63,777 nucleotides of DNA from an uncultured bacterium (GTDB lineage Bacteria > Desulfobacterota > GWC2-55-46). The DNA is taken from positions 1 through 63,777 of the forward strand of contig CAJPGC010000035.1 in the NCBI GenBank assembly GCA_905339405.1, written 5' to 3'. This document shows, piece after piece, positions 1-63,777 of this stretch (positions within the stretch are counted from its first letter, which is position 1; each line of letters begins with the position of its first letter). Under the pieces are notes generated by a model, which had not been told where the DNA came from, ran no database searches, and saw nothing but the letters and a program-made list of their open reading frames with translations. A program made the position numbers and the translations under genes.

Positions 1-10
1 ATGTCGCATA

Positions 11-277
11 ATGGATATTATGTCAAATAGGCGAAGGAGGGAATGGATTCCCGTTATCTTTATGTTTTTATTATGGAATTTGGCAGTTACCCTTCCCCTG
101 GCGGGTGTCTTTTGCAGTTGGAAGGCCCTTTTATTCCGTTGCTTTCTAAGTGTGTCCTATTTCTTCCTGGCGCATTTTGTTGACTTGTCGGAGGAAATAA
201 AATATAAAATAAACAATCCTGTATACCTCGACCGGTTCTATCTCTTCTTTGACCTTCACGCGTACGCGTTTACCTAA
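11..277 (+). CDS. hypothetical small membrane protein, possibly 5'-truncated
   Basis: I do not recognise this 88-residue product. It has a basic N-terminus (run of Arg near residues 7-10) followed by two hydrophobic stretches at roughly 13-35 and 38-58, so a small inner-membrane protein is the simplest reading. The frame is open to the left edge of the window, so the true start could lie outside. Base composition is clearly more AT-rich than the genes that follow, which suggests either recent transfer or a spurious ORF. It runs in the same direction as the wzi-like gene, 21 bases upstream of it. Confidence 0.35.
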   Translation: MDIMSNRRRREWIPVIFMFLLWNLAVTLPLAGVFCSWKALLFRCFLSVSYFFLAHFVDLSEEIKYKINNPVYLDRFYLFFDLHAYAFT

Positions 278-298
278 ATCCCCTTATGGACTATTTTT

Positions 299-1780
299 AT
301 GACCCTATCCGGAAAATCGCTCAGGAATTCATGCTGGTTGGTCGTTTTTTTATTACTCTTTTCATCAGGGCCCGTGCTGGCCGCCTCGGCCCATGTCCCG
401 GTCGGCAGCTGGGTCTATCCGGCTCTTGAACGGCTCGAAGCTGAAGGCCTGCTTCCGACAGGCATCCTTGCGAACAGGCCCATAAGCCGCTCAGAAGCAG
501 CAAGGCTTCTAAAAGAGGCGGAATCAGGCCAGCCCTCGGCCGCCGCGTCCCGTCTGATCCAGAAGCTCAAGGCGAAGTTCGCCACTGACGAGTCCCTTTC
601 GTCAAACTACTTCAGGCCTTTTGAGGAGGCCAGGTTCAAGTACCTTTATTCAGATGGAACGCCTCATTTCCTTAACCTCAATAATAAGGGAGATTTCTTT
701 GACAACGGCTCTAACTTCCGGGCCGGGTTTGCATCTTCGGCAAGAACCCTTGGGTCGCTCGCCTTTTATCTCGACCCGGAGATACGCTACCCTGAAGGCT
801 TCGCGCCTGATTCTGAAGCCGAAGTTGTCCTCGTGGAAGGATACGGCGCGCTCGAGCTCTGGAACGTCGAGCTTACCGCAGGCAGGCAGAGCCTGTGGTG
901 GGGGCCGGGCTATCACGGCACCCTGCTCCTTACTGACAACGCGCGCCCTTTTGACCTCTTGAAGCTTACAAACCCGAAGCCTGTTGTCCTGCCCTGGATA
1001 TTAAGGTATATAGGCCCTGTGAAGCTTACCGCCTTTGCCACGAGGCTCGAGTGGGACAGGGACTTCGCGAACCCTTATCTGGCCGGCATCAGGCTTGACT
1101 TGAAGCCGCACCGGAACGTGAGCATCGGCATTGCAAGGGTGGCTATGTTCGGCGGGGCCGGGCGTCACGTAGACGCTGGAGTCGTCTGGGACGTAATTAC
1201 CGCCGGTAACGAGAACGTGGCCGGAGAGCCTGGAAACCAGCTCGCTTCCATCGACCTCAAGGTCGTATTGCCTTTCAAGATACAGAAAGTGGTAGTCTAC
1301 GGCGAGCTCGGCGGCGAGGACGAGGCTGGAAGCCTCCCCTCCAGGAACGCCTATATGGCCGGGGCTTACCTGCCGGGCTTCCTGGGTATAGACAGGCTTG
1401 ACCTGCGCGTCGAGTACGGCCAGACCTACATAGGCAAATACCCGGGCATGTGGTACAACCACCACGTATATACGACCGGCTATACCTTCGACGGCAGGAT
1501 AATAGGCCATCACATGGGGACGGACGCGAAGGACCTTTTCATATCGGCCGCATACGCGTCTGATTATGGCGACTTCGAAGTCCTTGTAGACATCGAATCG
1601 AGCGGCAGGAACGTGAAGGAGAAAAACAGGTCAACAGCCTTCAGATGGTCGGGCCATTTAAATGAAAAAACTGCGCTTACCTTTGGGTACTACTTCGATA
1701 GGCAGACGAATATAAACAATGTGGCCGGACAAGACGCCGACTCGCACAGCGTCATGGGAAGCATGAACTTTGAGTTCTAA
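299..1780 (+). CDS. capsule assembly Wzi-like outer membrane protein
   Basis: A 493-residue protein with a clear signal peptide (basic start, hydrophobic core around residues 13-25, Ala-rich cleavage region ending near residue 30). After it come alternating hydrophobic/aromatic segments typical of an outer-membrane beta-barrel, ending in Phe (...NFEF), a usual last-strand signature. The segment just after the signal peptide (SWVYPALERLEAEG) and the GRQSLWWGPGYHG stretch around residue 197 are features I associate with the Wzi/capsule assembly family, in which E. coli Wzi anchors group 1 capsule at the cell surface. Length is close to Wzi (about 480). No good ribosome binding site is visible before the ATG. 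A polysaccharide role is inferred and no capsule genes are adjacent, though a GDP-sugar gene lies at the far right edge. Confidence 0.75.
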   Translation: MTLSGKSLRNSCWLVVFLLLFSSGPVLAASAHVPVGSWVYPALERLEAEGLLPTGILANRPISRSEAARLLKEAESGQPSAAASRLIQKLKAKFATDESLSSNYFRPFEEARFKYLYSDGTPHFLNLNNKGDFFDNGSNFRAGFASSARTLGSLAFYLDPEIRYPEGFAPDSEAEVVLVEGYGALELWNVELTAGRQSLWWGPGYHGTLLLTDNARPFDLLKLTNPKPVVLPWILRYIGPVKLTAFATRLEWDRDFANPYLAGIRLDLKPHRNVSIGIARVAMFGGAGRHVDAGVVWDVITAGNENVAGEPGNQLASIDLKVVLPFKIQKVVVYGELGGEDEAGSLPSRNAYMAGAYLPGFLGIDRLDLRVEYGQTYIGKYPGMWYNHHVYTTGYTFDGRIIGHHMGTDAKDLFISAAYASDYGDFEVLVDIESSGRNVKEKNRSTAFRWSGHLNEKTALTFGYYFDRQTNINNVAGQDADSHSVMGSMNFEF

Positions 1781-1831
1781 ATCCAGTTCTTAACTATTTA
1801 CGACAACTTGTTGTATTTAAAGGTTTTTTAG

Positions 1832-2728
1832 CTACCCCCTCGGGTGCTTTTTCTTGTGGATATTTCTGAGCCTTTCGTTGGTTACATGAGTATATATCTG
1901 GGTCGTAGATATGTCGGCGTGGCCTAGCATCGCCTGGACTATACGGAGGTCCGCCCCGTGTTCCAGAAGGTGCGTTGCGAACGAGTGCCGCAGTATGTGT
2001 GGCTTGACCTTTTTTCTGTCTATTTTTGCGTCAAGCGCGTAATTCTTTATCAAGACCCAGAAGTTCTGCCTGGTCATCCCTCCCCCCCTGGCCGTTACGA
2101 AGAGCGTCTTCGAGGCCCTTTTCCCGAGGATGGCCGCCCTGCCTTCGTCCATGTACCTTTTAAGCCAGCTCATCGCGGCCTCTCCCAGCGGGACTATCCT
2201 CTCCTTTGAGCCCTTGCCGAATGCAGTAAGCCAGCCGCCCTGGAGGTTTATACCGTTGAGCTTGAGGTTTGTAAGTTCCGAAACCCGGAGGCCCGTGGCG
2301 TAAAGCGTCTCGAGCATGGCCCTGTCGCGAAGGCCCAGGGGGCTCGTGTCGTCAGGCGCGGTGATGAGAGTTTCGACCTCCTCGAAAGAAAGGAACTCCG
2401 GGAGCTTGCGCTGGACCCTGGGTATGTCGATGGAAGAGCACGGGGAGGCGGCTGCCTTCCCCTTTTTGAGGAGGAACCTGTAGAAGCCGCGGAGGCTTAT
2501 GAGGGCCCTTGTGTAGCTCCTGGCAGTGAGGCCCCTGTCCTTGAGGTGCTTGAGAAAGGCGCTTACGTCAGCCGGGGAGGCCGCTTCGAGTGCAGTTCCC
2601 TTTTTTTCAAGCCAGGCGGAGTATGAAACGAGGTCCCTTTTATACGAGTCCCGCGTGTTGAGGGAGAGCCCCTTTTCCACGACCACGTAATCAAGATACT
2701 CCCGTATGAGCCCCTCCGGCCCGTTCAT
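1832..2728 (-). CDS. xerD: site-specific tyrosine recombinase XerD
   Basis: A 298-residue tyrosine recombinase, the usual XerC/D length, with an N-terminal SAM-like core-binding domain (about 1-95) and a C-terminal catalytic domain. All catalytic residues are present at the E. coli XerD positions: Arg148 (TGLRVSEL), Lys172, His244 and Arg247 (HILRHSF), His270 (LGHADIS) and Tyr279. It resolves chromosome dimers at dif in partnership with a second Xer protein and FtsK. It is the last gene of the mutS-amiC-glnD-xerD run and overlaps the glnD stop by 4 bases, so it is probably translationally coupled. XerC cannot be fully excluded, but the residue numbering and absence of integrase features favour XerD. 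Confidence 0.9.
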   Translation of the reverse strand: MNGPEGLIREYLDYVVVEKGLSLNTRDSYKRDLVSYSAWLEKKGTALEAASPADVSAFLKHLKDRGLTARSYTRALISLRGFYRFLLKKGKAAASPCSSIDIPRVQRKLPEFLSFEEVETLITAPDDTSPLGLRDRAMLETLYATGLRVSELTNLKLNGINLQGGWLTAFGKGSKERIVPLGEAAMSWLKRYMDEGRAAILGKRASKTLFVTARGGGMTRQNFWVLIKNYALDAKIDRKKVKPHILRHSFATHLLEHGADLRIVQAMLGHADISTTQIYTHVTNERLRNIHKKKHPRG

Positions 2729-5385
2729 TTAGGCTTTTCAGGCGCCGGGCCGGAAAGCACCTTGTAGATGGTGTCTGCTATCTCGTTCAGCCGTTCGTTG
2801 TAGAATATCTTCTGGCCGAAGATGTCCTTTACGTAAAATATGTCGGCCGCCTCGTCGCCCTTTGTAGATATCTTCGCTATGTAGATATAGAGCCCGAGGT
2901 TCGAAAGCGTGCTCGTGATGTCGTAAAGAAGGCCTATCCTGTTCTGTGTGTGTATGTCCAGGACGGTATACGCGTCCGAGACCTCGTTGTCCACCTGCAC
3001 GGTCGTCCTCACGCGGGGCTTTGCCTTTGCGTCTAGTATCGACGGCTGCTTCCTCTTCCTGACTAACGTGTCGACCTTGACCTTCCCCGTGACTACGTCG
3101 GCGAGGTCGGCCTCCATCTTCTTGAGCTTCCCATCGTCGGTTATGTACTCGCCTGAGGGGCTGTTGACCTGAAGGATGTCGAGGGCCACCCCGTTCTTAA
3201 GCGTGTTTATCTGCGCCCCGAGTATGTTGACGCCGTTGGCGGCCATGACGCCGGTTATCATCGAAAAGAGCCCGTGCACGTCGTGCGTGCAGATGACTAT
3301 CTCAGTGTACTCCCTGAACGTGTCCTGGCGCACTCTCATCGAGTACGGCCCGTTGCCGAAATCTCTCAATATTTTTATGTGCTCGGAGATGTGGTCCGGG
3401 CTGTTCGACAGGAAATAGCGCATCGGGAGCAGGTTAAAGTATTCGTCCACCGTAAGAGCGTCCACGCCGTCGGGCTTCAGGAGCGTAATGACCCTCTCCT
3501 TTATCCTGCCGAGCTTCACGTCGGCTTCCTCGGCCTCGAACGTGCCGCGCTCGAGGACTGTTATGGCCTTGAAGTACAGCTCCTGGAAAAGCGCGCCCTT
3601 CCACTGGCTCCAGACGTCCGGGCCGACGGCGCGCACGTCCGCGAACGTCAAGAGGTAAAGGAGGTTCAGTCTTTCGATGTCCCCTATAGTCCGGGCGAAC
3701 TCGATAACGAGCTTGTCGTCATGCAGGTCCCTGTACTGGGCCGTGTTGGCAAGTAGGAGATGGTGTTTTACGACGAACTTTATGAGGTTCGTGTCGTCCT
3801 CCGAGATGTGTAGCCTCCTGCAAATCTCAGGGACCATTGCAGCGCCTTTTTCTGCGTGCCCCTTGCCGTGCGCCTTGCCAATGTCGTGGAAGAGGACGGA
3901 AAGATAGAGTATCTCCGGGTTCGGCATCTCCTCGAAGAGGTTAGAAAGGAGGGAGAAGTCGGCCTTGTACTGCCCCCGTAGCCTTTCGATCTCGCGGACC
4001 GCGAAGAGCGTATGCGCGTCGACCGTGTAAACGTGATACAGGTCGTGCTGGACCTTGCAGCTTATCTCCTCGAACTCCGGTATGTAGCTGTCAAGGAAAC
4101 GGAGCCGCGCCATCTCCGCTAGAGTCTTGTAAACGTTCTTTCCGCGGAGGATCTTGAAAAAGGAATCTGAAGCGTCCCGGGAGTTCCTGAAGCCCTCCCC
4201 CGCGTTCTCTATGTGCTCGAGTATCTGGTCCTTTGTGGCCTGGTCTATCTCCACGTCGAAGGCCTGCGAGTATTCGAAGGCCTTCATCGCGGCAACAGGG
4301 TCGTCTTTAATCGTGTCCTTCGATTTCGCTGAAAGCACGCCGCCGGATATGTGGAAGTTCCTGTCTACGCGGACCTTCTTGCCGGGCCAGAGGGATATTT
4401 TTTTCGCGTCCCTGTGGAGTGTCCTCGACATGATGAGGTTCGAGTAATAGTTGAGGTTCGAGGCGTTGCGGTAGTACCTCTGCATGAACGCCTCTACCGC
4501 GAGCGACTTTTCCGTGTTCTGGAATCCCAGAAGGGAAGCTATCCTTTCCTGGTGGTCGAAAGTCAGCTGGTCTGCCTTCCTGCCAGCTCCGAAATGGAGC
4601 TCGTTTCTGACCCAGAGTATGTAGTCAAGCGAGGCCTCGAGGGACCTCCTGTCAGCGGCGTTTATGAGGCCGAGTGAGAACGGCTCGAAGGTCTTGCCGT
4701 CCTTCGCCTTCAGGGCCCACATCGCCGTGTGCAGGTCCCTGAGGCCGCCCTCGCCTTCCTTTACGTTCGGCTCGAGTATGTAGACCGACCCTCCGAACCT
4801 GGCGTGTCTTTGGCGCGTCTCTTCTATTTTGTCGTTGATGAACGCCTGGGTGCGTGCCGTGTTGAAAAGCTGCTTTCTGATGTTCTTGTGGAGAGAGTCG
4901 TACAGCCCGGCGTCCCCGAATATGAAACGCACGTCCAGGAGGGCCGTCATGGTCTTGAGGTCGTCTTTCGCGAGCTGGACCGACTCTGCGACGGAACGAA
5001 TGGAGAAGCCCATGTCGAGGCCCGTGTCCCAGAGTATGTACAGGAGCTGCTGGGTGAGCTCCTCGATTCCTTTTGTTATGCGCCCCTTGTGAAGGAGCAT
5101 GAGGTCGATGTCCGAGCGGACATTGAGCTCGCCCCTGCCGTAGCCGCCGAGCGCCACTAGGGCCATGCTCTCTTCGCAGCCGAGCTCCTCTGACTTCAGT
5201 AGGAAAAGGGCCTTCAAGAGGTTGTCTATGAGCTCAGTGTAGGAGGTGCATATCTCGCGGCCCGTTGAGCCTGAAAGGTGTTTTGAGCGCAGCTCCGCTT
5301 CCTTCGAGGAAAGGATCTCCTTGACGAGCGGTGTTATCGGGCCGTCTGCTTTCTTAAAGGTGTCGAGTATCGCGTTATGCGGCAT
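2725..5385 (-). CDS. glnD: [protein-PII] uridylyltransferase / uridylyl-removing enzyme GlnD
   Basis: This 886-residue protein has the full GlnD architecture. The nucleotidyltransferase domain carries the GGYGRGELNVRSDIDL motif near residues 79-94, where the two Asp bind metal. A helical linker follows, then an HD domain (LFHDIGKAHGKGH, near residue 500), which removes UMP. Two C-terminal ACT domains (about 715-785 and 810-880) sense glutamine. It modifies PII signalling proteins and so controls glutamine synthetase and nitrogen regulation in the cytoplasm. It sits 5 bases downstream of amiC and overlaps xerD by 4 bases. No PII or glnA gene is in the window. Confidence 0.95.
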   Translation of the reverse strand: MPHNAILDTFKKADGPITPLVKEILSSKEAELRSKHLSGSTGREICTSYTELIDNLLKALFLLKSEELGCEESMALVALGGYGRGELNVRSDIDLMLLHKGRITKGIEELTQQLLYILWDTGLDMGFSIRSVAESVQLAKDDLKTMTALLDVRFIFGDAGLYDSLHKNIRKQLFNTARTQAFINDKIEETRQRHARFGGSVYILEPNVKEGEGGLRDLHTAMWALKAKDGKTFEPFSLGLINAADRRSLEASLDYILWVRNELHFGAGRKADQLTFDHQERIASLLGFQNTEKSLAVEAFMQRYYRNASNLNYYSNLIMSRTLHRDAKKISLWPGKKVRVDRNFHISGGVLSAKSKDTIKDDPVAAMKAFEYSQAFDVEIDQATKDQILEHIENAGEGFRNSRDASDSFFKILRGKNVYKTLAEMARLRFLDSYIPEFEEISCKVQHDLYHVYTVDAHTLFAVREIERLRGQYKADFSLLSNLFEEMPNPEILYLSVLFHDIGKAHGKGHAEKGAAMVPEICRRLHISEDDTNLIKFVVKHHLLLANTAQYRDLHDDKLVIEFARTIGDIERLNLLYLLTFADVRAVGPDVWSQWKGALFQELYFKAITVLERGTFEAEEADVKLGRIKERVITLLKPDGVDALTVDEYFNLLPMRYFLSNSPDHISEHIKILRDFGNGPYSMRVRQDTFREYTEIVICTHDVHGLFSMITGVMAANGVNILGAQINTLKNGVALDILQVNSPSGEYITDDGKLKKMEADLADVVTGKVKVDTLVRKRKQPSILDAKAKPRVRTTVQVDNEVSDAYTVLDIHTQNRIGLLYDITSTLSNLGLYIYIAKISTKGDEAADIFYVKDIFGQKIFYNERLNEIADTIYKVLSGPAPEKPK

Positions 5386-5390
5386 TATCG

Positions 5391-6629
5391 TCAGACCGAC
5401 CCGGTCCCGTTCATGTAATTCATTATTCCGGCCGCTATGCCTTCGACGACTTCGCTTAGGTACGCTTCGTCCTTCAGCCGCTCTTCCTCGTCGGGGTTGC
5501 TGATGAACGAGACCTCGACCAGGACAGCGGGCATCTTCGTGCCTACGAGGACGTAAAAGGGCGCGCCCTTGACGCCGTGGCTCCTTATGCGGTCGAACTT
5601 TTTCTTGAGGCCTGTGACGAGGTTGTCCTGGACAACGGCAGCGAGCCTGGCGGAGTCGTTCGTCTTGGCGGTCTTTATGAGGTCGTTGAGTATGAACTCG
5701 AGATCGCTTACTGACCTCGTCGAAGTGGCGTTCTCCCTGGCCGCTACCCTTCTGGCCTCTTCGTTGTTCGAAAGGCTCAGGATGTAGGTCTCAATGCCGG
5801 TGGCGGCCCTCCTGGGAGAGGCGTTTATGTGTATCGATACGAACAGGTCTGCGTCCCGGCTGTTTGCAATAGCGGTCCTCTCCTCGAGCGGGATGAATAC
5901 GTCGGTGTCCCTCGTGAGTATTATTTTGGCACCGGCGTCCTGCGTGAGCTTGTCCCTGAGCATCTTGCCGAGCTTCAGTGTTACGTCCTTTTCCTTGAGG
6001 CCGTTCTTCCCTATCGCGCCGGGGTCCTTGCCTCCGTGGCCGGGGTCAAGGACGATGGTTTTCACCTTGAGCCCGAGCTGCTGGATAAGGGAGGTGTCGG
6101 GTACTGCGGCAGATGCTGGCGACTGCCTTATCTGCGGAACTTCCTTGCCTGAGCTGTCGGTTACCGGCTGGGCGGGTAAGGCCGCGGGCTTTTTCTCCCC
6201 GGTCACGTCAATGACTATCCTGTAAGGGTCAGAAAGCGGGAAGACCTTGAAGTCCTCGATCGATTCGATGTCAAGCACCACGCGGACTGTGCCAGGGTCG
6301 AATTGCCCGGCGCGCGCGACCTTCAACAGTCCGTCGTTTATGGGTATCGCCTTTGCCAGCTTCGGTGAAAGTGCCGCGTCGGAGAGGTCAATGTACAGCC
6401 TTCTCCATTCCATGTTTATGAGAGGGTCTTTCTTCAATAGCCTGTGGCTGAACTCGGCCTTGCGGTTGAGCTCTATGACTATTCTCGTGTAGGTGGGGTT
6501 TGACCAGTGTTTTATGTTTGTGACGACGGCCTGCCTGGGCGCGGCGGCGCTGGCGGCCCCGGCGCTCATGAGAAAGAGGGCCAGGAACAATAACAGGAAA
6601 AAAGGCCTGGTTGGCGCGAGATGCTTCAA
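5391..6629 (-). CDS. amiC: N-acetylmuramoyl-L-alanine amidase, AmiC type (AMIN + Amidase_3)
   Basis: The 412-residue protein begins with a signal peptide (hydrophobic residues 10-28, Ala-rich cleavage site). An AMIN domain (about 35-145) binds peptidoglycan, and a zinc amidase domain (Amidase_3, about 190-405) follows. The latter shows LDPGHGGKDPGA (zinc His), FVSIHINAS (zinc His) and LVEVSFISNPDEE (catalytic Glu). It cuts the amide bond between N-acetylmuramic acid and the stem peptide in the periplasm, usually during cell separation. The start overlaps the mutS stop by 4 bases. The family name AmiC is by architecture; AmiA/B paralogues were not compared. Confidence 0.92.
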   Translation of the reverse strand: MKHLAPTRPFFLLLFLALFLMSAGAASAAAPRQAVVTNIKHWSNPTYTRIVIELNRKAEFSHRLLKKDPLINMEWRRLYIDLSDAALSPKLAKAIPINDGLLKVARAGQFDPGTVRVVLDIESIEDFKVFPLSDPYRIVIDVTGEKKPAALPAQPVTDSSGKEVPQIRQSPASAAVPDTSLIQQLGLKVKTIVLDPGHGGKDPGAIGKNGLKEKDVTLKLGKMLRDKLTQDAGAKIILTRDTDVFIPLEERTAIANSRDADLFVSIHINASPRRAATGIETYILSLSNNEEARRVAARENATSTRSVSDLEFILNDLIKTAKTNDSARLAAVVQDNLVTGLKKKFDRIRSHGVKGAPFYVLVGTKMPAVLVEVSFISNPDEEERLKDEAYLSEVVEGIAAGIMNYMNGTGSV

Positions 6630-9208
6630 TTCTTGAGGAGCTCCTTCATTTTATGCAGCGTGGTCAGGGCCTCAATGGGCGTCATCCTGTCGACGTCGAT
6701 GCTCTTGAGCTCGTCATGGACCGGGTCCATGTCCGCGCCAAGCAGGCTCAGCTGCGCGTTGTCTGCGGCTGCACGGCCGTCCCTGGCCGCAAGCCTGGGC
6801 ATTCCGGCCTCGTTGAGCTCGCCTGTTTCGAGGTTCCTCAAAATCTCCTTGGACCTGGAGATGACTTCACCGGGTATGCCGGCTAGCCTTGCGACCTGTA
6901 TGCCGTAGCTCCTGCTGCTTCCCCCCGGCAGGACCTTCCTCAGGAAGACAATCCTGTCTTCCCATTCCTTGACGGCCATATTATAATTTTTGACTCTTTC
7001 CTTTGTCAAGGAAAGCTCTGTGAGCTCGTGGTAATGGGTTGCGAAGAGCGTTTTCGCGCCGACCTTCTCGAGAATGTGCTCGACCACGGCCCAAGCAATG
7101 GAAAGCCCGTCGAAGGTCGACGTGCCCCTGCCTATCTCGTCGAGGATGACGAAACTTTTCGACGTGGCGTTGTTGAGGATGTTTGCCGTCTCGCTCATCT
7201 CTACCATGAAGGTCGACTGCCCCCTGGAAAGGTCGTCCGAGGCCCCGACCCTCGTGAATATCCTGTCGACCGCGCCGAAAGAGGCCTTTGCCGCGGGCAC
7301 GAATGAGCCTATCTGCGCCATGAGTACGATAAGAGCGTTCTGCCTCAGGTACGTCGATTTTCCGGCCATGTTGGGGCCGGTGAGTATGATGACCCTGTCG
7401 TCACCGAGTTTCAGGTCGTTTGAGACGAACTCCCTTGAACCGGCTTCCACAACAGGGTGCCTGCCTCCTTCTATCTCCAGCCCGTCTCCTTCGGTGACAC
7501 TTGGCCTCGTGTAATTGAGCTCCCTTGCGGCCGAGCTCAATGAGAGCAGGCAATCGAGCACCGCTATCGAGGCTGCCGTCCGCTGGACCCGGTGGCTGTG
7601 TGCCTTGAGAGCGTCTATGATACCGCCGAAGAGCATCGACTCTATCTTGAGGGCCTTCTCCTCTGCCCCGAGTATCTTCTCCTCCCACTCTTTGAGCTGC
7701 GGGGTTATGAACCGCTCGGCGTTGACGAGGGTCTGTTTTCTAATGTAGTCGGCAGGGGCGTTGGCGATGTTCGACTTCGTTATCTCGATGTAATAGCCGA
7801 ATACCCTGTTGTACCCGACTTTCAGCGTATTTATCCCGGTCCTTGCCCTCTCGGAGGACTCAAGTGCCGCTATCCAGTCCTTGCCGCCGGAGCCTATGCT
7901 TCTCAGCTCGTCGAGCTCGCTCGAGTAGCCAGCCCTTATGACGCCGCCGTCCTTGATTGAGATGGGCGGTGAGTCGGTAATGGCACTGCCAATGAGCTCT
8001 GCCGCCTCGCTTACTTCATCTATTTCTTCTTCCAGGGCGCGTATCATCCTTGAGCTCAGGAGCTTCAGGTAGTCTTTTATGATCGGGACCTTTTCAAGGG
8101 AGCTTTTGAGCGCCGAGAGGTCCCTGGGGTTTGCAGCCCCGAGGCTGACCCTGGCGATTAGCCGCTCCAGGTCGTAGACGTGAGAGAGAGCTTCCTCGAG
8201 GCTCGAGCAAAGCTCCCTTGCCTCGAGGAGCTCCTCGACGGCGTCCTGCCTGCCGGATATGGCGGAGACGTCCTTCAGAGGGTGGAGGAGCCACGACCTC
8301 AAAGCCCTCGCGCCCATGGAGGTCTTTGTCCTGTCGAGGACCGAAAGGAGAGTGCCGTCTTTTCCGCCGTCGCGGAGGTTATGCGCTATCTCCAGGTTCC
8401 TCCTCGTCGAGGAATCGAGGATGAGGTAGTCTCCGGTGAAGTAGGGCTGGAGCTTCCTTACATGAAGGAGGTCCGTCTTCTGGTTGTCGCGTATGTACCC
8501 GAGGAGCGCTCCCGCCGCCCTCACCGGCTCGTCAAGCCCGGAGCAGCCGAAGCCGTCGAGCGTTTTCGTGCCGAAGTGCTTGTTGAGCCTCGCGCCGGCT
8601 TCCGGCAGGTCGAAGTCGTATTTGCCGAGCGGTGTAATCTTTCTTACAGGAAGGCCTGAGAGGCTTTCGTCCTCTTCCTGCCCTGATTCGACAAGAAGCT
8701 CCAGCGGGCGCAGGCGCCTTACCTCTTCGAGGGCCGATTGAAGGTCATTGAGCCCCGTCAGAGCGAACTCGCCGGTCGAGACGTCCATGTAGGAAAAACC
8801 GCACGAGGTTTTTGAGGCGCACAGGGAGGCGATGAAGTTGTTTGCCTTCGGGTCGAGGAGCTCGTCCTCGAGCGCTATGCCCGGCGTGATGACCTTCGTG
8901 ACCGCCCTCTCGACTATGCCCTTTGCCTCGGAGGGGTCTGTCATCTGCTCGCAGACAGCTACCTTGTGCCCTTCCCTCACGAGCTTCGCGATATACCCGG
9001 CGGCCGCGTGATAGGGAACGCCGCACATGGGCACCTCTCGCTCGCGGTCGCGCGAAGTGAGGGCAATGCCGAGAAGGCGCGAGGCCACTTTAGCGTCCTC
9101 GAAGAACATCTCGTAGAAGTCGCCCATCCTGAAAAATAAAATAGAGTCCGGGTTTTGCGCCTTGATTTCGAGGTACTGGCGCATCGCGGGGGTCAGAGAG
9201 CTTTTCAT
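6626..9208 (-). CDS. mutS: DNA mismatch repair protein MutS
   Basis: An 860-residue MutS of usual length. The N-terminal mismatch-recognition domain has the Phe-x-Glu wedge within FFRMGDFYEMFF (residues 25-36). Connector, core/lever and clamp domains follow. The ABC-type ATPase has the Walker A motif TGPNMAGKSTYLRQ (about 610-623), Walker B VILDEIGRGTSTFDG and the FATHYHEL signature. A short C-terminal tail ends in a helical region resembling the tetramer/dimer tail. First gene of the mutS-amiC-glnD-xerD run. The 140-base gap upstream holds no promoter I can call with confidence. Confidence 0.97.
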   Translation of the reverse strand: MKSSLTPAMRQYLEIKAQNPDSILFFRMGDFYEMFFEDAKVASRLLGIALTSRDREREVPMCGVPYHAAAGYIAKLVREGHKVAVCEQMTDPSEAKGIVERAVTKVITPGIALEDELLDPKANNFIASLCASKTSCGFSYMDVSTGEFALTGLNDLQSALEEVRRLRPLELLVESGQEEDESLSGLPVRKITPLGKYDFDLPEAGARLNKHFGTKTLDGFGCSGLDEPVRAAGALLGYIRDNQKTDLLHVRKLQPYFTGDYLILDSSTRRNLEIAHNLRDGGKDGTLLSVLDRTKTSMGARALRSWLLHPLKDVSAISGRQDAVEELLEARELCSSLEEALSHVYDLERLIARVSLGAANPRDLSALKSSLEKVPIIKDYLKLLSSRMIRALEEEIDEVSEAAELIGSAITDSPPISIKDGGVIRAGYSSELDELRSIGSGGKDWIAALESSERARTGINTLKVGYNRVFGYYIEITKSNIANAPADYIRKQTLVNAERFITPQLKEWEEKILGAEEKALKIESMLFGGIIDALKAHSHRVQRTAASIAVLDCLLSLSSAARELNYTRPSVTEGDGLEIEGGRHPVVEAGSREFVSNDLKLGDDRVIILTGPNMAGKSTYLRQNALIVLMAQIGSFVPAAKASFGAVDRIFTRVGASDDLSRGQSTFMVEMSETANILNNATSKSFVILDEIGRGTSTFDGLSIAWAVVEHILEKVGAKTLFATHYHELTELSLTKERVKNYNMAVKEWEDRIVFLRKVLPGGSSRSYGIQVARLAGIPGEVISRSKEILRNLETGELNEAGMPRLAARDGRAAADNAQLSLLGADMDPVHDELKSIDVDRMTPIEALTTLHKMKELLKN

Positions 9209-9348
9209 CAGTTTACTTCCCGGGGTATTCGGCAGGCTGCCTCAAGCTCCCCATCTGCGTTTGTTGTTTCGTATCTTTTAATTCGACGTACAAAAGTACG
9301 CCTCATTTCTGTTTCCGACTGCTGTGGGAATTCAAACAGAGTGAAATA

Positions 9349-11571
9349 TCAGACTATCCAGTCCTGCTGCTCGAAGTCGTCTGTCGGGACCGTAAAAAGG
9401 AGATACCCCTTGACCGGCCACCTCTCGACGCCTCTTTCATGGCCGTTTATGTTGATGTAGAGCCTTATCTCTTCTCCCCTGCCGACCCCCAGCAATGTAA
9501 AGGGGATGGAGAGCTCAACGACGCTCTCTGAAGCTATGTCGAGGGCAGCCTTCTCAACCCATTTTTCCTTGTCTGGCGCTTTTTCATGGAGAGTAGCCCT
9601 AGAGGTGGAGCCTTCGACCTCTATCGAGACCTTAACGTGCCTGGGCTGAGTAAAGCTGATTGTTGCGTTCCAGGGCTTTTTGTACTCTCCGAGTTCAGGG
9701 AGGTAGTCGAACCTGAAAAAGATCGAGTCCTGCGAAAAACCGTAGGAGATGGCGTTCACAAGGCCGCCTTGTATCTCCTTGTGCATGGCGCTGCCGAAGT
9801 ACGTCCTCTCGAGCCTGCCGGATGAGAGCCATTCGAAGTAGTTTGTGACCTGGCCGTCAATAACCGGGCTTATGAAAGCCTTCGGCTCCACCGGAGGCCT
9901 GTAGCTTTTTATCTCCGAGGAGATGGGGAAGTCCAGGGCGTCGGGCGCTTCAGTCCCTATGAGGGCGTAGACCCTTTTTATGCGGCGCCTGAAAAGCGAA
10001 TCGAAATCCTCGTCCGACATCGACGAATGCTCCTCACCGTACCACCAGAACCAGTCGCTACCCTCTGCGGCGTAAATTTCTTCCCAAGCCTCGGCTATGG
10101 CCGTTTTCCTAAGTTCATAGTCGGGAGCCGCCTTCGAAGCCTCCTCATATTCCACGAGCGAGTCCCTCGCGTCTTTTATGAAGTCCCAGGCGGTGTTGTC
10201 CTCGACGTGGCCTATCCATATCTTGAAGTTGTGGCTTATCCAGGACCCGGCGTAGAGGTTTTCGATCCGCTCCCGTTTTTTCCTGGTCGACAGGAACTCG
10301 CTCATTGTGACGCAGCGGAGCTTCGGGTTGTCCGAGAGCTTCGAGTAAAGGGCCACGAGGAAGTCCCTGCCGTCGTTCCTGAAGTGCTCCCAGGCGTTCT
10401 CCCCGTCGAGGATTATGCTGACAAGGTGCTCCTGCGGCTCTTCCAGCATGCCGTGTATGTGATTGAGCCTTCCGACGAAGTCAGAGGCCGCGTAGTTGGC
10501 GTCCATCTTCGAATAGTCGAAGCCTATGAGGTCTGAAAGGACGTGGTCCCTGAATACGATGTTTATGGACTTGCCGCCTGACTCGACGACGTAAGGCTTG
10601 TAGATGAACGGGTCGTAGCAGTTGCCGAGGCTGTCCCTTCTGATGGGCCGCTTTAAAGAGTTCGAGAGTATTTCCTCGTCGGTGGCTATCCAGTTGACGC
10701 CTTCGCCAGCCACAAGCGGCACCATATCCATGCTGACGGAGCCTTCCGAGGGCCACATCCCGAGCGGCTTTTCCCCGAAGGTCTCCTGGTAGAGCGCAAC
10801 TCCCCTTCTTATCTGCGTGAGCGCGTCCTCAGGGTGCTGGAAACGCTTTTTAGGCAGGGTGGCCCCTGGCATGGCCTCTTTGGCCGAATCGCTGTCGCAA
10901 AGGAGAGGCAGTATGGGGTGGTAGTACGGCGTAGTGGAGACCTCTATTATGCCGCGGTCGCGGAGCTCCGCGTACTTAGGCAGCACCATCCCGGCTATCT
11001 CTGTCTGCTTGTCGAGGAGCTTTGCCTTTTCGTCCTCCGTGAAGTTCGCGCCCTTCATGTAAAGATAGGTAAGAAGCTTGTCGTTCTGCCTGATGAGCGG
11101 GTCTATCCAGATGAGGTTGAAGAGCACCTGCAGGTCGAGGAAGTCCTGGTCGGAAAACCACCTCATGACCGAGAAGGCCTCTTCCCTATCGTTGGATATG
11201 CCCCTTTTTTTTAACAGCTCCCAGTACCTCGGGATGGGCTTTATCATGTTGTCCCAGTTGGCCTGGAAGAAATACTGGAGCATGAAGGCCTTGTCCTCGA
11301 CCGTAAGCTCAGTGGCCTTAACGGAGCTTATCCTCCTGTACTTGTCCTTCGCCTTGCCCGAGGCGTACTCGTTTATCTGCTCGATGAGGCAGGGCACGAC
11401 GTTGAAGGTCTGGTGCACCTGCGGGAATTCGTCAAGGATGGCCGCCATGTCGTAGTAGTCTTTGGTGGCGTGGAAAAGCACCCACGGCAGCGTGTATTCG
11501 CCGGTCGAGGGGTCTTTGTAGAGCGGCTGGTGCATGTGCCAGAGAAAAGCTATGTTGAGTTTCCTGTCCAT
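9349..11571 (-). CDS. glycoside hydrolase family 57 protein
   Basis: This 740-residue protein has the GH57 signature motifs in order: HMHQP (12-16), GMWPSEGSVS with the expected nucleophile Glu276, and LDGENAWEHF with the expected acid Asp389. The C-terminal third (about 560-740) looks like a beta-rich carbohydrate-binding or glucodextranase-like module. GH57 enzymes act on alpha-glucans as amylases, branching enzymes or amylopullulanases, and the exact substrate cannot be read from sequence. There is no signal peptide, so a cytoplasmic role in glycogen-like storage is likely. It follows the PQQ-propeller gene with no gap. It is the last gene of the run starting at miaB. Confidence 0.88.
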   Translation of the reverse strand: MDRKLNIAFLWHMHQPLYKDPSTGEYTLPWVLFHATKDYYDMAAILDEFPQVHQTFNVVPCLIEQINEYASGKAKDKYRRISSVKATELTVEDKAFMLQYFFQANWDNMIKPIPRYWELLKKRGISNDREEAFSVMRWFSDQDFLDLQVLFNLIWIDPLIRQNDKLLTYLYMKGANFTEDEKAKLLDKQTEIAGMVLPKYAELRDRGIIEVSTTPYYHPILPLLCDSDSAKEAMPGATLPKKRFQHPEDALTQIRRGVALYQETFGEKPLGMWPSEGSVSMDMVPLVAGEGVNWIATDEEILSNSLKRPIRRDSLGNCYDPFIYKPYVVESGGKSINIVFRDHVLSDLIGFDYSKMDANYAASDFVGRLNHIHGMLEEPQEHLVSIILDGENAWEHFRNDGRDFLVALYSKLSDNPKLRCVTMSEFLSTRKKRERIENLYAGSWISHNFKIWIGHVEDNTAWDFIKDARDSLVEYEEASKAAPDYELRKTAIAEAWEEIYAAEGSDWFWWYGEEHSSMSDEDFDSLFRRRIKRVYALIGTEAPDALDFPISSEIKSYRPPVEPKAFISPVIDGQVTNYFEWLSSGRLERTYFGSAMHKEIQGGLVNAISYGFSQDSIFFRFDYLPELGEYKKPWNATISFTQPRHVKVSIEVEGSTSRATLHEKAPDKEKWVEKAALDIASESVVELSIPFTLLGVGRGEEIRLYININGHERGVERWPVKGYLLFTVPTDDFEQQDWIV

Positions 11572-12801
11572 TTAATCCTTTGGTTCCAGGACGGTAAGTT
11601 TACCGTCGTTGGTGATGAGCGCCACCCGCTCGAAAGCGGAAGACGCGTCGGCGCTTATAGACGAGCCGAGGCCGCGGCCCCATTCATGGGCTCCGTCCGA
11701 AAGCCTCAAGGCTTCGATGTAGCCGGTATCTTTTGCGAAGTAGTCTATCCCCAGCGGGGCCTTTTTGTAGTTCGAGAGCACGAAAAGATAGCCTCCGGCA
11801 GAAAAAACCGACGATACCGGGCCGTGCTCAAGAGGCTTCTTCCAGAGGAGCGCCCCTGTCGTCCTGTCGAGCGCCATTGCCTGCTCCTCTCCGGCGATGA
11901 CTATTGTCCGGCCGTCGGGTACGACGAAGTCAGTGGCCTTTATTATGTTGTATATGCCCTTGACCTCGCCTGTCGCCTCTTCGAGTGCCACCACGGCCAT
12001 GTTCCCGTCGATTATGTATACCGCGCCGGAGCTTGCAAGAGGGGTCCTCCTCGGCGGTATGGCCTCTTCGAACTCTTTTACTACCTTTTTCGACCAGACC
12101 TCCTTGCCTGTCACGGCTGAGACGCACACGGCCGCGCCGTCGGAGAAAAGGTATATGACGTTGCCGTTGTCCGTGAGCGCCGGAGATGCGTATACTCTCG
12201 GCGTCACAGTCTTATAGACCCCGCGCGAATACGTCCAGAGCCTCTCACCGGTCTTTTCGTCAAGCGCGTGTATCCTGTCGTCGGAGGAGGCGAACAATAC
12301 CTTACCGTCTTTTATGACGGGGCTTGAGAGTATCTCCGAGCGGGCCTGGAACTCCCAGAGGAGCTTTCCTTCGAGGTCAATACACCTCATCTTGCCGTCG
12401 GATGCGCCGAAGCACGTTTTATCGTCCGATACGGTCGGCGCGGCTTCTATCGGTGCTTTCGTATTGAACTTCCAGTAAACCTTGCCAGAGGCCAGGTCAG
12501 AGGCGTAAAAGTAGCCGTTTGTAGACCCGGCGTAAAGCCTGCCCTTGTGGATGGCGGGCGTAGAGAGCTGCTCGTCCGGGAAGGGGCTCAAGAACGTAAA
12601 CTTCGATACGTCTTTGTTCCAGCCCACCACCATAGGGAGGGCGGCCTTGCCGGAGGATATGTTCGTACGTCCGTAATCGCCGAGATGGGTATTCCAGCTT
12701 GAACCGTCTGTCGGCAAAGGCTTTGCCGCGCACCCGGCAACTGCGATGGCGGCGCCGAGAACGGCAGCCTTAAGATATCTTTTTGACCAGTTGGCGCGCA
12801 T
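11572..12801 (-). CDS. PQQ-like beta-propeller lipoprotein (BamB-like)
   Basis: The 409-residue protein has a lipoprotein signal (hydrophobic residues 12-22, lipobox VAGC with Cys24), then repeated WSKKV/FxSSP-type blades of a PQQ/BamB-type beta-propeller, for example ASSDDRIHALDEKTGERLW. It is probably anchored in the periplasm or outer membrane. BamB helps outer-membrane protein assembly, but many propellers of this type have unrelated roles and no other Bam gene is near. The start overlaps the PHP gene by about 30 bases. A modest AGGA motif precedes the ATG, and no better internal start gives a signal peptide. Confidence 0.75.
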   Translation of the reverse strand: MRANWSKRYLKAAVLGAAIAVAGCAAKPLPTDGSSWNTHLGDYGRTNISSGKAALPMVVGWNKDVSKFTFLSPFPDEQLSTPAIHKGRLYAGSTNGYFYASDLASGKVYWKFNTKAPIEAAPTVSDDKTCFGASDGKMRCIDLEGKLLWEFQARSEILSSPVIKDGKVLFASSDDRIHALDEKTGERLWTYSRGVYKTVTPRVYASPALTDNGNVIYLFSDGAAVCVSAVTGKEVWSKKVVKEFEEAIPPRRTPLASSGAVYIIDGNMAVVALEEATGEVKGIYNIIKATDFVVPDGRTIVIAGEEQAMALDRTTGALLWKKPLEHGPVSSVFSAGGYLFVLSNYKKAPLGIDYFAKDTGYIEALRLSDGAHEWGRGLGSSISADASSAFERVALITNDGKLTVLEPKD

Positions 12802-13417
12802 TTTCCTGGATTCTCCTGAAGTCGTCTTTATCGAGGCCCGCTCCTAGCGCGACCCTCTCCGCTCTCTCGTCGCTGATGAGGTCGCCCGGCGCGTGTGAAT
12901 CGGTGTTGAGGAGCATCCTGGCCCCGAGTCTTTTCGCGAGGGAAGCGACGTACCCGTTGGAGATGCTGTGCCCTCCCCTGCTCGTTATCTCGATGTGCAC
13001 GCCCTTTTTGACCGCCGCCTTCATCTCATCCTCGGTTATGAGCCCGGGATGGGCGAGCACGTCCACCCCGGCCTTTATGTAGGCCATGTTCGTGCCCGGC
13101 TCTACCGGCTCCGCGAGCGTCTCCCCGTGGCCGACTACCACGAGGGCCCCGAAGGCGCGCGCTTTCTTGACCATCAGCGGGATGTGCTTCGGCGGAATGT
13201 GCGTGAGTTCCACGCCCGGAATGAGCCTGAAAGTCCTGTCGGTGTTGAGCTGCCTGGCGACTTTCGTTATCTGCTTCAGGACCGTCTCGATGTTCGATTC
13301 GTCGGCGTGGTCGGTTATCGCCATCGCGCTGTAACCCGCTACCCGCGCCCTTCTGACGAGCTCGGAAGGCACGAGCACGCCGTCGCTCAAAAAACTGTGC
13401 GTGTGGAAGTCTATCAT
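12770..13417 (-). CDS. PHP-domain phosphoesterase (histidinol-phosphatase-like)
   Basis: A 215-residue single-domain PHP protein. Metal-binding motifs are MIDFHTHSFLSDG at the start, AITDHADE near residue 37, VVGHGE near 96, LAHPG near 122 and LLNTDSHAPG near 174, together giving the His/Asp set of the family. Members hydrolyse phosphomonoesters; some are annotated as histidinol-phosphate phosphatase, but no his genes surround this copy, so the substrate is unknown. It lies 34 bases after the response-regulator gene and overlaps the propeller gene that follows. Confidence 0.8.
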   Translation of the reverse strand: MIDFHTHSFLSDGVLVPSELVRRARVAGYSAMAITDHADESNIETVLKQITKVARQLNTDRTFRLIPGVELTHIPPKHIPLMVKKARAFGALVVVGHGETLAEPVEPGTNMAYIKAGVDVLAHPGLITEDEMKAAVKKGVHIEITSRGGHSISNGYVASLAKRLGARMLLNTDSHAPGDLISDERAERVALGAGLDKDDFRRIQENARQLVKKIS

Positions 13418-13451
13418 CAGCCCTACCTTTCGATACTCTTTTGGCGGCTTT

Positions 13452-14975
13452 TCAAACGCCCGCGTAATCCTCTTTAACGAGGTTCCCGAAAAGGGAATAG
13501 AAGACCTCGTTGACCGACTCCCGCTCCCCGGGAGTGAAGGAGAATACCGGGTCGTTCGGCTTGAGCCCGAGCTCGGTTTTTGCCGCCGTCACGCCGGATG
13601 CGCCCCTGAAGGCGTGCGCCACCGGCACGCGCCTCTTCAAGAGTATATCCCGTTTCGCCGAGCCGAGCTCATGCAGCATATCTTTCCCATCGTCGTCCCA
13701 GAGGAGAATGAGGCCCGCGAGGCTCGTGGAAAAAGAACGCCACAGCGGCCCCATGTTCCTCACGGTAGGGATGGAGAAAAGCACGAGGTCCATGCCGCCG
13801 TAGAGCCTGAAGGAACCTACCTCTCCCAATGGGTTCACCAGTGCTATCTCTTCAAGCGCCGACCGCTGACCGGTGGTGAAGCCCGGTATCTTCCTGCACT
13901 CGTTCAGGAAATCGGCCATGATGCTGCTGCCAGTCGAGACGATGAGTATCTTGCCGTAGTTGAGCCCTGATATGTCCGCGAAACGCCCCATTATCTTCTC
14001 GCGGATGCTTATCATCTGGTCGGTCGTGAGGAACTCCTCGGCAGAGCCCTCCTCCGCGCCCTTCTCCTGTTCGAGAACGCCCTTGGCTATCATCGAAGAG
14101 ACGGTCCTCAGCACTTCGTAGTCCGGGTAATGGCAGCGCTCCACGACGTCTGAGAGGCGCGGGTTTGCGCGTACCAGCTGGACAATCTCGTAGATCATGG
14201 GCTGGAGCCCCTTTGGGAGGGCCGCCTGTTCCACCTTGAGCTTCAGCATGGCGTTGGGCCCGGGGAACTCGTCCTGGTGCTTCCTGAACTCGTCGAACTG
14301 GCGCATGCCCTCCATGAGGAGGCTTCCCGTTGCGCCCTTTATCTTCTTCGGAGAAGTGACCGTGCCAGGGGTGAACTCGAAGCCGCCTTCAGTCCACTGG
14401 AGCATGCGGTAAAGGGCCTTCTCGCGCTCGGTCCCCTCGAGAGTGGCGTTGCAGATGTTCCCGTCTTTCATCTGGACGCTGCCGGTCTTTCCGGCGGACG
14501 TCACCTTCAGCTCGCCTTCCTTGCGGTTGAGGTGAAGGAACTGGATGAGGTCTGGAAGCGGCATGTGGCTGAGCTTGCCCTCTATGACCTTCGAGGCTGT
14601 CGAGCCCCTCTCCGAGAGGGTCTGCCTCAGCCTTGCGTAGGTCTCCTCCATGTTCAGGGGCCTGGCCAGGAATATGTCCTCGCCTGCCCTGAAGCCCTTT
14701 ATGTTGGCGACGCTGTCCGAGATGAACATGAACGGGACCCTGGAGGTGTGAGGGTTGTTCCTGAGTATCTGGAAGAGTTTCTGCCCGCCGATGACCGGCA
14801 GGTCCGTGTCGACGACCATGACGGCAGGGACTTCCTGGAGCGCGAGCTCCAGGGCCTGCGCTCCGTCGGCTACCCGGAGGCACTCGAAACCCATGCCCGT
14901 GAGGTACTCCGTAAAGCTCTTCGCTTCCTCTTCGTCGTTGAGGGCGATAAGGGTCTTGAACTTTTCCATCTTCAT
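13452..14975 (-). CDS. response regulator with PATAN (DUF4388) and degenerate GTPase-like domains
   Basis: 507 residues with three parts. Residues 6-120 are a receiver domain: acidic pair Asp14/Glu15, phospho-acceptor Asp56 (VVDTDLPVIGG), Ser86. The usual signalling Lys before Pro is Arg105 (LARPL). Residues about 138-235 resemble DUF4388/PATAN (GKLSHMPLPDLIQFLHLN, then FEFTPG). Residues about 335-490 read like a Ras/MglA-type fold (KILIVSTGSS, YGGMDLVLFSIPT, LILLWDDDGKD) but without a Walker A GxxxxGK[ST] or an NKxD motif, so GTP binding is doubtful. PATAN response regulators act on pilus-based motility in cyanobacteria. A link to the neighbouring pilus locus is my inference. It overlaps the upstream degenerate GGDEF gene by 4 bases. 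Confidence 0.72.
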   Translation of the reverse strand: MKMEKFKTLIALNDEEEAKSFTEYLTGMGFECLRVADGAQALELALQEVPAVMVVDTDLPVIGGQKLFQILRNNPHTSRVPFMFISDSVANIKGFRAGEDIFLARPLNMEETYARLRQTLSERGSTASKVIEGKLSHMPLPDLIQFLHLNRKEGELKVTSAGKTGSVQMKDGNICNATLEGTEREKALYRMLQWTEGGFEFTPGTVTSPKKIKGATGSLLMEGMRQFDEFRKHQDEFPGPNAMLKLKVEQAALPKGLQPMIYEIVQLVRANPRLSDVVERCHYPDYEVLRTVSSMIAKGVLEQEKGAEEGSAEEFLTTDQMISIREKIMGRFADISGLNYGKILIVSTGSSIMADFLNECRKIPGFTTGQRSALEEIALVNPLGEVGSFRLYGGMDLVLFSIPTVRNMGPLWRSFSTSLAGLILLWDDDGKDMLHELGSAKRDILLKRRVPVAHAFRGASGVTAAKTELGLKPNDPVFSFTPGERESVNEVFYSLFGNLVKEDYAGV

Positions 14976-15973
14976 CCTAGCTGCTCTTGCAGGGAGTATT
15001 CGTTCTGGAACTTCGTGATGAGGCCTTCGACGAGCACCGGGTCAGCCGTATGGAAGCAGCTGTAGGTCGCGCCCCAGTTCTCCTTGCAGATGAGGGCGTA
15101 AGCGGTGTCCTCGTTAAGAAAAAAGGTGAAGAAGGTCTCCTTGAGCCTCGGGTCGTCCAGGAGCAACGGCATGGCGTTCCTTATCTCCCAGACGCTGCCC
15201 TCTCCCTCGCCCACGAGGAAGACCTTTGTCGCGGTCGAACCGGCCGTGCTCAGCATTTTCACCACGGGCAGGCTCGCGGAGATGTTTCTTGTGCCGTAAT
15301 ACATTATGCCGCGCCGCTGCGGCGTGCGTGCTATCTCTTTTATGATGAGCTCGTTTATCTGGTCGATGAAGAACTCCGAGAGGTCCTGGCCGCTCCCGGC
15401 GTCGAAGGAAGCTCCGTCGAAGGCGGTTGTGTTCCGTCCGGTAAGAGAGCCTGCTATCTCCCAGAAGAGCTTTCCCTTGCAACCGAGGCGCTCCCAGAGT
15501 GAATCCTTGCGCTCGTTGACCCTCCTGGAGGCGGCAGCCGAAAGCTCCTGGAAGGTCCGTCCGTCGCGCGGAAAAGTTGCCTGTGACAGAAGGACCTGAA
15601 ATTTGGAGTCTTCCCGTACGGCCTGGGAAAGGGCGCGGGAGAGCTTCTTGGCGGCCATGAGCGCGCCGAAGTAGTCGGTCTCCGGCAGGATGACCATTAT
15701 CTGCCTGTCCTCTGAAAGCCCGGCCACGTCGCAGCTCCTGACCGAGCCGAGCACGGCTGATACGAGTTTTTTAAGGAACTCGAGCCCCTCGAGGCTTTCC
15801 ATCAGCGAGCTCATCCCGTCTACGCCGATGAGCACCACAGAAAAACAGGTGTTGTAGCGGGTTGCCCTGGTGGCCTCGATGCGGCCGTATTCGCTTATGA
15901 AAAAAGCGTCGTAGAACCTGCTGGGGAAGAGCTTTTTCGTGAGGACGCTTTTGGTGTCGATATCCAAGGACAA
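14972..15973 (-). CDS. degenerate GGDEF-domain protein
   Basis: A 333-residue protein whose first half (about 28-160) has the pattern of a diguanylate cyclase fold (FSVVLIGVDGMSSL, a helix, then VAGLSEDRQIMVILPETD and a terminal helix). The GG[DE]EF active loop is replaced by LSEDR, so it should not make cyclic di-GMP. The C-terminal half (about 190-333) is unfamiliar. The first possible start is a TTG at 15973 placed only 2 bases after AAGGGAG; a second TTG at 15967, 8 bases after it, may be the real start. It is translationally coupled to the PATAN response regulator, which suggests that the two proteins work as a pair. Confidence 0.65.
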   Translation of the reverse strand: MSLDIDTKSVLTKKLFPSRFYDAFFISEYGRIEATRATRYNTCFSVVLIGVDGMSSLMESLEGLEFLKKLVSAVLGSVRSCDVAGLSEDRQIMVILPETDYFGALMAAKKLSRALSQAVREDSKFQVLLSQATFPRDGRTFQELSAAASRRVNERKDSLWERLGCKGKLFWEIAGSLTGRNTTAFDGASFDAGSGQDLSEFFIDQINELIIKEIARTPQRRGIMYYGTRNISASLPVVKMLSTAGSTATKVFLVGEGEGSVWEIRNAMPLLLDDPRLKETFFTFFLNEDTAYALICKENWGATYSCFHTADPVLVEGLITKFQNEYSLQEQLG

Positions 15974-16020
15974 AACTCCCTTAATGCCAGCCGGGTGATG
16001 CGCGGGACAGGGCAGGCTCT

Positions 16021-16509
16021 TTACATCTTGTATTTTCCGTAGTCGCCGGGCGTGAAGTCCTCAAGCGAAGGTTCTTCGTTCGGCCCCTTTTCCCTGGGCT
16101 CGCCCTTGAGGTCCATGTGCTTGGATTTCTCCAGCACGCCGGATTCCACGTAGATGGGCGCTCCTGTGCGAAGGGCCAGCGCGATGGCGTCGCTCGGCCT
16201 GGAGTCCATCGAGAAGGCCCCGTTGCCGCCGGTCATGTGGATGGTCGCGTAGTAGACGTTGTCCTTGAGGTCGGTCACTTCTATCTTTTCTACCTTGACG
16301 CCTACCTGCTTCAGGAGGTCTTTGAGGAGGTCGTGCGTCATGGGCCTCGTGAACTGGACCTTTTCGAGCTCCGAGGCTATGGCGCTCGCCTCGAGCACGC
16401 CTATCCAGACCGGAAGGGCGTTCTTCTCGCCGTCGTCCTTGAGAATCACTATGGGGACGTTCGTGAAAGGGTCTATTGTAAGCCCGAAGACCTTCATCTT
16501 CAAAAACAT
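16021..16509 (-). CDS. bifunctional nuclease family protein (DUF151)
   Basis: The 162-residue protein matches the bifunctional nuclease family (BFN, DUF151). It has the opening KVFGLTIDPFTNVPIVIL, the LPVWIGVLEASAIA segment, TRPMTHDLLKDLL and the SRPSDAIALALRTGAPIY signature. Members are small soluble proteins with reported DNase/RNase activity, and their cellular role is unclear. It starts 21 bases after the miaB stop. Family members are often found next to miaB, which supports the call. Confidence 0.88.
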   Translation of the reverse strand: MFLKMKVFGLTIDPFTNVPIVILKDDGEKNALPVWIGVLEASAIASELEKVQFTRPMTHDLLKDLLKQVGVKVEKIEVTDLKDNVYYATIHMTGGNGAFSMDSRPSDAIALALRTGAPIYVESGVLEKSKHMDLKGEPREKGPNEEPSLEDFTPGDYGKYKM

Positions 16510-16530
16510 GGCGTGCTCCTTTTTTGAATG

Positions 16531-17877
16531 TTACCTTCCGGCGGAAGCGCGAAGCGAGTTCGCGTAGGCGTCCGTCACGAATACTTCCATGATGTCCCCT
16601 GGCGCAGCGCTCATGCCTGCCGCCAAGGCGAAGTTCACTATCCTGTTGCAGGAAGTCCTGCCCATCATCTCGTCTGGGTTGCCCCTGCTCGGCCCTTCCA
16701 CGAAAACTTCCATCTTTTTTCCTATGGTCTCGCGGTTCCTCTCTATCGTTATCTGCTTCTGCTCCTCCTGCAATACCTGAAGCCTCCCGGTCCTCACGTC
16801 GAGGGGCAGCTGCCCCTCGAAGGAGGCCGCCTTCGTGTTTGGCCTCGGCGAGTACATGAAGGAGAAGATGTTGTCGAAGCGGACTTTTCTCAGGAGGTCC
16901 ATGGTGGAGGCGAAATCGGCCTCCGTCTCGCCGGGAAAGCCCACGATTATGTCGGTCGTAATTGACATTTCGGGGTAGAGCTTTTTTATCTTCTCTATCT
17001 TCGAGAAGTACTCGCCGCTCGTATAACCCCTGCCCATGCGGGCCAATATGGCGTCTGACCCAGACTGGACCGGCAGGTGCAGATGGCGGCAGAGCTTTTT
17101 TTCATGGCCGAACAGTTCGATGAGCTCATCCCCGATGTCCTTCGGGTGCGAGGTCACGAACCTGACCCTTTTTACGCCTTCGACCCGGCAGACCAGCTTC
17201 AGAAGCTCGGGGAACGAGACGTCGCCGCCGCCGCTCGTGCCGTAGGAGTTGACGTTCTGGCCGAGGAGAGTTACCTCCTTGACCCCGGCAGCGGCTGCCG
17301 CCTCGATTTCAGAGATTATGTCGGCGCTCTGCCTACTGACTTCCCTGCCCCTCGTGTACGGCACGATGCAGTAGGAACAGAAGTTGTTGCAGCCACGCAT
17401 GATGCTCACGAAGGCCTTCTCGCCGGAGGCGGACGGGGACACCCCGTACTCGTCGCAGTCGATGGTCTCGGTGAGCCTCGTTGCAACGACCCTGCGGCCG
17501 CTGTCGGCCTCAATGAGGAGTTCTCTTAACTTGTGGACGTTGTGAGGGCCGAAGACGATATCGAGGTGCGGGGCCCTCTTGAGGAGCTTTTCTCCCTGCT
17601 GCTGCGCGACGCACCCGCCCACTCCGATGATGAGGCCGGGCCGCTCCTTTTTAAGTTCCTTGTAGCGGCCCAGCGTGGAGTAGACCTTCTGCTCGGCCTT
17701 GTCCCTCACTGTGCAGGTGTTGATAAGTATGAGGTCCGCGGAACACGGGTCGTCTGTCCTGGCGAAATTGATCCCCTTCAATATCCCGAGCATGCGCTCG
17801 GAATCATTGTCGTTCATCTGGCAGCCGAAGGTCTCCAGAAAGACAAGTTTTTCCCGCTCTTGAGAGTGCTCTTCCAT
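16531..17877 (-). CDS. miaB: tRNA-2-methylthio-N6-dimethylallyladenosine synthase MiaB
   Basis: A 448-residue methylthiotransferase with three domains. The N-terminal UPF0004 domain has three Cys for the auxiliary cluster (FGCQMNDND, NTCTVRDKA, GGCVAQQ). The radical SAM core has the motif GCNNFCSYCIVPYTRG near residue 160, and a C-terminal TRAM domain (about 375-440) completes it. The enzyme adds the methylthio group to i6A37 of tRNAs reading UNN codons. Length and motifs favour MiaB over RimO or MtaB. A good promoter lies at 17919-17948. It heads a seven-gene run down to the GH57 gene. Confidence 0.95.
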   Translation of the reverse strand: MEEHSQEREKLVFLETFGCQMNDNDSERMLGILKGINFARTDDPCSADLILINTCTVRDKAEQKVYSTLGRYKELKKERPGLIIGVGGCVAQQQGEKLLKRAPHLDIVFGPHNVHKLRELLIEADSGRRVVATRLTETIDCDEYGVSPSASGEKAFVSIMRGCNNFCSYCIVPYTRGREVSRQSADIISEIEAAAAAGVKEVTLLGQNVNSYGTSGGGDVSFPELLKLVCRVEGVKRVRFVTSHPKDIGDELIELFGHEKKLCRHLHLPVQSGSDAILARMGRGYTSGEYFSKIEKIKKLYPEMSITTDIIVGFPGETEADFASTMDLLRKVRFDNIFSFMYSPRPNTKAASFEGQLPLDVRTGRLQVLQEEQKQITIERNRETIGKKMEVFVEGPSRGNPDEMMGRTSCNRIVNFALAAGMSAAPGDIMEVFVTDAYANSLRASAGR

Positions 17878-17918
17878 GCCCGAGGCAAACCTTTCCTGTA
17901 ATGAGCGACAGAAGAACC

Positions 17919-17948
17919 ATTTTAAGGTTTTTAGATTGGAGTAGTCAA
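17919..17948 (-). promoter_or_regulatory. sigma70-type promoter for miaB operon
   Basis: On the minus strand TTGACT (-35, 17948-17943) is followed after 18 bases by TAAAAT (-10, 17924-17919). Each hexamer matches consensus at five of six positions. It ends about 40 bases before the miaB ATG and lies after the SPOR gene, so it separates the pilus operon from the miaB operon. Confidence 0.6.
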
Positions 17949-17989
17949 GTTCCTTTTGGGAAAAGCATTGTTTTTTAAGGGAATTCCCT

Positions 17990-18739
17990 TTACAGATGAG
18001 CCTTCAGCTCTGAGGCGTCAGGCTTGGCTATCCAGGGCTTGTCGACCCTGAACTTTGACTGTATGGCCTTGGAGGCCCTGGCAGCTTCATCCCGTGAGGC
18101 GAAAAAGCCGACCCTTACCCTGTGCCATTTGACGGAATCTTTCGTGAATCCGGCTACATAGGCGTTATACCCGCCCTTCTTGAGCTTCCCGGCAAGCCCC
18201 TGCGCCTCAGAGAGGCTCGGGAATGAAGCTATGTTCAAGGCCCAGGCGTTGGAGGCAGTTATACGTTTGGCTGCCGTCTTCTTCGGCTGCTCGACTGTCT
18301 TTTTTACGGTCTTTACGGTCTGGACGGCTTTCGGGGCCTCGGCTTTTTCTATCGGTGCCTTCTTTTCTACCTTTACAGCCTGTTCGACCTGTCTCAATGC
18401 CGGGGCGGGCGCCGGGACTATTGCAGGTTTCGCTTCAATTGTCCTGGTTTCCGGCTTTGCCTGGGCCGGGGCAGGCTTTTCAGGGACAACCGGCGTCATC
18501 TGCTGCGCTGCTGGAGCCGCAGGCTCTACAGCGGCTGTCTGCGCGATGTTGCCTTCGGTGGAAACATCGGTGGAGGCCGAGATATCAGTGGCAGTGTCCT
18601 GCAATTCTATCTTGACCCTCTTCGATATCACATCCGGGCCCTGGCTGCCCGAGTCCCCGAAAGGCATGAATTTAAGGAGCAGCAGTATGATTACTACTAT
18701 CGCTCCTGCGATTATGAATGGGAGTTTCCTGTCCTTCAA
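17990..18739 (-). CDS. SPOR-domain membrane protein of the pilus operon
   Basis: A 249-residue protein with one transmembrane segment near residues 8-26. A long Pro/Ala/Lys-rich linker (about 70-160) spans the periplasm, and a C-terminal SPOR domain (about 165-245; NAWALNIASFPSLSEAQGLA onward) follows. SPOR domains bind glycan strands lacking stem peptides. It overlaps the secretin gene by 4 bases and closes the mshM-like/pilMNOPQ operon. It may tie the pilus machine to peptidoglycan; this is inference. No typical terminator follows, only an AT-ended palindrome at 17977-17990. Confidence 0.8.
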   Translation of the reverse strand: MKDRKLPFIIAGAIVVIILLLLKFMPFGDSGSQGPDVISKRVKIELQDTATDISASTDVSTEGNIAQTAAVEPAAPAAQQMTPVVPEKPAPAQAKPETRTIEAKPAIVPAPAPALRQVEQAVKVEKKAPIEKAEAPKAVQTVKTVKKTVEQPKKTAAKRITASNAWALNIASFPSLSEAQGLAGKLKKGGYNAYVAGFTKDSVKWHRVRVGFFASRDEAARASKAIQSKFRVDKPWIAKPDASELKAHL

Positions 18740-20067
18740 TGTAAGACCTCCGTCCTGTTGTTGTCGTATTTGACTATCTTCGGCGTTATGAAGACCAGCA
18801 GTTCCTCATGCTGGTTGTCCTTTGAGTTGTTCCTGAAAAGCCATCCCAGGACAGGCACCTTCGAAAGGAAGGGCACTGCGTTCTTCTGCTCCGAGTTGAG
18901 CGTGCGGTAGAGGCCGCCTATGACGACCGTGTCGCCGTCTTTCACGAGGACGTAGGTCGAAGCGCTCTTTTCGGCTACCCCTGGAATGCCGTCTATCGTG
19001 CGCGAGAAATCGGGGTCGCTCTTCGTGGTGTTGATGTTGAGGAGCACAAAGCCGTCCTCGGATATCTTCGGGGTGACAGTGAGGTCTATGCCCGTCTTTA
19101 TCTCCTCGAGCCCGCCGAGGTCGCCGGAAGTCGTTGTCGTCGTGCCTGACCCGGCAACTATCGCCTGCGAGAGCTTGACCCTGAAGGTCAGCCCGCTGTG
19201 TATCGTGGCGGGCATATTGTTTACCGCCGATATCTTCGGGCTCGAAACTATCTTGAGTTCTCCCCTCGTCTCGGCGGCCGTCAGTTCGAGGTCCAAAAAG
19301 AGTTTGTCGGACAGGCTCCCCAGGACTATGCCGAGCCCGGAGGTCGGGTTCGGCGCCGGGAGGTTCACGGCGAAGTTGCGCCCTCCCGTCTCCGGCAGAA
19401 GCGCGCTCCCCGTGACGGCGTCAGCGCCCGAAGTGTAGGTCGGGCCCCAGCGCACACCGAGCTGGCGCGTGAAGTTGTCGGAAGCTTCGACTATGCGGGC
19501 CTCGATGGTGACCTGCGCCGTCTGTGTGTCAAGCGCCGAAAGGAGAAGCTTTGCCTGCTCTATGTTCCTGGGCAGGTCCCTCAATATGACCGAGTTCGTC
19601 CTCTGGTCGGCGAAGGCCGAGCCGTTCTCGCTCATTATGCCTTTAAGCTGCTGCGAGGCAGTTGAAGGCTCGGCGTTGTTGAGGCGGACTATCTCAACCC
19701 TCATCTCGTCTGAAACGTCGACCTTGCGTCCGACCCACATAATGTTGTTCTGGACGGTGTACATCAGCCCGTTGGCCTTTATTACCATCTCCATGGCGTC
19801 GCGGAAGGGGATGTCCTTGAAGCTCAGGGAAACCCTGCCCTCGACCCCCTGCCCCAGGATGATGTTAAGGCCGCTCTGCTGCGCGAGGGCGCGCAGGACG
19901 TCGGCTATTTCGGCGTCCCTCACCTCGATGGAGAAGAGCCTCGTTTCCTCGTAAAACTGTCCATTGGGAGCTGCTGAGTGTGCGGAAGGTGCCGGAAGAG
20001 CCAAAAGCGCCGAAATTAACAAAAGGAGCGGTAAAAGCCAGCCCCTTTCAGTCCTTCTTGTTTGCAT
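18736..20067 (-). CDS. pilQ: type IV pilus secretin (PilQ/MshL family), short form
   Basis: 443 residues: signal peptide (about 1-31), STN/secretin short N-terminal domain (about 45-100, SIEVRDAEIADVLRALA), an NolW-like secretin_N domain (about 120-190) and a secretin barrel domain (about 250-435; PKISAVNNMPATIHSGLTF, VKDGDTVVIGGLYR, PVLGWLFRNNS, LLVFITPKIV). It forms the outer-membrane gate for the pilus. PilQ of many proteobacteria is longer because of N-terminal AMIN domains, which this lacks. The layout is closer to MshL of MSHA pili. It overlaps pilP by 20 bases. Confidence 0.9.
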   Translation of the reverse strand: MQTRRTERGWLLPLLLLISALLALPAPSAHSAAPNGQFYEETRLFSIEVRDAEIADVLRALAQQSGLNIILGQGVEGRVSLSFKDIPFRDAMEMVIKANGLMYTVQNNIMWVGRKVDVSDEMRVEIVRLNNAEPSTASQQLKGIMSENGSAFADQRTNSVILRDLPRNIEQAKLLLSALDTQTAQVTIEARIVEASDNFTRQLGVRWGPTYTSGADAVTGSALLPETGGRNFAVNLPAPNPTSGLGIVLGSLSDKLFLDLELTAAETRGELKIVSSPKISAVNNMPATIHSGLTFRVKLSQAIVAGSGTTTTTSGDLGGLEEIKTGIDLTVTPKISEDGFVLLNINTTKSDPDFSRTIDGIPGVAEKSASTYVLVKDGDTVVIGGLYRTLNSEQKNAVPFLSKVPVLGWLFRNNSKDNQHEELLVFITPKIVKYDNNRTEVLH

Positions 20068-20443
20068 CTTGAAGCTCCGGTATTTCAGACAGTTCCAGCC
20101 TTAACCGACCCCTGTCACCGTGAAGTATAACATGGGTGACACCTATATCAATAACTTTTTGTCCCCTCACAAGGGAGCCCCTGTATACAATCCTGTCGTT
20201 GACGATCGCGGACGGGTTTTTCGCGTTGTAAAAGACCGCCGTGAGCCTGAGCCCTTCGCCCTTCCCGCCCGTTTCCTGCACCGCCGGGACGAACGGGTCT
20301 TTTTTCCAGTCCAACGCCCGCTCTCCCCTGTAGGGCGGCATCCTGAGCCTGTACGACAATGGGTCCACTCCGGCGTCAGCCGCCATCGGGAGCGCAAGAA
20401 AAGCAAGGACAAGATAGAGAAGGAAAACAAGAGGCATTTTCAC
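20048..20443 (-). CDS. pilP: PilP/MshK-like pilus assembly protein
   Basis: A 131-residue protein with an N-terminal hydrophobic signal (about 4-24). The C-terminal beta-domain resembles PilP/GspC homology regions (DPFVP near residue 50; LTAVFYNAKNPSAIVND and VTHVILHGDRGRLRLEL). PilP links the inner-membrane PilMNO platform to the secretin. It is shorter than typical PilP (about 170) and lacks an obvious lipobox, closer to MshK. Identification rests on position between pilO and pilQ, with 4- and 20-base overlaps, plus fold pattern. Confidence 0.75.
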   Translation of the reverse strand: MKMPLVFLLYLVLAFLALPMAADAGVDPLSYRLRMPPYRGERALDWKKDPFVPAVQETGGKGEGLRLTAVFYNAKNPSAIVNDRIVYRGSLVRGQKVIDIGVTHVILHGDRGRLRLELSEIPELQDANKKD

Positions 20444-21039
20444 TGGCCCCCTCCGTACCCGAGCACGTACGCGCTAAGAAAGATGTTCGCATTGAGCATA
20501 CGCGAGCCTTCCTCCTTCGGTTCAATGGTGACGTTGTCGATGACCATGAGCCTCGGCAGCTTCTCTATCCTTTCGATGTAGAAGCCGAGAGGAACGAACC
20601 CCGACTCCATGTTGATCTGGAATGGAAGCCTTGCGAGTTCCCCTTTATCCTCCGGAGGGAGCGGTTTTATCGACAGTATGCGCACGCCGGAGCCGTTCTC
20701 TGACAGGTCGGCCAGTAGCGTTGAGATGTGCCTGTCCGAAGGGAGCCGTTCGTTTATCGTCTTGAGCCTGTCTTCGAGCAGGTCGAGGTTACTTCCAGCG
20801 TCGTTCACGGCCCTCTCAAGCTCTTTTGCAGTCGAGGCCTTTGCTGCCATGGCGTTTATTTGCTCGCCTCCGGCCTCAAGTAGGCCGTCGAGACGCATCG
20901 ATTCGGCGTTGCCCGCCCGCCATGAATAATAAAAGACGGTCGTGAGCAAGACCAGGACGACTGCTCCGATGAGCTCGAACCTGCTCCTCTTCAAGCTCTG
21001 CACGTCGAAATGGAAAAGCATCTCGAGCTTACCAGTCAT
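20440..21039 (-). CDS. pilO: PilO/MshJ-like pilus assembly protein
   Basis: 199 residues: cytoplasmic N-terminus, one transmembrane helix (about 22-41), a coiled-coil stretch (about 50-95; LEAGGEQINAMAAKA onward) and a ferredoxin-like C-terminal domain with the PilO-type segment INMESGFVPLGFYIERIEKL. PilO pairs with PilN in the inner-membrane platform. It overlaps pilN by 11 bases and pilP by 4. Confidence 0.85.
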   Translation of the reverse strand: MTGKLEMLFHFDVQSLKRSRFELIGAVVLVLLTTVFYYSWRAGNAESMRLDGLLEAGGEQINAMAAKASTAKELERAVNDAGSNLDLLEDRLKTINERLPSDRHISTLLADLSENGSGVRILSIKPLPPEDKGELARLPFQINMESGFVPLGFYIERIEKLPRLMVIDNVTIEPKEEGSRMLNANIFLSAYVLGYGGGQ

Positions 21040-21628
21040 GGACGGTATTCTCCGTTCTCTTCAAGTCCATGTAGAGTTCGAAGTCATAGACATGCCCTGA
21101 TTGGTGTTCCCTCTTTTGCGTATAAGTAAGGCTGACCCCGGTGAAAAGGCCCGAGCTCTCGATCGACGAGATGAACCCGGCTACGACCCTGTTCGAGGTC
21201 GCGCTGCCCGTCAGACGGACCTTTTTGAGCGCGGTGGAAGCTTCCGAGGTCGATATCCCGCGAAGCCACAAGCCTTCGGGCACGTCGGCGGCAAGGCTCT
21301 TTAAAATAAAGGCCCACGCGATTTTTTTCCCGGAAAGGCCAGCCGTCGCGTTTATCCTTTGTGCGAGTACGGCTTCTGTCTTTCTAATCTCCGCGAGTCT
21401 GAGCCCGAGTTCTGTCTGGCGGGCCCCGCTCGCAAGAAGACTGTCCCTCTTAGCCTCTAAAGCCGTAAGCCCGGCGGACTTGTCATTTATCTCCATCCTT
21501 TGCAAAGTCAAAATGGCCGCGAGGGCAGCGAGATAGAGAAAGCCGGCAACGATGAGTATTGCTCTCGCCTTTTTCATGAAGCGTTCCAGTTTTATCTCTT
21601 CGGGTAAAAGGTCTATGCCGTTCTTCAT
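21029..21628 (-). CDS. pilN: PilN-like pilus assembly protein
   Basis: The 199-residue protein starts MKNGIDLLPEEIKL, a variant of the INLLP motif by which PilN binds PilM. One transmembrane helix (about 23-44), a coiled coil (about 50-90) and a ferredoxin-like domain with LKSLAADVPEGLWLRGIS follow. It joins cytoplasmic PilM to periplasmic PilO/PilP. It overlaps pilM by 4 bases. Confidence 0.88.
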   Translation of the reverse strand: MKNGIDLLPEEIKLERFMKKARAILIVAGFLYLAALAAILTLQRMEINDKSAGLTALEAKRDSLLASGARQTELGLRLAEIRKTEAVLAQRINATAGLSGKKIAWAFILKSLAADVPEGLWLRGISTSEASTALKKVRLTGSATSNRVVAGFISSIESSGLFTGVSLTYTQKREHQSGHVYDFELYMDLKRTENTVHDW

Positions 21629-22629
21629 GCCCCTCCGGCGGCCCTTAACGCAAGGCCGACAGCCGTTGAAAAACAGGGGGCGAGGCCGCCTGGGCCCTCG
21701 CCTTTTGCGATGAGCTTTCTCAATGGGTCGTCTACGAAGACCGGGATGCCTGCCGTGTCGGCTATGAACTCTGGAAGACCCCTAAGGAGGGCCGTCCCGC
21801 CGGAGAGGTACAGGGCGTGAACGCTCCCTTCCCTGAACTGGGCCTGGAAGTAATCGAACGACCTGTGCAGCTCCGAGGAGAGCCTCTCGCTCGACTTCTG
21901 AAATGTCTTGCGCGCTTCCTCGGGGGCCGCCCCGTGCTTGTATTCTTCAGCCTCGAGCGTGCCCTTCTTGAGGTGCATGGCGGCCGCGCGCGTGAAGTCC
22001 TGACCGCCTATCGATATCTCGCGTGCAAACGCAAGGCTCCTGTTTCTTATTATCGCAAGCGTGCTCTTTGTCTCGCCTATGTCGAGCATGGCGTTGTTCT
22101 CGTCCTTCGGGGCGTCGTTGTTCAGGCAAAAAGACGCAAGAAGCGAAGTCGGTATCACTTCAATCACGGAGACTTCGACGCCAGAGTCCCTGAAAAAGGC
22201 AATCAGGGAGTCTATCTCCTTTCGGACGCATGCGAAGGCCGTAATCGAAAGCTTGCCGTCGGGCCTGGGCGCGCCGCTCGTGGTGACGAAATCTGAGACG
22301 AGGTCAGCGGGCGCCATCGCTACTTCCTTTCTTATCTCCCATTTGACTGCCTCCCTGAGGTCCTTGTCTGGCATGGGCGGCAGGTAGAAGTGGCGGAACA
22401 TGAGCGAATGTCCGGTCATGAGGACGGCCGTCTTCGAAACCGGTATCGAGTTCGACTTGAGGAAATCCGAAAGGAGGCCCGGGCCCGCTTCCCCTTCCCT
22501 CGCCTCCGGCGGGAGCAGCATGTACGCGGCGCATTTCAGCGAATAAGCTCCTTTGCGCCCTGTTATCGTGACCGCCTTCAGCGACCACGCGCCCGCGTCT
22601 ATGCCCGTATAGCAGCCACGCCCGAGCAC
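21625..22629 (-). CDS. pilM: PilM-like actin-fold ATPase (MshI type)
   Basis: A 334-residue actin-fold protein. Phosphate-binding motif YTGIDAGAWSLKAV lies at the start, NAMLDIGETKSTLAII near residue 180, and LYLSGGTALLRGLPEFI near residue 275. PilM binds the PilN tail on the cytoplasmic face of the pilus machine. It starts with GTG, overlapping the TAG stop of the TPR gene by one base (TAGTG), so translation is coupled. In MSHA systems the corresponding protein is MshI. Confidence 0.88.
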   Translation of the reverse strand: MLGRGCYTGIDAGAWSLKAVTITGRKGAYSLKCAAYMLLPPEAREGEAGPGLLSDFLKSNSIPVSKTAVLMTGHSLMFRHFYLPPMPDKDLREAVKWEIRKEVAMAPADLVSDFVTTSGAPRPDGKLSITAFACVRKEIDSLIAFFRDSGVEVSVIEVIPTSLLASFCLNNDAPKDENNAMLDIGETKSTLAIIRNRSLAFAREISIGGQDFTRAAAMHLKKGTLEAEEYKHGAAPEEARKTFQKSSERLSSELHRSFDYFQAQFREGSVHALYLSGGTALLRGLPEFIADTAGIPVFVDDPLRKLIAKGEGPGGLAPCFSTAVGLALRAAGGA

Positions 22630-23372
22630 TAACGCACCCCTGCCTGTTTGACGATTATCCCGGAGCGCAGAGACATGAGCTTTTTTCTGACCTGGCTTGC
22701 TTCCCCGTCCGAGGGAGCAAGCCTCAGGAACTCTTCGTACCCGGCGAGGGCCCCCGCAAGGTCCCCCTTTTTTTCCAGTATTACGGCCATGTTGAAATGA
22801 GCGTCGGCATAGGAGGGGGCGGCCTCTATCGCTTTTTCAAGCATCGCGATTGCCTTGCCAGACTTTCCCGCTTCGGCCAGAAGGGATGCGTAGTTATTGA
22901 GGGCAAAAGAGTTTTGGGTGTCGAGCTCGAGGGCCTTTTTGAAGGCTGACTCAGCTTCTTCTTTTTTTTGGAGCCTCATCGCCGCAACTCCGAGGTTGCT
23001 GTGAGCGATTGCTGAGCGCCCTTCACTTGCCGCCTTTTTGAAAAGCGCCGCCGCCTTGTCGAACCTGCCGGAGCGGTACTCGTCTATCCCCTGCTCGTTC
23101 AGGCCTGGCGGCGTTGGCGGGGCCTCAATAGGAGTTGATCGCGCTTTTTCTGGCATTGCGTCCAGCGCGGCGGCTTGCGGCTTTGCCGTCATGCCATTCA
23201 TTCCGGAAGCCAGGGGATAAGCGAAATACGAAGCGGCGATGGAAAGGAGGATGAGAGGCGCGAGTAGAGGGCTCAGTGTCTTTATCCCCGGCTTCTTCAA
23301 GGAATACTCTTTTACCGCAGCCGGGTAATCCGCGCCTTCAAGTTTTTTCAATGCCTGGTAGATGAGGCTCAT
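22629..23372 (-). CDS. tetratricopeptide repeat protein (MshN-like)
   Basis: A 247-residue protein with one transmembrane helix (about 33-52), a short Pro-rich linker, then four or so TPR units (about 92-225; for example SAIAHSNLGVAAMRLQKKEE and YADAHFNMAVILEKKG). The start MSLIYQALKKLEG resembles the N-terminus of MshN/PulB-type proteins that accompany ExeA-like ATPases. It probably scaffolds secretin or pilus assembly in the periplasm. It lies 13 bases after the ATPase gene and overlaps pilM by 1 base. Confidence 0.8.
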   Translation of the reverse strand: MSLIYQALKKLEGADYPAAVKEYSLKKPGIKTLSPLLAPLILLSIAASYFAYPLASGMNGMTAKPQAAALDAMPEKARSTPIEAPPTPPGLNEQGIDEYRSGRFDKAAALFKKAASEGRSAIAHSNLGVAAMRLQKKEEAESAFKKALELDTQNSFALNNYASLLAEAGKSGKAIAMLEKAIEAAPSYADAHFNMAVILEKKGDLAGALAGYEEFLRLAPSDGEASQVRKKLMSLRSGIIVKQAGVR

Positions 23373-23385
23373 CTACGCCATACTC

Positions 23386-24324
23386 CTAATGTCCGCCGAG
23401 GCCGAGCACAAAAGGCCCCCAGAATATTCCGGCCAGGAGGGCCAGGAGAAACATCGAAACTGCGATATGCGGCGTGTATTCGAGATAAGTGAGCAGGTCC
23501 GCCATGCCAGAGATGTACCCTTCTGTCTCGAGCTCGGCGAGGGCCATCCCAAGAACTTTCTTGTCTATGACGCGCTTCTCCGAGATGTAAGCGGCCGTAA
23601 GCGCGCGGTCGGAGATGATGTTTATCATGCGCGGTATCCCGCCGGAGCCCCGGTGCACGGCCTTTATTGCGTCAGCTGTAAATTCAACTGAGCCTATTGA
23701 ACCGGCCACGTCAAGCCTGTTCCTGATATATGCGGCTGTCTCGCCCAGGTCGAGAGGTTCGAGAGCGTAGCGTATTATGACGCGCTGGTTCAGTTGGCGG
23801 AGCTGGCTCATCTTGAGCTTTTCCCTCAGCTCCGGCTGCCCCACGAGTACTATCTGGAGGAGCTTTTCGCGTTCGGTCTCGAGGTTTGAAAGAAGCCTTA
23901 CCATCTCCAGGGCGGACCTGTTAAGGTTCTGCGCCTCGTCTATTATGACGGCCGCGTTGCCGCCCGAGGCGTTGAGCTCCAGGAGGAAGCTGTTGAGGCG
24001 CTCGAGATTGGCTGCTGGCGTAGCAACTTCAGGGTTGAGGCCGAAATCATGGACTATCGTCGTGAGAAGATCGGCGTCCGAGAGCATGGGGTTAAGAATG
24101 AGGGCGCTTTCAGTCTGCTCGGGGAGCTTGTCAAGAAGGGCCCTGCAGAGGGTCGTCTTCCCTGTGCCGACTTCGCCGGTAAGGAGGATGAAGCCTTTTC
24201 TTTCCCTTATCCCGTAGGAAAGCAGCTCCATCGCCTCGCCGTGTTTCCTTCCAAGATAAAGGAACCTGGGGTCAGGGGTTATGTGGAATGGTTTTTCTTT
24301 AAGGAAAAAGAATCTTTCGTACAT
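23386..24324 (-). CDS. ExeA/MshM-type AAA ATPase
   Basis: A 312-residue protein with the family opening MYERFFFLKEKPFHITPDPR, Walker A GEVGTGKTTL (about 51-60), Walker B AVIIDEAQNL, and a transmembrane helix near 283-303. It is of the GspA/ExeA/MshM group, which helps assemble or insert the secretin. The periplasmic peptidoglycan-binding region found in ExeA is missing here; only about 10 residues follow the membrane helix, as in MshM. First gene of the pilMNOPQ operon, with a promoter at 24400-24427. Confidence 0.88.
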   Translation of the reverse strand: MYERFFFLKEKPFHITPDPRFLYLGRKHGEAMELLSYGIRERKGFILLTGEVGTGKTTLCRALLDKLPEQTESALILNPMLSDADLLTTIVHDFGLNPEVATPAANLERLNSFLLELNASGGNAAVIIDEAQNLNRSALEMVRLLSNLETEREKLLQIVLVGQPELREKLKMSQLRQLNQRVIIRYALEPLDLGETAAYIRNRLDVAGSIGSVEFTADAIKAVHRGSGGIPRMINIISDRALTAAYISEKRVIDKKVLGMALAELETEGYISGMADLLTYLEYTPHIAVSMFLLALLAGIFWGPFVLGLGGH

Positions 24325-24399
24325 GCGTCTCCGAATGGAGCTCCGTCCGGACAGAAGAACAAACGCGTGTACAAGACTCTCGGCGGATTGGATTTAAAT

Positions 24400-24427
24400 A
24401 TTATATTACATTTCGAGTTTTGTTCAA
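24400..24427 (-). promoter_or_regulatory. promoter for mshM-like/pilMNOPQ operon
   Basis: Minus strand TTGAAC (-35, 24427-24422) is followed by a 16-base spacer and a perfect TATAAT (-10, 24405-24400). It lies in the 119-base gap between the large Ig-like gene and the ATPase gene, about 75 bases from the start codon. The gap is locally very AT-rich, unlike the flanking genes. This makes the second pilus unit separately transcribed. Confidence 0.6.
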
Positions 24428-24443
24428 CAAAAATGTGAGCAGC

Positions 24444-26903
24444 TCATCTCATCTCCTGCCAGTCTATTATCCTGACCCTTACGGTGCCGCAGACGCCTCC
24501 GGCTGAAATACCGTCCGCCACGGTCCTGTACTGGCCGTTCATGCCGCCGTCCGTCAGGAAAAGGCCGCTTGAAGGCGGCGGCGTAGGGTTCGCGTCAATG
24601 GAGTATGTTCCGGCCATAAAGCTTTGCTCTAGCACTACCCCGCCTCCACCTCCCGAAGCCGCCGGAGAGCCGAAGGTCACAGCCCTCGTAGCACCCGCGG
24701 GTATCGTAATAGGAGAATCGAGGAAAGCCTGAAAGACGCTCGACCCTCCCGAAGCTGTATCGTTGAAGGCGAAGTAGCTCCCGGTACCGAGCGTCATCGA
24801 AGAGGCGGCGATGTTGCGGAGCTGCATCGTAAAGGAATACGAGCTGCCGCATGACAGGGAGGCCGGGGAAAGCCCTCCCCAGTACTGTATGTTCGGCCTG
24901 TCCCAGCCGAGAAAGCCGACAACATCGCTGGCTTGAGCACCCAGGTACTCAGCGGTTACGGTTGAAGATACGTTCACGGTGCTTACCGGCGAGACGAGCC
25001 TCACAACAGACTGCCCGCTGACGTCGGTCATGGCTGAAGAAGAGGACAGGCTCCCGTTCGTGGTGGAGAAGGTCACTGTTTTTCCCGCAAGGGGAGCTCC
25101 TCCAGAGGTGAGTGTCGCTGTCATGTCGTAATAGGAACTTCCGTCCGCGTAAACTGGGCCCGCCGGTGTGTGGCTCAGGGCGGCGCTGTTCGGCGAGACT
25201 GTTATATAGCTTCCGAGCGTCACTGTCTCTCCGCCGCATCCCCTGGGCGTAACAGAAACCGGGAACGCTGCAATCTTGTCCGCCGTAACGGTCTCGGCCG
25301 CGCTGAAGGTGATGGCGTATGTGCCAGTGCCGTCCGGGGGCAGCTCGTCGCGCCTGCGCTCGGCGGTGAAACTGACCGAACCGGCTGCGCACGCTCCTAT
25401 CCACCCGGCCGGAGGGCTAACCGACGCGCAGGACCACTCGGAGGGGATGCCTATCTCGACCTCCCTTATGTCGCAACCTCCTCCGTTGTATACGTTCCAG
25501 CTTATCGTGACGTTGGCCTCGCCGCTTATGACGGCCGAAGGCGCGGTCGACACCGAATAGACGGAAATCCGGCCGATGTTTGAGGCGGCCGAATTACTCA
25601 AAACAGGCCCGTTAGCAGTTGCACTGCCGTTGAAGCAATACTGCTGGCCTACCTGGCCCGTCACCCTGTACGTCCACGAGAAGACGCCGGAGCTGCCTTT
25701 TGAAAGCGACGGGATGAACGCCGGAGAAGGCCCCGTGACGAGCGTCTCCGTTGCGCCTCCTACGCAGCGAGAAAGGATCGGGGCGACGTTTACGAGCGCG
25801 GTGTTCCCGTTGTTCGTGACTGTCATCTCTACGGTTATATTCTGCCCGTCGATGACGCTTGACGGGAAAAGAAGCAGTGATGCCGTGAAATCCCCTATGA
25901 TAACTGAATTTGAGCTGGAAACCGGGCTGGCGGCCCCTGCTGCCGATGCCCTGGCGCTAAAGTAAACTGTACCTGTGGAATCTGCGCTGTAGGTCCATAT
26001 GACCGTGCCTGTCTGGCCAGGCGCAAGCGAGAAGGCGTCCATGCCGTAGACTGCGCTCGATGATGGATGGGAGGCCGCAACAGTGCCGTTGCACCCTCTT
26101 GTGGCCCCCGTGAAAGACGTGGCGGTCGTGGAAGAGTAGCAGACCTCTTCGGTGCCGATAGTCAGAGTGCCGCTTGAGGCGAAGCCGCTCGTGGAAGCTG
26201 CGTTTATCGTAGTTGACGTCGCGTTCAGCGTGTTCGACAGGAGCGTTGAAGAGTAAAAAGGGCCGCCAATCGCCGAAACGAGGGGGCTCGAAGAAGACGG
26301 AGGGTCCGGAGATGAGCTCAAGGCCGTTTTCGTCGAGGTCGACCGGTTTGTAAGCTGCATCGATACCGTAATCGTATCGCCCGTCCCAACCGAAACGGGC
26401 GAAGCGGTCATCGAAGCCTCGAGCGAGCGCTTCGTCCAGGAAGGCGCGGCCCCGGACATTGTAAAGCCGTTTTGGCTCGTGACCGTGACAGTCGAGAAGC
26501 CGTCGGACGAATCAGAGATTTCGGCAATCGCCACGACGCCTATGTTGAAAACGAGGCTTTCGAAAGGCTCTATCTGGCTTGAGGTGGAACCGCTGGTGCA
26601 TGAGCCGCCATTTTGCACGAGCTGGAAGTTTATGGAACCGTCTGAGACCGAGTTGACGCACCAGCCGGACGGAGGGACCGTAGACGTGCTGAACGCGTAC
26701 TTCGCCGTGTCTATGTTGAAGGTTATAGACCTTATGTCCCTCGACGGGCCGTTGTTCCTCACGGTGACTGGGATTGACGCCTGCGGGTCGTCCATCACGA
26801 CTTCCACGCCTGCAGGCACCGTGATGGAAAACGTGTCGGCAAGTGCTGAAGCTTGCGACGCAAGCACGAAGATGCAGAAAAGTATGTACCGTAAAGGTTT
26901 CAA
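24444..26903 (-). CDS. large secreted Ig-like repeat protein in MshQ position (possible pilus tip adhesin)
   Basis: About 819 residues from a TTG start at 26903-26901. That TTG overlaps the TGA of the preceding pilX-like gene (TTGA), has GAGGAA 4 bases upstream, and gives a clean signal peptide (LKPLRYILFC..., then SQASALA). An upstream ATG at 26981 would overlap the previous gene by 81 bases and spoil the signal peptide. The body is Ser/Thr/Gly-rich with CARDB-like segments (for example ITVEMTVTNNGNTALVNV) and one bacterial Ig-like (Big_1) domain (GGAPLAGKTVTFSTTNGSLS). It holds the place of MshQ, or of PilY1 in other systems. Adhesion at the pilus tip is inferred from position only. Confidence 0.7.
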   Translation of the reverse strand: MKPLRYILFCIFVLASQASALADTFSITVPAGVEVVMDDPQASIPVTVRNNGPSRDIRSITFNIDTAKYAFSTSTVPPSGWCVNSVSDGSINFQLVQNGGSCTSGSTSSQIEPFESLVFNIGVVAIAEISDSSDGFSTVTVTSQNGFTMSGAAPSWTKRSLEASMTASPVSVGTGDTITVSMQLTNRSTSTKTALSSSPDPPSSSSPLVSAIGGPFYSSTLLSNTLNATSTTINAASTSGFASSGTLTIGTEEVCYSSTTATSFTGATRGCNGTVAASHPSSSAVYGMDAFSLAPGQTGTVIWTYSADSTGTVYFSARASAAGAASPVSSSNSVIIGDFTASLLLFPSSVIDGQNITVEMTVTNNGNTALVNVAPILSRCVGGATETLVTGPSPAFIPSLSKGSSGVFSWTYRVTGQVGQQYCFNGSATANGPVLSNSAASNIGRISVYSVSTAPSAVISGEANVTISWNVYNGGGCDIREVEIGIPSEWSCASVSPPAGWIGACAAGSVSFTAERRRDELPPDGTGTYAITFSAAETVTADKIAAFPVSVTPRGCGGETVTLGSYITVSPNSAALSHTPAGPVYADGSSYYDMTATLTSGGAPLAGKTVTFSTTNGSLSSSSAMTDVSGQSVVRLVSPVSTVNVSSTVTAEYLGAQASDVVGFLGWDRPNIQYWGGLSPASLSCGSSYSFTMQLRNIAASSMTLGTGSYFAFNDTASGGSSVFQAFLDSPITIPAGATRAVTFGSPAASGGGGGVVLEQSFMAGTYSIDANPTPPPSSGLFLTDGGMNGQYRTVADGISAGGVCGTVRVRIIDWQEMR

Positions 26904-27661
26904 GGGTTCCTCGTGAGGCCCGTGAAGACCTCTCTTCTGGCGTTCGCGTACCTGCCCAGCGATATGAGCGCCCTCATGCATTCGTCATAAGGCGGCCCTG
27001 CGGGGGCCCCGCAGGTCCTGCCTGTGCCGAAAGCCGCCTCCTGCGGGTGCGCTATACGCAAGGTGTAGCCGTCGCCCGGCGTTCCAGTGACCCTTATCGT
27101 GTAGGTCAGCGTCGCTGGAGCGGCCGCGCTGACCCAGTATCTTAGCCTCTCCGGTTTAGCGGATGTATTAGAGCTTGCCAGGAGGTTGGCGGAGGCCGAG
27201 GGGTCGGCGCAGTCGGTGACGTTGTTATCGTACAGTTCGATTGCCATGTCCATTGTTGAAGCCCAGGCTGCAACAGCGTAAATAGTCCTTGCCGGGTTCG
27301 CTCCCGCCGAAGTGATGACGTTCTCGAACGGCTCGCAGGAGTAAGGAGCGGCAAGGACCGAGTCCCTCGCTTCGTACTCCAATACCTCGACGTCGAAACT
27401 GCCTCCTGAAAGGACCTTGTCCTTGTACCCCTCCTGCCAGCCCCAGTTTATTGAGACCGGGTTTTTCTTGAGTCTCCCTGTGGCCGTCTCGACCCCGGCT
27501 TCTGCCTGGTAAAGGGCCCTTGTCGAGACGGCCTCTCCTGTGGCTTCCTCGACTCCGGTTGAAAAAAGCGAGGCGAAAACTGCGCCAAGCGTAGTCATTA
27601 CCGCAAGTATGAGCACGACAGATATTACCGAGGCTCCATTGTGGTTATGCCGGAGCTTCAT
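26900..27661 (-). CDS. PilX/MshP-like minor pilin
   Basis: About 253 residues from the ATG at 27661-27659, which overlaps the preceding stop (ATGA) and follows a GAGGGG ribosome binding site. An upstream in-frame start at 27745 would add an unlikely basic extension. The N-terminus (MKLRHNHNGASVISVVLILAVM) is a PilX-type class III-like signal without Glu at +5, followed by LYQAEAGVETA, the segment typical of PilX/MshP and GspK-like proteins. The C-terminal part is Cys-containing and beta-rich, with a possible pre-peptidase C-terminal-like fold. It probably joins the tip complex with the other minor pilins. Confidence 0.75.
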   Translation of the reverse strand: MKLRHNHNGASVISVVLILAVMTTLGAVFASLFSTGVEEATGEAVSTRALYQAEAGVETATGRLKKNPVSINWGWQEGYKDKVLSGGSFDVEVLEYEARDSVLAAPYSCEPFENVITSAGANPARTIYAVAAWASTMDMAIELYDNNVTDCADPSASANLLASSNTSAKPERLRYWVSAAAPATLTYTIRVTGTPGDGYTLRIAHPQEAAFGTGRTCGAPAGPPYDECMRALISLGRYANARREVFTGLTRNP

Positions 27662-28191
27662 CTCAAACCCCTCGGGTGGACGCTTGCCTTGACGTCTATC
27701 GAAGCCTGCCCGCTCGAAAATGCCATGTTCACGTTGACAGTCCATAACTCAGAGACTACGGCAACAGGCGAGCCGTCCGCCTTGAGGTACTCGAAGGCAA
27801 GAGAGCTCACTCCTGCCGCGAGGACGTATTCAGGGTCTGCCGGGCCCGCTCCGTCCCTCAGCATGAGCGATGTGCCGGCAAGCCTCAGCCCCCTGCCCTC
27901 GTAAACGGAGTTGACGAACCGGAGCTCGTTTGCAGTCATGACAGGAACGTCTGAGGACGAAGGGGCGCACGAGTTGCCCGACGGCGTGCACTTCATCAAC
28001 CTGAGTTCCCTTGAGACTCGCTCCAGCGCGAGGGTCGCCATTTGGGTTACTTCCTTTTGATCGGAGAGCGCCTCGAAAGACCTCGTACCCTGGTATATAA
28101 GCATCCCTGCGGTCACTGCGGCTATTCCGAGGAGTGCCATCGAGAGCACGAGCTCCATGAGAGTGAAGCCCCTCTGTGAGTTCTCTCTCAT
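27658..28191 (-). CDS. prepilin-type minor pilin (PilW/MshO-like)
   Basis: About 177 residues from the ATG at 28191-28189, which shares one base with the stop of the gene before (TGATG). The prepilin signal is MRENSQRG|FTLMELVLSMALLG, with Gly before the cut and Glu at +5. The region after the helix (TRSFEALSDQKEVTQMATLA) is PilW/MshO-like. Third minor pilin of the set, with tight coupling on both sides. The longer reading to 28239 would place extra residues before the signal and is not likely. Confidence 0.82.
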   Translation of the reverse strand: MRENSQRGFTLMELVLSMALLGIAAVTAGMLIYQGTRSFEALSDQKEVTQMATLALERVSRELRLMKCTPSGNSCAPSSSDVPVMTANELRFVNSVYEGRGLRLAGTSLMLRDGAGPADPEYVLAAGVSSLAFEYLKADGSPVAVVSELWTVNVNMAFSSGQASIDVKASVHPRGLR

Positions 28192-28601
28192 CAATGGTCC
28201 GTTATTATCGTAGTGAAATCGGCCGATCCGCCCTGCCATGATATAGTTACTTTCACACGCTTGGCACTTATGTCAGTGTCGGCGCATTGCGGCATTGTCC
28301 CGGCCGAAAGGTCGAGGTCTGCTTCATTTACGCATATTACCTCGACAGACCTCGTGAACCTGTCATACGGGGCCGGGAGCGCTGTTGGCGCCTCGGATAC
28401 TATTGAGTTGAAGCCGTTGTCTTTCTTGTCCGCGAATATCTTTTCGAGCTTCTCCTGACCCAGGGCCGAAGCCTGCACGACCTGGGCCTGCGTGGAAGAG
28501 CCGAGCGCCGCGAAGTAATATACGAGTCCTGTGCCCATTATCCCCATGAGCACGATGACCATCAGCGTCTCTATGAGAGTAAAGCCCCTGCCGCCGCTCA
28601 T
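28191..28601 (-). CDS. prepilin-type minor pilin (PilV/MshD-like)
   Basis: 136 residues. The short leader MSGGRG|FTLIETLMVIVLMGIM fits a prepilin peptidase site with Glu at +5. The body is small and carries paired Cys (VICVNEADLD and MPQCAD). Order after a GspH-type pilin and before a PilW-type pilin matches mshC-mshD-mshO. It overlaps both neighbours by 4 bases or fewer. Confidence 0.82.
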   Translation of the reverse strand: MSGGRGFTLIETLMVIVLMGIMGTGLVYYFAALGSSTQAQVVQASALGQEKLEKIFADKKDNGFNSIVSEAPTALPAPYDRFTRSVEVICVNEADLDLSAGTMPQCADTDISAKRVKVTISWQGGSADFTTIITDH

Positions 28602-29191
28602 TGGACAGCCGTAAAACCGGTTTTCGGAGATATTGAAATCAAGACCGGCTCCCCTCCTTTTGACACCGTGATGTTCTTGGAAGCAGCAAGCGGCGCTCCG
28701 TCGCTGTCGAGCGGCACGCCGATAGAATCGAACGCGAGTACGCCGGGTATGGTGCCCCCGAAATCTGCGGCTATAGAAAAGCCAGCGTAATCTCCATTCT
28801 CCAAAGAGACGCAGAAGTAATCGGAGCCTGTCGAGGGCATTCTCGCGCTTTCGACCTGTCCGCCGCCGTTAGGCCTCTCGCCCCAGCTCCCGTTGTTGTC
28901 GGCGTCGTTTACTATCGTGTACTGGTTTGTCCCGGGGCAGTTCGAGTCAGCCGCGTTGAAACGCACCCTGTAGACGAAATACGGGCCGGAGGTCTCAGGT
29001 GTATCAAGCGCGCTTCTCAGCATTGCCAGAGACTGCGCGTAGCGTACGTCGTCGCAGACTTTCTCAGCGAACGCCTGTACGCTCAAAGGGGCCTCTCCTT
29101 TGAATAGATATGGAGCAGCCGCTGCCGCCAGTATGGCAGCCAGCAGCATCGTCAGCAGGAGTTCGATTATGGTGAAGCCTTTGTTTTCCAT
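28598..29191 (-). CDS. GspH/FimT-type minor pilin (MshC-like)
   Basis: 197 residues starting MENKG|FTIIELLLTMLLAAIL, a standard prepilin signal with Glu at +5. The segment FAEKVCDDVRYAQSLAMLRS after the helix is the GspH/FimT hallmark. It probably primes pilus assembly with the following three minor pilins. It lies 13 bases after the GT39-like gene and overlaps the next pilin by 4 bases. Confidence 0.85.
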   Translation of the reverse strand: MENKGFTIIELLLTMLLAAILAAAAAPYLFKGEAPLSVQAFAEKVCDDVRYAQSLAMLRSALDTPETSGPYFVYRVRFNAADSNCPGTNQYTIVNDADNNGSWGERPNGGGQVESARMPSTGSDYFCVSLENGDYAGFSIAADFGGTIPGVLAFDSIGVPLDSDGAPLAASKNITVSKGGEPVLISISPKTGFTAVQ

Positions 29192-29204
29192 TAACCCGGT
29201 TACT

Positions 29205-30878
29205 TCAAAGCCTGTAGATGAAAATCGAATAGCCGATATGTCCCGCAGGCTTCATCTCCCTGAAAGGCCGGTAGAAATCTCGTTCATGCAGGTATACGCC
29301 CTGGAGGAGCGTTGCGCTTATGGCGAACCAGCCCTTGAGCTCTATTTGTTCTTTAACATTCGCAGGCTCCGGTATGAAGTAGCCGGGCAGGTAATCGTAA
29401 TTTATCCCGTAGTAACTGGGGTCGCTGAAACCGAAATAGGCGAGCTTTATTCGCTCTATGCCGTTTTTCTCCATGAACTGCTTGAGCCCCGGCAGGTCCT
29501 GGCCCCAGTCGAGGTTGGAGTCGACGAGATATTTATGGCCGTTCTCCGGCCCGCCGGCGAGCTCGTTGAAGTATGCGAGCTGGTGGGGGAATATAAAGAC
29601 AGCGGAGTAAAAATACCAGACTAGACAACAATAAAATACAGCCCTGGCGAGCTTCAGGCTTTCGGTCTTTATGCAGGGCACGAATCCAATGAGAAGGAAG
29701 AGGAACGGATAAGCCGGGAGCACATGGCGGAGGCCGATGTTAACCTTCTGTGTTGAGAACGCGATGAATATTAAGAATGGCGGCAATATCACGAAGACAG
29801 CCTTCATGAGCTTGTCTTTCTCCCGCGAAAAATATAAAAGTGCCGCGCTAAGGAGTATCAGCGTCGGCAGAGGAGTCTTTATGAGAAAGGCAGTTGAAAA
29901 ATATAATGCCCAACCGGACGTCGAGTGCTCTCCCATGAAAAAGGCCGCCCTTCCCGAACCTGCCCCGGCGAGCGAACCTGCAAGCCCGTAAAGATACGAT
30001 TCCGGGAGGAGCTCCCATTCGCTCACGAAATGAATCAAGCGCCCTGTCTCAGTCGATTTAAAAGCAGACCAGTCCGGAGGTACGTAGCCGAGGCCTTCGG
30101 AATGAAAGCTGAACCCATAGACGGCCCAGATGAAAATATAAGTAAGCGCTGCAAGCATTGCCGTGTGTTGAATTGTTTTTTTAAGCCTCTCCTTTCTACC
30201 AGCCGCGCTAAAAGCAAAGAGGATGAAAGGGGCTATAAGGATTATTGTGTGCTTTGAAGTAAGCCCCAACGCGAGAAAGAGCGCGGCAAGTACGGTAGTT
30301 TCAAACTCGAACCCTTCAGTTGCCGACCTGTAGAGATAGTAAGCGGTTATGAAAAAGAAGGCTGTTGCTGGAAGGTCTGTCGTGGCAAGCGACGAATGCG
30401 CGAGTATGTTCGGTGAGAGGACAAAGAGAAATAGCGAAAGGTATGCGCCAGCAAAACCCCAAAGGCGCCTGGACCACGCGAACAGATAAGCACCCAGAAG
30501 AGCGCCAAGCAGCATATTGGAAAGGCGGCTCAAGAACAGTATCTCCTTCCCCGCGCTGTTGTTCTCATAGAGGAACTTCAGGGAGTACGGGAAAAACCGC
30601 GAGCTCTTCGCGCCTTCCGGCTCGATTGTGGCGTCGAAATCGAGGTCAAGGAAAATGGCAGGAAAAAGAGCTGAGAGCGACCTGGCGAGGACCGGATGGT
30701 TGAGCGGCGAGAGGTAGTCCATGCCTTCAGTCAGATAGGCGTACCCTGCCATGATGTGCGCGGGCTCGTCCCACGTATTCGATTTTCTCACGGCTATGGA
30801 TGAAGTGAGCCCTATGAAGATGGACAGCATCAACGCGGCTGCTATTTTTTCCTTCTGTCGTGAAATATACGTAATCAT
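29205..30878 (-). CDS. ArnT/PMT-like GT39 family membrane glycosyltransferase
   Basis: A 557-residue protein with about eleven hydrophobic helices. The first periplasmic loop carries SNTWDEPAHIMAGYAYL, where the Asp-Glu pair is typical of the GT-C catalytic site. The C-terminal soluble part contains DSNLDWGQDLPGLKQFM, common in this group. Such enzymes move sugars from polyprenyl-phosphate carriers to lipids or proteins. It overlaps the YfhO-like gene by 4 bases and sits inside the pilus operon, so pilin or surface glycosylation is possible, but the acceptor cannot be read from sequence. Confidence 0.75.
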   Translation of the reverse strand: MITYISRQKEKIAAALMLSIFIGLTSSIAVRKSNTWDEPAHIMAGYAYLTEGMDYLSPLNHPVLARSLSALFPAIFLDLDFDATIEPEGAKSSRFFPYSLKFLYENNSAGKEILFLSRLSNMLLGALLGAYLFAWSRRLWGFAGAYLSLFLFVLSPNILAHSSLATTDLPATAFFFITAYYLYRSATEGFEFETTVLAALFLALGLTSKHTIILIAPFILFAFSAAGRKERLKKTIQHTAMLAALTYIFIWAVYGFSFHSEGLGYVPPDWSAFKSTETGRLIHFVSEWELLPESYLYGLAGSLAGAGSGRAAFFMGEHSTSGWALYFSTAFLIKTPLPTLILLSAALLYFSREKDKLMKAVFVILPPFLIFIAFSTQKVNIGLRHVLPAYPFLFLLIGFVPCIKTESLKLARAVFYCCLVWYFYSAVFIFPHQLAYFNELAGGPENGHKYLVDSNLDWGQDLPGLKQFMEKNGIERIKLAYFGFSDPSYYGINYDYLPGYFIPEPANVKEQIELKGWFAISATLLQGVYLHERDFYRPFREMKPAGHIGYSIFIYRL

Positions 30879-33226
30879 CGACGGGCCCTTCTGGAGCGTA
30901 TGATGAAAAAAATTATCACCGAAACGATTGCCGCCGTACTTATCGCCGCGCCTGTTTTAAACGAGGCCGGAGAGTATTCGAACCTCACGGTATGCTCGCC
31001 TGCATTGAGCTTGACGGCCCTCAACACGAGGTTTGCCTTGAGGAGCTCCGTTTCTACTCCGTCTACGAAAGCCTTCCACCCCGGATACCAGCTCTCGCTC
31101 GCAACAAAAATGCCTTCATGGTCAGTCGTGACCTTGAGCTCGCTCGAGTTGTTCGCGTAAGAGACTACTTCAACGCTGTAGTTCCCGGGTATCTCCATTT
31201 TCGCTCCAGGGTCTTTTTCGAGGAGGACTGAAGTTGCCGGGTCAAAGCCTTTGTCGAGAAGGGCCGCGACGTATTCGTCCGGCTTTTTTATGACCCTGTA
31301 CCCATACACCATGTAGTGCCTGGGGAGAAAACGCCGGTTCTCGTAGATTTTGAATGCCCTCTCTCCTGACCACCCGGGGTAGGCGGCCATTTTCCATTCA
31401 TCAGACTTTATTTCCGGTATCGATACGATGTATTTGACGTTGAGCATCGTCAAGATATTCGTGGTGTCCGGGCCGGGTTGGGCCGCCAGCAGCTCCATTA
31501 CTGATGAAAAATCGGCCCTCTTCATCACCTCGACGCCGCCCGTATCGAACGATTTGTGCTCGAGGCCGAAGCCCGAGACCTTCTCCTTTTCGATGTCGAA
31601 GCCTTGTGCCGCTTCGAAGCCTTCAGTCAAGGTTATCGTCCCCTGCCTGGACGTTTTCGGGGTCGTGTAGACCCTGAAAAGCCCGGAAGAGTCTTTCGTG
31701 AAGAAATCGAGGACCGGGCCTTTGGCATGATACTCATTGGCAAGGGTCGCCTGATAGTAGCCGTTATGCGCGAAAAAAAGGTCTATCCCGAGTAACGGTA
31801 TAAGTAGGACCGCCGCAAGCTCCCCTGAGCGCGCCTTCATAGCGGCGTAGAGCGCGGCCGCCGACAGTATGAAAAAAACAAGAGCCCTCTTCGCGTTGAA
31901 GATATTTATATCGGCCCTGTTGTACTCCGGAAAATCAAAGCCGCCAGCTCTGAGCATTTCAGTTATAACCGGCTCGAAGTAGTCGAGAAAACCGAGAGCG
32001 AGCGCGCTTAAAACCGCAAGACCCAGAAACACCCAAATCACCAGCGAAGTCCTTCTGTCGGACTGCCTCAACCCCTCTTTCAGGCTCTCCAGGCCGAGCC
32101 CGGCCGCTATTGCGATGAACAGAAACGGCACGAACAGGAACTTCACCGGGTATCTTATTTTGTCGATAAACGGCACGTACTCATAAAGCAGCTGATAAAA
32201 AGGCGTGTTCCTGCCCAGTGAGAGGAGTAGAAAAACAATGGCAGCGAGTGTGAACGGCAGCTGCTTCATGCCGCGGCGCAGGAAGAAAAATATGGCGAGC
32301 ATAAATGGCGCGGCCCCGAGATAGACGGTTTTAAGCCAGCTCTGGTTTGACCAGTACTTGTCGTTCGACGTACCGTAGCCGTACGGGTCCGGGATGAAGA
32401 ACTGGATGAAGTCTTTAAGACCGAACGACCACGTCGTCGCCTCGAAAAAAGTTAGCCCCCCTGCCCTGGTCGTTTGTGCCGCGAGTTCGAGGAAAGGAAT
32501 GAGCTGCACCGCCGAGAGAGCAAGGAAAAGAAGAAGAGTTAGCGCGAAAAGCCAGGCTCTTTTCATGGCCCTTGCCTTGTAGAAGCCATTAACAAAAACT
32601 GCTGAAGGATAAGCCGACGCGATCAGAAGAAGCAGGATTGTAGCGAAAAGGACCTCGATCCCTCCCCCCAGGAACATCATTGCAAGTGTTATCGACGCAG
32701 CCGCCGCATAAGCGGCCGAGCCGGTGCGCATCGTCCTTATGTGCATTGAGAGCGCGAGTGGCGCCCACGCGGCCGAAAAAAGCGTGCTCATGACGTTGTG
32801 GACTGAAAAAAGATAGCCCGAGAGCATGAATATGAGCGCTGCCGCCAGAGACCCGGATACGCCTGAGGCGAGCTCCCTCATGAGCGCATATGTGAAAGCT
32901 CCCGCGAGCGCGTAATGGACGATTATCGTCCAATTGAAGGCGAGGTCAAAGGGCAGTACGAGCAAAAGGACGTTGACCGGGTAAAGCACGCCCGGCTGAA
33001 GGGTCGCGAAAAGCGGGTGCCCGGCGTACGAATACGGGTTCCAGAGAGGGAACTCGCCTGCCTTCAGCGCCTCTGTCCAAAAAATCCTCGGCGGGATAAA
33101 AAATATGGAGAGGTCCCTCTCGGTAAGAAGGGCTTTGCCGTCCAGGACAGACCAGAAATAGGCCGAAGCGATAAAAGCGAGAACCAGAACTGACAGGAGT
33201 GTCTTTCCCTTTAAGCGTTCAGGCAA
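30875..33226 (-). CDS. YfhO family membrane protein (putative GT-C glycosyltransferase)
   Basis: 783 residues with about thirteen transmembrane helices. The first loop has LLTERDLSIFFIPPR followed by LWNPYSYAGHPLFATLQPGVLYP, the YfhO family signature. The C-terminal periplasmic region (about 690-760; VASESWYPGWKAFVDGVE) is also typical. YfhO proteins are thought to glycosylate cell-surface polymers. The start is TTG at 33226-33224, preceded by AAGGGG. It lies between the pilin gene and the GT39-like gene with a hairpin at 33239-33256 just upstream. Confidence 0.82.
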   Translation of the reverse strand: MPERLKGKTLLSVLVLAFIASAYFWSVLDGKALLTERDLSIFFIPPRIFWTEALKAGEFPLWNPYSYAGHPLFATLQPGVLYPVNVLLLVLPFDLAFNWTIIVHYALAGAFTYALMRELASGVSGSLAAALIFMLSGYLFSVHNVMSTLFSAAWAPLALSMHIRTMRTGSAAYAAAASITLAMMFLGGGIEVLFATILLLLIASAYPSAVFVNGFYKARAMKRAWLFALTLLLFLALSAVQLIPFLELAAQTTRAGGLTFFEATTWSFGLKDFIQFFIPDPYGYGTSNDKYWSNQSWLKTVYLGAAPFMLAIFFFLRRGMKQLPFTLAAIVFLLLSLGRNTPFYQLLYEYVPFIDKIRYPVKFLFVPFLFIAIAAGLGLESLKEGLRQSDRRTSLVIWVFLGLAVLSALALGFLDYFEPVITEMLRAGGFDFPEYNRADINIFNAKRALVFFILSAAALYAAMKARSGELAAVLLIPLLGIDLFFAHNGYYQATLANEYHAKGPVLDFFTKDSSGLFRVYTTPKTSRQGTITLTEGFEAAQGFDIEKEKVSGFGLEHKSFDTGGVEVMKRADFSSVMELLAAQPGPDTTNILTMLNVKYIVSIPEIKSDEWKMAAYPGWSGERAFKIYENRRFLPRHYMVYGYRVIKKPDEYVAALLDKGFDPATSVLLEKDPGAKMEIPGNYSVEVVSYANNSSELKVTTDHEGIFVASESWYPGWKAFVDGVETELLKANLVLRAVKLNAGEHTVRFEYSPASFKTGAAISTAAIVSVIIFFIIRSRRARR

Positions 33227-33238
33227 AAGAGCCCCTTT

Positions 33239-33256
33239 GGCTGCAAAAATGCAGCC
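33239..33256 (-). other. hairpin between pilin and YfhO-like gene
   Basis: GGCTGCA and TGCAGCC form a perfect 7-bp stem around a four-base loop. It lies 55 bases after the pilin stop and about 12 bases before the TTG start of the next gene. No U-run follows on the minus strand, so it is not a typical terminator. It could protect the pilin mRNA end or lower expression of the membrane genes. Confidence 0.5.
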
Positions 33257-33311
33257 GAGCGGAAGTTGTATTGGATGGAACGGGTCAGGATGAATTTCAG
33301 GATGAGCTGAA

Positions 33312-33725
33312 CTACCAGTTGTACTGGACCCTCGGCCCTTCTGTGGTTGAGCCGATGGTGAAGGTCATGGTGTAGGGCGTGTCGTTGACCGTTATGGTCA
33401 AAAGCGAAGAGCCGCCGCCGAGAGTCAACCCGCCGGGCGCTGCCAGCACCGTCGCGCCGGATATGTTCGCGTTGTACAGTACGGCCGTCGTGCTAGCGAC
33501 CCCTTCGGTAGTGCCGAGCTGGTACGTGACGTTCCTCAGGATGTATTGGGCGTGCAGTATGTTCGCCGCTCCTGCTATCGCCCCTCCGATGCCTTTCGCC
33601 GTAGACTCCCTCGCTTCTTCCTGCAGGTTTATGAACCTCGGTATCGCAACCGCAGCGAGTATTCCGAGTATGACGATTACCATGACCAGCTCTATCAGTG
33701 TGAAGCCTTTTTCGCCTTTTGCCAT
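33312..33725 (-). CDS. major type IV pilin (PilA/MshA-like)
   Basis: 137 residues from the ATG at 33725-33723, which has AAGGAGG 4 bases upstream, the best ribosome binding site in the operon. A longer frame to 33884 is open but has no such site. The leader MAKGEKG|FTLIELVMVIVILGILAAVAIPRF is a textbook prepilin signal and N-terminal helix with Glu at +5. The remainder is short, Gly/Thr-rich and free of Cys, so it lacks the usual disulfide loop. The ribosome binding site strength and pilin-first order among the pilins suggest this is the main subunit. Confidence 0.88.
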   Translation of the reverse strand: MAKGEKGFTLIELVMVIVILGILAAVAIPRFINLQEEARESTAKGIGGAIAGAANILHAQYILRNVTYQLGTTEGVASTTAVLYNANISGATVLAAPGGLTLGGGSSLLTITVNDTPYTMTFTIGSTTEGPRVQYNW

Positions 33726-33780
33726 AGGCCCTCCTTCTTTCTGTTCAAGCGGCCCATTCAGCCGCGTGAAGCCTTGAATT

Positions 33781-34185
33781 TCACCAGTTCCCGTATTCAG
33801 GCGTTGAAGACCATACGCGGCCCGTCGCGGGTTCGTACCCGTACGCGCTCCCGAACGGGTCAAGCGGCCTGCCTTCTTTATCAACCGACGCCGCCACTGC
33901 GAACCTGCCGACGACGATTATCTTATGTTCGCCCTGAAAATCAGGCGAAGGTATCTCGATGTTGCCGGTAACAAGCTCGGCTAGAGTTTCCGGCAGTTTC
34001 TTTTCGAGCATGGCGTGATGAACGACCGCACGCCTCAGGTTCCCGAGCTCGATTGCAAGGGCCGTTTCCTTGAGAGAGTTCGCCGAAGAGCTGAACCTTT
34101 CCACCGCGAGCATTACTACTGCCGCTATCAACGCCAGGGCGAGCAGCGCCTCAAACACGCTCCTGCCTTGCTCGTTCCCTGTCAT
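33781..34185 (-). CDS. MshF-like pseudopilin-type protein
   Basis: 134 residues from the ATG at 34185-34183, which overlaps the pilC stop (ATGA). The N-terminus MTGNEQG|RSVFEALLALALIAAVVML resembles a prepilin helix, with Gly before the possible cut and Glu at +5 but Arg instead of Phe at +1. The C-terminus ends in YEPATGRVWSSTPEYGNW. Position between the PilC/MshG-like gene and the pilin is that of mshF. Whether it is processed or assembled is unknown. Confidence 0.7.
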   Translation of the reverse strand: MTGNEQGRSVFEALLALALIAAVVMLAVERFSSSANSLKETALAIELGNLRRAVVHHAMLEKKLPETLAELVTGNIEIPSPDFQGEHKIIVVGRFAVAASVDKEGRPLDPFGSAYGYEPATGRVWSSTPEYGNW

Positions 34186-35396
34186 CTTTTCACGACCTTT
34201 ATTATGTCCCACATGGGCAGGAAGATGGCCAGCGCGAGGAAGAGCACGACTGCGAAGATGAAGGTCAGGAGCACCGGCTCGAGCGTTGAAGCCAGGTTCC
34301 TTATGGAAGAGTCGACCTCCTGATCGTAGTACTCCGAGACCTTATCGAGCATCTCATCAAGGTTGCCCGTGTCCTCCCCAACGGCGACCATCTGCACGAC
34401 CATCGGCGGGAACTTCCCTGACCTGCCCAGTTCAATTGAAAGTGGTTTCCCCGCCCTCACCTCCGCTTCAATCCTTTTCACTTCCGCGGCTATCGACCTG
34501 TTGTCAACCGCCCTTGAGACTATGTCGAGCGACTGGAGTATCGGCAGGCCGCTCCTGTAAAGAGACCCCAGCACTCTCGAGAACCTCGAGAGGACCGACT
34601 TGAGTATAATGGGGCCGAAGACCGGTATTTTGATTACCGACCTGTCCCAGAGGTCTTTGCCGCGCCCTGTGCGAAGGAACGCTTTCAAAGCAAAAAAAAC
34701 CACTATCGCGCCTGCCAGAAAAAAATACCAGTACATGAGCGTGAAGTCTGATATCGCTATCAGCAACCTCGTCGGAAGCGGCAAGTCTATCTTGAACGAG
34801 CCGTAGAGCTGGGAGAACCTGGGCACGACGAAACTCATGAGAATGACAACCGCCACAGCGAGGCCGACGACGACTATCTTCGGGTACAGGGTCGCAGATT
34901 TAATCCTGGCCCTGTTCTCCGAGTTTTTCTCGAGCATCGAAGCGAGCCTCCTCAAAACCTCCTCGAGTATGCCGCCCGCTTCTCCAGCCTCTATCATGCT
35001 CGCGTAAAGCTCAGGGAAGACCGAGGGGTGTTTCCTCAGGGCGGCTGCCAGGGAAGTTCCAGCCTCAATATCCTCGCGGAGCGTCTTCACTATTCTCCTG
35101 AAAGGGGCAACGGTGGATTGCCTTTCGAGAGTTGAAAGCGATTTCGTAAGAGGTACGCCCGCGCCGAAAAGAGTGGCGAGCTGGCGGCTGAAGACGATTA
35201 TCTCCTGCTGGGGCACTTTCTCGAAATAGCGCTTCAGGTCAGGGAACCTGAAAGACGGCCCGGCGGCGGCTACCTTGATGGGGATGAGCCCCAGCCTGTC
35301 GAGTGAAGTTTCTATCTCCTCCATGCTTGCGGCCTCCAGCGACCCTGTGACCAGGGAGCCTTGCTTGTCCCTTGCCTTATAGTTGAATGAAGGCAT
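34182..35396 (-). CDS. pilC: type IV pilus inner membrane platform protein PilC/MshG
   Basis: A 404-residue GspF-family protein with two repeated cytoplasmic helical bundles (about 70-190 and 275-395) and three membrane helices (near 170-190, 220-240 and 375-397). Typical motifs include IVFSRQLATLFGAGVPL, MIEAGEAGGILEEVL and MVAVGEDTGNLDEML. It is the rotor/platform driven by the PilB ATPase. It follows pilB after 7 bases and is coupled to the mshF-like gene. Confidence 0.93.
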   Translation of the reverse strand: MPSFNYKARDKQGSLVTGSLEAASMEEIETSLDRLGLIPIKVAAAGPSFRFPDLKRYFEKVPQQEIIVFSRQLATLFGAGVPLTKSLSTLERQSTVAPFRRIVKTLREDIEAGTSLAAALRKHPSVFPELYASMIEAGEAGGILEEVLRRLASMLEKNSENRARIKSATLYPKIVVVGLAVAVVILMSFVVPRFSQLYGSFKIDLPLPTRLLIAISDFTLMYWYFFLAGAIVVFFALKAFLRTGRGKDLWDRSVIKIPVFGPIILKSVLSRFSRVLGSLYRSGLPILQSLDIVSRAVDNRSIAAEVKRIEAEVRAGKPLSIELGRSGKFPPMVVQMVAVGEDTGNLDEMLDKVSEYYDQEVDSSIRNLASTLEPVLLTFIFAVVLFLALAIFLPMWDIIKVVKR

Positions 35397-35403
35397 ATGC
35401 CCC

Positions 35404-37107
35404 TTAGTCGACTGCCTGGGTTGCCTGCAAGACCTCTTCTATCGTCGTGTGCCCGGCCAGCGCTGTGCGTATGCCCTGGTGGCGGAGCGTCCGGAAGCCT
35501 TTTTTCCTGGCGGTCTCCAGCACGTTGCTGCCCGGCGACTTGGCGAGTATGAGCGACCTTATCTCCTCGTCCATGAGCAACACCTCGTAGATGCCTACCC
35601 TTCCCTTGAGCCCGCTCCCGGCGCATGCCGGACAGCCCGCTCCCCTGTAAAGGAGCGGAGACTTTCCCTGGAACCTTACGCCGAGCTCCTCGAAAAACCT
35701 CGGGTCAGCCTCGAACGGAGAGCTGCACGCCTTGCAAATCTTTCTTATGAGCCTTTGGCCTACGATGCAGGAGACGGCCGAAGAGACGAGATAGGGCTCT
35801 ATGCCCATGTCAAGGAGCCTTGAGATAGTGCCGATGGCGTCGTTCGTGTGTATGGTCGATATGACGAGGTGCCCGGTCAACGCCGCGTGAATCGCTATCT
35901 CTGCCGTTTCCCTGTCCCTTATCTCGCCTATCATCACTATGTCCGGGTCCTGCCTCAATATGTGTCTGAGGGCGCTGGCAAAAGTTATGCCGACCTTCGC
36001 GTTAACCTGCACCTGGTTTACGCGCTTGAGGTGATACTCGACCGGGTCTTCGACAGTTACGATATTTTTTTCGAGCGAGTTGACGAGGTTCAAAAGCGTG
36101 TAGGCGGTCGTCGTCTTTCCGCTGCCTGTCGGGCCAGTAAGAAGGACCATACCGAACGGCCTCCTTACGACCTTCTTCAGAATGTCGAGCGTGTCGGGAA
36201 GCGGCGTCAGGCGATCAAGCTCGAGCGTCATCGAGCCCTTGTCAAGGAGCCTCATTACCGCCTTCTCTCCGAATATGGTCGGGAGCGTGGAAAGCCTTAT
36301 GTCGATGTCGCGGCTGCCGACTTTAACGACAAAGCGGCCGTCCTGCGGAAGCCGTTTTTCGGCTATGTCGAGCTCTCCCAAAACCTTAATCCTCGAAAGC
36401 ACGGCAGCGTGGAGCTTCAACGGCAGGTTGACAGTCTCCTTAAGAGAGCCGTCTATCCTCGAGCGCACTCTGAGGATGTCTTCGTCAGGCTCGACGTGTA
36501 TATCCGACGCCCCGTTCATCACGGCCTTCGAGAGCAGGTGGTTCACGAGCTGGACTAGCGTGGTGTCCCCTGCTATCTTCTCGAGCTTCTCCGGCAACTC
36601 CTCCTCGCCCTTCAGAAGCTCTACGCCCAACGTCTCGACCTTGTTTACGGCCTCCTCGAGAGACGACCCCATGCCCCTGTACTGGGCCAGCGCCTTCATT
36701 ATCTCTGTCTCAGTGGTGACGGCCGGCTCGATGTTGAAGCCCGTGAGTTTTTTCATCTCATCAATGGCGAAGACGTCCAAAGGGTCGAGCATTGCGGCCT
36801 TCAGTGTGTCTCCCTCGAGAGAGACCGGGACGACCATGTACTTCCTGGCCGCAGTCTCTGGGATGAGTTTCAAAACGCCGGGGTCGATGATGACTGACGA
36901 GAGCATGACCGAGGGAAGGCCGTACTGGTCCGCGAGCGCGTCCGAGATGTCCTTTTCAGTGCAGTAGCCGAGGCTGACGAGCACCTTGCCGACCCGCTGG
37001 TTGGTCCTCTTGCCTTCGGCAAGGGTCTCCGCGAGCTGGGCCTGGGTGATTATTCCTTTTTCCTTGAGTATCTCTCCGAGAGGCCGGAGCTTTTTGATGA
37101 CAGACAT
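35404..37107 (-). CDS. pilB: pilus extension ATPase PilB/MshE with N-terminal MshEN domain
   Basis: 567 residues. The N-terminal MshEN/T2SSE_N domain (about 6-145) carries two repeats (PLGEILKEKGIITQAQL and RVGKVLVSLGYCTEKDI) related to the cyclic di-GMP binding motif of MshE. The hexameric ATPase has an Asp box, Walker A GPTGSGKTTT (325-334), Walker B IVMIGEIRDRETA and a four-Cys zinc site (CKAC ... CPAC). It powers pilus extension. First gene of the pilus operon with an extended -10 promoter at 37196-37204. No pilT retraction ATPase or prepilin peptidase is in the window. Confidence 0.93.
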   Translation of the reverse strand: MSVIKKLRPLGEILKEKGIITQAQLAETLAEGKRTNQRVGKVLVSLGYCTEKDISDALADQYGLPSVMLSSVIIDPGVLKLIPETAARKYMVVPVSLEGDTLKAAMLDPLDVFAIDEMKKLTGFNIEPAVTTETEIMKALAQYRGMGSSLEEAVNKVETLGVELLKGEEELPEKLEKIAGDTTLVQLVNHLLSKAVMNGASDIHVEPDEDILRVRSRIDGSLKETVNLPLKLHAAVLSRIKVLGELDIAEKRLPQDGRFVVKVGSRDIDIRLSTLPTIFGEKAVMRLLDKGSMTLELDRLTPLPDTLDILKKVVRRPFGMVLLTGPTGSGKTTTAYTLLNLVNSLEKNIVTVEDPVEYHLKRVNQVQVNAKVGITFASALRHILRQDPDIVMIGEIRDRETAEIAIHAALTGHLVISTIHTNDAIGTISRLLDMGIEPYLVSSAVSCIVGQRLIRKICKACSSPFEADPRFFEELGVRFQGKSPLLYRGAGCPACAGSGLKGRVGIYEVLLMDEEIRSLILAKSPGSNVLETARKKGFRTLRHQGIRTALAGHTTIEEVLQATQAVD

Positions 37108-37195
37108 TCCTGCACCTGAAAAAGGCCTGGCCTGGCCTGGATTGTTTTTTTCAGGGTGGACCTATCCGGGATGAGGGGTGTTGCGCGCCAGGAGG

Positions 37196-37204
37196 ATTAT
37201 ATCA
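37196..37204 (-). promoter_or_regulatory. extended -10 promoter for pilB operon
   Basis: The minus strand reads TGATATAAT, a perfect -10 hexamer with the TGn extension, which can work without a good -35. No convincing -35 is seen 17 bases upstream. It lies 38 bases downstream of the aclA terminator and about 90 bases before the pilB ATG, so it would start the pilus operon afresh. Confidence 0.55.
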
Positions 37205-37241
37205 GAAAATCAGGAAAAATGTGGTCTCAAGGCGAAATAAA

Positions 37242-37275
37242 GCAAGGCCCGCCCCCTTTCGGGGACGGGCCTTGC
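37242..37275 (-). terminator. intrinsic terminator after aclA
   Basis: On the minus strand GCAAGGCCCG and CGGGCCTTGC frame an inner CCCC/GGGG pairing with a single mismatch, giving a long GC-rich stem. A T-rich stretch TTTATTTCG follows. It lies 20 bases after the aclA stop and closes the icd-aclB-aclA unit. Confidence 0.85.
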
Positions 37276-37295
37276 TGAACGGCATTTTGTCTGAG

Positions 37296-40007
37296 TTAAC
37301 CTACGAACGAGCACTTGGAGGCCGCCGTCCTGGTGTCCATGTTGCGGCCCCTGTTGATGTGGTCGTCTATCTCCGCTGCGCAGCCTATCATCCTTCCGAA
37401 GAGGAAGGTGGTAAAGGCGGCGGACTCGACTTCCCTGTCGGTCATCTTGCCGGAGTTGAACGCCTCCCAGACTATCTTGAGGAGGATTACGGCGATGACC
37501 GCGTCCACGTTTACGCAGTAGACGTTGCTGGAGACCTTGCTCTCGAAGAGCGAGCGCACGAGGTTGTGGTAGAACTCGAGGAATACGTTGTATATCCCCT
37601 TTTCCTCGAACAAGGAGGCCACGAACCTTTCCCTGGGGTCGTAGTTGACTTCCTTGCCCTTGAAGACGGGGTGGTTGACGCAGGGTATCTTTATGTACTC
37701 GATGTTGCCGAGGGACTTCTGGTCGGCCTTGTACCTGGCGTAGCCCTTCGCGTACTCGTCGGCTATGGCCTTGAGGTCAATGCCGTGCTTCTTGTTCGAC
37801 GGGTCTGCAAGCCCCTTGCCCTTGAACCTGTCGATGAGGAACGCTATGGCCTCGAAGCCGTTTCCGCCGTGTGCGAAACCGGTGTGGGTAAGGAAGCCCA
37901 CGAAGGCCTTGTTAATCTGCACCCTTGCCGGGTCCTCCGGGCCGTCCGAACTTACGGCGCCCTTTGAGCCCTGGGCCGAGATGGTGCCCGGGCCGTTGGA
38001 GATGATGAGCCCGAGGAGCATGGAAAACTCTAACCTCTCCTTTTCGGCTGGCTTCCTGCCAATGAGCGCGAGGAATGACGCGTCGGTAAAGGACCACTTG
38101 GAGATGAGCTCGTCGTTCTTAACTCCGCAGAAGCTGTCCTTCGACTGCTTTTCAGCCGGGACGCTGCACCCGACGAACGAGGAGAATATCCTCGAGTACC
38201 ACGGCAGGGCCGTAAGGGTTATCTTGGAGATGCTCCTCTTAATGAGGGGCTCCCAGCCGAGGGTCGTCCAGATGGCCGCCAGCAGCGCATCTGACGAGGG
38301 GTTGCCTCCGGCCGCTTCCTTCACGAACTCGATGAATATTGACTTCTTGCCGAGGCCGTCGACTGTCTTGAGGAGCGTCTTTGCTGCGGCGTCGTCCTTG
38401 CCCGCCGTGAGGGATTTTTTCGCTTCCGCTGAAAGGCCCTTAACGAGCGCCTTGTGGTCGAACTTGTCGGTTGCGGTCTCAATGCCTGTTCCCTGGAAGG
38501 TCTCGAGGAGGAGGCTCGAGGCGTCGAGGGCAGCCCTCACCTTGCCTTTGCCGATTATCGAGATGGCGGCTGAAAGCACGCTGTTCGGCGAGCTCTCCGC
38601 TTCCCTCGCGGCATCTGCGGCGATGTTCGCGGCTTCGCCGTTCTGGTTGAGGTACGCGTTGAAGGCGGCGTTCGCCAGATTTTTGCCGTACTCGTCCGGG
38701 TACCTCTTGAGGAGCGAGAACACGAGGTTCTCCTCGAGGGACTTCTTGGAGCAGTCGAGTATCGATACGTTATGGACCTTCGTTACCTGCGTACCGGGGT
38801 CCATCATTGACGCGGCGGAGGTGTCCTTCATCGACTGCCTCGGGAACTGCGCGCCAATTTGCTTGTTGATGTGGTCTATCTGCTCGTCGTAGGGGCTCTC
38901 TGCCTTGACGACCGTTGCGTCGAGGTCCTTGGGAAGCTTTACATTGGCGTTGCTGCCGAACCAGCACTTGAGCGAAAGGTCGCCCTTAGGCGCGAAGTCC
39001 GGCTTGATGCCGTTGAGTTCCATGACCTTGGTCAGCGCTTCCGGTATGTATGCGATGTTCGTGACGACCGCGCCCTTTTTCGATACCACAGGGTTCTGCG
39101 GCGTGTAGATTGACTTTACGCCGAAGTAGTCCATGAACCACTTCTCTTTGGCGTTCGCGTCGTCACCTGATCCCGCGAGGCTTCCGGCATGTCCGCAGGC
39201 CTTCGTGAGCCTCGCCTTCCATCTTCCCACCACGCAGGCGACCGTAGGCTTGTTTATCTCGAGCTCGTGCTCGTAGTACCCGCCCGGCTCCACGTAGATG
39301 ATTGCGCCCTTGCTCCTGTCGTCGTTATCGAGGGCGTGGAAGAACTCCCTGGGGCCGTAATGGATGTAGACGTCCTTGCCGCTGGAGACGGAGGTCGTGG
39401 TGCCCCAGCCCTTCGTGAGGAGGTAGACGGCCATCGTGGTGGTGAAGTTGCCCGAGTTCGAGAAAAGGGCTATGGAGCCCTTTACGAGCGACTCTTCGGG
39501 CTTGTTGCCGCCGAGCGCGCCGCCTATCCTGACCTGGTTCCAGGCGTCGGCCACTCCGAGGCAGTTGCCGCCGAAGACGTCTATGCCGTTGGTCTGGCAG
39601 ATGGCCCTTATTATCCTCGCGTCAGAGGCCGAGACCTTTTCCGTGAGGATGATGACCTTTTTGAGCTCCGGGTTGTGCTTTACGGCTTCGGCCACGCCGT
39701 CCTTCACACCAGAGGGCGGGAGGTAGACGACGGCTGTGTTGAACTTGAGGCCTGCTTTGAGCCCCTCTTTCACAGAGTTGTATACCGGTATCTTGCCCAG
39801 CTTCGTGTCAAGCGCCTGTCCGGACCTGCCGGGCATCGTTCCGAAAACGATGTTGCCGCCCGAGTAGATGTGGCTTACCGGCGTGACGGTGCGGCTCTCG
39901 TTGCCGAGTATGTTCAGGACGCAAACCCTGTCTTCCCTGGTCGCTATCTGGCTCAGGGTGTTGACGCCGACATAGTAAGGGAATTTTTTTACGCCTTCCT
40001 TATGCAT
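37296..40007 (-). CDS. aclA: ATP citrate lyase large (alpha) subunit, enlarged form
   Basis: 903 residues. The N-terminal half is succinyl-CoA-ligase-alpha-like, with a CoA-binding fold and the phosphohistidine motif GHAGSLAGSG (His273). The C-terminal part is a citrate-synthase-like domain aligning by eye with human ACLY: THTGFAHGGNGFEA (His708), CVNHPVFKG (His779), YCVNVDAVIAV (Asp834) and LFGRMIGCAAEI. All expected catalytic residues are present. It cleaves citrate to acetyl-CoA and oxaloacetate with ATP and CoA, together with AclB. It is about 300 residues longer than the Chlorobium-type AclA as I recall it (about 610), with an unfamiliar helical segment around 420-580. Citryl-CoA synthetase is excluded because the lyase domain is fused. 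Confidence 0.88.
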   Translation of the reverse strand: MHKEGVKKFPYYVGVNTLSQIATREDRVCVLNILGNESRTVTPVSHIYSGGNIVFGTMPGRSGQALDTKLGKIPVYNSVKEGLKAGLKFNTAVVYLPPSGVKDGVAEAVKHNPELKKVIILTEKVSASDARIIRAICQTNGIDVFGGNCLGVADAWNQVRIGGALGGNKPEESLVKGSIALFSNSGNFTTTMAVYLLTKGWGTTTSVSSGKDVYIHYGPREFFHALDNDDRSKGAIIYVEPGGYYEHELEINKPTVACVVGRWKARLTKACGHAGSLAGSGDDANAKEKWFMDYFGVKSIYTPQNPVVSKKGAVVTNIAYIPEALTKVMELNGIKPDFAPKGDLSLKCWFGSNANVKLPKDLDATVVKAESPYDEQIDHINKQIGAQFPRQSMKDTSAASMMDPGTQVTKVHNVSILDCSKKSLEENLVFSLLKRYPDEYGKNLANAAFNAYLNQNGEAANIAADAAREAESSPNSVLSAAISIIGKGKVRAALDASSLLLETFQGTGIETATDKFDHKALVKGLSAEAKKSLTAGKDDAAAKTLLKTVDGLGKKSIFIEFVKEAAGGNPSSDALLAAIWTTLGWEPLIKRSISKITLTALPWYSRIFSSFVGCSVPAEKQSKDSFCGVKNDELISKWSFTDASFLALIGRKPAEKERLEFSMLLGLIISNGPGTISAQGSKGAVSSDGPEDPARVQINKAFVGFLTHTGFAHGGNGFEAIAFLIDRFKGKGLADPSNKKHGIDLKAIADEYAKGYARYKADQKSLGNIEYIKIPCVNHPVFKGKEVNYDPRERFVASLFEEKGIYNVFLEFYHNLVRSLFESKVSSNVYCVNVDAVIAVILLKIVWEAFNSGKMTDREVESAAFTTFLFGRMIGCAAEIDDHINRGRNMDTRTAASKCSFVG

Positions 40008-40041
40008 ATCGATTCACCTTGTTGTTTTTTGTGTGTACGGG

Positions 40042-41352
40042 CTATACGCCCGCGGGCTGCTTCGCGCTCTTCTTGGCCCCTGATTCGAGCCCGAGGCTCT
40101 CGGCCACCTGCTTCCTGCCGTCCTTCTCCATCCACATGTCGATATTGAGGGCGTAGTTGACGACCTCGCTCATGGCGCTGTCGTGGCCGAATATCCTGTA
40201 AGGGAGTTTGAGGTTCTCCAGCGTGTCCCTCATGTACGACATTCCGCGTATGAGGTTCGGGCCACCCCTGCCGATGACGACGAAAAGAGGCGTCGGGCCG
40301 TAGGTGTTGAAGTGGTCGCGAAGGGCGTCGGCCATCGCCCTGAAGGTCTCGTATATGTCGGTGTTGTTCGCCTTGCCGCCGATGACGAACAGCACGTTGG
40401 ACTGCCTTATCCAGTACTTGAAGACAATCTTCGATATTTGGAACATCTTCTCGTAAGGAGGGTTGCCGCCGAAGTCCGAGGATATCGTGGCCCTCTCGCC
40501 GAGGAGCTCAGTCACCAGGGCGTTCGCGCCGCCGCCGAAAGTGGGAGCGGTGATGGTGCCCTTGGGGTTCATTACGAACACGTCGGACTGGCCCTGGTAG
40601 GTCCTCAGCTGGTTTATCTCCTGCTCGAACTCGGAGTAGTCCGACGCGAAGAGGTGCGCCGGAAGGTCTAACCTCTTCCAGGCCGGGTTGTCGATGTCGA
40701 ACGAGCACTTGAAGTCGCAGGCGACCGGCACGAGCCTTCCCTTGGCGTCAGGCATCATCCTTATGGGGTTGAGCTCGAGCGTCGAGAGACCGTAGTTGTT
40801 GTACAGCGTCCAGAGCTTCGGCAGGTTCTGCACCAGAGGGCTTATAATCTCCGGGGGCGCGCCGAGCTCGGTCAGGGCGTTTGATATGTGGAAGCTCTTG
40901 AGGCCCGTAAGCGGGTCGAAGGGCACTTCCCTTATCTTGTCCTTGGGCAGCTCCTCGATGTCCATGCCGCCGTGGTGGGTGATGGTCATCATCGGGGCCC
41001 TGTACAGGGTCGAGTCGGTTATCGAGAAGTAGACCTCGTGCTCCGCGGGCACTCCGCCCTCGAAGGTCACGCCGTCGGCCTTCGCGGAGTTGTTCCCGAA
41101 CTTGTGCTCGATGAAGTAAAGGCGCTCCTTCTCCTGGAGGGCGTGCGGGAGGTCCTTGGCCCTTCCGATGAGGCCTGATTTACCCTTCTTGCCTACGCCG
41201 CCCTTGAAGATGGGCTTTATGAATACCTGGCCGCATCTCTTGATGAGGTCTTTTATCTGGTCCACGCTCGCTTCGGGTCCGAGGACCTCCGCGTGCGGGT
41301 ATTCGACCTTTCTCAAGAGCTTGTGGCCCCAGTAGAGGCCTGTGAGCTGCAT
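40042..41352 (-). CDS. aclB: ATP citrate lyase beta (ATP-grasp) subunit
   Basis: The 436-residue protein has an ATP-grasp N-terminal domain (about 1-235; VFIKPIFKGGVGKKGKSGL, STLELNPIRM). The C-terminal citrate-binding, Rossmann-like domain contains FVIGGKANNTDIYETF and FVVIGRGGPNLIRGMSY, matching by eye the IFVRRGGPNYQEG citrate site of human ACLY. That citrate-binding region separates it from succinyl-CoA synthetase beta. It lies 47 bases after icd and 34 before aclA. Together they form one transcription unit. Confidence 0.88.
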   Translation of the reverse strand: MQLTGLYWGHKLLRKVEYPHAEVLGPEASVDQIKDLIKRCGQVFIKPIFKGGVGKKGKSGLIGRAKDLPHALQEKERLYFIEHKFGNNSAKADGVTFEGGVPAEHEVYFSITDSTLYRAPMMTITHHGGMDIEELPKDKIREVPFDPLTGLKSFHISNALTELGAPPEIISPLVQNLPKLWTLYNNYGLSTLELNPIRMMPDAKGRLVPVACDFKCSFDIDNPAWKRLDLPAHLFASDYSEFEQEINQLRTYQGQSDVFVMNPKGTITAPTFGGGANALVTELLGERATISSDFGGNPPYEKMFQISKIVFKYWIRQSNVLFVIGGKANNTDIYETFRAMADALRDHFNTYGPTPLFVVIGRGGPNLIRGMSYMRDTLENLKLPYRIFGHDSAMSEVVNYALNIDMWMEKDGRKQVAESLGLESGAKKSAKQPAGV

Positions 41353-41399
41353 AACTACCCTCCGTTGTCGTTAGTCAAATGAACGGTTCTCAAATACCG

Positions 41400-43652
<2,253 letters not shown>

Positions 43653-43733
43653 TTAAGGAATTCCGCGCACGCGTTTCGATATGCGCATATGTCTTGCTTT
43701 TCTTGGAAACGGCCGGTCTGTTTTGAGGCAATG

Positions 43734-43762
43734 ACTAAAACAGATTTCCCGTGTTTTGTCAA
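43734..43762 (-). promoter_or_regulatory. possible second promoter (P2) for icd, overlapping an inverted repeat
   Basis: Minus strand TTGACA (43762-43757), 17-base spacer, TTTAGT (43739-43734, four of six matches). The -10 lies in one arm of a perfect inverted repeat, TCTGTTTT (43717-43724) and AAAACAGA (43737-43744), spaced by 12 bases, which could be an operator or an RNA stem. It is downstream of the riboswitch terminator, so it would bypass it. The -10 is weak and the call is tentative. Confidence 0.4.
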
Positions 43763-43813
43763 ACATTTTAGAGCCGCTGCGGCCCCGCCTGGAGGCAGCC
43801 TTTTCAAGGCAAT

Positions 43814-43874
43814 AAAAAACCGCCTGGCCGCGAAATAGCATGGCTTTTGGCCAAGCTTTTTCTGCCCAGACGGT
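43814..43874 (-). terminator. intrinsic terminator of the ZTP riboswitch expression platform
   Basis: On the minus strand ACCGTCTGG (43874-43866, part of the aptamer 3' hairpin loop and stem) can pair with CCAGGCGGT (43827-43819), nine pairs with one G-U, followed immediately by a run of T (43819-43814). The same 3' arm, as GGCCAGGC, can instead pair locally with GCTTGGCC just upstream. Ligand binding that locks the aptamer hairpin would remove the first, best-placed stem. This is the normal logic of a terminating ZTP riboswitch, but it is inferred here. Confidence 0.75.
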
Positions 43875-43942
43875 CGGCTTTGAATATTAAAGACCCCGCT
43901 CCCCGGTGGTGTCCACCTTCGTTCCGTCAGTTACGGGTGTCT
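43863..43942 (-). promoter_or_regulatory. ZTP (pfl/ZMP) riboswitch aptamer upstream of icd-aclB-aclA
   Basis: On the minus strand the segment shows, in order: P1 left arm AGACACCC; the conserved ACTGACGGAAC; a P2 stem GGTGG/CCACC with loop ACA; CCGGGGAGCG; P1 right arm GGGGTCT; an AT-rich linker; and the 3' signature GCCGACCGTCTGGGCAG. The GACGG of the first conserved block can pair with CCGTC of the last to form the family pseudoknot. This agrees closely with the ZTP riboswitch consensus as I know it, including the GCCGACCGTCTGGGC end seen in crystallised examples. Such RNAs bind ZTP/ZMP, the signal of 10-formyl-tetrahydrofolate shortage, and switch on downstream genes. A hairpin GACCG-CAAG-CGGTC sits just 5'. 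Confidence 0.88.
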
Positions 43943-43972
43943 GACCGCTTGCGGTCTATTTTGAGCGGCATT

Positions 43973-44001
43973 AGAGTAGTACAAAAGAGCTGTTTTGTCA
44001 A
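43973..44001 (-). promoter_or_regulatory. promoter P1 for the ZTP riboswitch-icd-acl transcript
   Basis: Minus strand perfect TTGACA (44001-43996), 17-base spacer and TACTCT (43978-43973; TA and final T conserved). The predicted start is near 43966, about 24 bases before the aptamer. The spacer holds an inverted repeat ACAAAA/TTTTGT (43981-43986 and 43993-43998) that could be an operator. It begins within 10 bases of the HIT gene stop, so the riboswitch transcript is probably independent of the upstream operon. Confidence 0.65.
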
Positions 44002-44008
44002 GCCCCTT

Positions 44009-44509
44009 TTAGCCGTTGGTGTCGTCTGTATCAAGCCGCTGGAAGTACGGCAGCAGCCTTGTAAGAGTGGCGAGAAGGTGTTCCGGGATGACCTTGGTGT
44101 CTGAGAGGACCGGCATGAAGTTCATATCGCCGTTCCACCTCGGCACGACGTGCGTGTGCAGGTGGTCTTCTATCCCCGCGCCAGCGGCCCTGCCGACGTT
44201 CATGCCTATGTTGAACCCGGCCGGGTTTAATTCCTTTTTGAGGACGGTGACCGAGTGGCGGAGCAGCCTGAAGAAATCAAGGGCCTCTTCAGGCGTGAGC
44301 TCCTCGACGTTGGCGACGTGGCGCTGCGGCGCGATCATCAGGTGGGCGCTGTTGTAGGGAAACTTGTTGAGCATCACCAGAGAGACCGCTCCGTTGAAGA
44401 GCACGAGGCCTTCTTCGGGGCTTTTCTTGCGGGCGGCGCAGAATATGCACCCGCCCGGGTCTCCTGACTGGACGTACTCGGAGCGCCAGGGGGCCCACAG
44501 CTGCTTCAC
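44009..44509 (-). CDS. HIT-domain protein
   Basis: The 166-residue protein has the histidine triad EDHLHTHVVPRW (His116, His118, His120) and an N-terminal zinc-type pair CIFC (Cys21, Cys24), a layout seen in Ap4A phosphorylase-like HIT proteins. Members hydrolyse or phosphorolyse dinucleoside polyphosphates or AMP-linked compounds; the substrate here is unknown. It overlaps ihfB by 4 bases and ends the rpsA-sppA-ihfB operon. No U-run terminator is seen between its stop and the P1 promoter. Confidence 0.88.
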   Translation of the reverse strand: MKQLWAPWRSEYVQSGDPGGCIFCAARKKSPEEGLVLFNGAVSLVMLNKFPYNSAHLMIAPQRHVANVEELTPEEALDFFRLLRHSVTVLKKELNPAGFNIGMNVGRAAGAGIEDHLHTHVVPRWNGDMNFMPVLSDTKVIPEHLLATLTRLLPYFQRLDTDDTNG

Positions 44510-44790
44510 TTGTCTTCGTTGATCCTTTCCCTTATCTCTTTGCCGGCCTTGAAGAACGGCACCTTCTTGGCGTCGATGAAGATGTTCTCGCCGGACTTGG
44601 GGTTTCTCCCCTGCCTGCCGTCGCGCTCCTTTATCTTGAAGCTGCCGAAGCCGCGTATCTCCACCTTGTCCCCCTGGGACAGGCTCTGCGCCATCGACTC
44701 GAACAGGGTCTCGACGATTATCTCGACGTCCTTCCTCGAGAAGTTAGTGACCTTGGCGGCTACCGCCTCTATAAGCTCACTTTTGGTCAT
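44506..44790 (-). CDS. ihfB: integration host factor beta-like DNA-binding protein
   Basis: 94 residues of the HU/IHF fold with the signature GFGSFKIKERDGRQGRNPKS (about 47-66) and the DNA-intercalating Pro in the beta arm. The opening MTKSELIEAVA and position after rpsA-sppA fit IHF beta. The start is preceded by AAAAGGAGGCAG, a strong ribosome binding site. It bends DNA and may help pilus or other promoters, but none was tested. Confidence 0.9.
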   Translation of the reverse strand: MTKSELIEAVAAKVTNFSRKDVEIIVETLFESMAQSLSQGDKVEIRGFGSFKIKERDGRQGRNPKSGENIFIDAKKVPFFKAGKEIRERINEDK

Positions 44791-44808
44791 GTTACAGCTG
44801 CCTCCTTT

Positions 44809-45690
44809 TTACCTGGCTGGGTTTTCTATCATGTACATAACACGAAGACCGGTGAAAAGCTCGGTGAGCTTGTCTATCGACGCGCCTCCCGAGAAGGTCT
44901 TCCAGAAACTCATCTTCTGACGTTCAGGGTATATTACAACCGGTTCTTCCTCCAGCCCCGCCAGGGACGCTCCCAGCTCTATCGCGTCGCTCAATCCGCC
45001 GAGCTCGTCGACGAGCTTCAGTTCCTTGGCCTGCGCGCCGGTGAATATCCTGCCGTCTGCTATCTTGCGGACCACTTCGGTCTTGAGTCCCCTGCCCGAG
45101 GCTACCGCCTCGATGAACTGGCCGTTGACGTCGTTTATGAGCACCTGGAGATACTCTTTCTCATCTTTCTCCATCTCACGCAGCGGAGAGCCGACGTCCT
45201 TGTACTTGCCGCTTTTTACGACGTAGCCCTTGAGCCCGATTTTGCCGAGGAGCTCCTGGGCGTTTATGAACTCGACTATGACCCCGATGGAGCCGGTTAT
45301 GGTGCCGGGGTTGGCCATTATCTTTTCAGCCGCTACCGCCGTGTAGTACCCGCCGGAGGCTGCTATCGAACCCATCGAGGCAACGACCGGCTTTTTCTCC
45401 CTGAGGCGAAGCACCTCGCTGTGTATCTCCTGCGAGGGGCCCACCGCGCCTCCCGGCGAATCTATCCTGAGGACCACGGCCTTTACGTCTTCACGCTCCC
45501 CTAGGTCGCGGAGCGTCTGGTTAACCTCATAGGAGTCGGTAATCACTCCCTGGATGTCCACCACTGCGACCTTGTCCCCGGTCACGCCCCCGCCGGTAAA
45601 GATGCCGATGAGGACGGCAAGGGCGAACACACCGAGGAAGACCGCTCCGAAGGCGGCCAGGATGTTCCTGAGCGCCCCGCATTTGATCAT
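44809..45690 (-). CDS. sppA: signal peptide peptidase SppA
   Basis: The 293-residue single-domain SppA has one N-terminal transmembrane helix (about 9-31) and the catalytic pair Ser112 (SIAASGGYY) and Lys164 (SGKYKDVGSP), the 52-residue spacing of the Bacillus-type enzyme. It digests leftover signal peptides at the membrane. It overlaps the rpsA stop by 4 bases, an order common in this type of genome. Confidence 0.94.
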   Translation of the reverse strand: MIKCGALRNILAAFGAVFLGVFALAVLIGIFTGGGVTGDKVAVVDIQGVITDSYEVNQTLRDLGEREDVKAVVLRIDSPGGAVGPSQEIHSEVLRLREKKPVVASMGSIAASGGYYTAVAAEKIMANPGTITGSIGVIVEFINAQELLGKIGLKGYVVKSGKYKDVGSPLREMEKDEKEYLQVLINDVNGQFIEAVASGRGLKTEVVRKIADGRIFTGAQAKELKLVDELGGLSDAIELGASLAGLEEEPVVIYPERQKMSFWKTFSGGASIDKLTELFTGLRVMYMIENPAR

Positions 45691-47306
45691 TGGGCGTCCT
45701 GCCCGTTGGCGCGCTTTTTGACCTCCCTGATGGAAAGTCCTATCTTGTTGTCCTCGGGGTCGACGTTCAGCACCTCGACCTCGACGATGTCGCCTTCGCT
45801 TATGTCAGCTCCCCTTTTCTTGCCGCGCGAGAGCTCGGAGACATGGACGAGCCCCTCTAGCCCCTCTTCGAGCTCGACGAAGGCCCCGAATTCGGCCACG
45901 CTCGTGACCCTGCCCTCTATGGTCATGCCGGGCTTGTACCTGTCCTCGACGCCTTCCCATGGGTTTTTCTCAAGGAGCTTGGTCGAAAGAGAAAACCTCT
46001 TGTTCGCGCTGTCTATGTTCAATACCAATGCCTCGACTTCCTGCCCCTTCTTGAATATCTCGGAGGGGTGCTTCACCTTTTTCCAGGAGAGGTCGGAGAC
46101 GTGCACGAGACCGTCTATGCCCTCCTCTATGCCGATGAAGACGCCGAAGTCGGTTATGTTCTTGACCTGCCCCTTTATCCTGGTGCCCTTGGGGTAGCGC
46201 CTCTCGGCCTCTTCCCAAGGGTTGGCCTCTATCTGCTTCATGCCCAGGGATATCCTCTTGTTCGCCGCGTCAACGTCCAGCACCAGCACTTCCGCCTGGT
46301 CGCCCGCCTTGACCTTCTGGGATGGGTGCTTGAGCTTGGTCCAGGACATCTCGGATATGTGCACGAGCCCTTCGAGGCCAGGCTCGAGCTCGACAAACGC
46401 GCCGTAGTCGGTTATGTTGACGACGGTGCCGGTCGTCCTGGTGCCGGAAGGGTACTTCTCCATGACCTTTATCCAAGGGTCTTCCATGGTCTGCTTGAGG
46501 CCGAGGGATATCTTGTTCTCTTCCTTGTTGAACTTCAATATCATGACCTTCACGGTATCGCCTATCTTCAGTACCTGCGAAGGATGCGTTACCTTGCCCC
46601 ATGAAAGGTCGGTCAGGTGCACGAGTCCGTCTATGCCGCCGAGGTCGATGAACGCGCCGTAGTCGGTGACGTTCTTCACTATGCCGTCCACTACGGCCCC
46701 TTCCTCGATGGTGCCGAGGGTCTGCGCGCGCATCACTTCCCTCTCCTCCTCGAGGATAACCCTTCTGGAGACGATGACGTTGTTCTTGCGCCTGTTGTAC
46801 TTCAAGACTCTGAAGGCGAACTTCTGGCCGATGAGCTTATCCGGGTTCCTGACGGGCTTCAGGTCCACCTGCGAGCCTGGCAGGAACGCTGTGATGCCTT
46901 CTATGTCGACGTAGAAGCCGCCCTTTATCCTCTGGGACACGGTCCCTTCGATGGCCGAGCCCTTTTCGCACGACTCGATGACCTTGTCCCAGACCTTGAA
47001 CTGGTCGGCCTTGGCCTTTGAAAGGGAGATGTTCCCGTATTCATCTTCACGCCTTTCGATGAGGACGGTAACGTCGTCCCCTACCTTCACGGTCGGGTTT
47101 CCGTCCTTGTCCAGGAATTCCCTGAGCGGCACGTGCCCCTCGGACTTGTACCCGATGTCGATCATCACCGAGTCCTGGGTGATCTGGACGATCTTCCCCT
47201 TTATGATGTCCCCTTCCTGAAGCTCCTTCAGACGGCTTTCGAAAAGCTCTTCGAAGTCCGACTTGGAAACATCACCGGCGTGAGATTTATCCGCTCTCCC
47301 TATCAT
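45687..47306 (-). CDS. rpsA: 30S ribosomal protein S1
   Basis: 539 residues with six S1 RNA-binding repeats. The third to sixth are most regular, for example GTRTTGTVVNITDYGAFVEL, GTRIKGQVKNITDFGVFIGI and GMTIEGRVTSVAEFGAFVEL. It helps recruit mRNA to the ribosome, especially where ribosome binding sites are weak. Length matches the six-repeat Gram-negative form (about 557). It follows ispH by 69 bases and is coupled to sppA. Confidence 0.96.
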   Translation of the reverse strand: MIGRADKSHAGDVSKSDFEELFESRLKELQEGDIIKGKIVQITQDSVMIDIGYKSEGHVPLREFLDKDGNPTVKVGDDVTVLIERREDEYGNISLSKAKADQFKVWDKVIESCEKGSAIEGTVSQRIKGGFYVDIEGITAFLPGSQVDLKPVRNPDKLIGQKFAFRVLKYNRRKNNVIVSRRVILEEEREVMRAQTLGTIEEGAVVDGIVKNVTDYGAFIDLGGIDGLVHLTDLSWGKVTHPSQVLKIGDTVKVMILKFNKEENKISLGLKQTMEDPWIKVMEKYPSGTRTTGTVVNITDYGAFVELEPGLEGLVHISEMSWTKLKHPSQKVKAGDQAEVLVLDVDAANKRISLGMKQIEANPWEEAERRYPKGTRIKGQVKNITDFGVFIGIEEGIDGLVHVSDLSWKKVKHPSEIFKKGQEVEALVLNIDSANKRFSLSTKLLEKNPWEGVEDRYKPGMTIEGRVTSVAEFGAFVELEEGLEGLVHVSELSRGKKRGADISEGDIVEVEVLNVDPEDNKIGLSIREVKKRANGQDAQ

Positions 47307-47375
47307 TAATCGCCTGTCCTCCCCTGTCTTATTCTGTGAAAGAAAAAGATATCATAGCGTGTTTCAAAGTGCAAA

Positions 47376-48221
47376 TCATTTCGGGCACATAGACGATATT
47401 CTCTCCACCACCTCGTTGATGAGCCAGTCGGGCGTCGAGGCCCCGGAGGTGATGCCCGCGCTCTTTGCACCGGCAAACCAGGCCGGGTCCAATTCCGAAG
47501 CAACCTCAATATGATAGGTCTTGGGCTGGATGGCCAGGCAGACTTCGGCGAGCCGCCTGGTGTTCGCGCTGTTCTTTCCGCCCACGACTACCATCACGTC
47601 GACCTGTCTGGCGAGGGCCGCGCTTTCGGCCTGCCTCGTCGAGGTCGCATTACATATCGTATTGAAAACCTTTATCTCGGTCGCCTTATGCAGGCAGAAA
47701 CGGACCACGTCCTCGAGCTTTTCCATCGGCAGGGTCGTCTGGGCCACTATGCCGAGCCTCTTTACCCTGGGCATATCCGCGAGCTCGGCAAGGCCGCTGA
47801 CGACCTTGACCGGCTTATTTCCGTAGCTTATTAGCCCCCTTACCTCCGGGTGGTCCTTCTCGCCCACGACGATGACGTCGTAGCCCTCGCTCGTCAGCTG
47901 CGAGACCAGGTCCTGGGCCTTCTTGACGAACGGGCAGGTGGCGTCGACTATGCCGAGCCCCTTTTCCTTTGCCTCGTTGTACTCTTCGAGCTTGACGCCG
48001 TGCGAGCGTATTATGACGGTGCCGGAGTCTATGTCGTCAAGGCTCTTCTTCGCGAAAACATTCGATTCTTCGAGCCTTTTTACGACCTGCGGGTTGTGAA
48101 TAATGGGGCCGAGTGTATATATGTCACCTTCGGGGTCGGTGCTGGCGCACTTGTCGGCTATCTTTATGGCGCGCTTGACGCCGAAGCAGAAACCCGAGGA
48201 TTTAGCGACCAGTATCTCCAA
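47376..48221 (-). CDS. ispH: 4-hydroxy-3-methylbut-2-enyl diphosphate reductase IspH
   Basis: 281 residues. The three Cys that hold the Fe-S cluster are Cys12 (SGFCFGVKRA), Cys96 (DATCPFVKK) and Cys190 (NTICNATSTRQ), with the active-site His124/Glu126 (KDHPEVRG). It makes IPP and DMAPP in the last step of the MEP isoprenoid pathway. It overlaps the cmk 3' end by 20 bases, within the aro-cmk-ispH-rpsA run. Confidence 0.96.
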   Translation of the reverse strand: MEILVAKSSGFCFGVKRAIKIADKCASTDPEGDIYTLGPIIHNPQVVKRLEESNVFAKKSLDDIDSGTVIIRSHGVKLEEYNEAKEKGLGIVDATCPFVKKAQDLVSQLTSEGYDVIVVGEKDHPEVRGLISYGNKPVKVVSGLAELADMPRVKRLGIVAQTTLPMEKLEDVVRFCLHKATEIKVFNTICNATSTRQAESAALARQVDVMVVVGGKNSANTRRLAEVCLAIQPKTYHIEVASELDPAWFAGAKSAGITSGASTPDWLINEVVERISSMCPK

Positions 48222-48882
48222 CTTTCAACCTTTCATTTACTATTTTCAGGACTTTCTGGACGACTTCGTCGAGGGTCAGCTCGCTGGTGTCGACAAGGAC
48301 GGCGTCATCAGCCATCTTCAGCGGGGCCTCCTTGCGCTCGGAATCGCGCTTGTCGCGCTCCTCAAGAGTGCTGCTTACGGCGGAGGCCTCATGGCCGCCA
48401 TTTACAAGCTCCAGGTGGCGTCTTTTCGCTCTGACCTCGTGGGTGGCGTCCAGGAATATCTTGACGTCAGCGTCCGGGAAGATGATAGTCCCGATGTCCC
48501 TTCCCTCGATGACGACTCTCCCTTCCTCGCCGAGCACCCGCTGGTGCGCGGAAAGGCAGGCCCTCACAGAAGGCTTCGTGGAAACCTTAGAGGCCAGCTC
48601 TCCGGCGCGGTCCGTCCTGATGCTGTCGGTATAGTCGGTGCCGTCTATCGTTATGCGGCCCGTCTCCATGGAGTAATCTATCTCTATACCCCTGCAGTAG
48701 TCCTGGAGGTTGAGGTCGTCTTTGAAATCGACCCACGAAGCCTTTGCCGCAAGGGCGAATGCCCTGTACATCGCGCCGGTGTTTATGTACCTGAAGCCGA
48801 GGCTTTCTGCGACCCTCTGGCTGACAGTCGATTTGCCGACGCCGCCGGGGCCGTCGATGGCTATAACTGGCCCTTTTTTCAT
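48202..48882 (-). CDS. cmk: cytidylate kinase
   Basis: A 226-residue CMP kinase with the P-loop DGPGGVGKSTVS (about 9-20), the YINTGAMYRAFAL substrate segment, the NMP-binding insert and VIEGRDIGTIIFPDA. It phosphorylates CMP/dCMP. It overlaps aroA by 4 bases and ispH by 20; the aroA-cmk-ispH-rpsA order is widespread. Confidence 0.95.
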   Translation of the reverse strand: MKKGPVIAIDGPGGVGKSTVSQRVAESLGFRYINTGAMYRAFALAAKASWVDFKDDLNLQDYCRGIEIDYSMETGRITIDGTDYTDSIRTDRAGELASKVSTKPSVRACLSAHQRVLGEEGRVVIEGRDIGTIIFPDADVKIFLDATHEVRAKRRHLELVNGGHEASAVSSTLEERDKRDSERKEAPLKMADDAVLVDTSELTLDEVVQKVLKIVNERLKVGDTGR

Positions 48883-50195
48883 GAAACCGCGACCTTTCCG
48901 AGTGCGCTGAAAAAGCCGGGGAACGAAACGTCCACGCTCTCCGCGCCTTCTATGTGTATCCCGTCAATTGAATTGAGGGCAGCCATGGCCATGGCCATCG
49001 CTATCCTGTGGTCGCCGTGGCTCTTTACAGACCCGCCCTTCACCGGCTTGCCGCCGGTGCCTTCTATGACTATCCCGTCCGGCCTCTCTTCGTTCCTGAC
49101 GCCTATGGCGTTGAGGCACTCGGCCATGACAGCTATCCTGTCGCTCTCCTTGACCCGGAGCTCGCCAGCCCCGGCTATTGTCGTCGTGCCCTCGGCAAAG
49201 GCGGCCGCAACGCAGATTATCGGGAACTCGTCAATGGCCGGGAGAAGCTCGCTGCCCGATATATCTGCCCCCTTGAGACGCGACGACCTCACCAGGAGGT
49301 CGCCGACGGGCTCGCCGGAGGCAACGCTCAAGGCCTTAGTCTCGATGGAGCCTCCCATCTTTTTCAGGATATCGATTATGCCGACCCTGGTGGGGTTCAA
49401 CCCTACGTCCCTCAAGAGGAGTTCGGAGGAACCTGTCAAAGCCGCGCCGACCATGAAAAAAGCGGCGGAGGAGATGTCTCCGGGTACATCTATTTTACAC
49501 CCGGTAAGGTGGTTTGTCGACCTGACCGAGACGGCATTTCCCTCGACTTTCAAATCCGCGCCGAAGAGCTTGAGCATACGCTCAGTGTGGTCGCGACTCT
49601 TCTCCGGCTCCACGAAAACCGTCTCGCCTTCGGCTGAAAGCCCGGCAAGGAGGATGGCAGATTTGAGCTGCGCGCTCGCTATCTTGCTCTCGAAGCGTAT
49701 GCCCTTGAGCTTCCTGCCCGTTATGGCAAGCGGCAGGAGGCTGGCGTCTTTTCTCCCGGCAATCGAGGCCCCCATCCTGAGGAGCGGCTCAACGACCCTT
49801 TTCATCGGGCGCTTCTTGAGAGATGCATCCCCTGTAATTACGGAAAAGAATGGCAAGGAAGAAAGAAGGCCGACAAGGAGCCTCGTAGTCGTCCCGGAGT
49901 TCCCGGCGTCTATTATGTCGTAGGGCTCCTGGAGCCCCTCGAACCCCTTGCCCTTGACGGTTACGTTGCCGCCGTCCCTTGTGATGTCAACGCCCATGAG
50001 CCGGAAGGCTGCTATGGTCGATAAGTTGTCCTCGCCTTCAAGAAAACCCGTGACCTCGGTCGTGCCTTCGGCTATGGAGCCGAAGAAGACCGAGCGGTGG
50101 GAAATTGATTTGTCCCCGGGCACGCGCACTTCGCCCTTGAGCCCCCTGGCCGGGGTAGCGAGCACCGTGCCGCCGAATATGCCTGTTGAGCTCAA
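48879..50195 (-). CDS. aroA: 3-phosphoshikimate 1-carboxyvinyltransferase (EPSP synthase)
   Basis: 438 residues with the S3P/PEP-binding motifs VPGDKSISHRSV (about 26-37), DAGNSGTTTRLL (about 97-108) and a late KESDRIAVMAECL segment. It catalyses the sixth step of the shikimate pathway. It overlaps tyrA and cmk by 4 bases each. The residues after Gly-Asp-Lys-Ser look like the usual enzyme; I did not assign inhibitor class. Confidence 0.96.
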   Translation of the reverse strand: MSSTGIFGGTVLATPARGLKGEVRVPGDKSISHRSVFFGSIAEGTTEVTGFLEGEDNLSTIAAFRLMGVDITRDGGNVTVKGKGFEGLQEPYDIIDAGNSGTTTRLLVGLLSSLPFFSVITGDASLKKRPMKRVVEPLLRMGASIAGRKDASLLPLAITGRKLKGIRFESKIASAQLKSAILLAGLSAEGETVFVEPEKSRDHTERMLKLFGADLKVEGNAVSVRSTNHLTGCKIDVPGDISSAAFFMVGAALTGSSELLLRDVGLNPTRVGIIDILKKMGGSIETKALSVASGEPVGDLLVRSSRLKGADISGSELLPAIDEFPIICVAAAFAEGTTTIAGAGELRVKESDRIAVMAECLNAIGVRNEERPDGIVIEGTGGKPVKGGSVKSHGDHRIAMAMAMAALNSIDGIHIEGAESVDVSFPGFFSALGKVAVS

Positions 50196-51088
50196 GCCGA
50201 CTCCTTTGGACTGCCCGTTATTGGTAGTGAATCCCTCAGTTCCTTCGCACGTCCGAACTCCGCCTTGAGGCCCGTGAGGTCCTCTTTATCTATGAGAGAA
50301 CGCAGGCTCGAAAGTCTTTTAGCGAAGCCGTCTATCGTATTCAGTATCTGCTCCTTGTTCATGGCGCAGATGTCGGACCACATCTCAGGGGAGCTCGAAG
50401 CTATCCTGGTGAAGTCGCGGAAACCGCCAGCCGAGTAGCCCAGTGCGTCGACGCCTTTGTCCTCCATGTCGCCCACCGTGTTCACGAGAGTGTAGGCTAT
50501 CATGTGCGGCAGGTGGCTCACGGCCGCAAGTATCATGTCGTGCTGAGAAGCGTCCATCACTACGACCTTCGCTCCGGTGGCGTTCCAGATGCGCCTTACC
50601 GCTTCGAGCGCGCCCTTGTCTGTCTTAACGGTCGGCGTCAGTATGCATTTCCTGCCGACGTAAAGTTCGGCGAAGGCTGCTTCAGCCCCGGAATGCTCAG
50701 TGCCGGCAATAGGGTGGCCGGGCACGAAATGGACCCCTTCGGGGACGAGCGGCTCGACGGATTCTATCACCGCGCCCTTGACGCTCCCGACGTCGGTCAC
50801 TATGCAGCCGGGCTTCAGGTGCGCCGCAGCCTGCTTTATAGTCTCGGCTATCTTCAGTACCGGCACCGCCACGACGACCAGGTCGGCGTCTTTCACGCCC
50901 TCGGCGATGTCACGGGTGAATGAATCGACTATGCCGAGCCTTTTAGCGGCCTCGAGATTAGGCAGGCCCCTTCCGACGCCGACGATGGTGGAAGCAAGCC
51001 CGTCTCGCTTCAAAACCATGGCCAGAGAGCCGCCTATGAGACCCACGCCGATGATGGCGGCTTTTTTAAAATGTAAAGGCTTGTCCAT
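50192..51088 (-). CDS. tyrA: prephenate dehydrogenase
   Basis: About 298 residues from the ATG at 51088-51086 (MDKPLHFKKAAIIGVGLIGG). An upstream GTG at 51151 is open but lies inside the aroF terminator hairpin, so it is not a credible start. The N-terminal Rossmann motif GVGLIGGSLA and the active-site segment HPIAGTEHSGAEAAF (catalytic His) are present, with a helical dimerisation domain after. It oxidises prephenate (or arogenate) to the tyrosine precursor. First gene of the tyrA-aroA-cmk-ispH-rpsA run. Confidence 0.93.
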   Translation of the reverse strand: MDKPLHFKKAAIIGVGLIGGSLAMVLKRDGLASTIVGVGRGLPNLEAAKRLGIVDSFTRDIAEGVKDADLVVVAVPVLKIAETIKQAAAHLKPGCIVTDVGSVKGAVIESVEPLVPEGVHFVPGHPIAGTEHSGAEAAFAELYVGRKCILTPTVKTDKGALEAVRRIWNATGAKVVVMDASQHDMILAAVSHLPHMIAYTLVNTVGDMEDKGVDALGYSAGGFRDFTRIASSSPEMWSDICAMNKEQILNTIDGFAKRLSSLRSLIDKEDLTGLKAEFGRAKELRDSLPITGSPKESA

Positions 51089-51141
51089 TCCGAAAAACAA
51101 CCTGCCGAGAGAGATTTTGTGCCGCGGGGAAAGCAGGAAAA

Positions 51142-51165
51142 CGCGGGGCACGGATGTGCCCCGCG
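51142..51165 (-). terminator. intrinsic terminator or attenuator between aroF and tyrA
   Basis: Minus strand CGCGGGGCAC and GTGCCCCGCG form a perfect 10-bp stem with a four-base loop (ATCC), followed by TTTTCCTGCTTT. It starts 8 bases after the aroF stop. It should end the dnaE-accA-pheA-hisC-aroF transcript wholly or partly before tyrA. Confidence 0.8.
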
Positions 51166-51172
51166 ATCATTA

Positions 51173-52186
51173 TCAGAGGTTTCTTCCGACAGCGGTGGCG
51201 ACCTTTTTCATCTCGTCCATCAACCGCGCGAACTTGGTTGGCTTCAGAGACTGGGCGCCGTCGCACAGGGCGTTCTCCGGGTCGGTGTGGACCTCTATCA
51301 TGAGGCCGTCCGCGCCGACGGCTATGGCCGCCTTCGCGAGCGGGGCCACGAGGTTCCACCTTCCGGCGCTGTGGCTCGGGTCGATGAATATCGGCAGGTG
51401 CGTCTCTTCCTTCAAAACCGGCACCGCCGAAAGGTCGAGCGTGTTGCGGGTGGCCGTCTCGAAGGTCCTTATGCCCCTTTCGCATAGGATTATCTGGGAG
51501 TTGCCCTGGGAGGCGATGTACTCGGCTGACATGAGGAACTCTTTCAATGTGGCGGAAAGGCCCCTTTTCAATAGCACCGGTTTCCCGGCCTTGCCGACTT
51601 CCATGAGGAGCCTGAAGTTCTGCATGTTCCTGGCGCCTATCTGGATTATGTCGACGTACTCGCACATGAGCTCGGTGTCCCTCGGGTCCATGAGCTCGCT
51701 TATTATGGGAAGGCCCGTCTCTTTTTTTGCCTCTGCCAGGAGCTTCAACCCGTCGGTGCCGAGCCCCTGGAAGTCATAGGGGGAAGTCCTGGGCTTGAAC
51801 GCCCCGCCGCGGAGGATCCTCGCACCGGCCGCCTTGACCTGCCTGGCGCACTCAACGAGAGAATCCCTGCTCTCGACGCTGCACGGCCCGGCGATGACCT
51901 GGAGGTCGGTGTCGCCTATCTTGACGCCGCCGACGTCGATTACCGAGCTCTCCTTTTGGAACTCGCGGCTGACGAGCTTGTAAGGCTTCATTATCGGCAT
52001 CACGCTCTCCACTCCCGGGAGCGCTTCGAGGGCCTTTGAGGCCAGGAGCGACTCATCGCCTATCGCGCCGATTATCGTCCTCTCCTTCCCCTTGGAGATG
52101 TGGACCGCCAGACCGGCTGTTTTTATCTTCTCCACCACGTGGTCGATGGTCTCCTGCGTGATGTCTTTTTTGAGCACTATTATCAT
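51173..52186 (-). CDS. aroF: 3-deoxy-7-phosphoheptulonate synthase (DAHP synthase)
   Basis: The 337-residue enzyme is of the Thermotoga/Bacillus-like type. An N-terminal ferredoxin-like/ACT regulatory domain (about 1-68) precedes the TIM barrel, which contains AGPCSVESRDSL, RGGAFKPRTSPYDFQGLG and PIFIDPSHSAGRW. It condenses PEP and erythrose 4-phosphate, the first shikimate step. The ACT-like domain suggests feedback by tyrosine or phenylalanine. A GGGGGAA ribosome binding site precedes the ATG. It lies 32 bases after hisC. Confidence 0.95.
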   Translation of the reverse strand: MIIVLKKDITQETIDHVVEKIKTAGLAVHISKGKERTIIGAIGDESLLASKALEALPGVESVMPIMKPYKLVSREFQKESSVIDVGGVKIGDTDLQVIAGPCSVESRDSLVECARQVKAAGARILRGGAFKPRTSPYDFQGLGTDGLKLLAEAKKETGLPIISELMDPRDTELMCEYVDIIQIGARNMQNFRLLMEVGKAGKPVLLKRGLSATLKEFLMSAEYIASQGNSQIILCERGIRTFETATRNTLDLSAVPVLKEETHLPIFIDPSHSAGRWNLVAPLAKAAIAVGADGLMIEVHTDPENALCDGAQSLKPTKFARLMDEMKKVATAVGRNL

Positions 52187-52218
52187 GAAAGTTCCCCCTG
52201 TGGGTTGATTGCTTATCT

Positions 52219-53322
52219 TCAGGCCACGACTTCCTTGAACGAATTAAGAAAGCGCCTGTTCTCCTCGGGCAGCCCTACCGTGACCCTTATGTACCCGGGC
52301 AGATTGTAGCTTGCCATCGGCCTCACTATTACGCCTTTCCTCAAAAGCGCGTCGTAAACTCCCTTGCCGTCCCCTACTTTCACGAGAAAAAAGTTGGCAT
52401 GGGTGTCAACGCACTCGAAACCCATCTCGCGAAGTGAGCCGATGAGGAATTTGAGCCCTTCCGTGTTGTTTTGCCTGGTCCTCTCGAGGTGGCTTTCGTC
52501 CTCGAGCGCGGCCATCGCGGCGACCTGCGCCAGGGTGTTGACGTTGAACGGCTGGCGCACCCTGTTCATGTAGTCCATTATGCCGGCGTTGGCGACCCCG
52601 TAGCCGACCCTGAGGCCCGCCAGCCCGTATATCTTGGAGAAAGTGCGGAGCACCAGCACAGGCGCGCCCTCTTTAACATACGAGAGCGTGTCCGGGAAGT
52701 CAGCGGCTGTCACGAACTCGTAATACGCCTCGTCCATGCAGACGATTACGCCGTCTGGCACGGCCTTCATGAATTCCCTGAACTCATCGGCGGAAACCAT
52801 TGTCCCTGTTGGGTTATTCGGGTTGGCGATGAAAATTATACGCGTCTTTTTTGTTATCTTCGAGGCCATTGCCGCCAGATCGTGCCTCATGTCCTTCAGC
52901 GGGACCTCTACAGGGACGCCGCCCACGGCCTTCACCGCTATGGGGTAGACCGCGAAAGAGGGGTTTCCCATTATTGCCTCGTCCCCCGGCTTCAGGTACG
53001 CCCGCACCAGGAGCTCTATTATCTCGTTCGAGCCGTTGCCGAAGGTTATCATGTCGTGCGGCACGCCGAGGATGGCAGAGAGCTTCTCCTTCAGGTAATA
53101 GCACGAGCCGTCCGGGTACCTGTGCAAGCCCATAAGGGCCTTTGAGACGGCTTCCACGGCCTTGTGGGAAGGCCCAAGAGGGTTCTCGTTCGAGGCGAGC
53201 TTTATCGACCCGGTGATGCCGAGCTCCCTTTCAAGCTCCTCGATGGGCTTGCCCGGAGGGTAAGGCACGAGCGATTTAATGTTGTCTGAAACCGGGATTT
53301 CCAACTTCCGCATGGTAAGCAT
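52219..53322 (-). CDS. hisC: histidinol-phosphate / aromatic aminotransferase (HisC family)
   Basis: A 367-residue class I/II PLP aminotransferase of the HisC branch: SNENPLGPSHKAV near residue 40, NPNNPTGT near 168, YYEF after the cofactor Asp, and the PLP Lys in RTFSKIYGLAGLRVGYG. Between pheA and aroF it most likely also transaminates phenylpyruvate or prephenate, as HisC/HisH-type enzymes do in other aro operons. No his genes are near, so the role in aromatic synthesis is an inference. Confidence 0.9.
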   Translation of the reverse strand: MLTMRKLEIPVSDNIKSLVPYPPGKPIEELERELGITGSIKLASNENPLGPSHKAVEAVSKALMGLHRYPDGSCYYLKEKLSAILGVPHDMITFGNGSNEIIELLVRAYLKPGDEAIMGNPSFAVYPIAVKAVGGVPVEVPLKDMRHDLAAMASKITKKTRIIFIANPNNPTGTMVSADEFREFMKAVPDGVIVCMDEAYYEFVTAADFPDTLSYVKEGAPVLVLRTFSKIYGLAGLRVGYGVANAGIMDYMNRVRQPFNVNTLAQVAAMAALEDESHLERTRQNNTEGLKFLIGSLREMGFECVDTHANFFLVKVGDGKGVYDALLRKGVIVRPMASYNLPGYIRVTVGLPEENRRFLNSFKEVVA

Positions 53323-53329
53323 GTCCGCC

Positions 53330-54415
53330 TTATACCTGTTGTGATTTAGCGTATGAGCCCAGCACCTTGAGGAACGAGCAGGTCTTTTCCAGCTCGGAGA
53401 CGGCCTCTTTCACCGGCCCTTCGGTTATGTGGCCGTCTAGGTCGACGAAAAAGACGTACTCCCATGCCTTTGTCTTAATGGGCCTGGACTCTATCTTCGT
53501 GAGGTTTATGCCCCTTTCGGCAAACGGCTTGAGCATGGAGTACAGGGCCCCCGGGGCGTCCTTGATGGCGAATACGATGGAGGTCTTGTCCTGACCGGTC
53601 CTGCCTGCCTCGCTCTTACATATGACGAGAAATCTCGTGTAGTTGTTCGAGTTGTCCTCGATGTTCTTCTCAATGACCTGCAAACCGTATAGCGTAGCGG
53701 CCACGACCGACGCTATGGCGGCGGTCGAAGGGTCTTCGGAAGCCATCTGCGCGGCCATGGCGGTTGAAGAGACGTCGAAGACGAGCGCGTTCGGCAGGTT
53801 GTTCTTCACCCAGTTCTTGCACTGCGCCAGCGCGTGCGGATGGGAGCAGACCTTCGCGATGTCGGAAGCCTTGCCGCTCCTGTTGAGGAGTGCGTGGGAT
53901 ATCTCCAGCATCACCTCGGCGCATATCTTGAGGTTCGAATTGACGAACTTGTCGAGCGTGTGGCTCACTACGCCTTCGGTCGAGTTCTCGATGGGGACGA
54001 CCCCGAAGTCGGCCCTGCCCTTTTCGACGTCGTCGAATACGTCGGCAATGTCCTTTTTCGCCGCGAACTCGCCAGAGAGGCCGAAGTGCTGCATGCAGGC
54101 CTGGTGCGTGAACGTGGCGGCAGGCCCTAAAAAGGCTATGCGCAGAGGCTTTTCAAGGGACAGGGAAGCGCTCATTATCTCCCTGAAGACATTCTTCAGG
54201 GCCTGGTTCGGGAACGGGCCGGGGTTGGCTTCGGTAAGCCTTTTGAGCACCTCGCGTTCCCTGTCCGGGACGTAGAACTCCTTCTGTTCCCTGGCCTTGA
54301 CCTTGCCGACCTCGATTACCAGAGCCGCCCTTTTGTTGAGGAGCTCGAGTATGTTGAGGTCTATGGAGTCAATGCCGTCCCTTAAGTCCTCTAATGTCTT
54401 CGTCTTGGTTTCCAT
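53330..54415 (-). CDS. pheA: bifunctional chorismate mutase / prephenate dehydratase
   Basis: 361 residues: AroQ chorismate mutase (about 5-90; LRDGIDSIDLNILELLNKRA), prephenate dehydratase (about 92-270; FLGPAATFTHQA, VVPIENSTEGVV, with the Thr-Arg-Phe motif in NNYTRFLVI), and a C-terminal ACT domain with ESRPIKTKAWEYVFFVDL, where phenylalanine should bind for feedback control. It makes phenylpyruvate from chorismate. It is followed by hisC after 7 bases. The 67-base gap upstream is very AT-rich. Confidence 0.95.
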   Translation of the reverse strand: METKTKTLEDLRDGIDSIDLNILELLNKRAALVIEVGKVKAREQKEFYVPDREREVLKRLTEANPGPFPNQALKNVFREIMSASLSLEKPLRIAFLGPAATFTHQACMQHFGLSGEFAAKKDIADVFDDVEKGRADFGVVPIENSTEGVVSHTLDKFVNSNLKICAEVMLEISHALLNRSGKASDIAKVCSHPHALAQCKNWVKNNLPNALVFDVSSTAMAAQMASEDPSTAAIASVVAATLYGLQVIEKNIEDNSNNYTRFLVICKSEAGRTGQDKTSIVFAIKDAPGALYSMLKPFAERGINLTKIESRPIKTKAWEYVFFVDLDGHITEGPVKEAVSELEKTCSFLKVLGSYAKSQQV

Positions 54416-54482
54416 ATAATAAAAGCTCTTTATTTTTAAAGAGATAGATTAATGTATCGCTTTTTAAAAAGCAATCTTTAAT

Positions 54483-55448
54483 TTATCTTTTCGGCTCGGA
54501 ATAGAAGCCCATTTCGCGGAATTTCCTGTACCTGCTTTCAACCAGCGTTTCGGGTGAAAGGGAAGAAAGCTCCTTGAGGGTGGCGCTCAATGTGGCCTTG
54601 AGGCTCTTGATGGCGCTCGAGGGGTCCCTGTGAGCCCCTCCGGCAGGCTCTTTCACGGCCTTGTCGACTATGCCGAGCTTTACGAGTTCGCCAGCGTCTA
54701 TTTTCAAGGCCTTGGCCGCAAGGTCCGCCTTGCCGCCGTCCTTCCAGAGGATTGCGGCGCAGCCCTCCGGGGAGATGACAGAATAGGTCGAGAACTCCAT
54801 CATCAGTACCCTGTCGGCTACGCCTATCGCGAGCGCCCCTCCGCTTCCGCCCTCGCCTATTATCGTCGTTATGATGGGCACGCGAAGTCTTGACATGACC
54901 ATGAGGTTCGTGGCAATCGCTTCGGACTGGCCGCGCTCCTCAGCGCCTATGCCGGGGTACGCGCCGGGCGTGTCTATGAAGGTGAAGACCGGAAGGGAGA
55001 ACCTGTCGGCCATCTCAAAGAGGCGCAGGGCCTTCCTGTAGCCCTCCGGGTGCGGCATTCCGAAGTTCCTGTGGACCTTCTCTTTCGTGTTCCTGCCCTT
55101 CTGCTGGCCCAGTACGACGCAGGCGGTACCTTCAAGGCGCGCAAGCCCGCCGACGATGGCGGCGTCGTCCTTGAAGGCCCTGTCGCCGTGGAGCTCGATG
55201 AAGTCCTCGAAGGCGCCCTGTATGTAATCGAGCGTATAGGGCCTGTCCGGGTGCCTCGCCACGAGCGTTATCTGCTGAGGCGTAAGCTTGCCGTAAATCT
55301 CCTTGAGGAGCGTCTTGGCCTTCTTCTCGAGCTTGGACATCTCGTCCGATGACTTGAGGCTGCCGGCCGCCTCGAAGGTCTTGAGCTCTTCTATCTTCTT
55401 TTCGATTTCCTCTACGGGTTTTTCGAATTCAAGCCAGTGCCTGTACAT
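54483..55448 (-). CDS. accA: acetyl-CoA carboxylase carboxyltransferase subunit alpha
   Basis: A 321-residue AccA of usual length. The N-terminal helical region (LEFEKPVEEIEKKIEELK) and carboxyltransferase core motifs are present (RPYTLDYIQGAFEDFIELHG, FIDTPGAYPGIGAEERGQSE, GEGGSGGALAIGVADRVLMM). With AccD it transfers carboxyl from biotin to acetyl-CoA for fatty acid synthesis. It follows dnaE after a 181-base AT-rich gap and precedes pheA. Confidence 0.96.
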   Translation of the reverse strand: MYRHWLEFEKPVEEIEKKIEELKTFEAAGSLKSSDEMSKLEKKAKTLLKEIYGKLTPQQITLVARHPDRPYTLDYIQGAFEDFIELHGDRAFKDDAAIVGGLARLEGTACVVLGQQKGRNTKEKVHRNFGMPHPEGYRKALRLFEMADRFSLPVFTFIDTPGAYPGIGAEERGQSEAIATNLMVMSRLRVPIITTIIGEGGSGGALAIGVADRVLMMEFSTYSVISPEGCAAILWKDGGKADLAAKALKIDAGELVKLGIVDKAVKEPAGGAHRDPSSAIKSLKATLSATLKELSSLSPETLVESRYRKFREMGFYSEPKR

Positions 55449-55629
55449 TCAGCGGAATTCTCCCTTGTTTCTACAGTTAAGTTGTTAAAAGTGCTTTTAA
55501 AAAATTAAATATTTTTTCTGAAGTCAAGGAAGGGCGGAAATAAAAAGCGCAGCATATATGACAATATGTGAGCATTTTTATTTACGCCCTGACAAAGAGG
55601 TCAGGAAAAATAGCAATTTTTTGTAATTT

Positions 55630-58600
55630 TCATACTATCTCTACTTCAGCGCCTTCTATCAATTCCTTTATCTTTGCAACGGCCGCCTCAAGCGGGCTCA
55701 TCCTGAGGTTCTCGCCCACGCCTATTATGACCATGCCGTTGTCCGGGTACAGTAGCTTTAGTATGACCTGCGAGCTCCCGGGGTTCTCCTGTATTATCTT
55801 CCTGAGCTCGGTGAGCTTCCCGGCCGTAAGAGCGCCCACCGGCGCTTTTATATGCGTGTTCCTGGCCTTTAGCTTCTTTTCGGCCGTACCCGCCTCCTCG
55901 ATTGGGATTATATCGGAAGCTATGAGCTTGACTTCCTCTTCCTCCTTGTCGAGCTTTCCAGATATGAGGAGGGCGTGGTCGCTATTGACAAGCTCCCTCA
56001 CCTTCTTGTAAAGGTCGGAGAAGATGACGGCCTCGACAGAGCCCGTCAAGTCTTCTATCGTGACGAAGGCCATGCGGTCGCCCTTCTTGGTCACTATCTC
56101 CTTGAGGCCGGTTATAATGCCGCCTATCGTGACCTCGTCCTCGTTGTTCTTCTCGGTAAGCGAGTCTATGTGGATGGCGTAAAGGTCGAGCTCCCTCTTG
56201 TGGCCGGCCAGAGGATGGCTTGAGAGATAGAAGCCGAGCGTTTCTTTCTCGTAGGATAAAAGCTCCTTGTCGCTCCATTCGGAAACCCTCGGCGCGTTTA
56301 TGGCAGGCGCGGCCGAAGTCTTTGAGCCTGAGCCGCCGCCGAAAGCGTCGAAAAGAGACGACTGGCCAGCTTCCCTGTCCCGCTGGAGGGCCTGGGCCGC
56401 GTCCATCGAGGGGTCGAGCTCTGCCATGAGCTGCGCCCTTTTCTCGCCGGTAAAGTCGAAAGCCCCGCACTTTATGAGGCTTTCGATGACCTTCTTGTTT
56501 ACCTTGCGCGAATCTATGCGGCTGAGGAAATCGATGAGGGACGTGAACTTGCCCTCCTTTTCCCTCTCCGCGAGCATCTCCTGTATGGCCGCCCCTCCAA
56601 CGTTTTTCACTGCCGCCAGAGCGAACCTTATCCTGTTGCCCGACACCTTGAACTCCATGGAGCTCTCGTTGACGTCGGGCGGGTCGACGGAGATGCCCGT
56701 ATCCTTGCACTCGTTTATGTATTTGACGACCTGGTCGGTATTGCCCATGTCAGAGCCCAGGAGGGCCGCCATGAACTCGACGTTGTAGTGCGCCTTCAGG
56801 TACGCGGTCTGGAAAGAAATGAGCGCGTAGGCCGCGCTGTGGCTCTTGTTGAAGCCGTAGCCAGCGAACTTGGCCATGAGGTCGTAGATCTTTTCTGCCT
56901 TTTTCTGGTCTATCCTGTTCTTTTTAGAGCCTTCGAGGAACTTGTTCCGCTGGATGACCATCTCCTCGGCGGACTTCTTTCCCATCGCCTTCCTGAGGAC
57001 GTCGGCGTCCCCCGGCGTGTACCCGGCGAGCACCTTGGCTATCTCCATGACCTGTTCCTGGTAGACCATGACGCCGTAGGTGTTCTCGAGGATCTCTTTC
57101 AATTGCGGGACTTCATAGACGATGGCCGTCTTCTTGTGCTTCCTGTTTATGAAGTCGTCGACCATGCCGCTCTGCAACGGGCCAGGCCTGTACAGGGCCA
57201 CGGCAGCGACCATGTCCTCGAAGGTCGTTGGCTTCAATTTGCGAAGAAGCTCCTTCATGCCCGAGCTTTCGAGCTGGAACACGCCGTTTGAATCTCCACC
57301 GGCCACAAGCGCGTAGGTAGCAGGGTCGTCGAGAGGAAGGTTTTCTATGTCGAGGTCTATCCCGCGGTTCTGCTTTACGAACTTCACCGTCTTATCGATG
57401 ACCGTAAGGGTCTTGAGGCCCAGAAAGTCGAACTTCACGAGCCCTATCTTCTCGACGTCCTTCATCGTGAACTGGGTAGTGATCGAATCTTCCTTCTGCT
57501 GCTTGTAAAGCGGCAGGTACTCGTCGAGCGGCTTGTTCGATATGACGACACCGGCCGCGTGGGTCGAGGCGTGCCTCGGGAGCCCCTCCAGGGCTATGGC
57601 CGTGTCGATGAGGTCACGGACTCTGGGGTCTTTCTCGTACATCTCCTTCAAGCGGGCCTCCTGCTTCAGGGCCTCCTCTATGGTGATGTTCAGCGTGTTG
57701 GGGACGAGCTTGGCTATCCTGTCGACGTCGCCGTAGGGCATGTCAAGCGCCCTTCCGACGTCCCTTATGCAGGCCTTTGCCTTCATCTGGCCGAAGGTTA
57801 TTATCTGCGTGACCTTGTCAACGCCGTACTTATCGGTGACGTATCTTATGACCTCGTCCCTCTTCTCGAAGCAGAAGTCGATATCGATATCAGGCAAGGA
57901 AATCCTGTCCGGATTCAGGAACCTCTCGAAAAGGAGGTTGTACTTTATGGGGTCGAGGTTCGTAATGCCGAGCGAGAACGCAACGAGGCTTCCAGCTGCG
58001 GAACCCCTGCCGGGCCCCACGGGTATGTCACGGCTCCTGGCGTACTCGATGAAATCGCAGACGATGAGGAAGTAGCCCGGAAACCCCATCCCCTTTATGA
58101 CCTTCAGCTCCTTCTCAAGCCTGTCGTAGTACTGCCACTGGAGCGAGTCGACGTCGACCCCGGCCTTCCTCATCGCGCCGAAGCGGTTTTCAAGGCCGGC
58201 CCTCGCCTTGGCGTCTATGACCGAATCGAGCGTTTCGCCGGGGGGCAGCGGGTAATCCGGGAGGAAGTACTTGCCGAGGTTGAGCTCGAAGTTGCACCGT
58301 TCGGCTATCTCAATGGTGTTGGCGAGAGCTTCCGGAGTGTCCTTGAATGCTTCGTGCATCTCTTCCGGGGTCTTGACATAGAACTCCTCGGTGGAGAACT
58401 TCATGCGGTTGGGCGCGTTCACGGTCGTCCCGGTCTGTATGCAAAGAAGCACGTCGTGGACTCTGGCGTCCTCTTTCCTGAGGTAATGGCAGTCGTTCGT
58501 GGCCACGAGCGGTATGTCGAGCTTTTTGCCGAGCTCGATAAGACGCCTGTTCACTACTTCCTGCTCCTCTATGCCGTTATGCTGTATCTCGAGGTAGAAA

Positions 58601-59115
58601 CGCCTGTTGCCGAAAGTAGTTTTATACTCCAGCGCAGCCTTTTCAGCAGTTTCTATCTGGCCGTTGCCGAGGTTGTAGGCCACCTCTCCGTGGAGGCAGG
58701 CCGAGAGGGCTATGAGCCCTTCGTTGAACTCTTTCAGTAGTTCCTTGTCGACCCTGGGCTTGTAGTAGAAACCCTCGGTATACGCCCTCGTGAGGAGCTT
58801 GCAGAGGTTCTGGTAGCCTTTGGCGTTCTTTACCAGCAATACGAGGTGGAAGGCGTACTCGCCCTTGACGGCAGTCTTCTCTGTGCGGCTCCCGGGGGCG
58901 ACGTAGACTTCGCAGCCGATGATGGGCTTTACGCCCTTTGACATGGCCTTCTGGTAGAACTCGACCGCGCCGAAAAGGTTGCCGTGGTCGGTGACGGCAA
59001 CGGCGGGCATCCGCTGTTCCTTGGCGAAGGCAATGAGCTCTTCCGGCCGTATTGCCCCGTCCAGAAGGCTGTACTGTGTATGGAGATGTAAATGGACGAA
59101 ATTGGAATGGTGCAT
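55630..59115 (-). CDS. dnaE: DNA polymerase III alpha subunit
   Basis: About 1161 residues from the ATG at 59115 (MHHSNFVHLHLHTQYSLLDG); an ATG six codons earlier is also possible. The PHP domain (HLHTQYS, VTDHGN, about 1-280), polymerase core with PDIDIDF catalytic motif near residue 405, palm/fingers, tandem HhH region, beta-clamp segment (QSSLFDAFG, near 920) and OB domain (about 990-1070) are in DnaE1 order. It is the replicative polymerase. No clear ribosome binding site or promoter is visible upstream. Confidence 0.96.
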   Translation of the reverse strand: MHHSNFVHLHLHTQYSLLDGAIRPEELIAFAKEQRMPAVAVTDHGNLFGAVEFYQKAMSKGVKPIIGCEVYVAPGSRTEKTAVKGEYAFHLVLLVKNAKGYQNLCKLLTRAYTEGFYYKPRVDKELLKEFNEGLIALSACLHGEVAYNLGNGQIETAEKAALEYKTTFGNRRFYLEIQHNGIEEQEVVNRRLIELGKKLDIPLVATNDCHYLRKEDARVHDVLLCIQTGTTVNAPNRMKFSTEEFYVKTPEEMHEAFKDTPEALANTIEIAERCNFELNLGKYFLPDYPLPPGETLDSVIDAKARAGLENRFGAMRKAGVDVDSLQWQYYDRLEKELKVIKGMGFPGYFLIVCDFIEYARSRDIPVGPGRGSAAGSLVAFSLGITNLDPIKYNLLFERFLNPDRISLPDIDIDFCFEKRDEVIRYVTDKYGVDKVTQIITFGQMKAKACIRDVGRALDMPYGDVDRIAKLVPNTLNITIEEALKQEARLKEMYEKDPRVRDLIDTAIALEGLPRHASTHAAGVVISNKPLDEYLPLYKQQKEDSITTQFTMKDVEKIGLVKFDFLGLKTLTVIDKTVKFVKQNRGIDLDIENLPLDDPATYALVAGGDSNGVFQLESSGMKELLRKLKPTTFEDMVAAVALYRPGPLQSGMVDDFINRKHKKTAIVYEVPQLKEILENTYGVMVYQEQVMEIAKVLAGYTPGDADVLRKAMGKKSAEEMVIQRNKFLEGSKKNRIDQKKAEKIYDLMAKFAGYGFNKSHSAAYALISFQTAYLKAHYNVEFMAALLGSDMGNTDQVVKYINECKDTGISVDPPDVNESSMEFKVSGNRIRFALAAVKNVGGAAIQEMLAEREKEGKFTSLIDFLSRIDSRKVNKKVIESLIKCGAFDFTGEKRAQLMAELDPSMDAAQALQRDREAGQSSLFDAFGGGSGSKTSAAPAINAPRVSEWSDKELLSYEKETLGFYLSSHPLAGHKRELDLYAIHIDSLTEKNNEDEVTIGGIITGLKEIVTKKGDRMAFVTIEDLTGSVEAVIFSDLYKKVRELVNSDHALLISGKLDKEEEEVKLIASDIIPIEEAGTAEKKLKARNTHIKAPVGALTAGKLTELRKIIQENPGSSQVILKLLYPDNGMVIIGVGENLRMSPLEAAVAKIKELIEGAEVEIV

Positions 59116-59181
59116 AGTAGGAAACGTTAACATATTTCAATGGTTTTTGGTAGAAATTTGAACACACATGGCGAGCGCAAT

Positions 59182-59201
59182 CCCCGCAGCTTGCCGCGGG
59201 G
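59182..59201. repeat. REP-like palindrome
   Basis: CCCCGCAG and CCGCGGGG flank a CTTG loop, with AATC before and a GGATT after a short spacer, the look of a REP/BIME-type element. Only one copy is seen in this window. It lies in the 230-base intergenic gap between dnaE and the DtxR gene. Confidence 0.4.
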
Positions 59202-59269
59202 GCTTCAGGATTCAGTCCGGCGTCGGGCTGGGCCGTCCGGGAGACGGTACAGGGTGGAAAATCAATGCG

Positions 59270-59322
59270 AAACGGCCCGGACCTCCCCATATTCACGAGA
59301 CGCGGGGGCCGCCGGGCCGTTT
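59270..59322 (-). terminator. terminator after fur-feoB-dtxR
   Basis: AAACGGCCCGG and CCGGGCCGTTT form a perfect 11-bp stem with a second CCCC/GGGG pairing inside a 31-base loop. A short T-run is part of the stem end on either strand. It starts 23 bases after the stop of the DtxR gene. The large loop and short T-run make it less than ideal. Confidence 0.55.
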
Positions 59323-59345
59323 AAGAAAGACGAGGGTTTTGGGCG

Positions 59346-60005
59346 CTACTCTATCTTCTTAACGTAGATTTCCTTTATAATCTCGGGGTCCAGGGCAAGG
59401 GTCGTCTCGCCGAGCTGGATGACGAAAGCGGGCCGCTTCTGGTGCACTTTTATCGTGCTCCCCGGGACTATGCCAAGCGTTCCCAATTTATCGAGCCTCA
59501 TGTGCGAGTTCGAGGCTATGAAGATTATCCTTCCACGGTCGCCCACGTCAAGCACGTTGAGCTGCTGGACTATGGGCTTCAATTCGTCCTTTGCCCGGCT
59601 GCAGCAGGCCCCCTTCGGTATCGGAAGGCCGTGCGGGCAGGTCGGCGGATGGCCCAGAAGTGTGCAGATTGAGTCCGTCACTTCCGGCGAAAGTGTATGC
59701 TCGAACGAGCAGGCGTTCTTCTCGAGGTCGTCTTCGGGCAGGGCAAGGACCTCGGTCAGGAGCCTTTCCGCGAGCCTGTGCCTCCTGATGGCGGCCTCCG
59801 CAAGCCTCTCTCCCTCTTTTGTAAGGGTAATCGTGTCGCCCGACATAGTGACGAGCCCACCGGACATCATCTTCTGGAGGGTTGCTACGTCAGCCTCCTC
59901 GGCTACCTCCTCTATCCCCAAAAGCTCGCTTATGGAGCTGCTTCCGAGCTCTCTTTGAGACCAGATGAACTCTAATACTTCGTCTACTGCTTTATCTTTT
60001 GTCAT
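59346..60005 (-). CDS. DtxR-family metalloregulator with C-terminal FeoA domain
   Basis: 219 residues. The N-terminal winged helix (about 1-65) is followed by a metal-binding dimerisation domain with RRHRLAERLLTEVL and ACSFEHTLSPEVTD (Cys, Glu and His at the DtxR metal-site positions), a Cys-rich stretch GHPPTCPHGLPIPKGACC, and an SH3-like FeoA domain (about 145-219; LGTLGIVPGSTIKV). It probably represses iron or manganese uptake when metal is plentiful. It follows feoB by 9 bases. No separate feoA is present, so this domain may serve or sense the transporter. Confidence 0.88.
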   Translation of the reverse strand: MTKDKAVDEVLEFIWSQRELGSSSISELLGIEEVAEEADVATLQKMMSGGLVTMSGDTITLTKEGERLAEAAIRRHRLAERLLTEVLALPEDDLEKNACSFEHTLSPEVTDSICTLLGHPPTCPHGLPIPKGACCSRAKDELKPIVQQLNVLDVGDRGRIIFIASNSHMRLDKLGTLGIVPGSTIKVHQKRPAFVIQLGETTLALDPEIIKEIYVKKIE

Positions 60006-60014
60006 TTTGCGCTC

Positions 60015-61994
60015 CTAAAATGTCAGACCCGAAAGCCTTATGAGGAAGTTCACGGCAGCCCCCACCAGAACCGCAAACGGGAATATGAACACGGACATCC
60101 ATATGGCCGCTTTGAGCCCCCGTTCCTTCACTATCATGAGGAGGTTCGCTATGCAGGGCACGAAAAGCGTCATGGTCACAAGGCTCACCACGACCTGGAC
60201 GGAGTCGAGCATGCCGTCCCGCTGCATCGCCAGGAGCCCTGCGGCCCCATAGTCGCGCCTCAAAAAGCCTATTATGAAGGCGTTGGCTGCCTCGGCAGGC
60301 AGGTCAAGGAGCGTCACCACTACCGGGGAGGCGGCCGCCTGCATGGCGGCAAGGCCGTTGGTCTTGTCGAGCACGTACAGTATGAAGGTGCCTATGATGA
60401 AAAGCGGCACGGCTTCTTTCAAGTACCATTCGACCCTCACGAGCGTCTTTAGCGCCATGTTCGAGAACTGCGGCATCCTCATGGGGGGTATCTCGAGGAT
60501 GAAATCCGAGGTCTGCCCGGGGAGTACCCTCGAGGCCAGAAGGCCGACGGTGAATAGGACGAGGAGGACTATGACCGTCCACAGCACCGTCGCCCCGATC
60601 GAGACCGACCCGAGCATGCCGAGTATGACCCCGAGCTGCGCAGAGCATGGTATGCCGAGCGCCAAAAGGAGCGTCACTATCATCCTCTCCTTCTTGGTCT
60701 CGAGTATCCTCGTGGTCATGGTTGCCATGGTGTCGCAGCCGAGCCCGAGGACCATCGGCAGGACCGCCTTTCCATTCAGGCCCATCAGCCTGAATATCCT
60801 GTCTACCATGACGGCGAGCCTCGGCAGGTAGCCGGAGTCCTCGAGGAAGCTGAAGAATATGAAAAAGAAGCTCACGATGGGCAGGACTATGGCGATGGCG
60901 TAGGTGAACGCCATGGTTATCAGGCCGTAGGGGCCGACCAGCAGGTCGAATACCAGACCGCCTGGCGTGAACGCCAGAGCGGTCATCCGCCTGGCCCATG
61001 GGGTCACGTAGGTGCCGAAGACGACTTCCTCGAGGAAATCGACGCTTACTCCAGCGCCGAAGACCCCGACGAACTCGTACATGAAAGCGAGCACAAAAAG
61101 GAGGACCGGTATGCCCCAGACCGGGTGCATGGTTACGGAGCCCAGGAAGGAAGCCACCTTTCCCTTGCCGAGCGGCTCTTGCCTCACTACCTGCGCAACT
61201 ATCGAGTCGACCTTCCTGAGCCTTGTCTTATTGATTAGGTAGCCGACCGGCTCCGGGAAGCGGGCCTGCACGGAGGAGCGTATCTCTTCAATCTTTTTTA
61301 TCTCTTCTGCGCTGAAAGAGGCGTTGAGCCATGAAGACAGGGTCGAGTCCCCCGAAAGGACCATTATGGCGATGGACCTTGCCGATATGCGGCTTTTAGG
61401 GATGACGGGCTCGAGCTTTTTTATTCCAGCCTCTATGGCGTCGTGGTATTCGATTACGTATTCGGCAGGCTTCTCGCGGTTGTAGAAGGCGGCTTCCAGC
61501 TTGTCGAGGTTCCACCTCTGGGTGGCGATCGTCGGCACTACTTTAAGGCCCAGGAGCTTCTGGAGGGCGGCCGCGTCGATGGTTATGCCCCTCTCGCCCG
61601 CCTCGTCGTACATGTTGAGCGCGAGCGTCATGGGCAGGTCCATCTCCATGAGCTGCAAGGTGATGAGGAGGCTCCGCCTGAGGTTCTTGGAGTCCATGAC
61701 CTGCAACGCCGAGCCTATGTCCTCGTTGAGGAGTATGTCCCTGGTGACGCGTTCGTCCTCGGACATCGGCACCAGGCTGTTGACGCCGGGGCTGTCTATT
61801 ATGCCGAGCCTCTTGCCGCCGAAGCGGGCCATGCCCTTCGATATCTCGACCGAAGTGCCCGGGTAGTTCGAGACGGTCGCGTACCTGCCTGTAAGCGCCC
61901 CGAATATGACCGACTTGCCGACGTTCGGGTTGCCGATGAGGACCAGCCACTTCTCGACTGCCGGGGCCTGGTTTTCTTTTTCAGCTATATGCAT
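60015..61994 (-). CDS. feoB: ferrous iron transporter FeoB
   Basis: 659 residues. The N-terminal G domain has GNPNVGKS (21-28), a G3 motif (IIDSPGVNSL) and ALNMYDEA in place of NKxD (Asn-Met-Tyr-Asp). A helical GDI-like region follows, then about ten membrane helices with the Gate repeats GYLPRLAV/GLGCDTMATM and GIPCSAQLGV. It takes up Fe(II) across the inner membrane. The ATG at 61994 has no ribosome binding site, and the predicted promoter and Fur box end 0-8 bases before it, so a leaderless mRNA is possible. Confidence 0.94.
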   Translation of the reverse strand: MHIAEKENQAPAVEKWLVLIGNPNVGKSVIFGALTGRYATVSNYPGTSVEISKGMARFGGKRLGIIDSPGVNSLVPMSEDERVTRDILLNEDIGSALQVMDSKNLRRSLLITLQLMEMDLPMTLALNMYDEAGERGITIDAAALQKLLGLKVVPTIATQRWNLDKLEAAFYNREKPAEYVIEYHDAIEAGIKKLEPVIPKSRISARSIAIMVLSGDSTLSSWLNASFSAEEIKKIEEIRSSVQARFPEPVGYLINKTRLRKVDSIVAQVVRQEPLGKGKVASFLGSVTMHPVWGIPVLLFVLAFMYEFVGVFGAGVSVDFLEEVVFGTYVTPWARRMTALAFTPGGLVFDLLVGPYGLITMAFTYAIAIVLPIVSFFFIFFSFLEDSGYLPRLAVMVDRIFRLMGLNGKAVLPMVLGLGCDTMATMTTRILETKKERMIVTLLLALGIPCSAQLGVILGMLGSVSIGATVLWTVIVLLVLFTVGLLASRVLPGQTSDFILEIPPMRMPQFSNMALKTLVRVEWYLKEAVPLFIIGTFILYVLDKTNGLAAMQAAASPVVVTLLDLPAEAANAFIIGFLRRDYGAAGLLAMQRDGMLDSVQVVVSLVTMTLFVPCIANLLMIVKERGLKAAIWMSVFIFPFAVLVGAAVNFLIRLSGLTF

Positions 61995-62001
61995 GGGTTA
62001 A

Positions 62002-62030
62002 ATAATAATGATTTTCATTTTCAATTGCAA
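62002..62030 (-). promoter_or_regulatory. feoB promoter with embedded Fur box
   Basis: Minus strand TTGCAA (62030-62025), 17 bases, TATTAT (62007-62002). A 19-base element at 62004-62022 matches the Fur consensus at 15 of 19 positions (AATAATGAT...CATTTTC on plus) and covers the spacer and -10. Fur with iron would therefore block RNA polymerase. The start site would fall at or within about three bases of the feoB ATG. Confidence 0.75.
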
Positions 62031-62041
62031 GCTAAAAAAAC

Positions 62042-62473
62042 TCAAACGCAGTCCGGGCAGTAGCCGTAGAGCTCGAGCTTGTGGTTCACTACAGTGAAAC
62101 CGAGCTTTTTGGCGGCCTCCATCTGGAGCTGCTCTATCTTCTGGTTGTGGAATTCGGCGATTTTCGAGCACTTGATGCAGATTATGTGGTCGTGGTGGCC
62201 GTCCTCGGGGAGGTTCTCGTACCTGGTCTGGCCGTCACCGAACTGGCGGGCGATTGCCAGGCCCGATTCCGTCAGCAGCTTCATCGTCCTGTAGACGGTG
62301 GCGTAGCCAATCCCGGGGGTTTTTCTTTTTACTTTCTTGAGGAGTTCGTCGAGGCTTATGTGCGTGTTGGTCTTGAAGAAGGTGTCGGCGATGAAGTCCC
62401 TCTGGGCGGTAGATTTGAGCCCTTTCGTCTCGATGTACGACTTGAGGACTTCCATCTTGTTGACCGCATCCAT
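62042..62473 (-). CDS. fur: ferric uptake regulator (Fur family)
   Basis: About 143 residues from the ATG at 62473, 6 bases after AGGTG; a GTG three codons earlier (62482) is the longest reading. Winged-helix domain with GIGYATVYRTMKLL, then the metal sites GHHDHIICIKCSKIAEF (HHDH and CxxC) and a C-terminal CPDC zinc pair. It represses iron uptake genes. A Fur box lies directly between it and feoB. It follows tRNA-Gly by about 35 bases and may be co-transcribed. PerR cannot be fully excluded, but the feoB context favours Fur. Confidence 0.9.
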   Translation of the reverse strand: MDAVNKMEVLKSYIETKGLKSTAQRDFIADTFFKTNTHISLDELLKKVKRKTPGIGYATVYRTMKLLTESGLAIARQFGDGQTRYENLPEDGHHDHIICIKCSKIAEFHNQKIEQLQMEAAKKLGFTVVNHKLELYGYCPDCV

Positions 62474-62507
62474 CACAGGCACCTGGCTTTTGGAACGGGG
62501 GAAAATT

Positions 62508-62583
62508 TGGAGCGGGAGACGGGGCTCGAACCCGCGACCTCAACCTTGGCAAGGTTGCGCTCTACCAACTGAGCTACTCCCGC
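62508..62583 (-). tRNA. tRNA-Gly (anticodon GCC)
   Basis: A 76-base cloverleaf on the minus strand. Acceptor GCGGGAG/CTCCCGC, D arm GCTC...GAGC, anticodon arm CAACC-TTGCCAA-GGTTG with anticodon GCC, T arm GCGGG-TTCGAGC-CCCGT, discriminator T, and an encoded CCA end. It reads GGC/GGT glycine codons. It is followed by fur on the same strand. Confidence 0.97.
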
Positions 62584-62674
62584 ATGGATATCATGGCGAT
62601 TTTTCTTGCCTGGCCTGGACGGCCTGGAAGGCGCTTCAAATGCGCGCCGGGAAAGCATCGTCATCAACAGGATA

Positions 62675-62703
62675 CTAAATAACATAACTGTAAAAATTGT
62701 CAA
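62675..62703 (-). promoter_or_regulatory. possible promoter upstream of tRNA-Gly
   Basis: Minus strand perfect TTGACA (62703-62698), followed 16-17 bases later by the weak -10 candidates TATTTA/ATTTAG. The start would be about 85 bases before the tRNA. It lies 29 bases after the cysQ stop, in the 148-base gap that has no gene. Confidence 0.35.
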
Positions 62704-62731
62704 GGGGTTATTTGCCATTTTTTAAGGCTTT

Positions 62732-63499
62732 TTACGCCCTGGCAACAGCGCTCACAACGAAACCGGGTTTCTTGAGGCTCTCCTTGTTATACGTAAGAGG
62801 GCTTCCGTCCGGCATCGTGACCATACACCCGGCCGCTTCGGCTATGGCGTGCCCGGCCGCCGAATCCCATTCCCACGTCGGCCCGAGCCTCGGATAGATA
62901 TCGGCGTTGCCCTCTGCCACGAGGCAGAACTTAAGTGAGCTTCCGGCCTCCACGGTGCTCGCGACATTGTACGCTTTCAGGAACACTTCTACCCCGGGCG
63001 AATGATGCGACCTGCTCACCACTGCGCGGACGGCGCTGCCGAAGGGAAGAAGCGGCCTTTCCATCCTGACCGCGCCCTCTCCGCTGGCCTTTCGAAATGC
63101 CCCGCTTCCTTTCAGACCGTAGTACAGGGTGCCCCTTGCCGGAACGTAAATGACGCCGAGCACAGGCGCATTACCCTCGATGAGAGCGATATTCACGGTG
63201 AACTCGCCGTTCCGTTTTATGAACTCCTTCGTGCCGTCGAGCGGATCAACGAGCCAGAACTTCTTGTAGGCGCGCCGCTCACTGTACGGTGGAAGCGAAC
63301 CTTCCTCGGAGATGACCGGAATGCCGGGGAAGGCCGCGAGGAGCCCTTCTTCTATAAGCCTGTGAGAGGCCTTGTCAGCTTCCGTCAAGGGTGATGAGTC
63401 TTCCTTGTACTCCACGTCGAAGCCGCGCGAATAGACCGCCATTATCTCTTCACCGGCTCTCGCCGCGATTGCGCATATCTTCTGAAACAAAGCGCTCAC
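62732..63499 (-). CDS. cysQ: 3'(2'),5'-bisphosphate nucleotidase CysQ
   Basis: A 255-residue member of the inositol monophosphatase fold. DPLDGTKEFIKRNGEFTVNI (metal site, about 86-105) and WEWDSAAGHAIAEAAG (near residue 212) are the CysQ signatures, and ISEEG holds another metal ligand. It removes 3'-phosphate from PAP/PAPS during sulfate assimilation. It starts with GTG, 4 bases after the gmd stop. The start codon lies in a 10-bp hairpin (63492-63517), so translation is probably coupled to gmd. Confidence 0.92.
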   Translation of the reverse strand: MSALFQKICAIAARAGEEIMAVYSRGFDVEYKEDSSPLTEADKASHRLIEEGLLAAFPGIPVISEEGSLPPYSERRAYKKFWLVDPLDGTKEFIKRNGEFTVNIALIEGNAPVLGVIYVPARGTLYYGLKGSGAFRKASGEGAVRMERPLLPFGSAVRAVVSRSHHSPGVEVFLKAYNVASTVEAGSSLKFCLVAEGNADIYPRLGPTWEWDSAAGHAIAEAAGCMVTMPDGSPLTYNKESLKKPGFVVSAVARA

Positions 63500-63517
63500 A
63501 GGCTCATCTGTGAGCGC
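63492..63517 (-). other. hairpin over gmd stop and cysQ start
   Basis: GCGCTCACAG and CTGTGAGCGC are perfect 10-bp inverted repeats with a 6-base loop. The loop contains the gmd stop codon and the stem contains the cysQ GTG. On the minus strand TTTGTTTC follows, so it could work either as a start-codon lock opened by ribosomes finishing gmd or as a weak terminator. Confidence 0.6.
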
Positions 63518-63777
63518 CAGCGCTGTTCCCGGAAAGGGCCCTGATATCGCTGTCGACCATCATCTTCACGAGCTCGGGGACGGAGACCTTCGGCTTCCAG
63601 CCGAGTGTCTCCTTTGCCTTGCCCGGGTCGCCTACCAGGAGGTCGACCTCGGCCGGACGCATGAACTTCGGGTCGATGACGACGTATTTTTTCCAGTCGA
63701 GCCCGGCGTGTCCGAAGGCGAGCTCCACGAACTCCTGAACGCTGTGCGTCTCACCCATCGCCACCACATAATCGTCG
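63504..63777 (-). CDS. gmd: GDP-mannose 4,6-dehydratase, C-terminal part (cut by window end)
   Basis: The visible 91 codons read DDYVVAMGETHSVQEFVELA, then FRPAEVDLL-like FMRPAEVDLLVGDPGKAKET and LGWKPKVSVPELVKMMV, which is the Gmd C-terminus (substrate-binding end of an extended SDR). The rest lies beyond the right edge. It makes GDP-4-keto-6-deoxymannose, the source of GDP-fucose, rhamnose or perosamine for surface polysaccharide. No ribosome binding site or start can be judged. Confidence 0.9.
   Translation of the reverse strand, partial: DDYVVAMGETHSVQEFVELAFGHAGLDWKKYVVIDPKFMRPAEVDLLVGDPGKAKETLGWKPKVSVPELVKMMVDSDIRALSGNSAGAHR

Follow-up and report, generated by a model that had tools for sequence, protein, structure and literature searches.

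A predicted ZTP riboswitch precedes icd and ATP citrate lyase–like genes in an uncultured class of Desulfobacterota

The icd-acl locus

We analyzed a stretch of 63,777 nucleotides (hereafter the window; contig CAJPGC010000035.1 of assembly GCA_905339405.1) from an uncultured bacterium of the GTDB lineage Bacteria; Desulfobacterota; GWC2-55-46. The minus strand of the window carries a three-gene operon with its leader, whose features are listed below in the direction of transcription.

44009-44509, minus strand: HIT-domain gene (PF01230), upstream of and outside the operon, with its stop just ahead of promoter P1
43973-44001, minus strand: predicted promoter P1, TTGACA (44001-43996), 17 nt, TACTCT (43978-43973), predicted start ~43966
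43857-43944, minus strand: ZTP/ZMP (pfl) riboswitch aptamer, RF01750, by covariance match and covariation
43925-43928, minus strand: pseudoknot 5' strand GACG, pairing with CGUC at 43872-43869
43864-43878, minus strand: P3 element GCCGACCGUCUGGGC, including CCGUCUGG (43873-43866), which is also terminator 5' arm
43814-43874, minus strand: intrinsic terminator, ACCGUCUGG (43874-43866) paired with CCAGGCGGU (43827-43819), U tract 43819-43814
43734-43762, minus strand: promoter-like site P2, TTGACA (43762-43757), 17 nt, TTTAGT (43739-43734), predicted start ~43727
43629-43634, minus strand: Shine-Dalgarno sequence of icd, AGGAGG, read from the sequence
41400-43619, minus strand: icd, monomeric NADP-dependent isocitrate dehydrogenase (IDH), 739 aa (TIGR00178, PF03971)
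40042-41352, minus strand: ATP citrate lyase (ACL)-like ATP-grasp/citrate-binding subunit, 436 aa (PF16114 and PF08442 above cut-off)
37296-40007, minus strand: ACL-like large subunit, 903 aa, with an N-terminal CoA-binding/ligase domain containing GHAG and a C-terminal part weakly resembling citrate synthase and citryl-CoA lyase
37241-37276, minus strand: operon-end intrinsic terminator, 16-pair stem

The region 39900-41500, which covers both intergenic gaps of the operon, showed neither a promoter nor a minus-strand terminator. The original prediction had placed on this strand a ZTP/pfl aptamer, a promoter ahead of it and a terminator overlapping it, followed by icd, the small and the large acl subunit and a closing terminator. 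All of these were recovered, with profile matches agreeing with the proposed gene order, and our analysis added P2 and two further ZTP riboswitches in the same genome.

Aptamer and competing terminator

The RF01750 covariance model, whose use had been suggested with the original prediction, matched 43944-43857 of the minus strand over its full length (positions 1-86), scoring 56.3 bits where the gathering cut-off is 39 (E 1.8e-6, 63.8 kb searched against 4227 families). In an alignment of 42 aptamers from the window's class and other classes, the covariation score was 0.312 compared with 0.151 after shuffling, 91% of the known-structure cells were paired, and both-side changes numbered 82 versus 24 in shuffles. 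Such changes occurred in 7 of 10 pairs of helix P1 and in all 3 pairs of outer helix P2 (helices of the aptamer, not the promoters of the same names), while helix P3 was 98% paired with one-sided changes, and the blocks that define RF01750 were invariant or nearly so. The pseudoknot is GACG:CGUC here versus GGCG:CGCC in most aptamers of other classes, a difference of a single pair (alignment columns 18/92) that showed 10 both-side changes and was A-U in 31 aptamers, G-C in 10 and unpaired in none; A-U is the form of the window's class and G-C that of most other classes.

The usual purine or one-carbon target, which is not a defining requirement of the family, is absent at this locus, where icd-acl stands instead, and is present behind a sister aptamer of the same genome (L034, see below). 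The genome encodes PurH, from which production and use of ZMP in this organism are expected, and it encodes Fhs in two pieces. These sequence features are those of a standard ZTP riboswitch, for which we infer ZMP/ZTP as the ligand.

The terminator is built into the aptamer. Its 5' arm, ACCGUCUGG, consists of the P3 loop and the P3 3' strand, and its 3' arm, CCAGGCGGU, runs into UUUUUU; CCGUCUGG and CCAGGCGG are the partners in the competing pairing, and the terminator and P3/pseudoknot are mutually exclusive folds. The 71-nt terminator hairpin had a predicted energy of -33.1 kcal/mol (z -4.0), and none of 200 shuffled sequences was equally stable. A terminator whose 5' arm starts inside P3/pseudoknot was found at 98 of the 101 aptamers examined. 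With the aptamer folded, the downstream sequence can still form a weaker hairpin two bases ahead of the U tract, and read-through may therefore be incomplete.

This layout, with P1-J1/2-P2 and P3, an H-type pseudoknot and a terminator invading P3/pseudoknot, resembles that of the Clostridium beijerinckii pfl and Thermosinus carboxydivorans ZTP switches, both of which are ON switches (PMC10085676, PMC7337938). In the C. beijerinckii switch, the ligand stops the terminator strand from invading P3 and the pseudoknot (PMC10085676). Because the architecture is the same as in that characterized switch, we infer by homology that the direction of switching here is also ON.

Conservation of the riboswitch at icd

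To place the locus in its class, 63 genomes were sampled, the DNA around 100 aptamer matches was retrieved, and the downstream genes were sorted, with gene identities taken from NCBIfam and Pfam for representatives and from sequence reading for the rest. At least one ZTP aptamer was present in 47 of the 63 genomes. When icd leaders of relatives were compared, as had also been proposed at the outset, the riboswitch was found in 35 of the 44 readable leaders of the class, including all 22 in the window's family, and was not detected in the other 9. The 35 include the icd aptamer of genome G061, which was absent from the Rfam search output and was recovered by a model built here (R1); a weak model match of 18 bits at the icd start of G054 was left out of the count. 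Recurrence at 35 loci together with a competing terminator, added to the E value in the window itself, refutes a chance covariance match in a chance neighbourhood, to which we assign a negligible probability.

In an IDH tree (midpoint root, 300 columns, many weak forks), riboswitch-bearing icd genes fell into two groups, one formed by families f1, f11, f8, and f3 and the other by f4 and f7, with the IDHs of other phyla clustering with the former. In genome G051 the gene behind the switch encodes an IDH of the non-homologous Iso_dh type, with the ACL-like genes next in line, and in G040 it lies directly ahead of the ACL-like genes while icd stands elsewhere without a switch. The two IDH groups and these two genomes argue for a link between the switch and the citrate/isocitrate step, and against one with a single gene lineage. 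Among 80 monomeric-IDH loci from named genomes, which served as a negative control set, an aptamer was found only at L133; this locus is labelled as a groundwater Deltaproteobacteria MAG, and G020, a member of the window's family, has an identical IDH fragment. The upstream neighbours vary among loci while the switch stays. Since the arrangement is so widely kept (35/44 leaders), riboswitch control of the icd-acl operon is very likely on comparative grounds.

Tandem promoters

Promoter P1 has a perfect -35 hexamer and a weak -10 hexamer (TACTCT), and an automatic scan found TTGACA-17-TAnnnT in the same position in 24 of 33 icd leaders. P2 lies downstream of the terminator and upstream of icd. 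Defined as a TTGACA-like hexamer followed after 16-18 nt by one resembling a -10 element, it was present in 22 of 33 icd leaders, compared with 1.5 expected from shuffled leaders; the L038 and L056 leaders also carry P2 and fall outside the 22 since start-codon choice clipped them. A P2-like site was seen in none of 20 aminotransferase-serA operon leaders and in 5 of 29 rnf leaders (1.2 expected). A sigma-70 scan alone reported neither P1 nor P2, whose -10 hexamers are poor or do not satisfy the rules of the scan. No P2 was detected in several icd leaders, among them those of G006, G008, G009, G017, G031, G043, and G055, and in such genomes the riboswitch may be the only gate for icd.

The conserved P2 block reads TTGACAAAac.cggaaAaT.TGgTTtAgT.aatgcctCaAaAA. 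Its conservation spans the spacer and runs beyond the -10 hexamer (GGAAAATCTGGTTTAGTCAATGCCTCAAAA), exceeding what a bare promoter needs, and the extended block may include an operator.

The good conservation of P2 between terminator and icd, and the end of the HIT gene just ahead of P1, would fit an arrangement in which the aptamer-terminator does no more than stop leakage from P1 or the HIT operon, leaving P2 to drive essentially all icd-acl expression and the riboswitch with no effective influence on citrate cleavage. We consider this improbable: the switch is kept at 35 of 44 icd loci, several of which have no detected P2, it has a promoter of its own, it persists where upstream neighbours change, and in the rnf and serA operons of the same genomes the switch and P1 are generally not accompanied by P2. 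P2 could still dominate and make the switch minor. The simplest reading of the sequences is a pair of tandem promoters, with P2 basal or separately regulated and P1 subject to ZTP. As P2 is conserved beyond the terminator, riboswitch control would then probably be partial, added to a basal level. The control of icd-acl that had originally been predicted is upheld as very likely, with the qualification that P2 would give a riboswitch-independent start in most genera.

Identity of the operon genes

The first gene was assigned with a TIGR00178 match of 1342.7 bits over residues 3-738, together with PF03971. For both ACL-like proteins, the best solved relatives are subunits of citryl-CoA synthetase. 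The closest structure to the 436-aa protein is the large subunit 6hxq_B (E 8e-37), and the 903-aa protein matched 6hxq_A (E 1.4e-32) as well as PF02629 and PF13607; its C271-G-H-A-G275 is invariant, and GHAG at 272-275 aligns with the GHAG of 6hxq_A. Compared with 6hxq, the 903-aa protein has ~600 extra residues with a weakly citryl-CoA-lyase-like end, which suggests a fused ACL in which synthetase and lyase are not separate enzymes. With a 19-sequence profile, the C-terminal part gave weak matches to citrate synthase (1iom, E 0.012) and citryl-CoA lyase (6hxp, E 0.052). Both matches, from two related folds, land on the same residues, and this coincidence suggests that the protein is a fused, very divergent ACL. 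AlphaFold2 models made without an alignment had pLDDT values of 37.6 for the whole protein and 36.4 for the C-terminal 309 aa, too low for a fold search. L189 had been considered as a canonical ACL reference and was dropped, as its protein is SucD-like.

A divergent ACL has been described before. Nitrospina gracilis, which is described as a reductive TCA (rTCA) autotroph, has two ACL genes that share very little similarity with validated ACLs and carry CoA-binding and ATP-grasp domains (PMC3578206), and the pair found here resembles them as far as the published description goes.

The switch might control an operon that does not belong to the rTCA cycle, either because the ACL-like pair does something else or because citrate cleavage feeds acetyl-CoA supply and not CO2 fixation. 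The C-terminal half of the large subunit matches citrate synthase and citryl-CoA lyase only at E 0.012-0.052, a normal citrate synthase is encoded in the genome, and the 2-oxoglutarate:ferredoxin oxidoreductase of the same genome (NF006412, 2-oxoacid:acceptor oxidoreductase subunit alpha, 563 bits, G000:C1:75221, with 2-oxoglutarate as the presumed substrate) has no ZTP switch. However, that oxidoreductase is encoded at all, the small subunit combines citrate-binding PF16114 with ATP-grasp, the relationship to citryl-CoA synthetase extends to both proteins and to the invariant GHAG, the weak C-terminal matches coincide, the genes sit in an operon behind icd, and N. gracilis, described as running the cycle, likewise has highly dissimilar ACL genes. 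We therefore hold a role outside the rTCA cycle to be unlikely, although it carries real weight. From sequence, citrate cleavage by the ACL-like pair is likely and reductive CO2 fixation in this organism is plausible. The earlier naming of ATP citrate lyase holds for the ATP-grasp/citrate-binding and CoA-ligase domains and is weaker for the lyase domain, which is divergent and only weakly recognizable. The description of a reductive TCA operon whose switch raises carbon fixation is not supported as stated, with a divergent ACL and a citrate synthase in the same genome, and both parts stay conditional here.

Sister riboswitches and other classes

The window's genome contains three ZTP aptamers. 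Besides that of icd, one (L033, G000:C34:72440-80000, aptamer at 1501-1592) lies ahead of rnfC-D-G-E-A-B and one (L034, G000:C42:31740-39300, aptamer at 1501-1584) ahead of class V aminotransferase-serA-hisZ-purA, each with a terminator overlapping P3. Across the class, rnfC occurred with the riboswitch 30 times and without it 27 times (25 versus 2 in the window's family), and aminotransferase-serA 20 and 32 times (20 versus 6 in the family). The targets in the class grouped into icd-aclB-aclA, rnf, aminotransferase-serA-hisZ-purA, a CPA2 antiporter, a pntA-type transhydrogenase, kup, and, in family f11, sucC-sucD. The target proposed originally, icd-acl, is thus real but not isolated, being one arm of a set that includes Rnf, serine/purine synthesis, transhydrogenase, and others. 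Judged from gene content, this set would form a regulon over carbon, electron, and one-carbon metabolism.

Some of these loci can be specified further. The aptamer precedes sucC-sucD at L115, L120, L124, and L127 of family f11, and at L115 and L120 genes for a 2-oxoacid:ferredoxin oxidoreductase come next, which puts one more rTCA step under a ZTP switch. Aptamers before the pntA-type transhydrogenase, kup, and the CPA2 cation:proton antiporter were found at L116, L123, and L113 of f11 and at L058, L073, L085, L088, and L098 of genus g10.

ZTP aptamers were present in 25 of 395 genomes sampled from the phylum; these 25 include 11 from outside the window's class. The readable ones among the 13 sites outside the class (L213-L225) precede, by sequence reading, glyA, fhs, aminotransferase-serA-purA, or an aminotransferase gene with def-fmt, and no icd, acl, or rnf was seen behind them. 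These switches share the aptamer found here, and some share the aminotransferase-serA-purA target. Since the serA-purA link is common to other classes and icd-acl and rnf are unseen there, the latter associations look like additions made within the class. At L225 (G391) the aptamer is followed by the aminotransferase gene and then def and fmt; the fmt product uses 10-formyl-tetrahydrofolate (10-formyl-THF).

A variant aptamer with another ligand, for example a central-carbon metabolite, would explain the unusual target genes and could be connected with the class-wide replacement of G-C by A-U at one pseudoknot pair. We give this very little credence: the change is compensatory, the RF01750-defining blocks are (nearly) invariant, aminotransferase-serA-hisZ-purA, a frequent target of the sister switches, agrees with ZTP logic, and outside the class such aptamers, including L216 and L219 with the same A-U pair as the window's class, precede fhs, glyA, and serA-purA.

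Proposed mechanism and physiological role

We are confident, short of certainty, that the locus carries an ordinary ZTP/ZMP ON switch before icd and two ACL-like genes, that P2 provides a basal supply, and that the switch belongs to a class-wide ZTP regulon. RNA started at P1 would fold the aptamer. With ZMP or ZTP bound, P3 and the pseudoknot would withstand invasion by CCAGGCGGU and polymerase would read into the operon; without ligand, the CCAGGCGGU strand would capture CCGUCUGG and the terminator would form near 43814. P2, lying past the terminator, would give a ligand-independent supply to which ZTP control adds. In the class, the same switch would also act on rnf and aminotransferase-serA-hisZ-purA, whose leaders mostly lack a second promoter; pnt, sucCD-kor, kup, and cation-antiporter genes would come under it in certain members. 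Most likely, ZMP/ZTP would build up when 10-formyl-THF or its carbon source runs short and would raise icd-acl above the P2 level.

It would make sense for a single ZTP signal to raise carbon entry (icd-acl, sucCD-kor), reducing power (rnf, pnt), and serine/purine synthesis, because the serine-derived one-carbon units of an autotroph need fixed carbon. More tentatively, and leaning slightly towards doubt, we propose that the folate-stress alarmone ZTP acts in this class as a general signal of fixed-carbon and one-carbon shortage, with one riboswitch class raising citrate cleavage, isocitrate formation, Rnf, transhydrogenase, and serine/purine synthesis together and P2 giving the rTCA arm its basal level. 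If so, autotrophic metabolism in an uncultured bacterial class would in effect have an RNA-run controller, and, with a conserved set of switches before citrate cleavage, icd, Rnf, and transhydrogenase, ZTP could report the status of central carbon and reducing power. This would offer a directly testable route to the setting of carbon flux in uncultured groundwater bacteria.

Reported targets of ZTP switches are purH, fhs, pfl, glyA, folD, and similar purine and one-carbon genes (PMC2864571); the switches described here differ in having icd-acl, rnf, and others as targets and, at icd, a second promoter past the terminator. In the literature searched, we found no published ZTP riboswitch linked to citrate lyase or carbon fixation and no published riboswitch tied to the reductive TCA cycle and ATP citrate lyase; among papers on riboswitches and the rTCA cycle, none indicated such a link in its title or the start of its abstract. 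As far as this search reached, the icd-acl switch would be the first example of a riboswitch linked to ATP citrate lyase. The RNA and its mechanism are already known, and what appears new in that literature is the target set and the conserved tandem-promoter layout.

Additional observations

The expression platform of the window, GCTTGGCCAAAAGCCA (43857-43814), is near-identical to those of L119, L121, L122, and L125 of family f11 and differs in relatives closer to the window than f11, making a transfer of the leader-icd unit between the window's lineage and f11 possible. At L095 (G027:C37:60146-62311), the icd gene behind a well-kept aptamer has five stop codons, which reflect either decay or assembly errors. 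Elsewhere in the window, a tRNA-Gly (gcc) gene is located at 62508-62583 on the minus strand.
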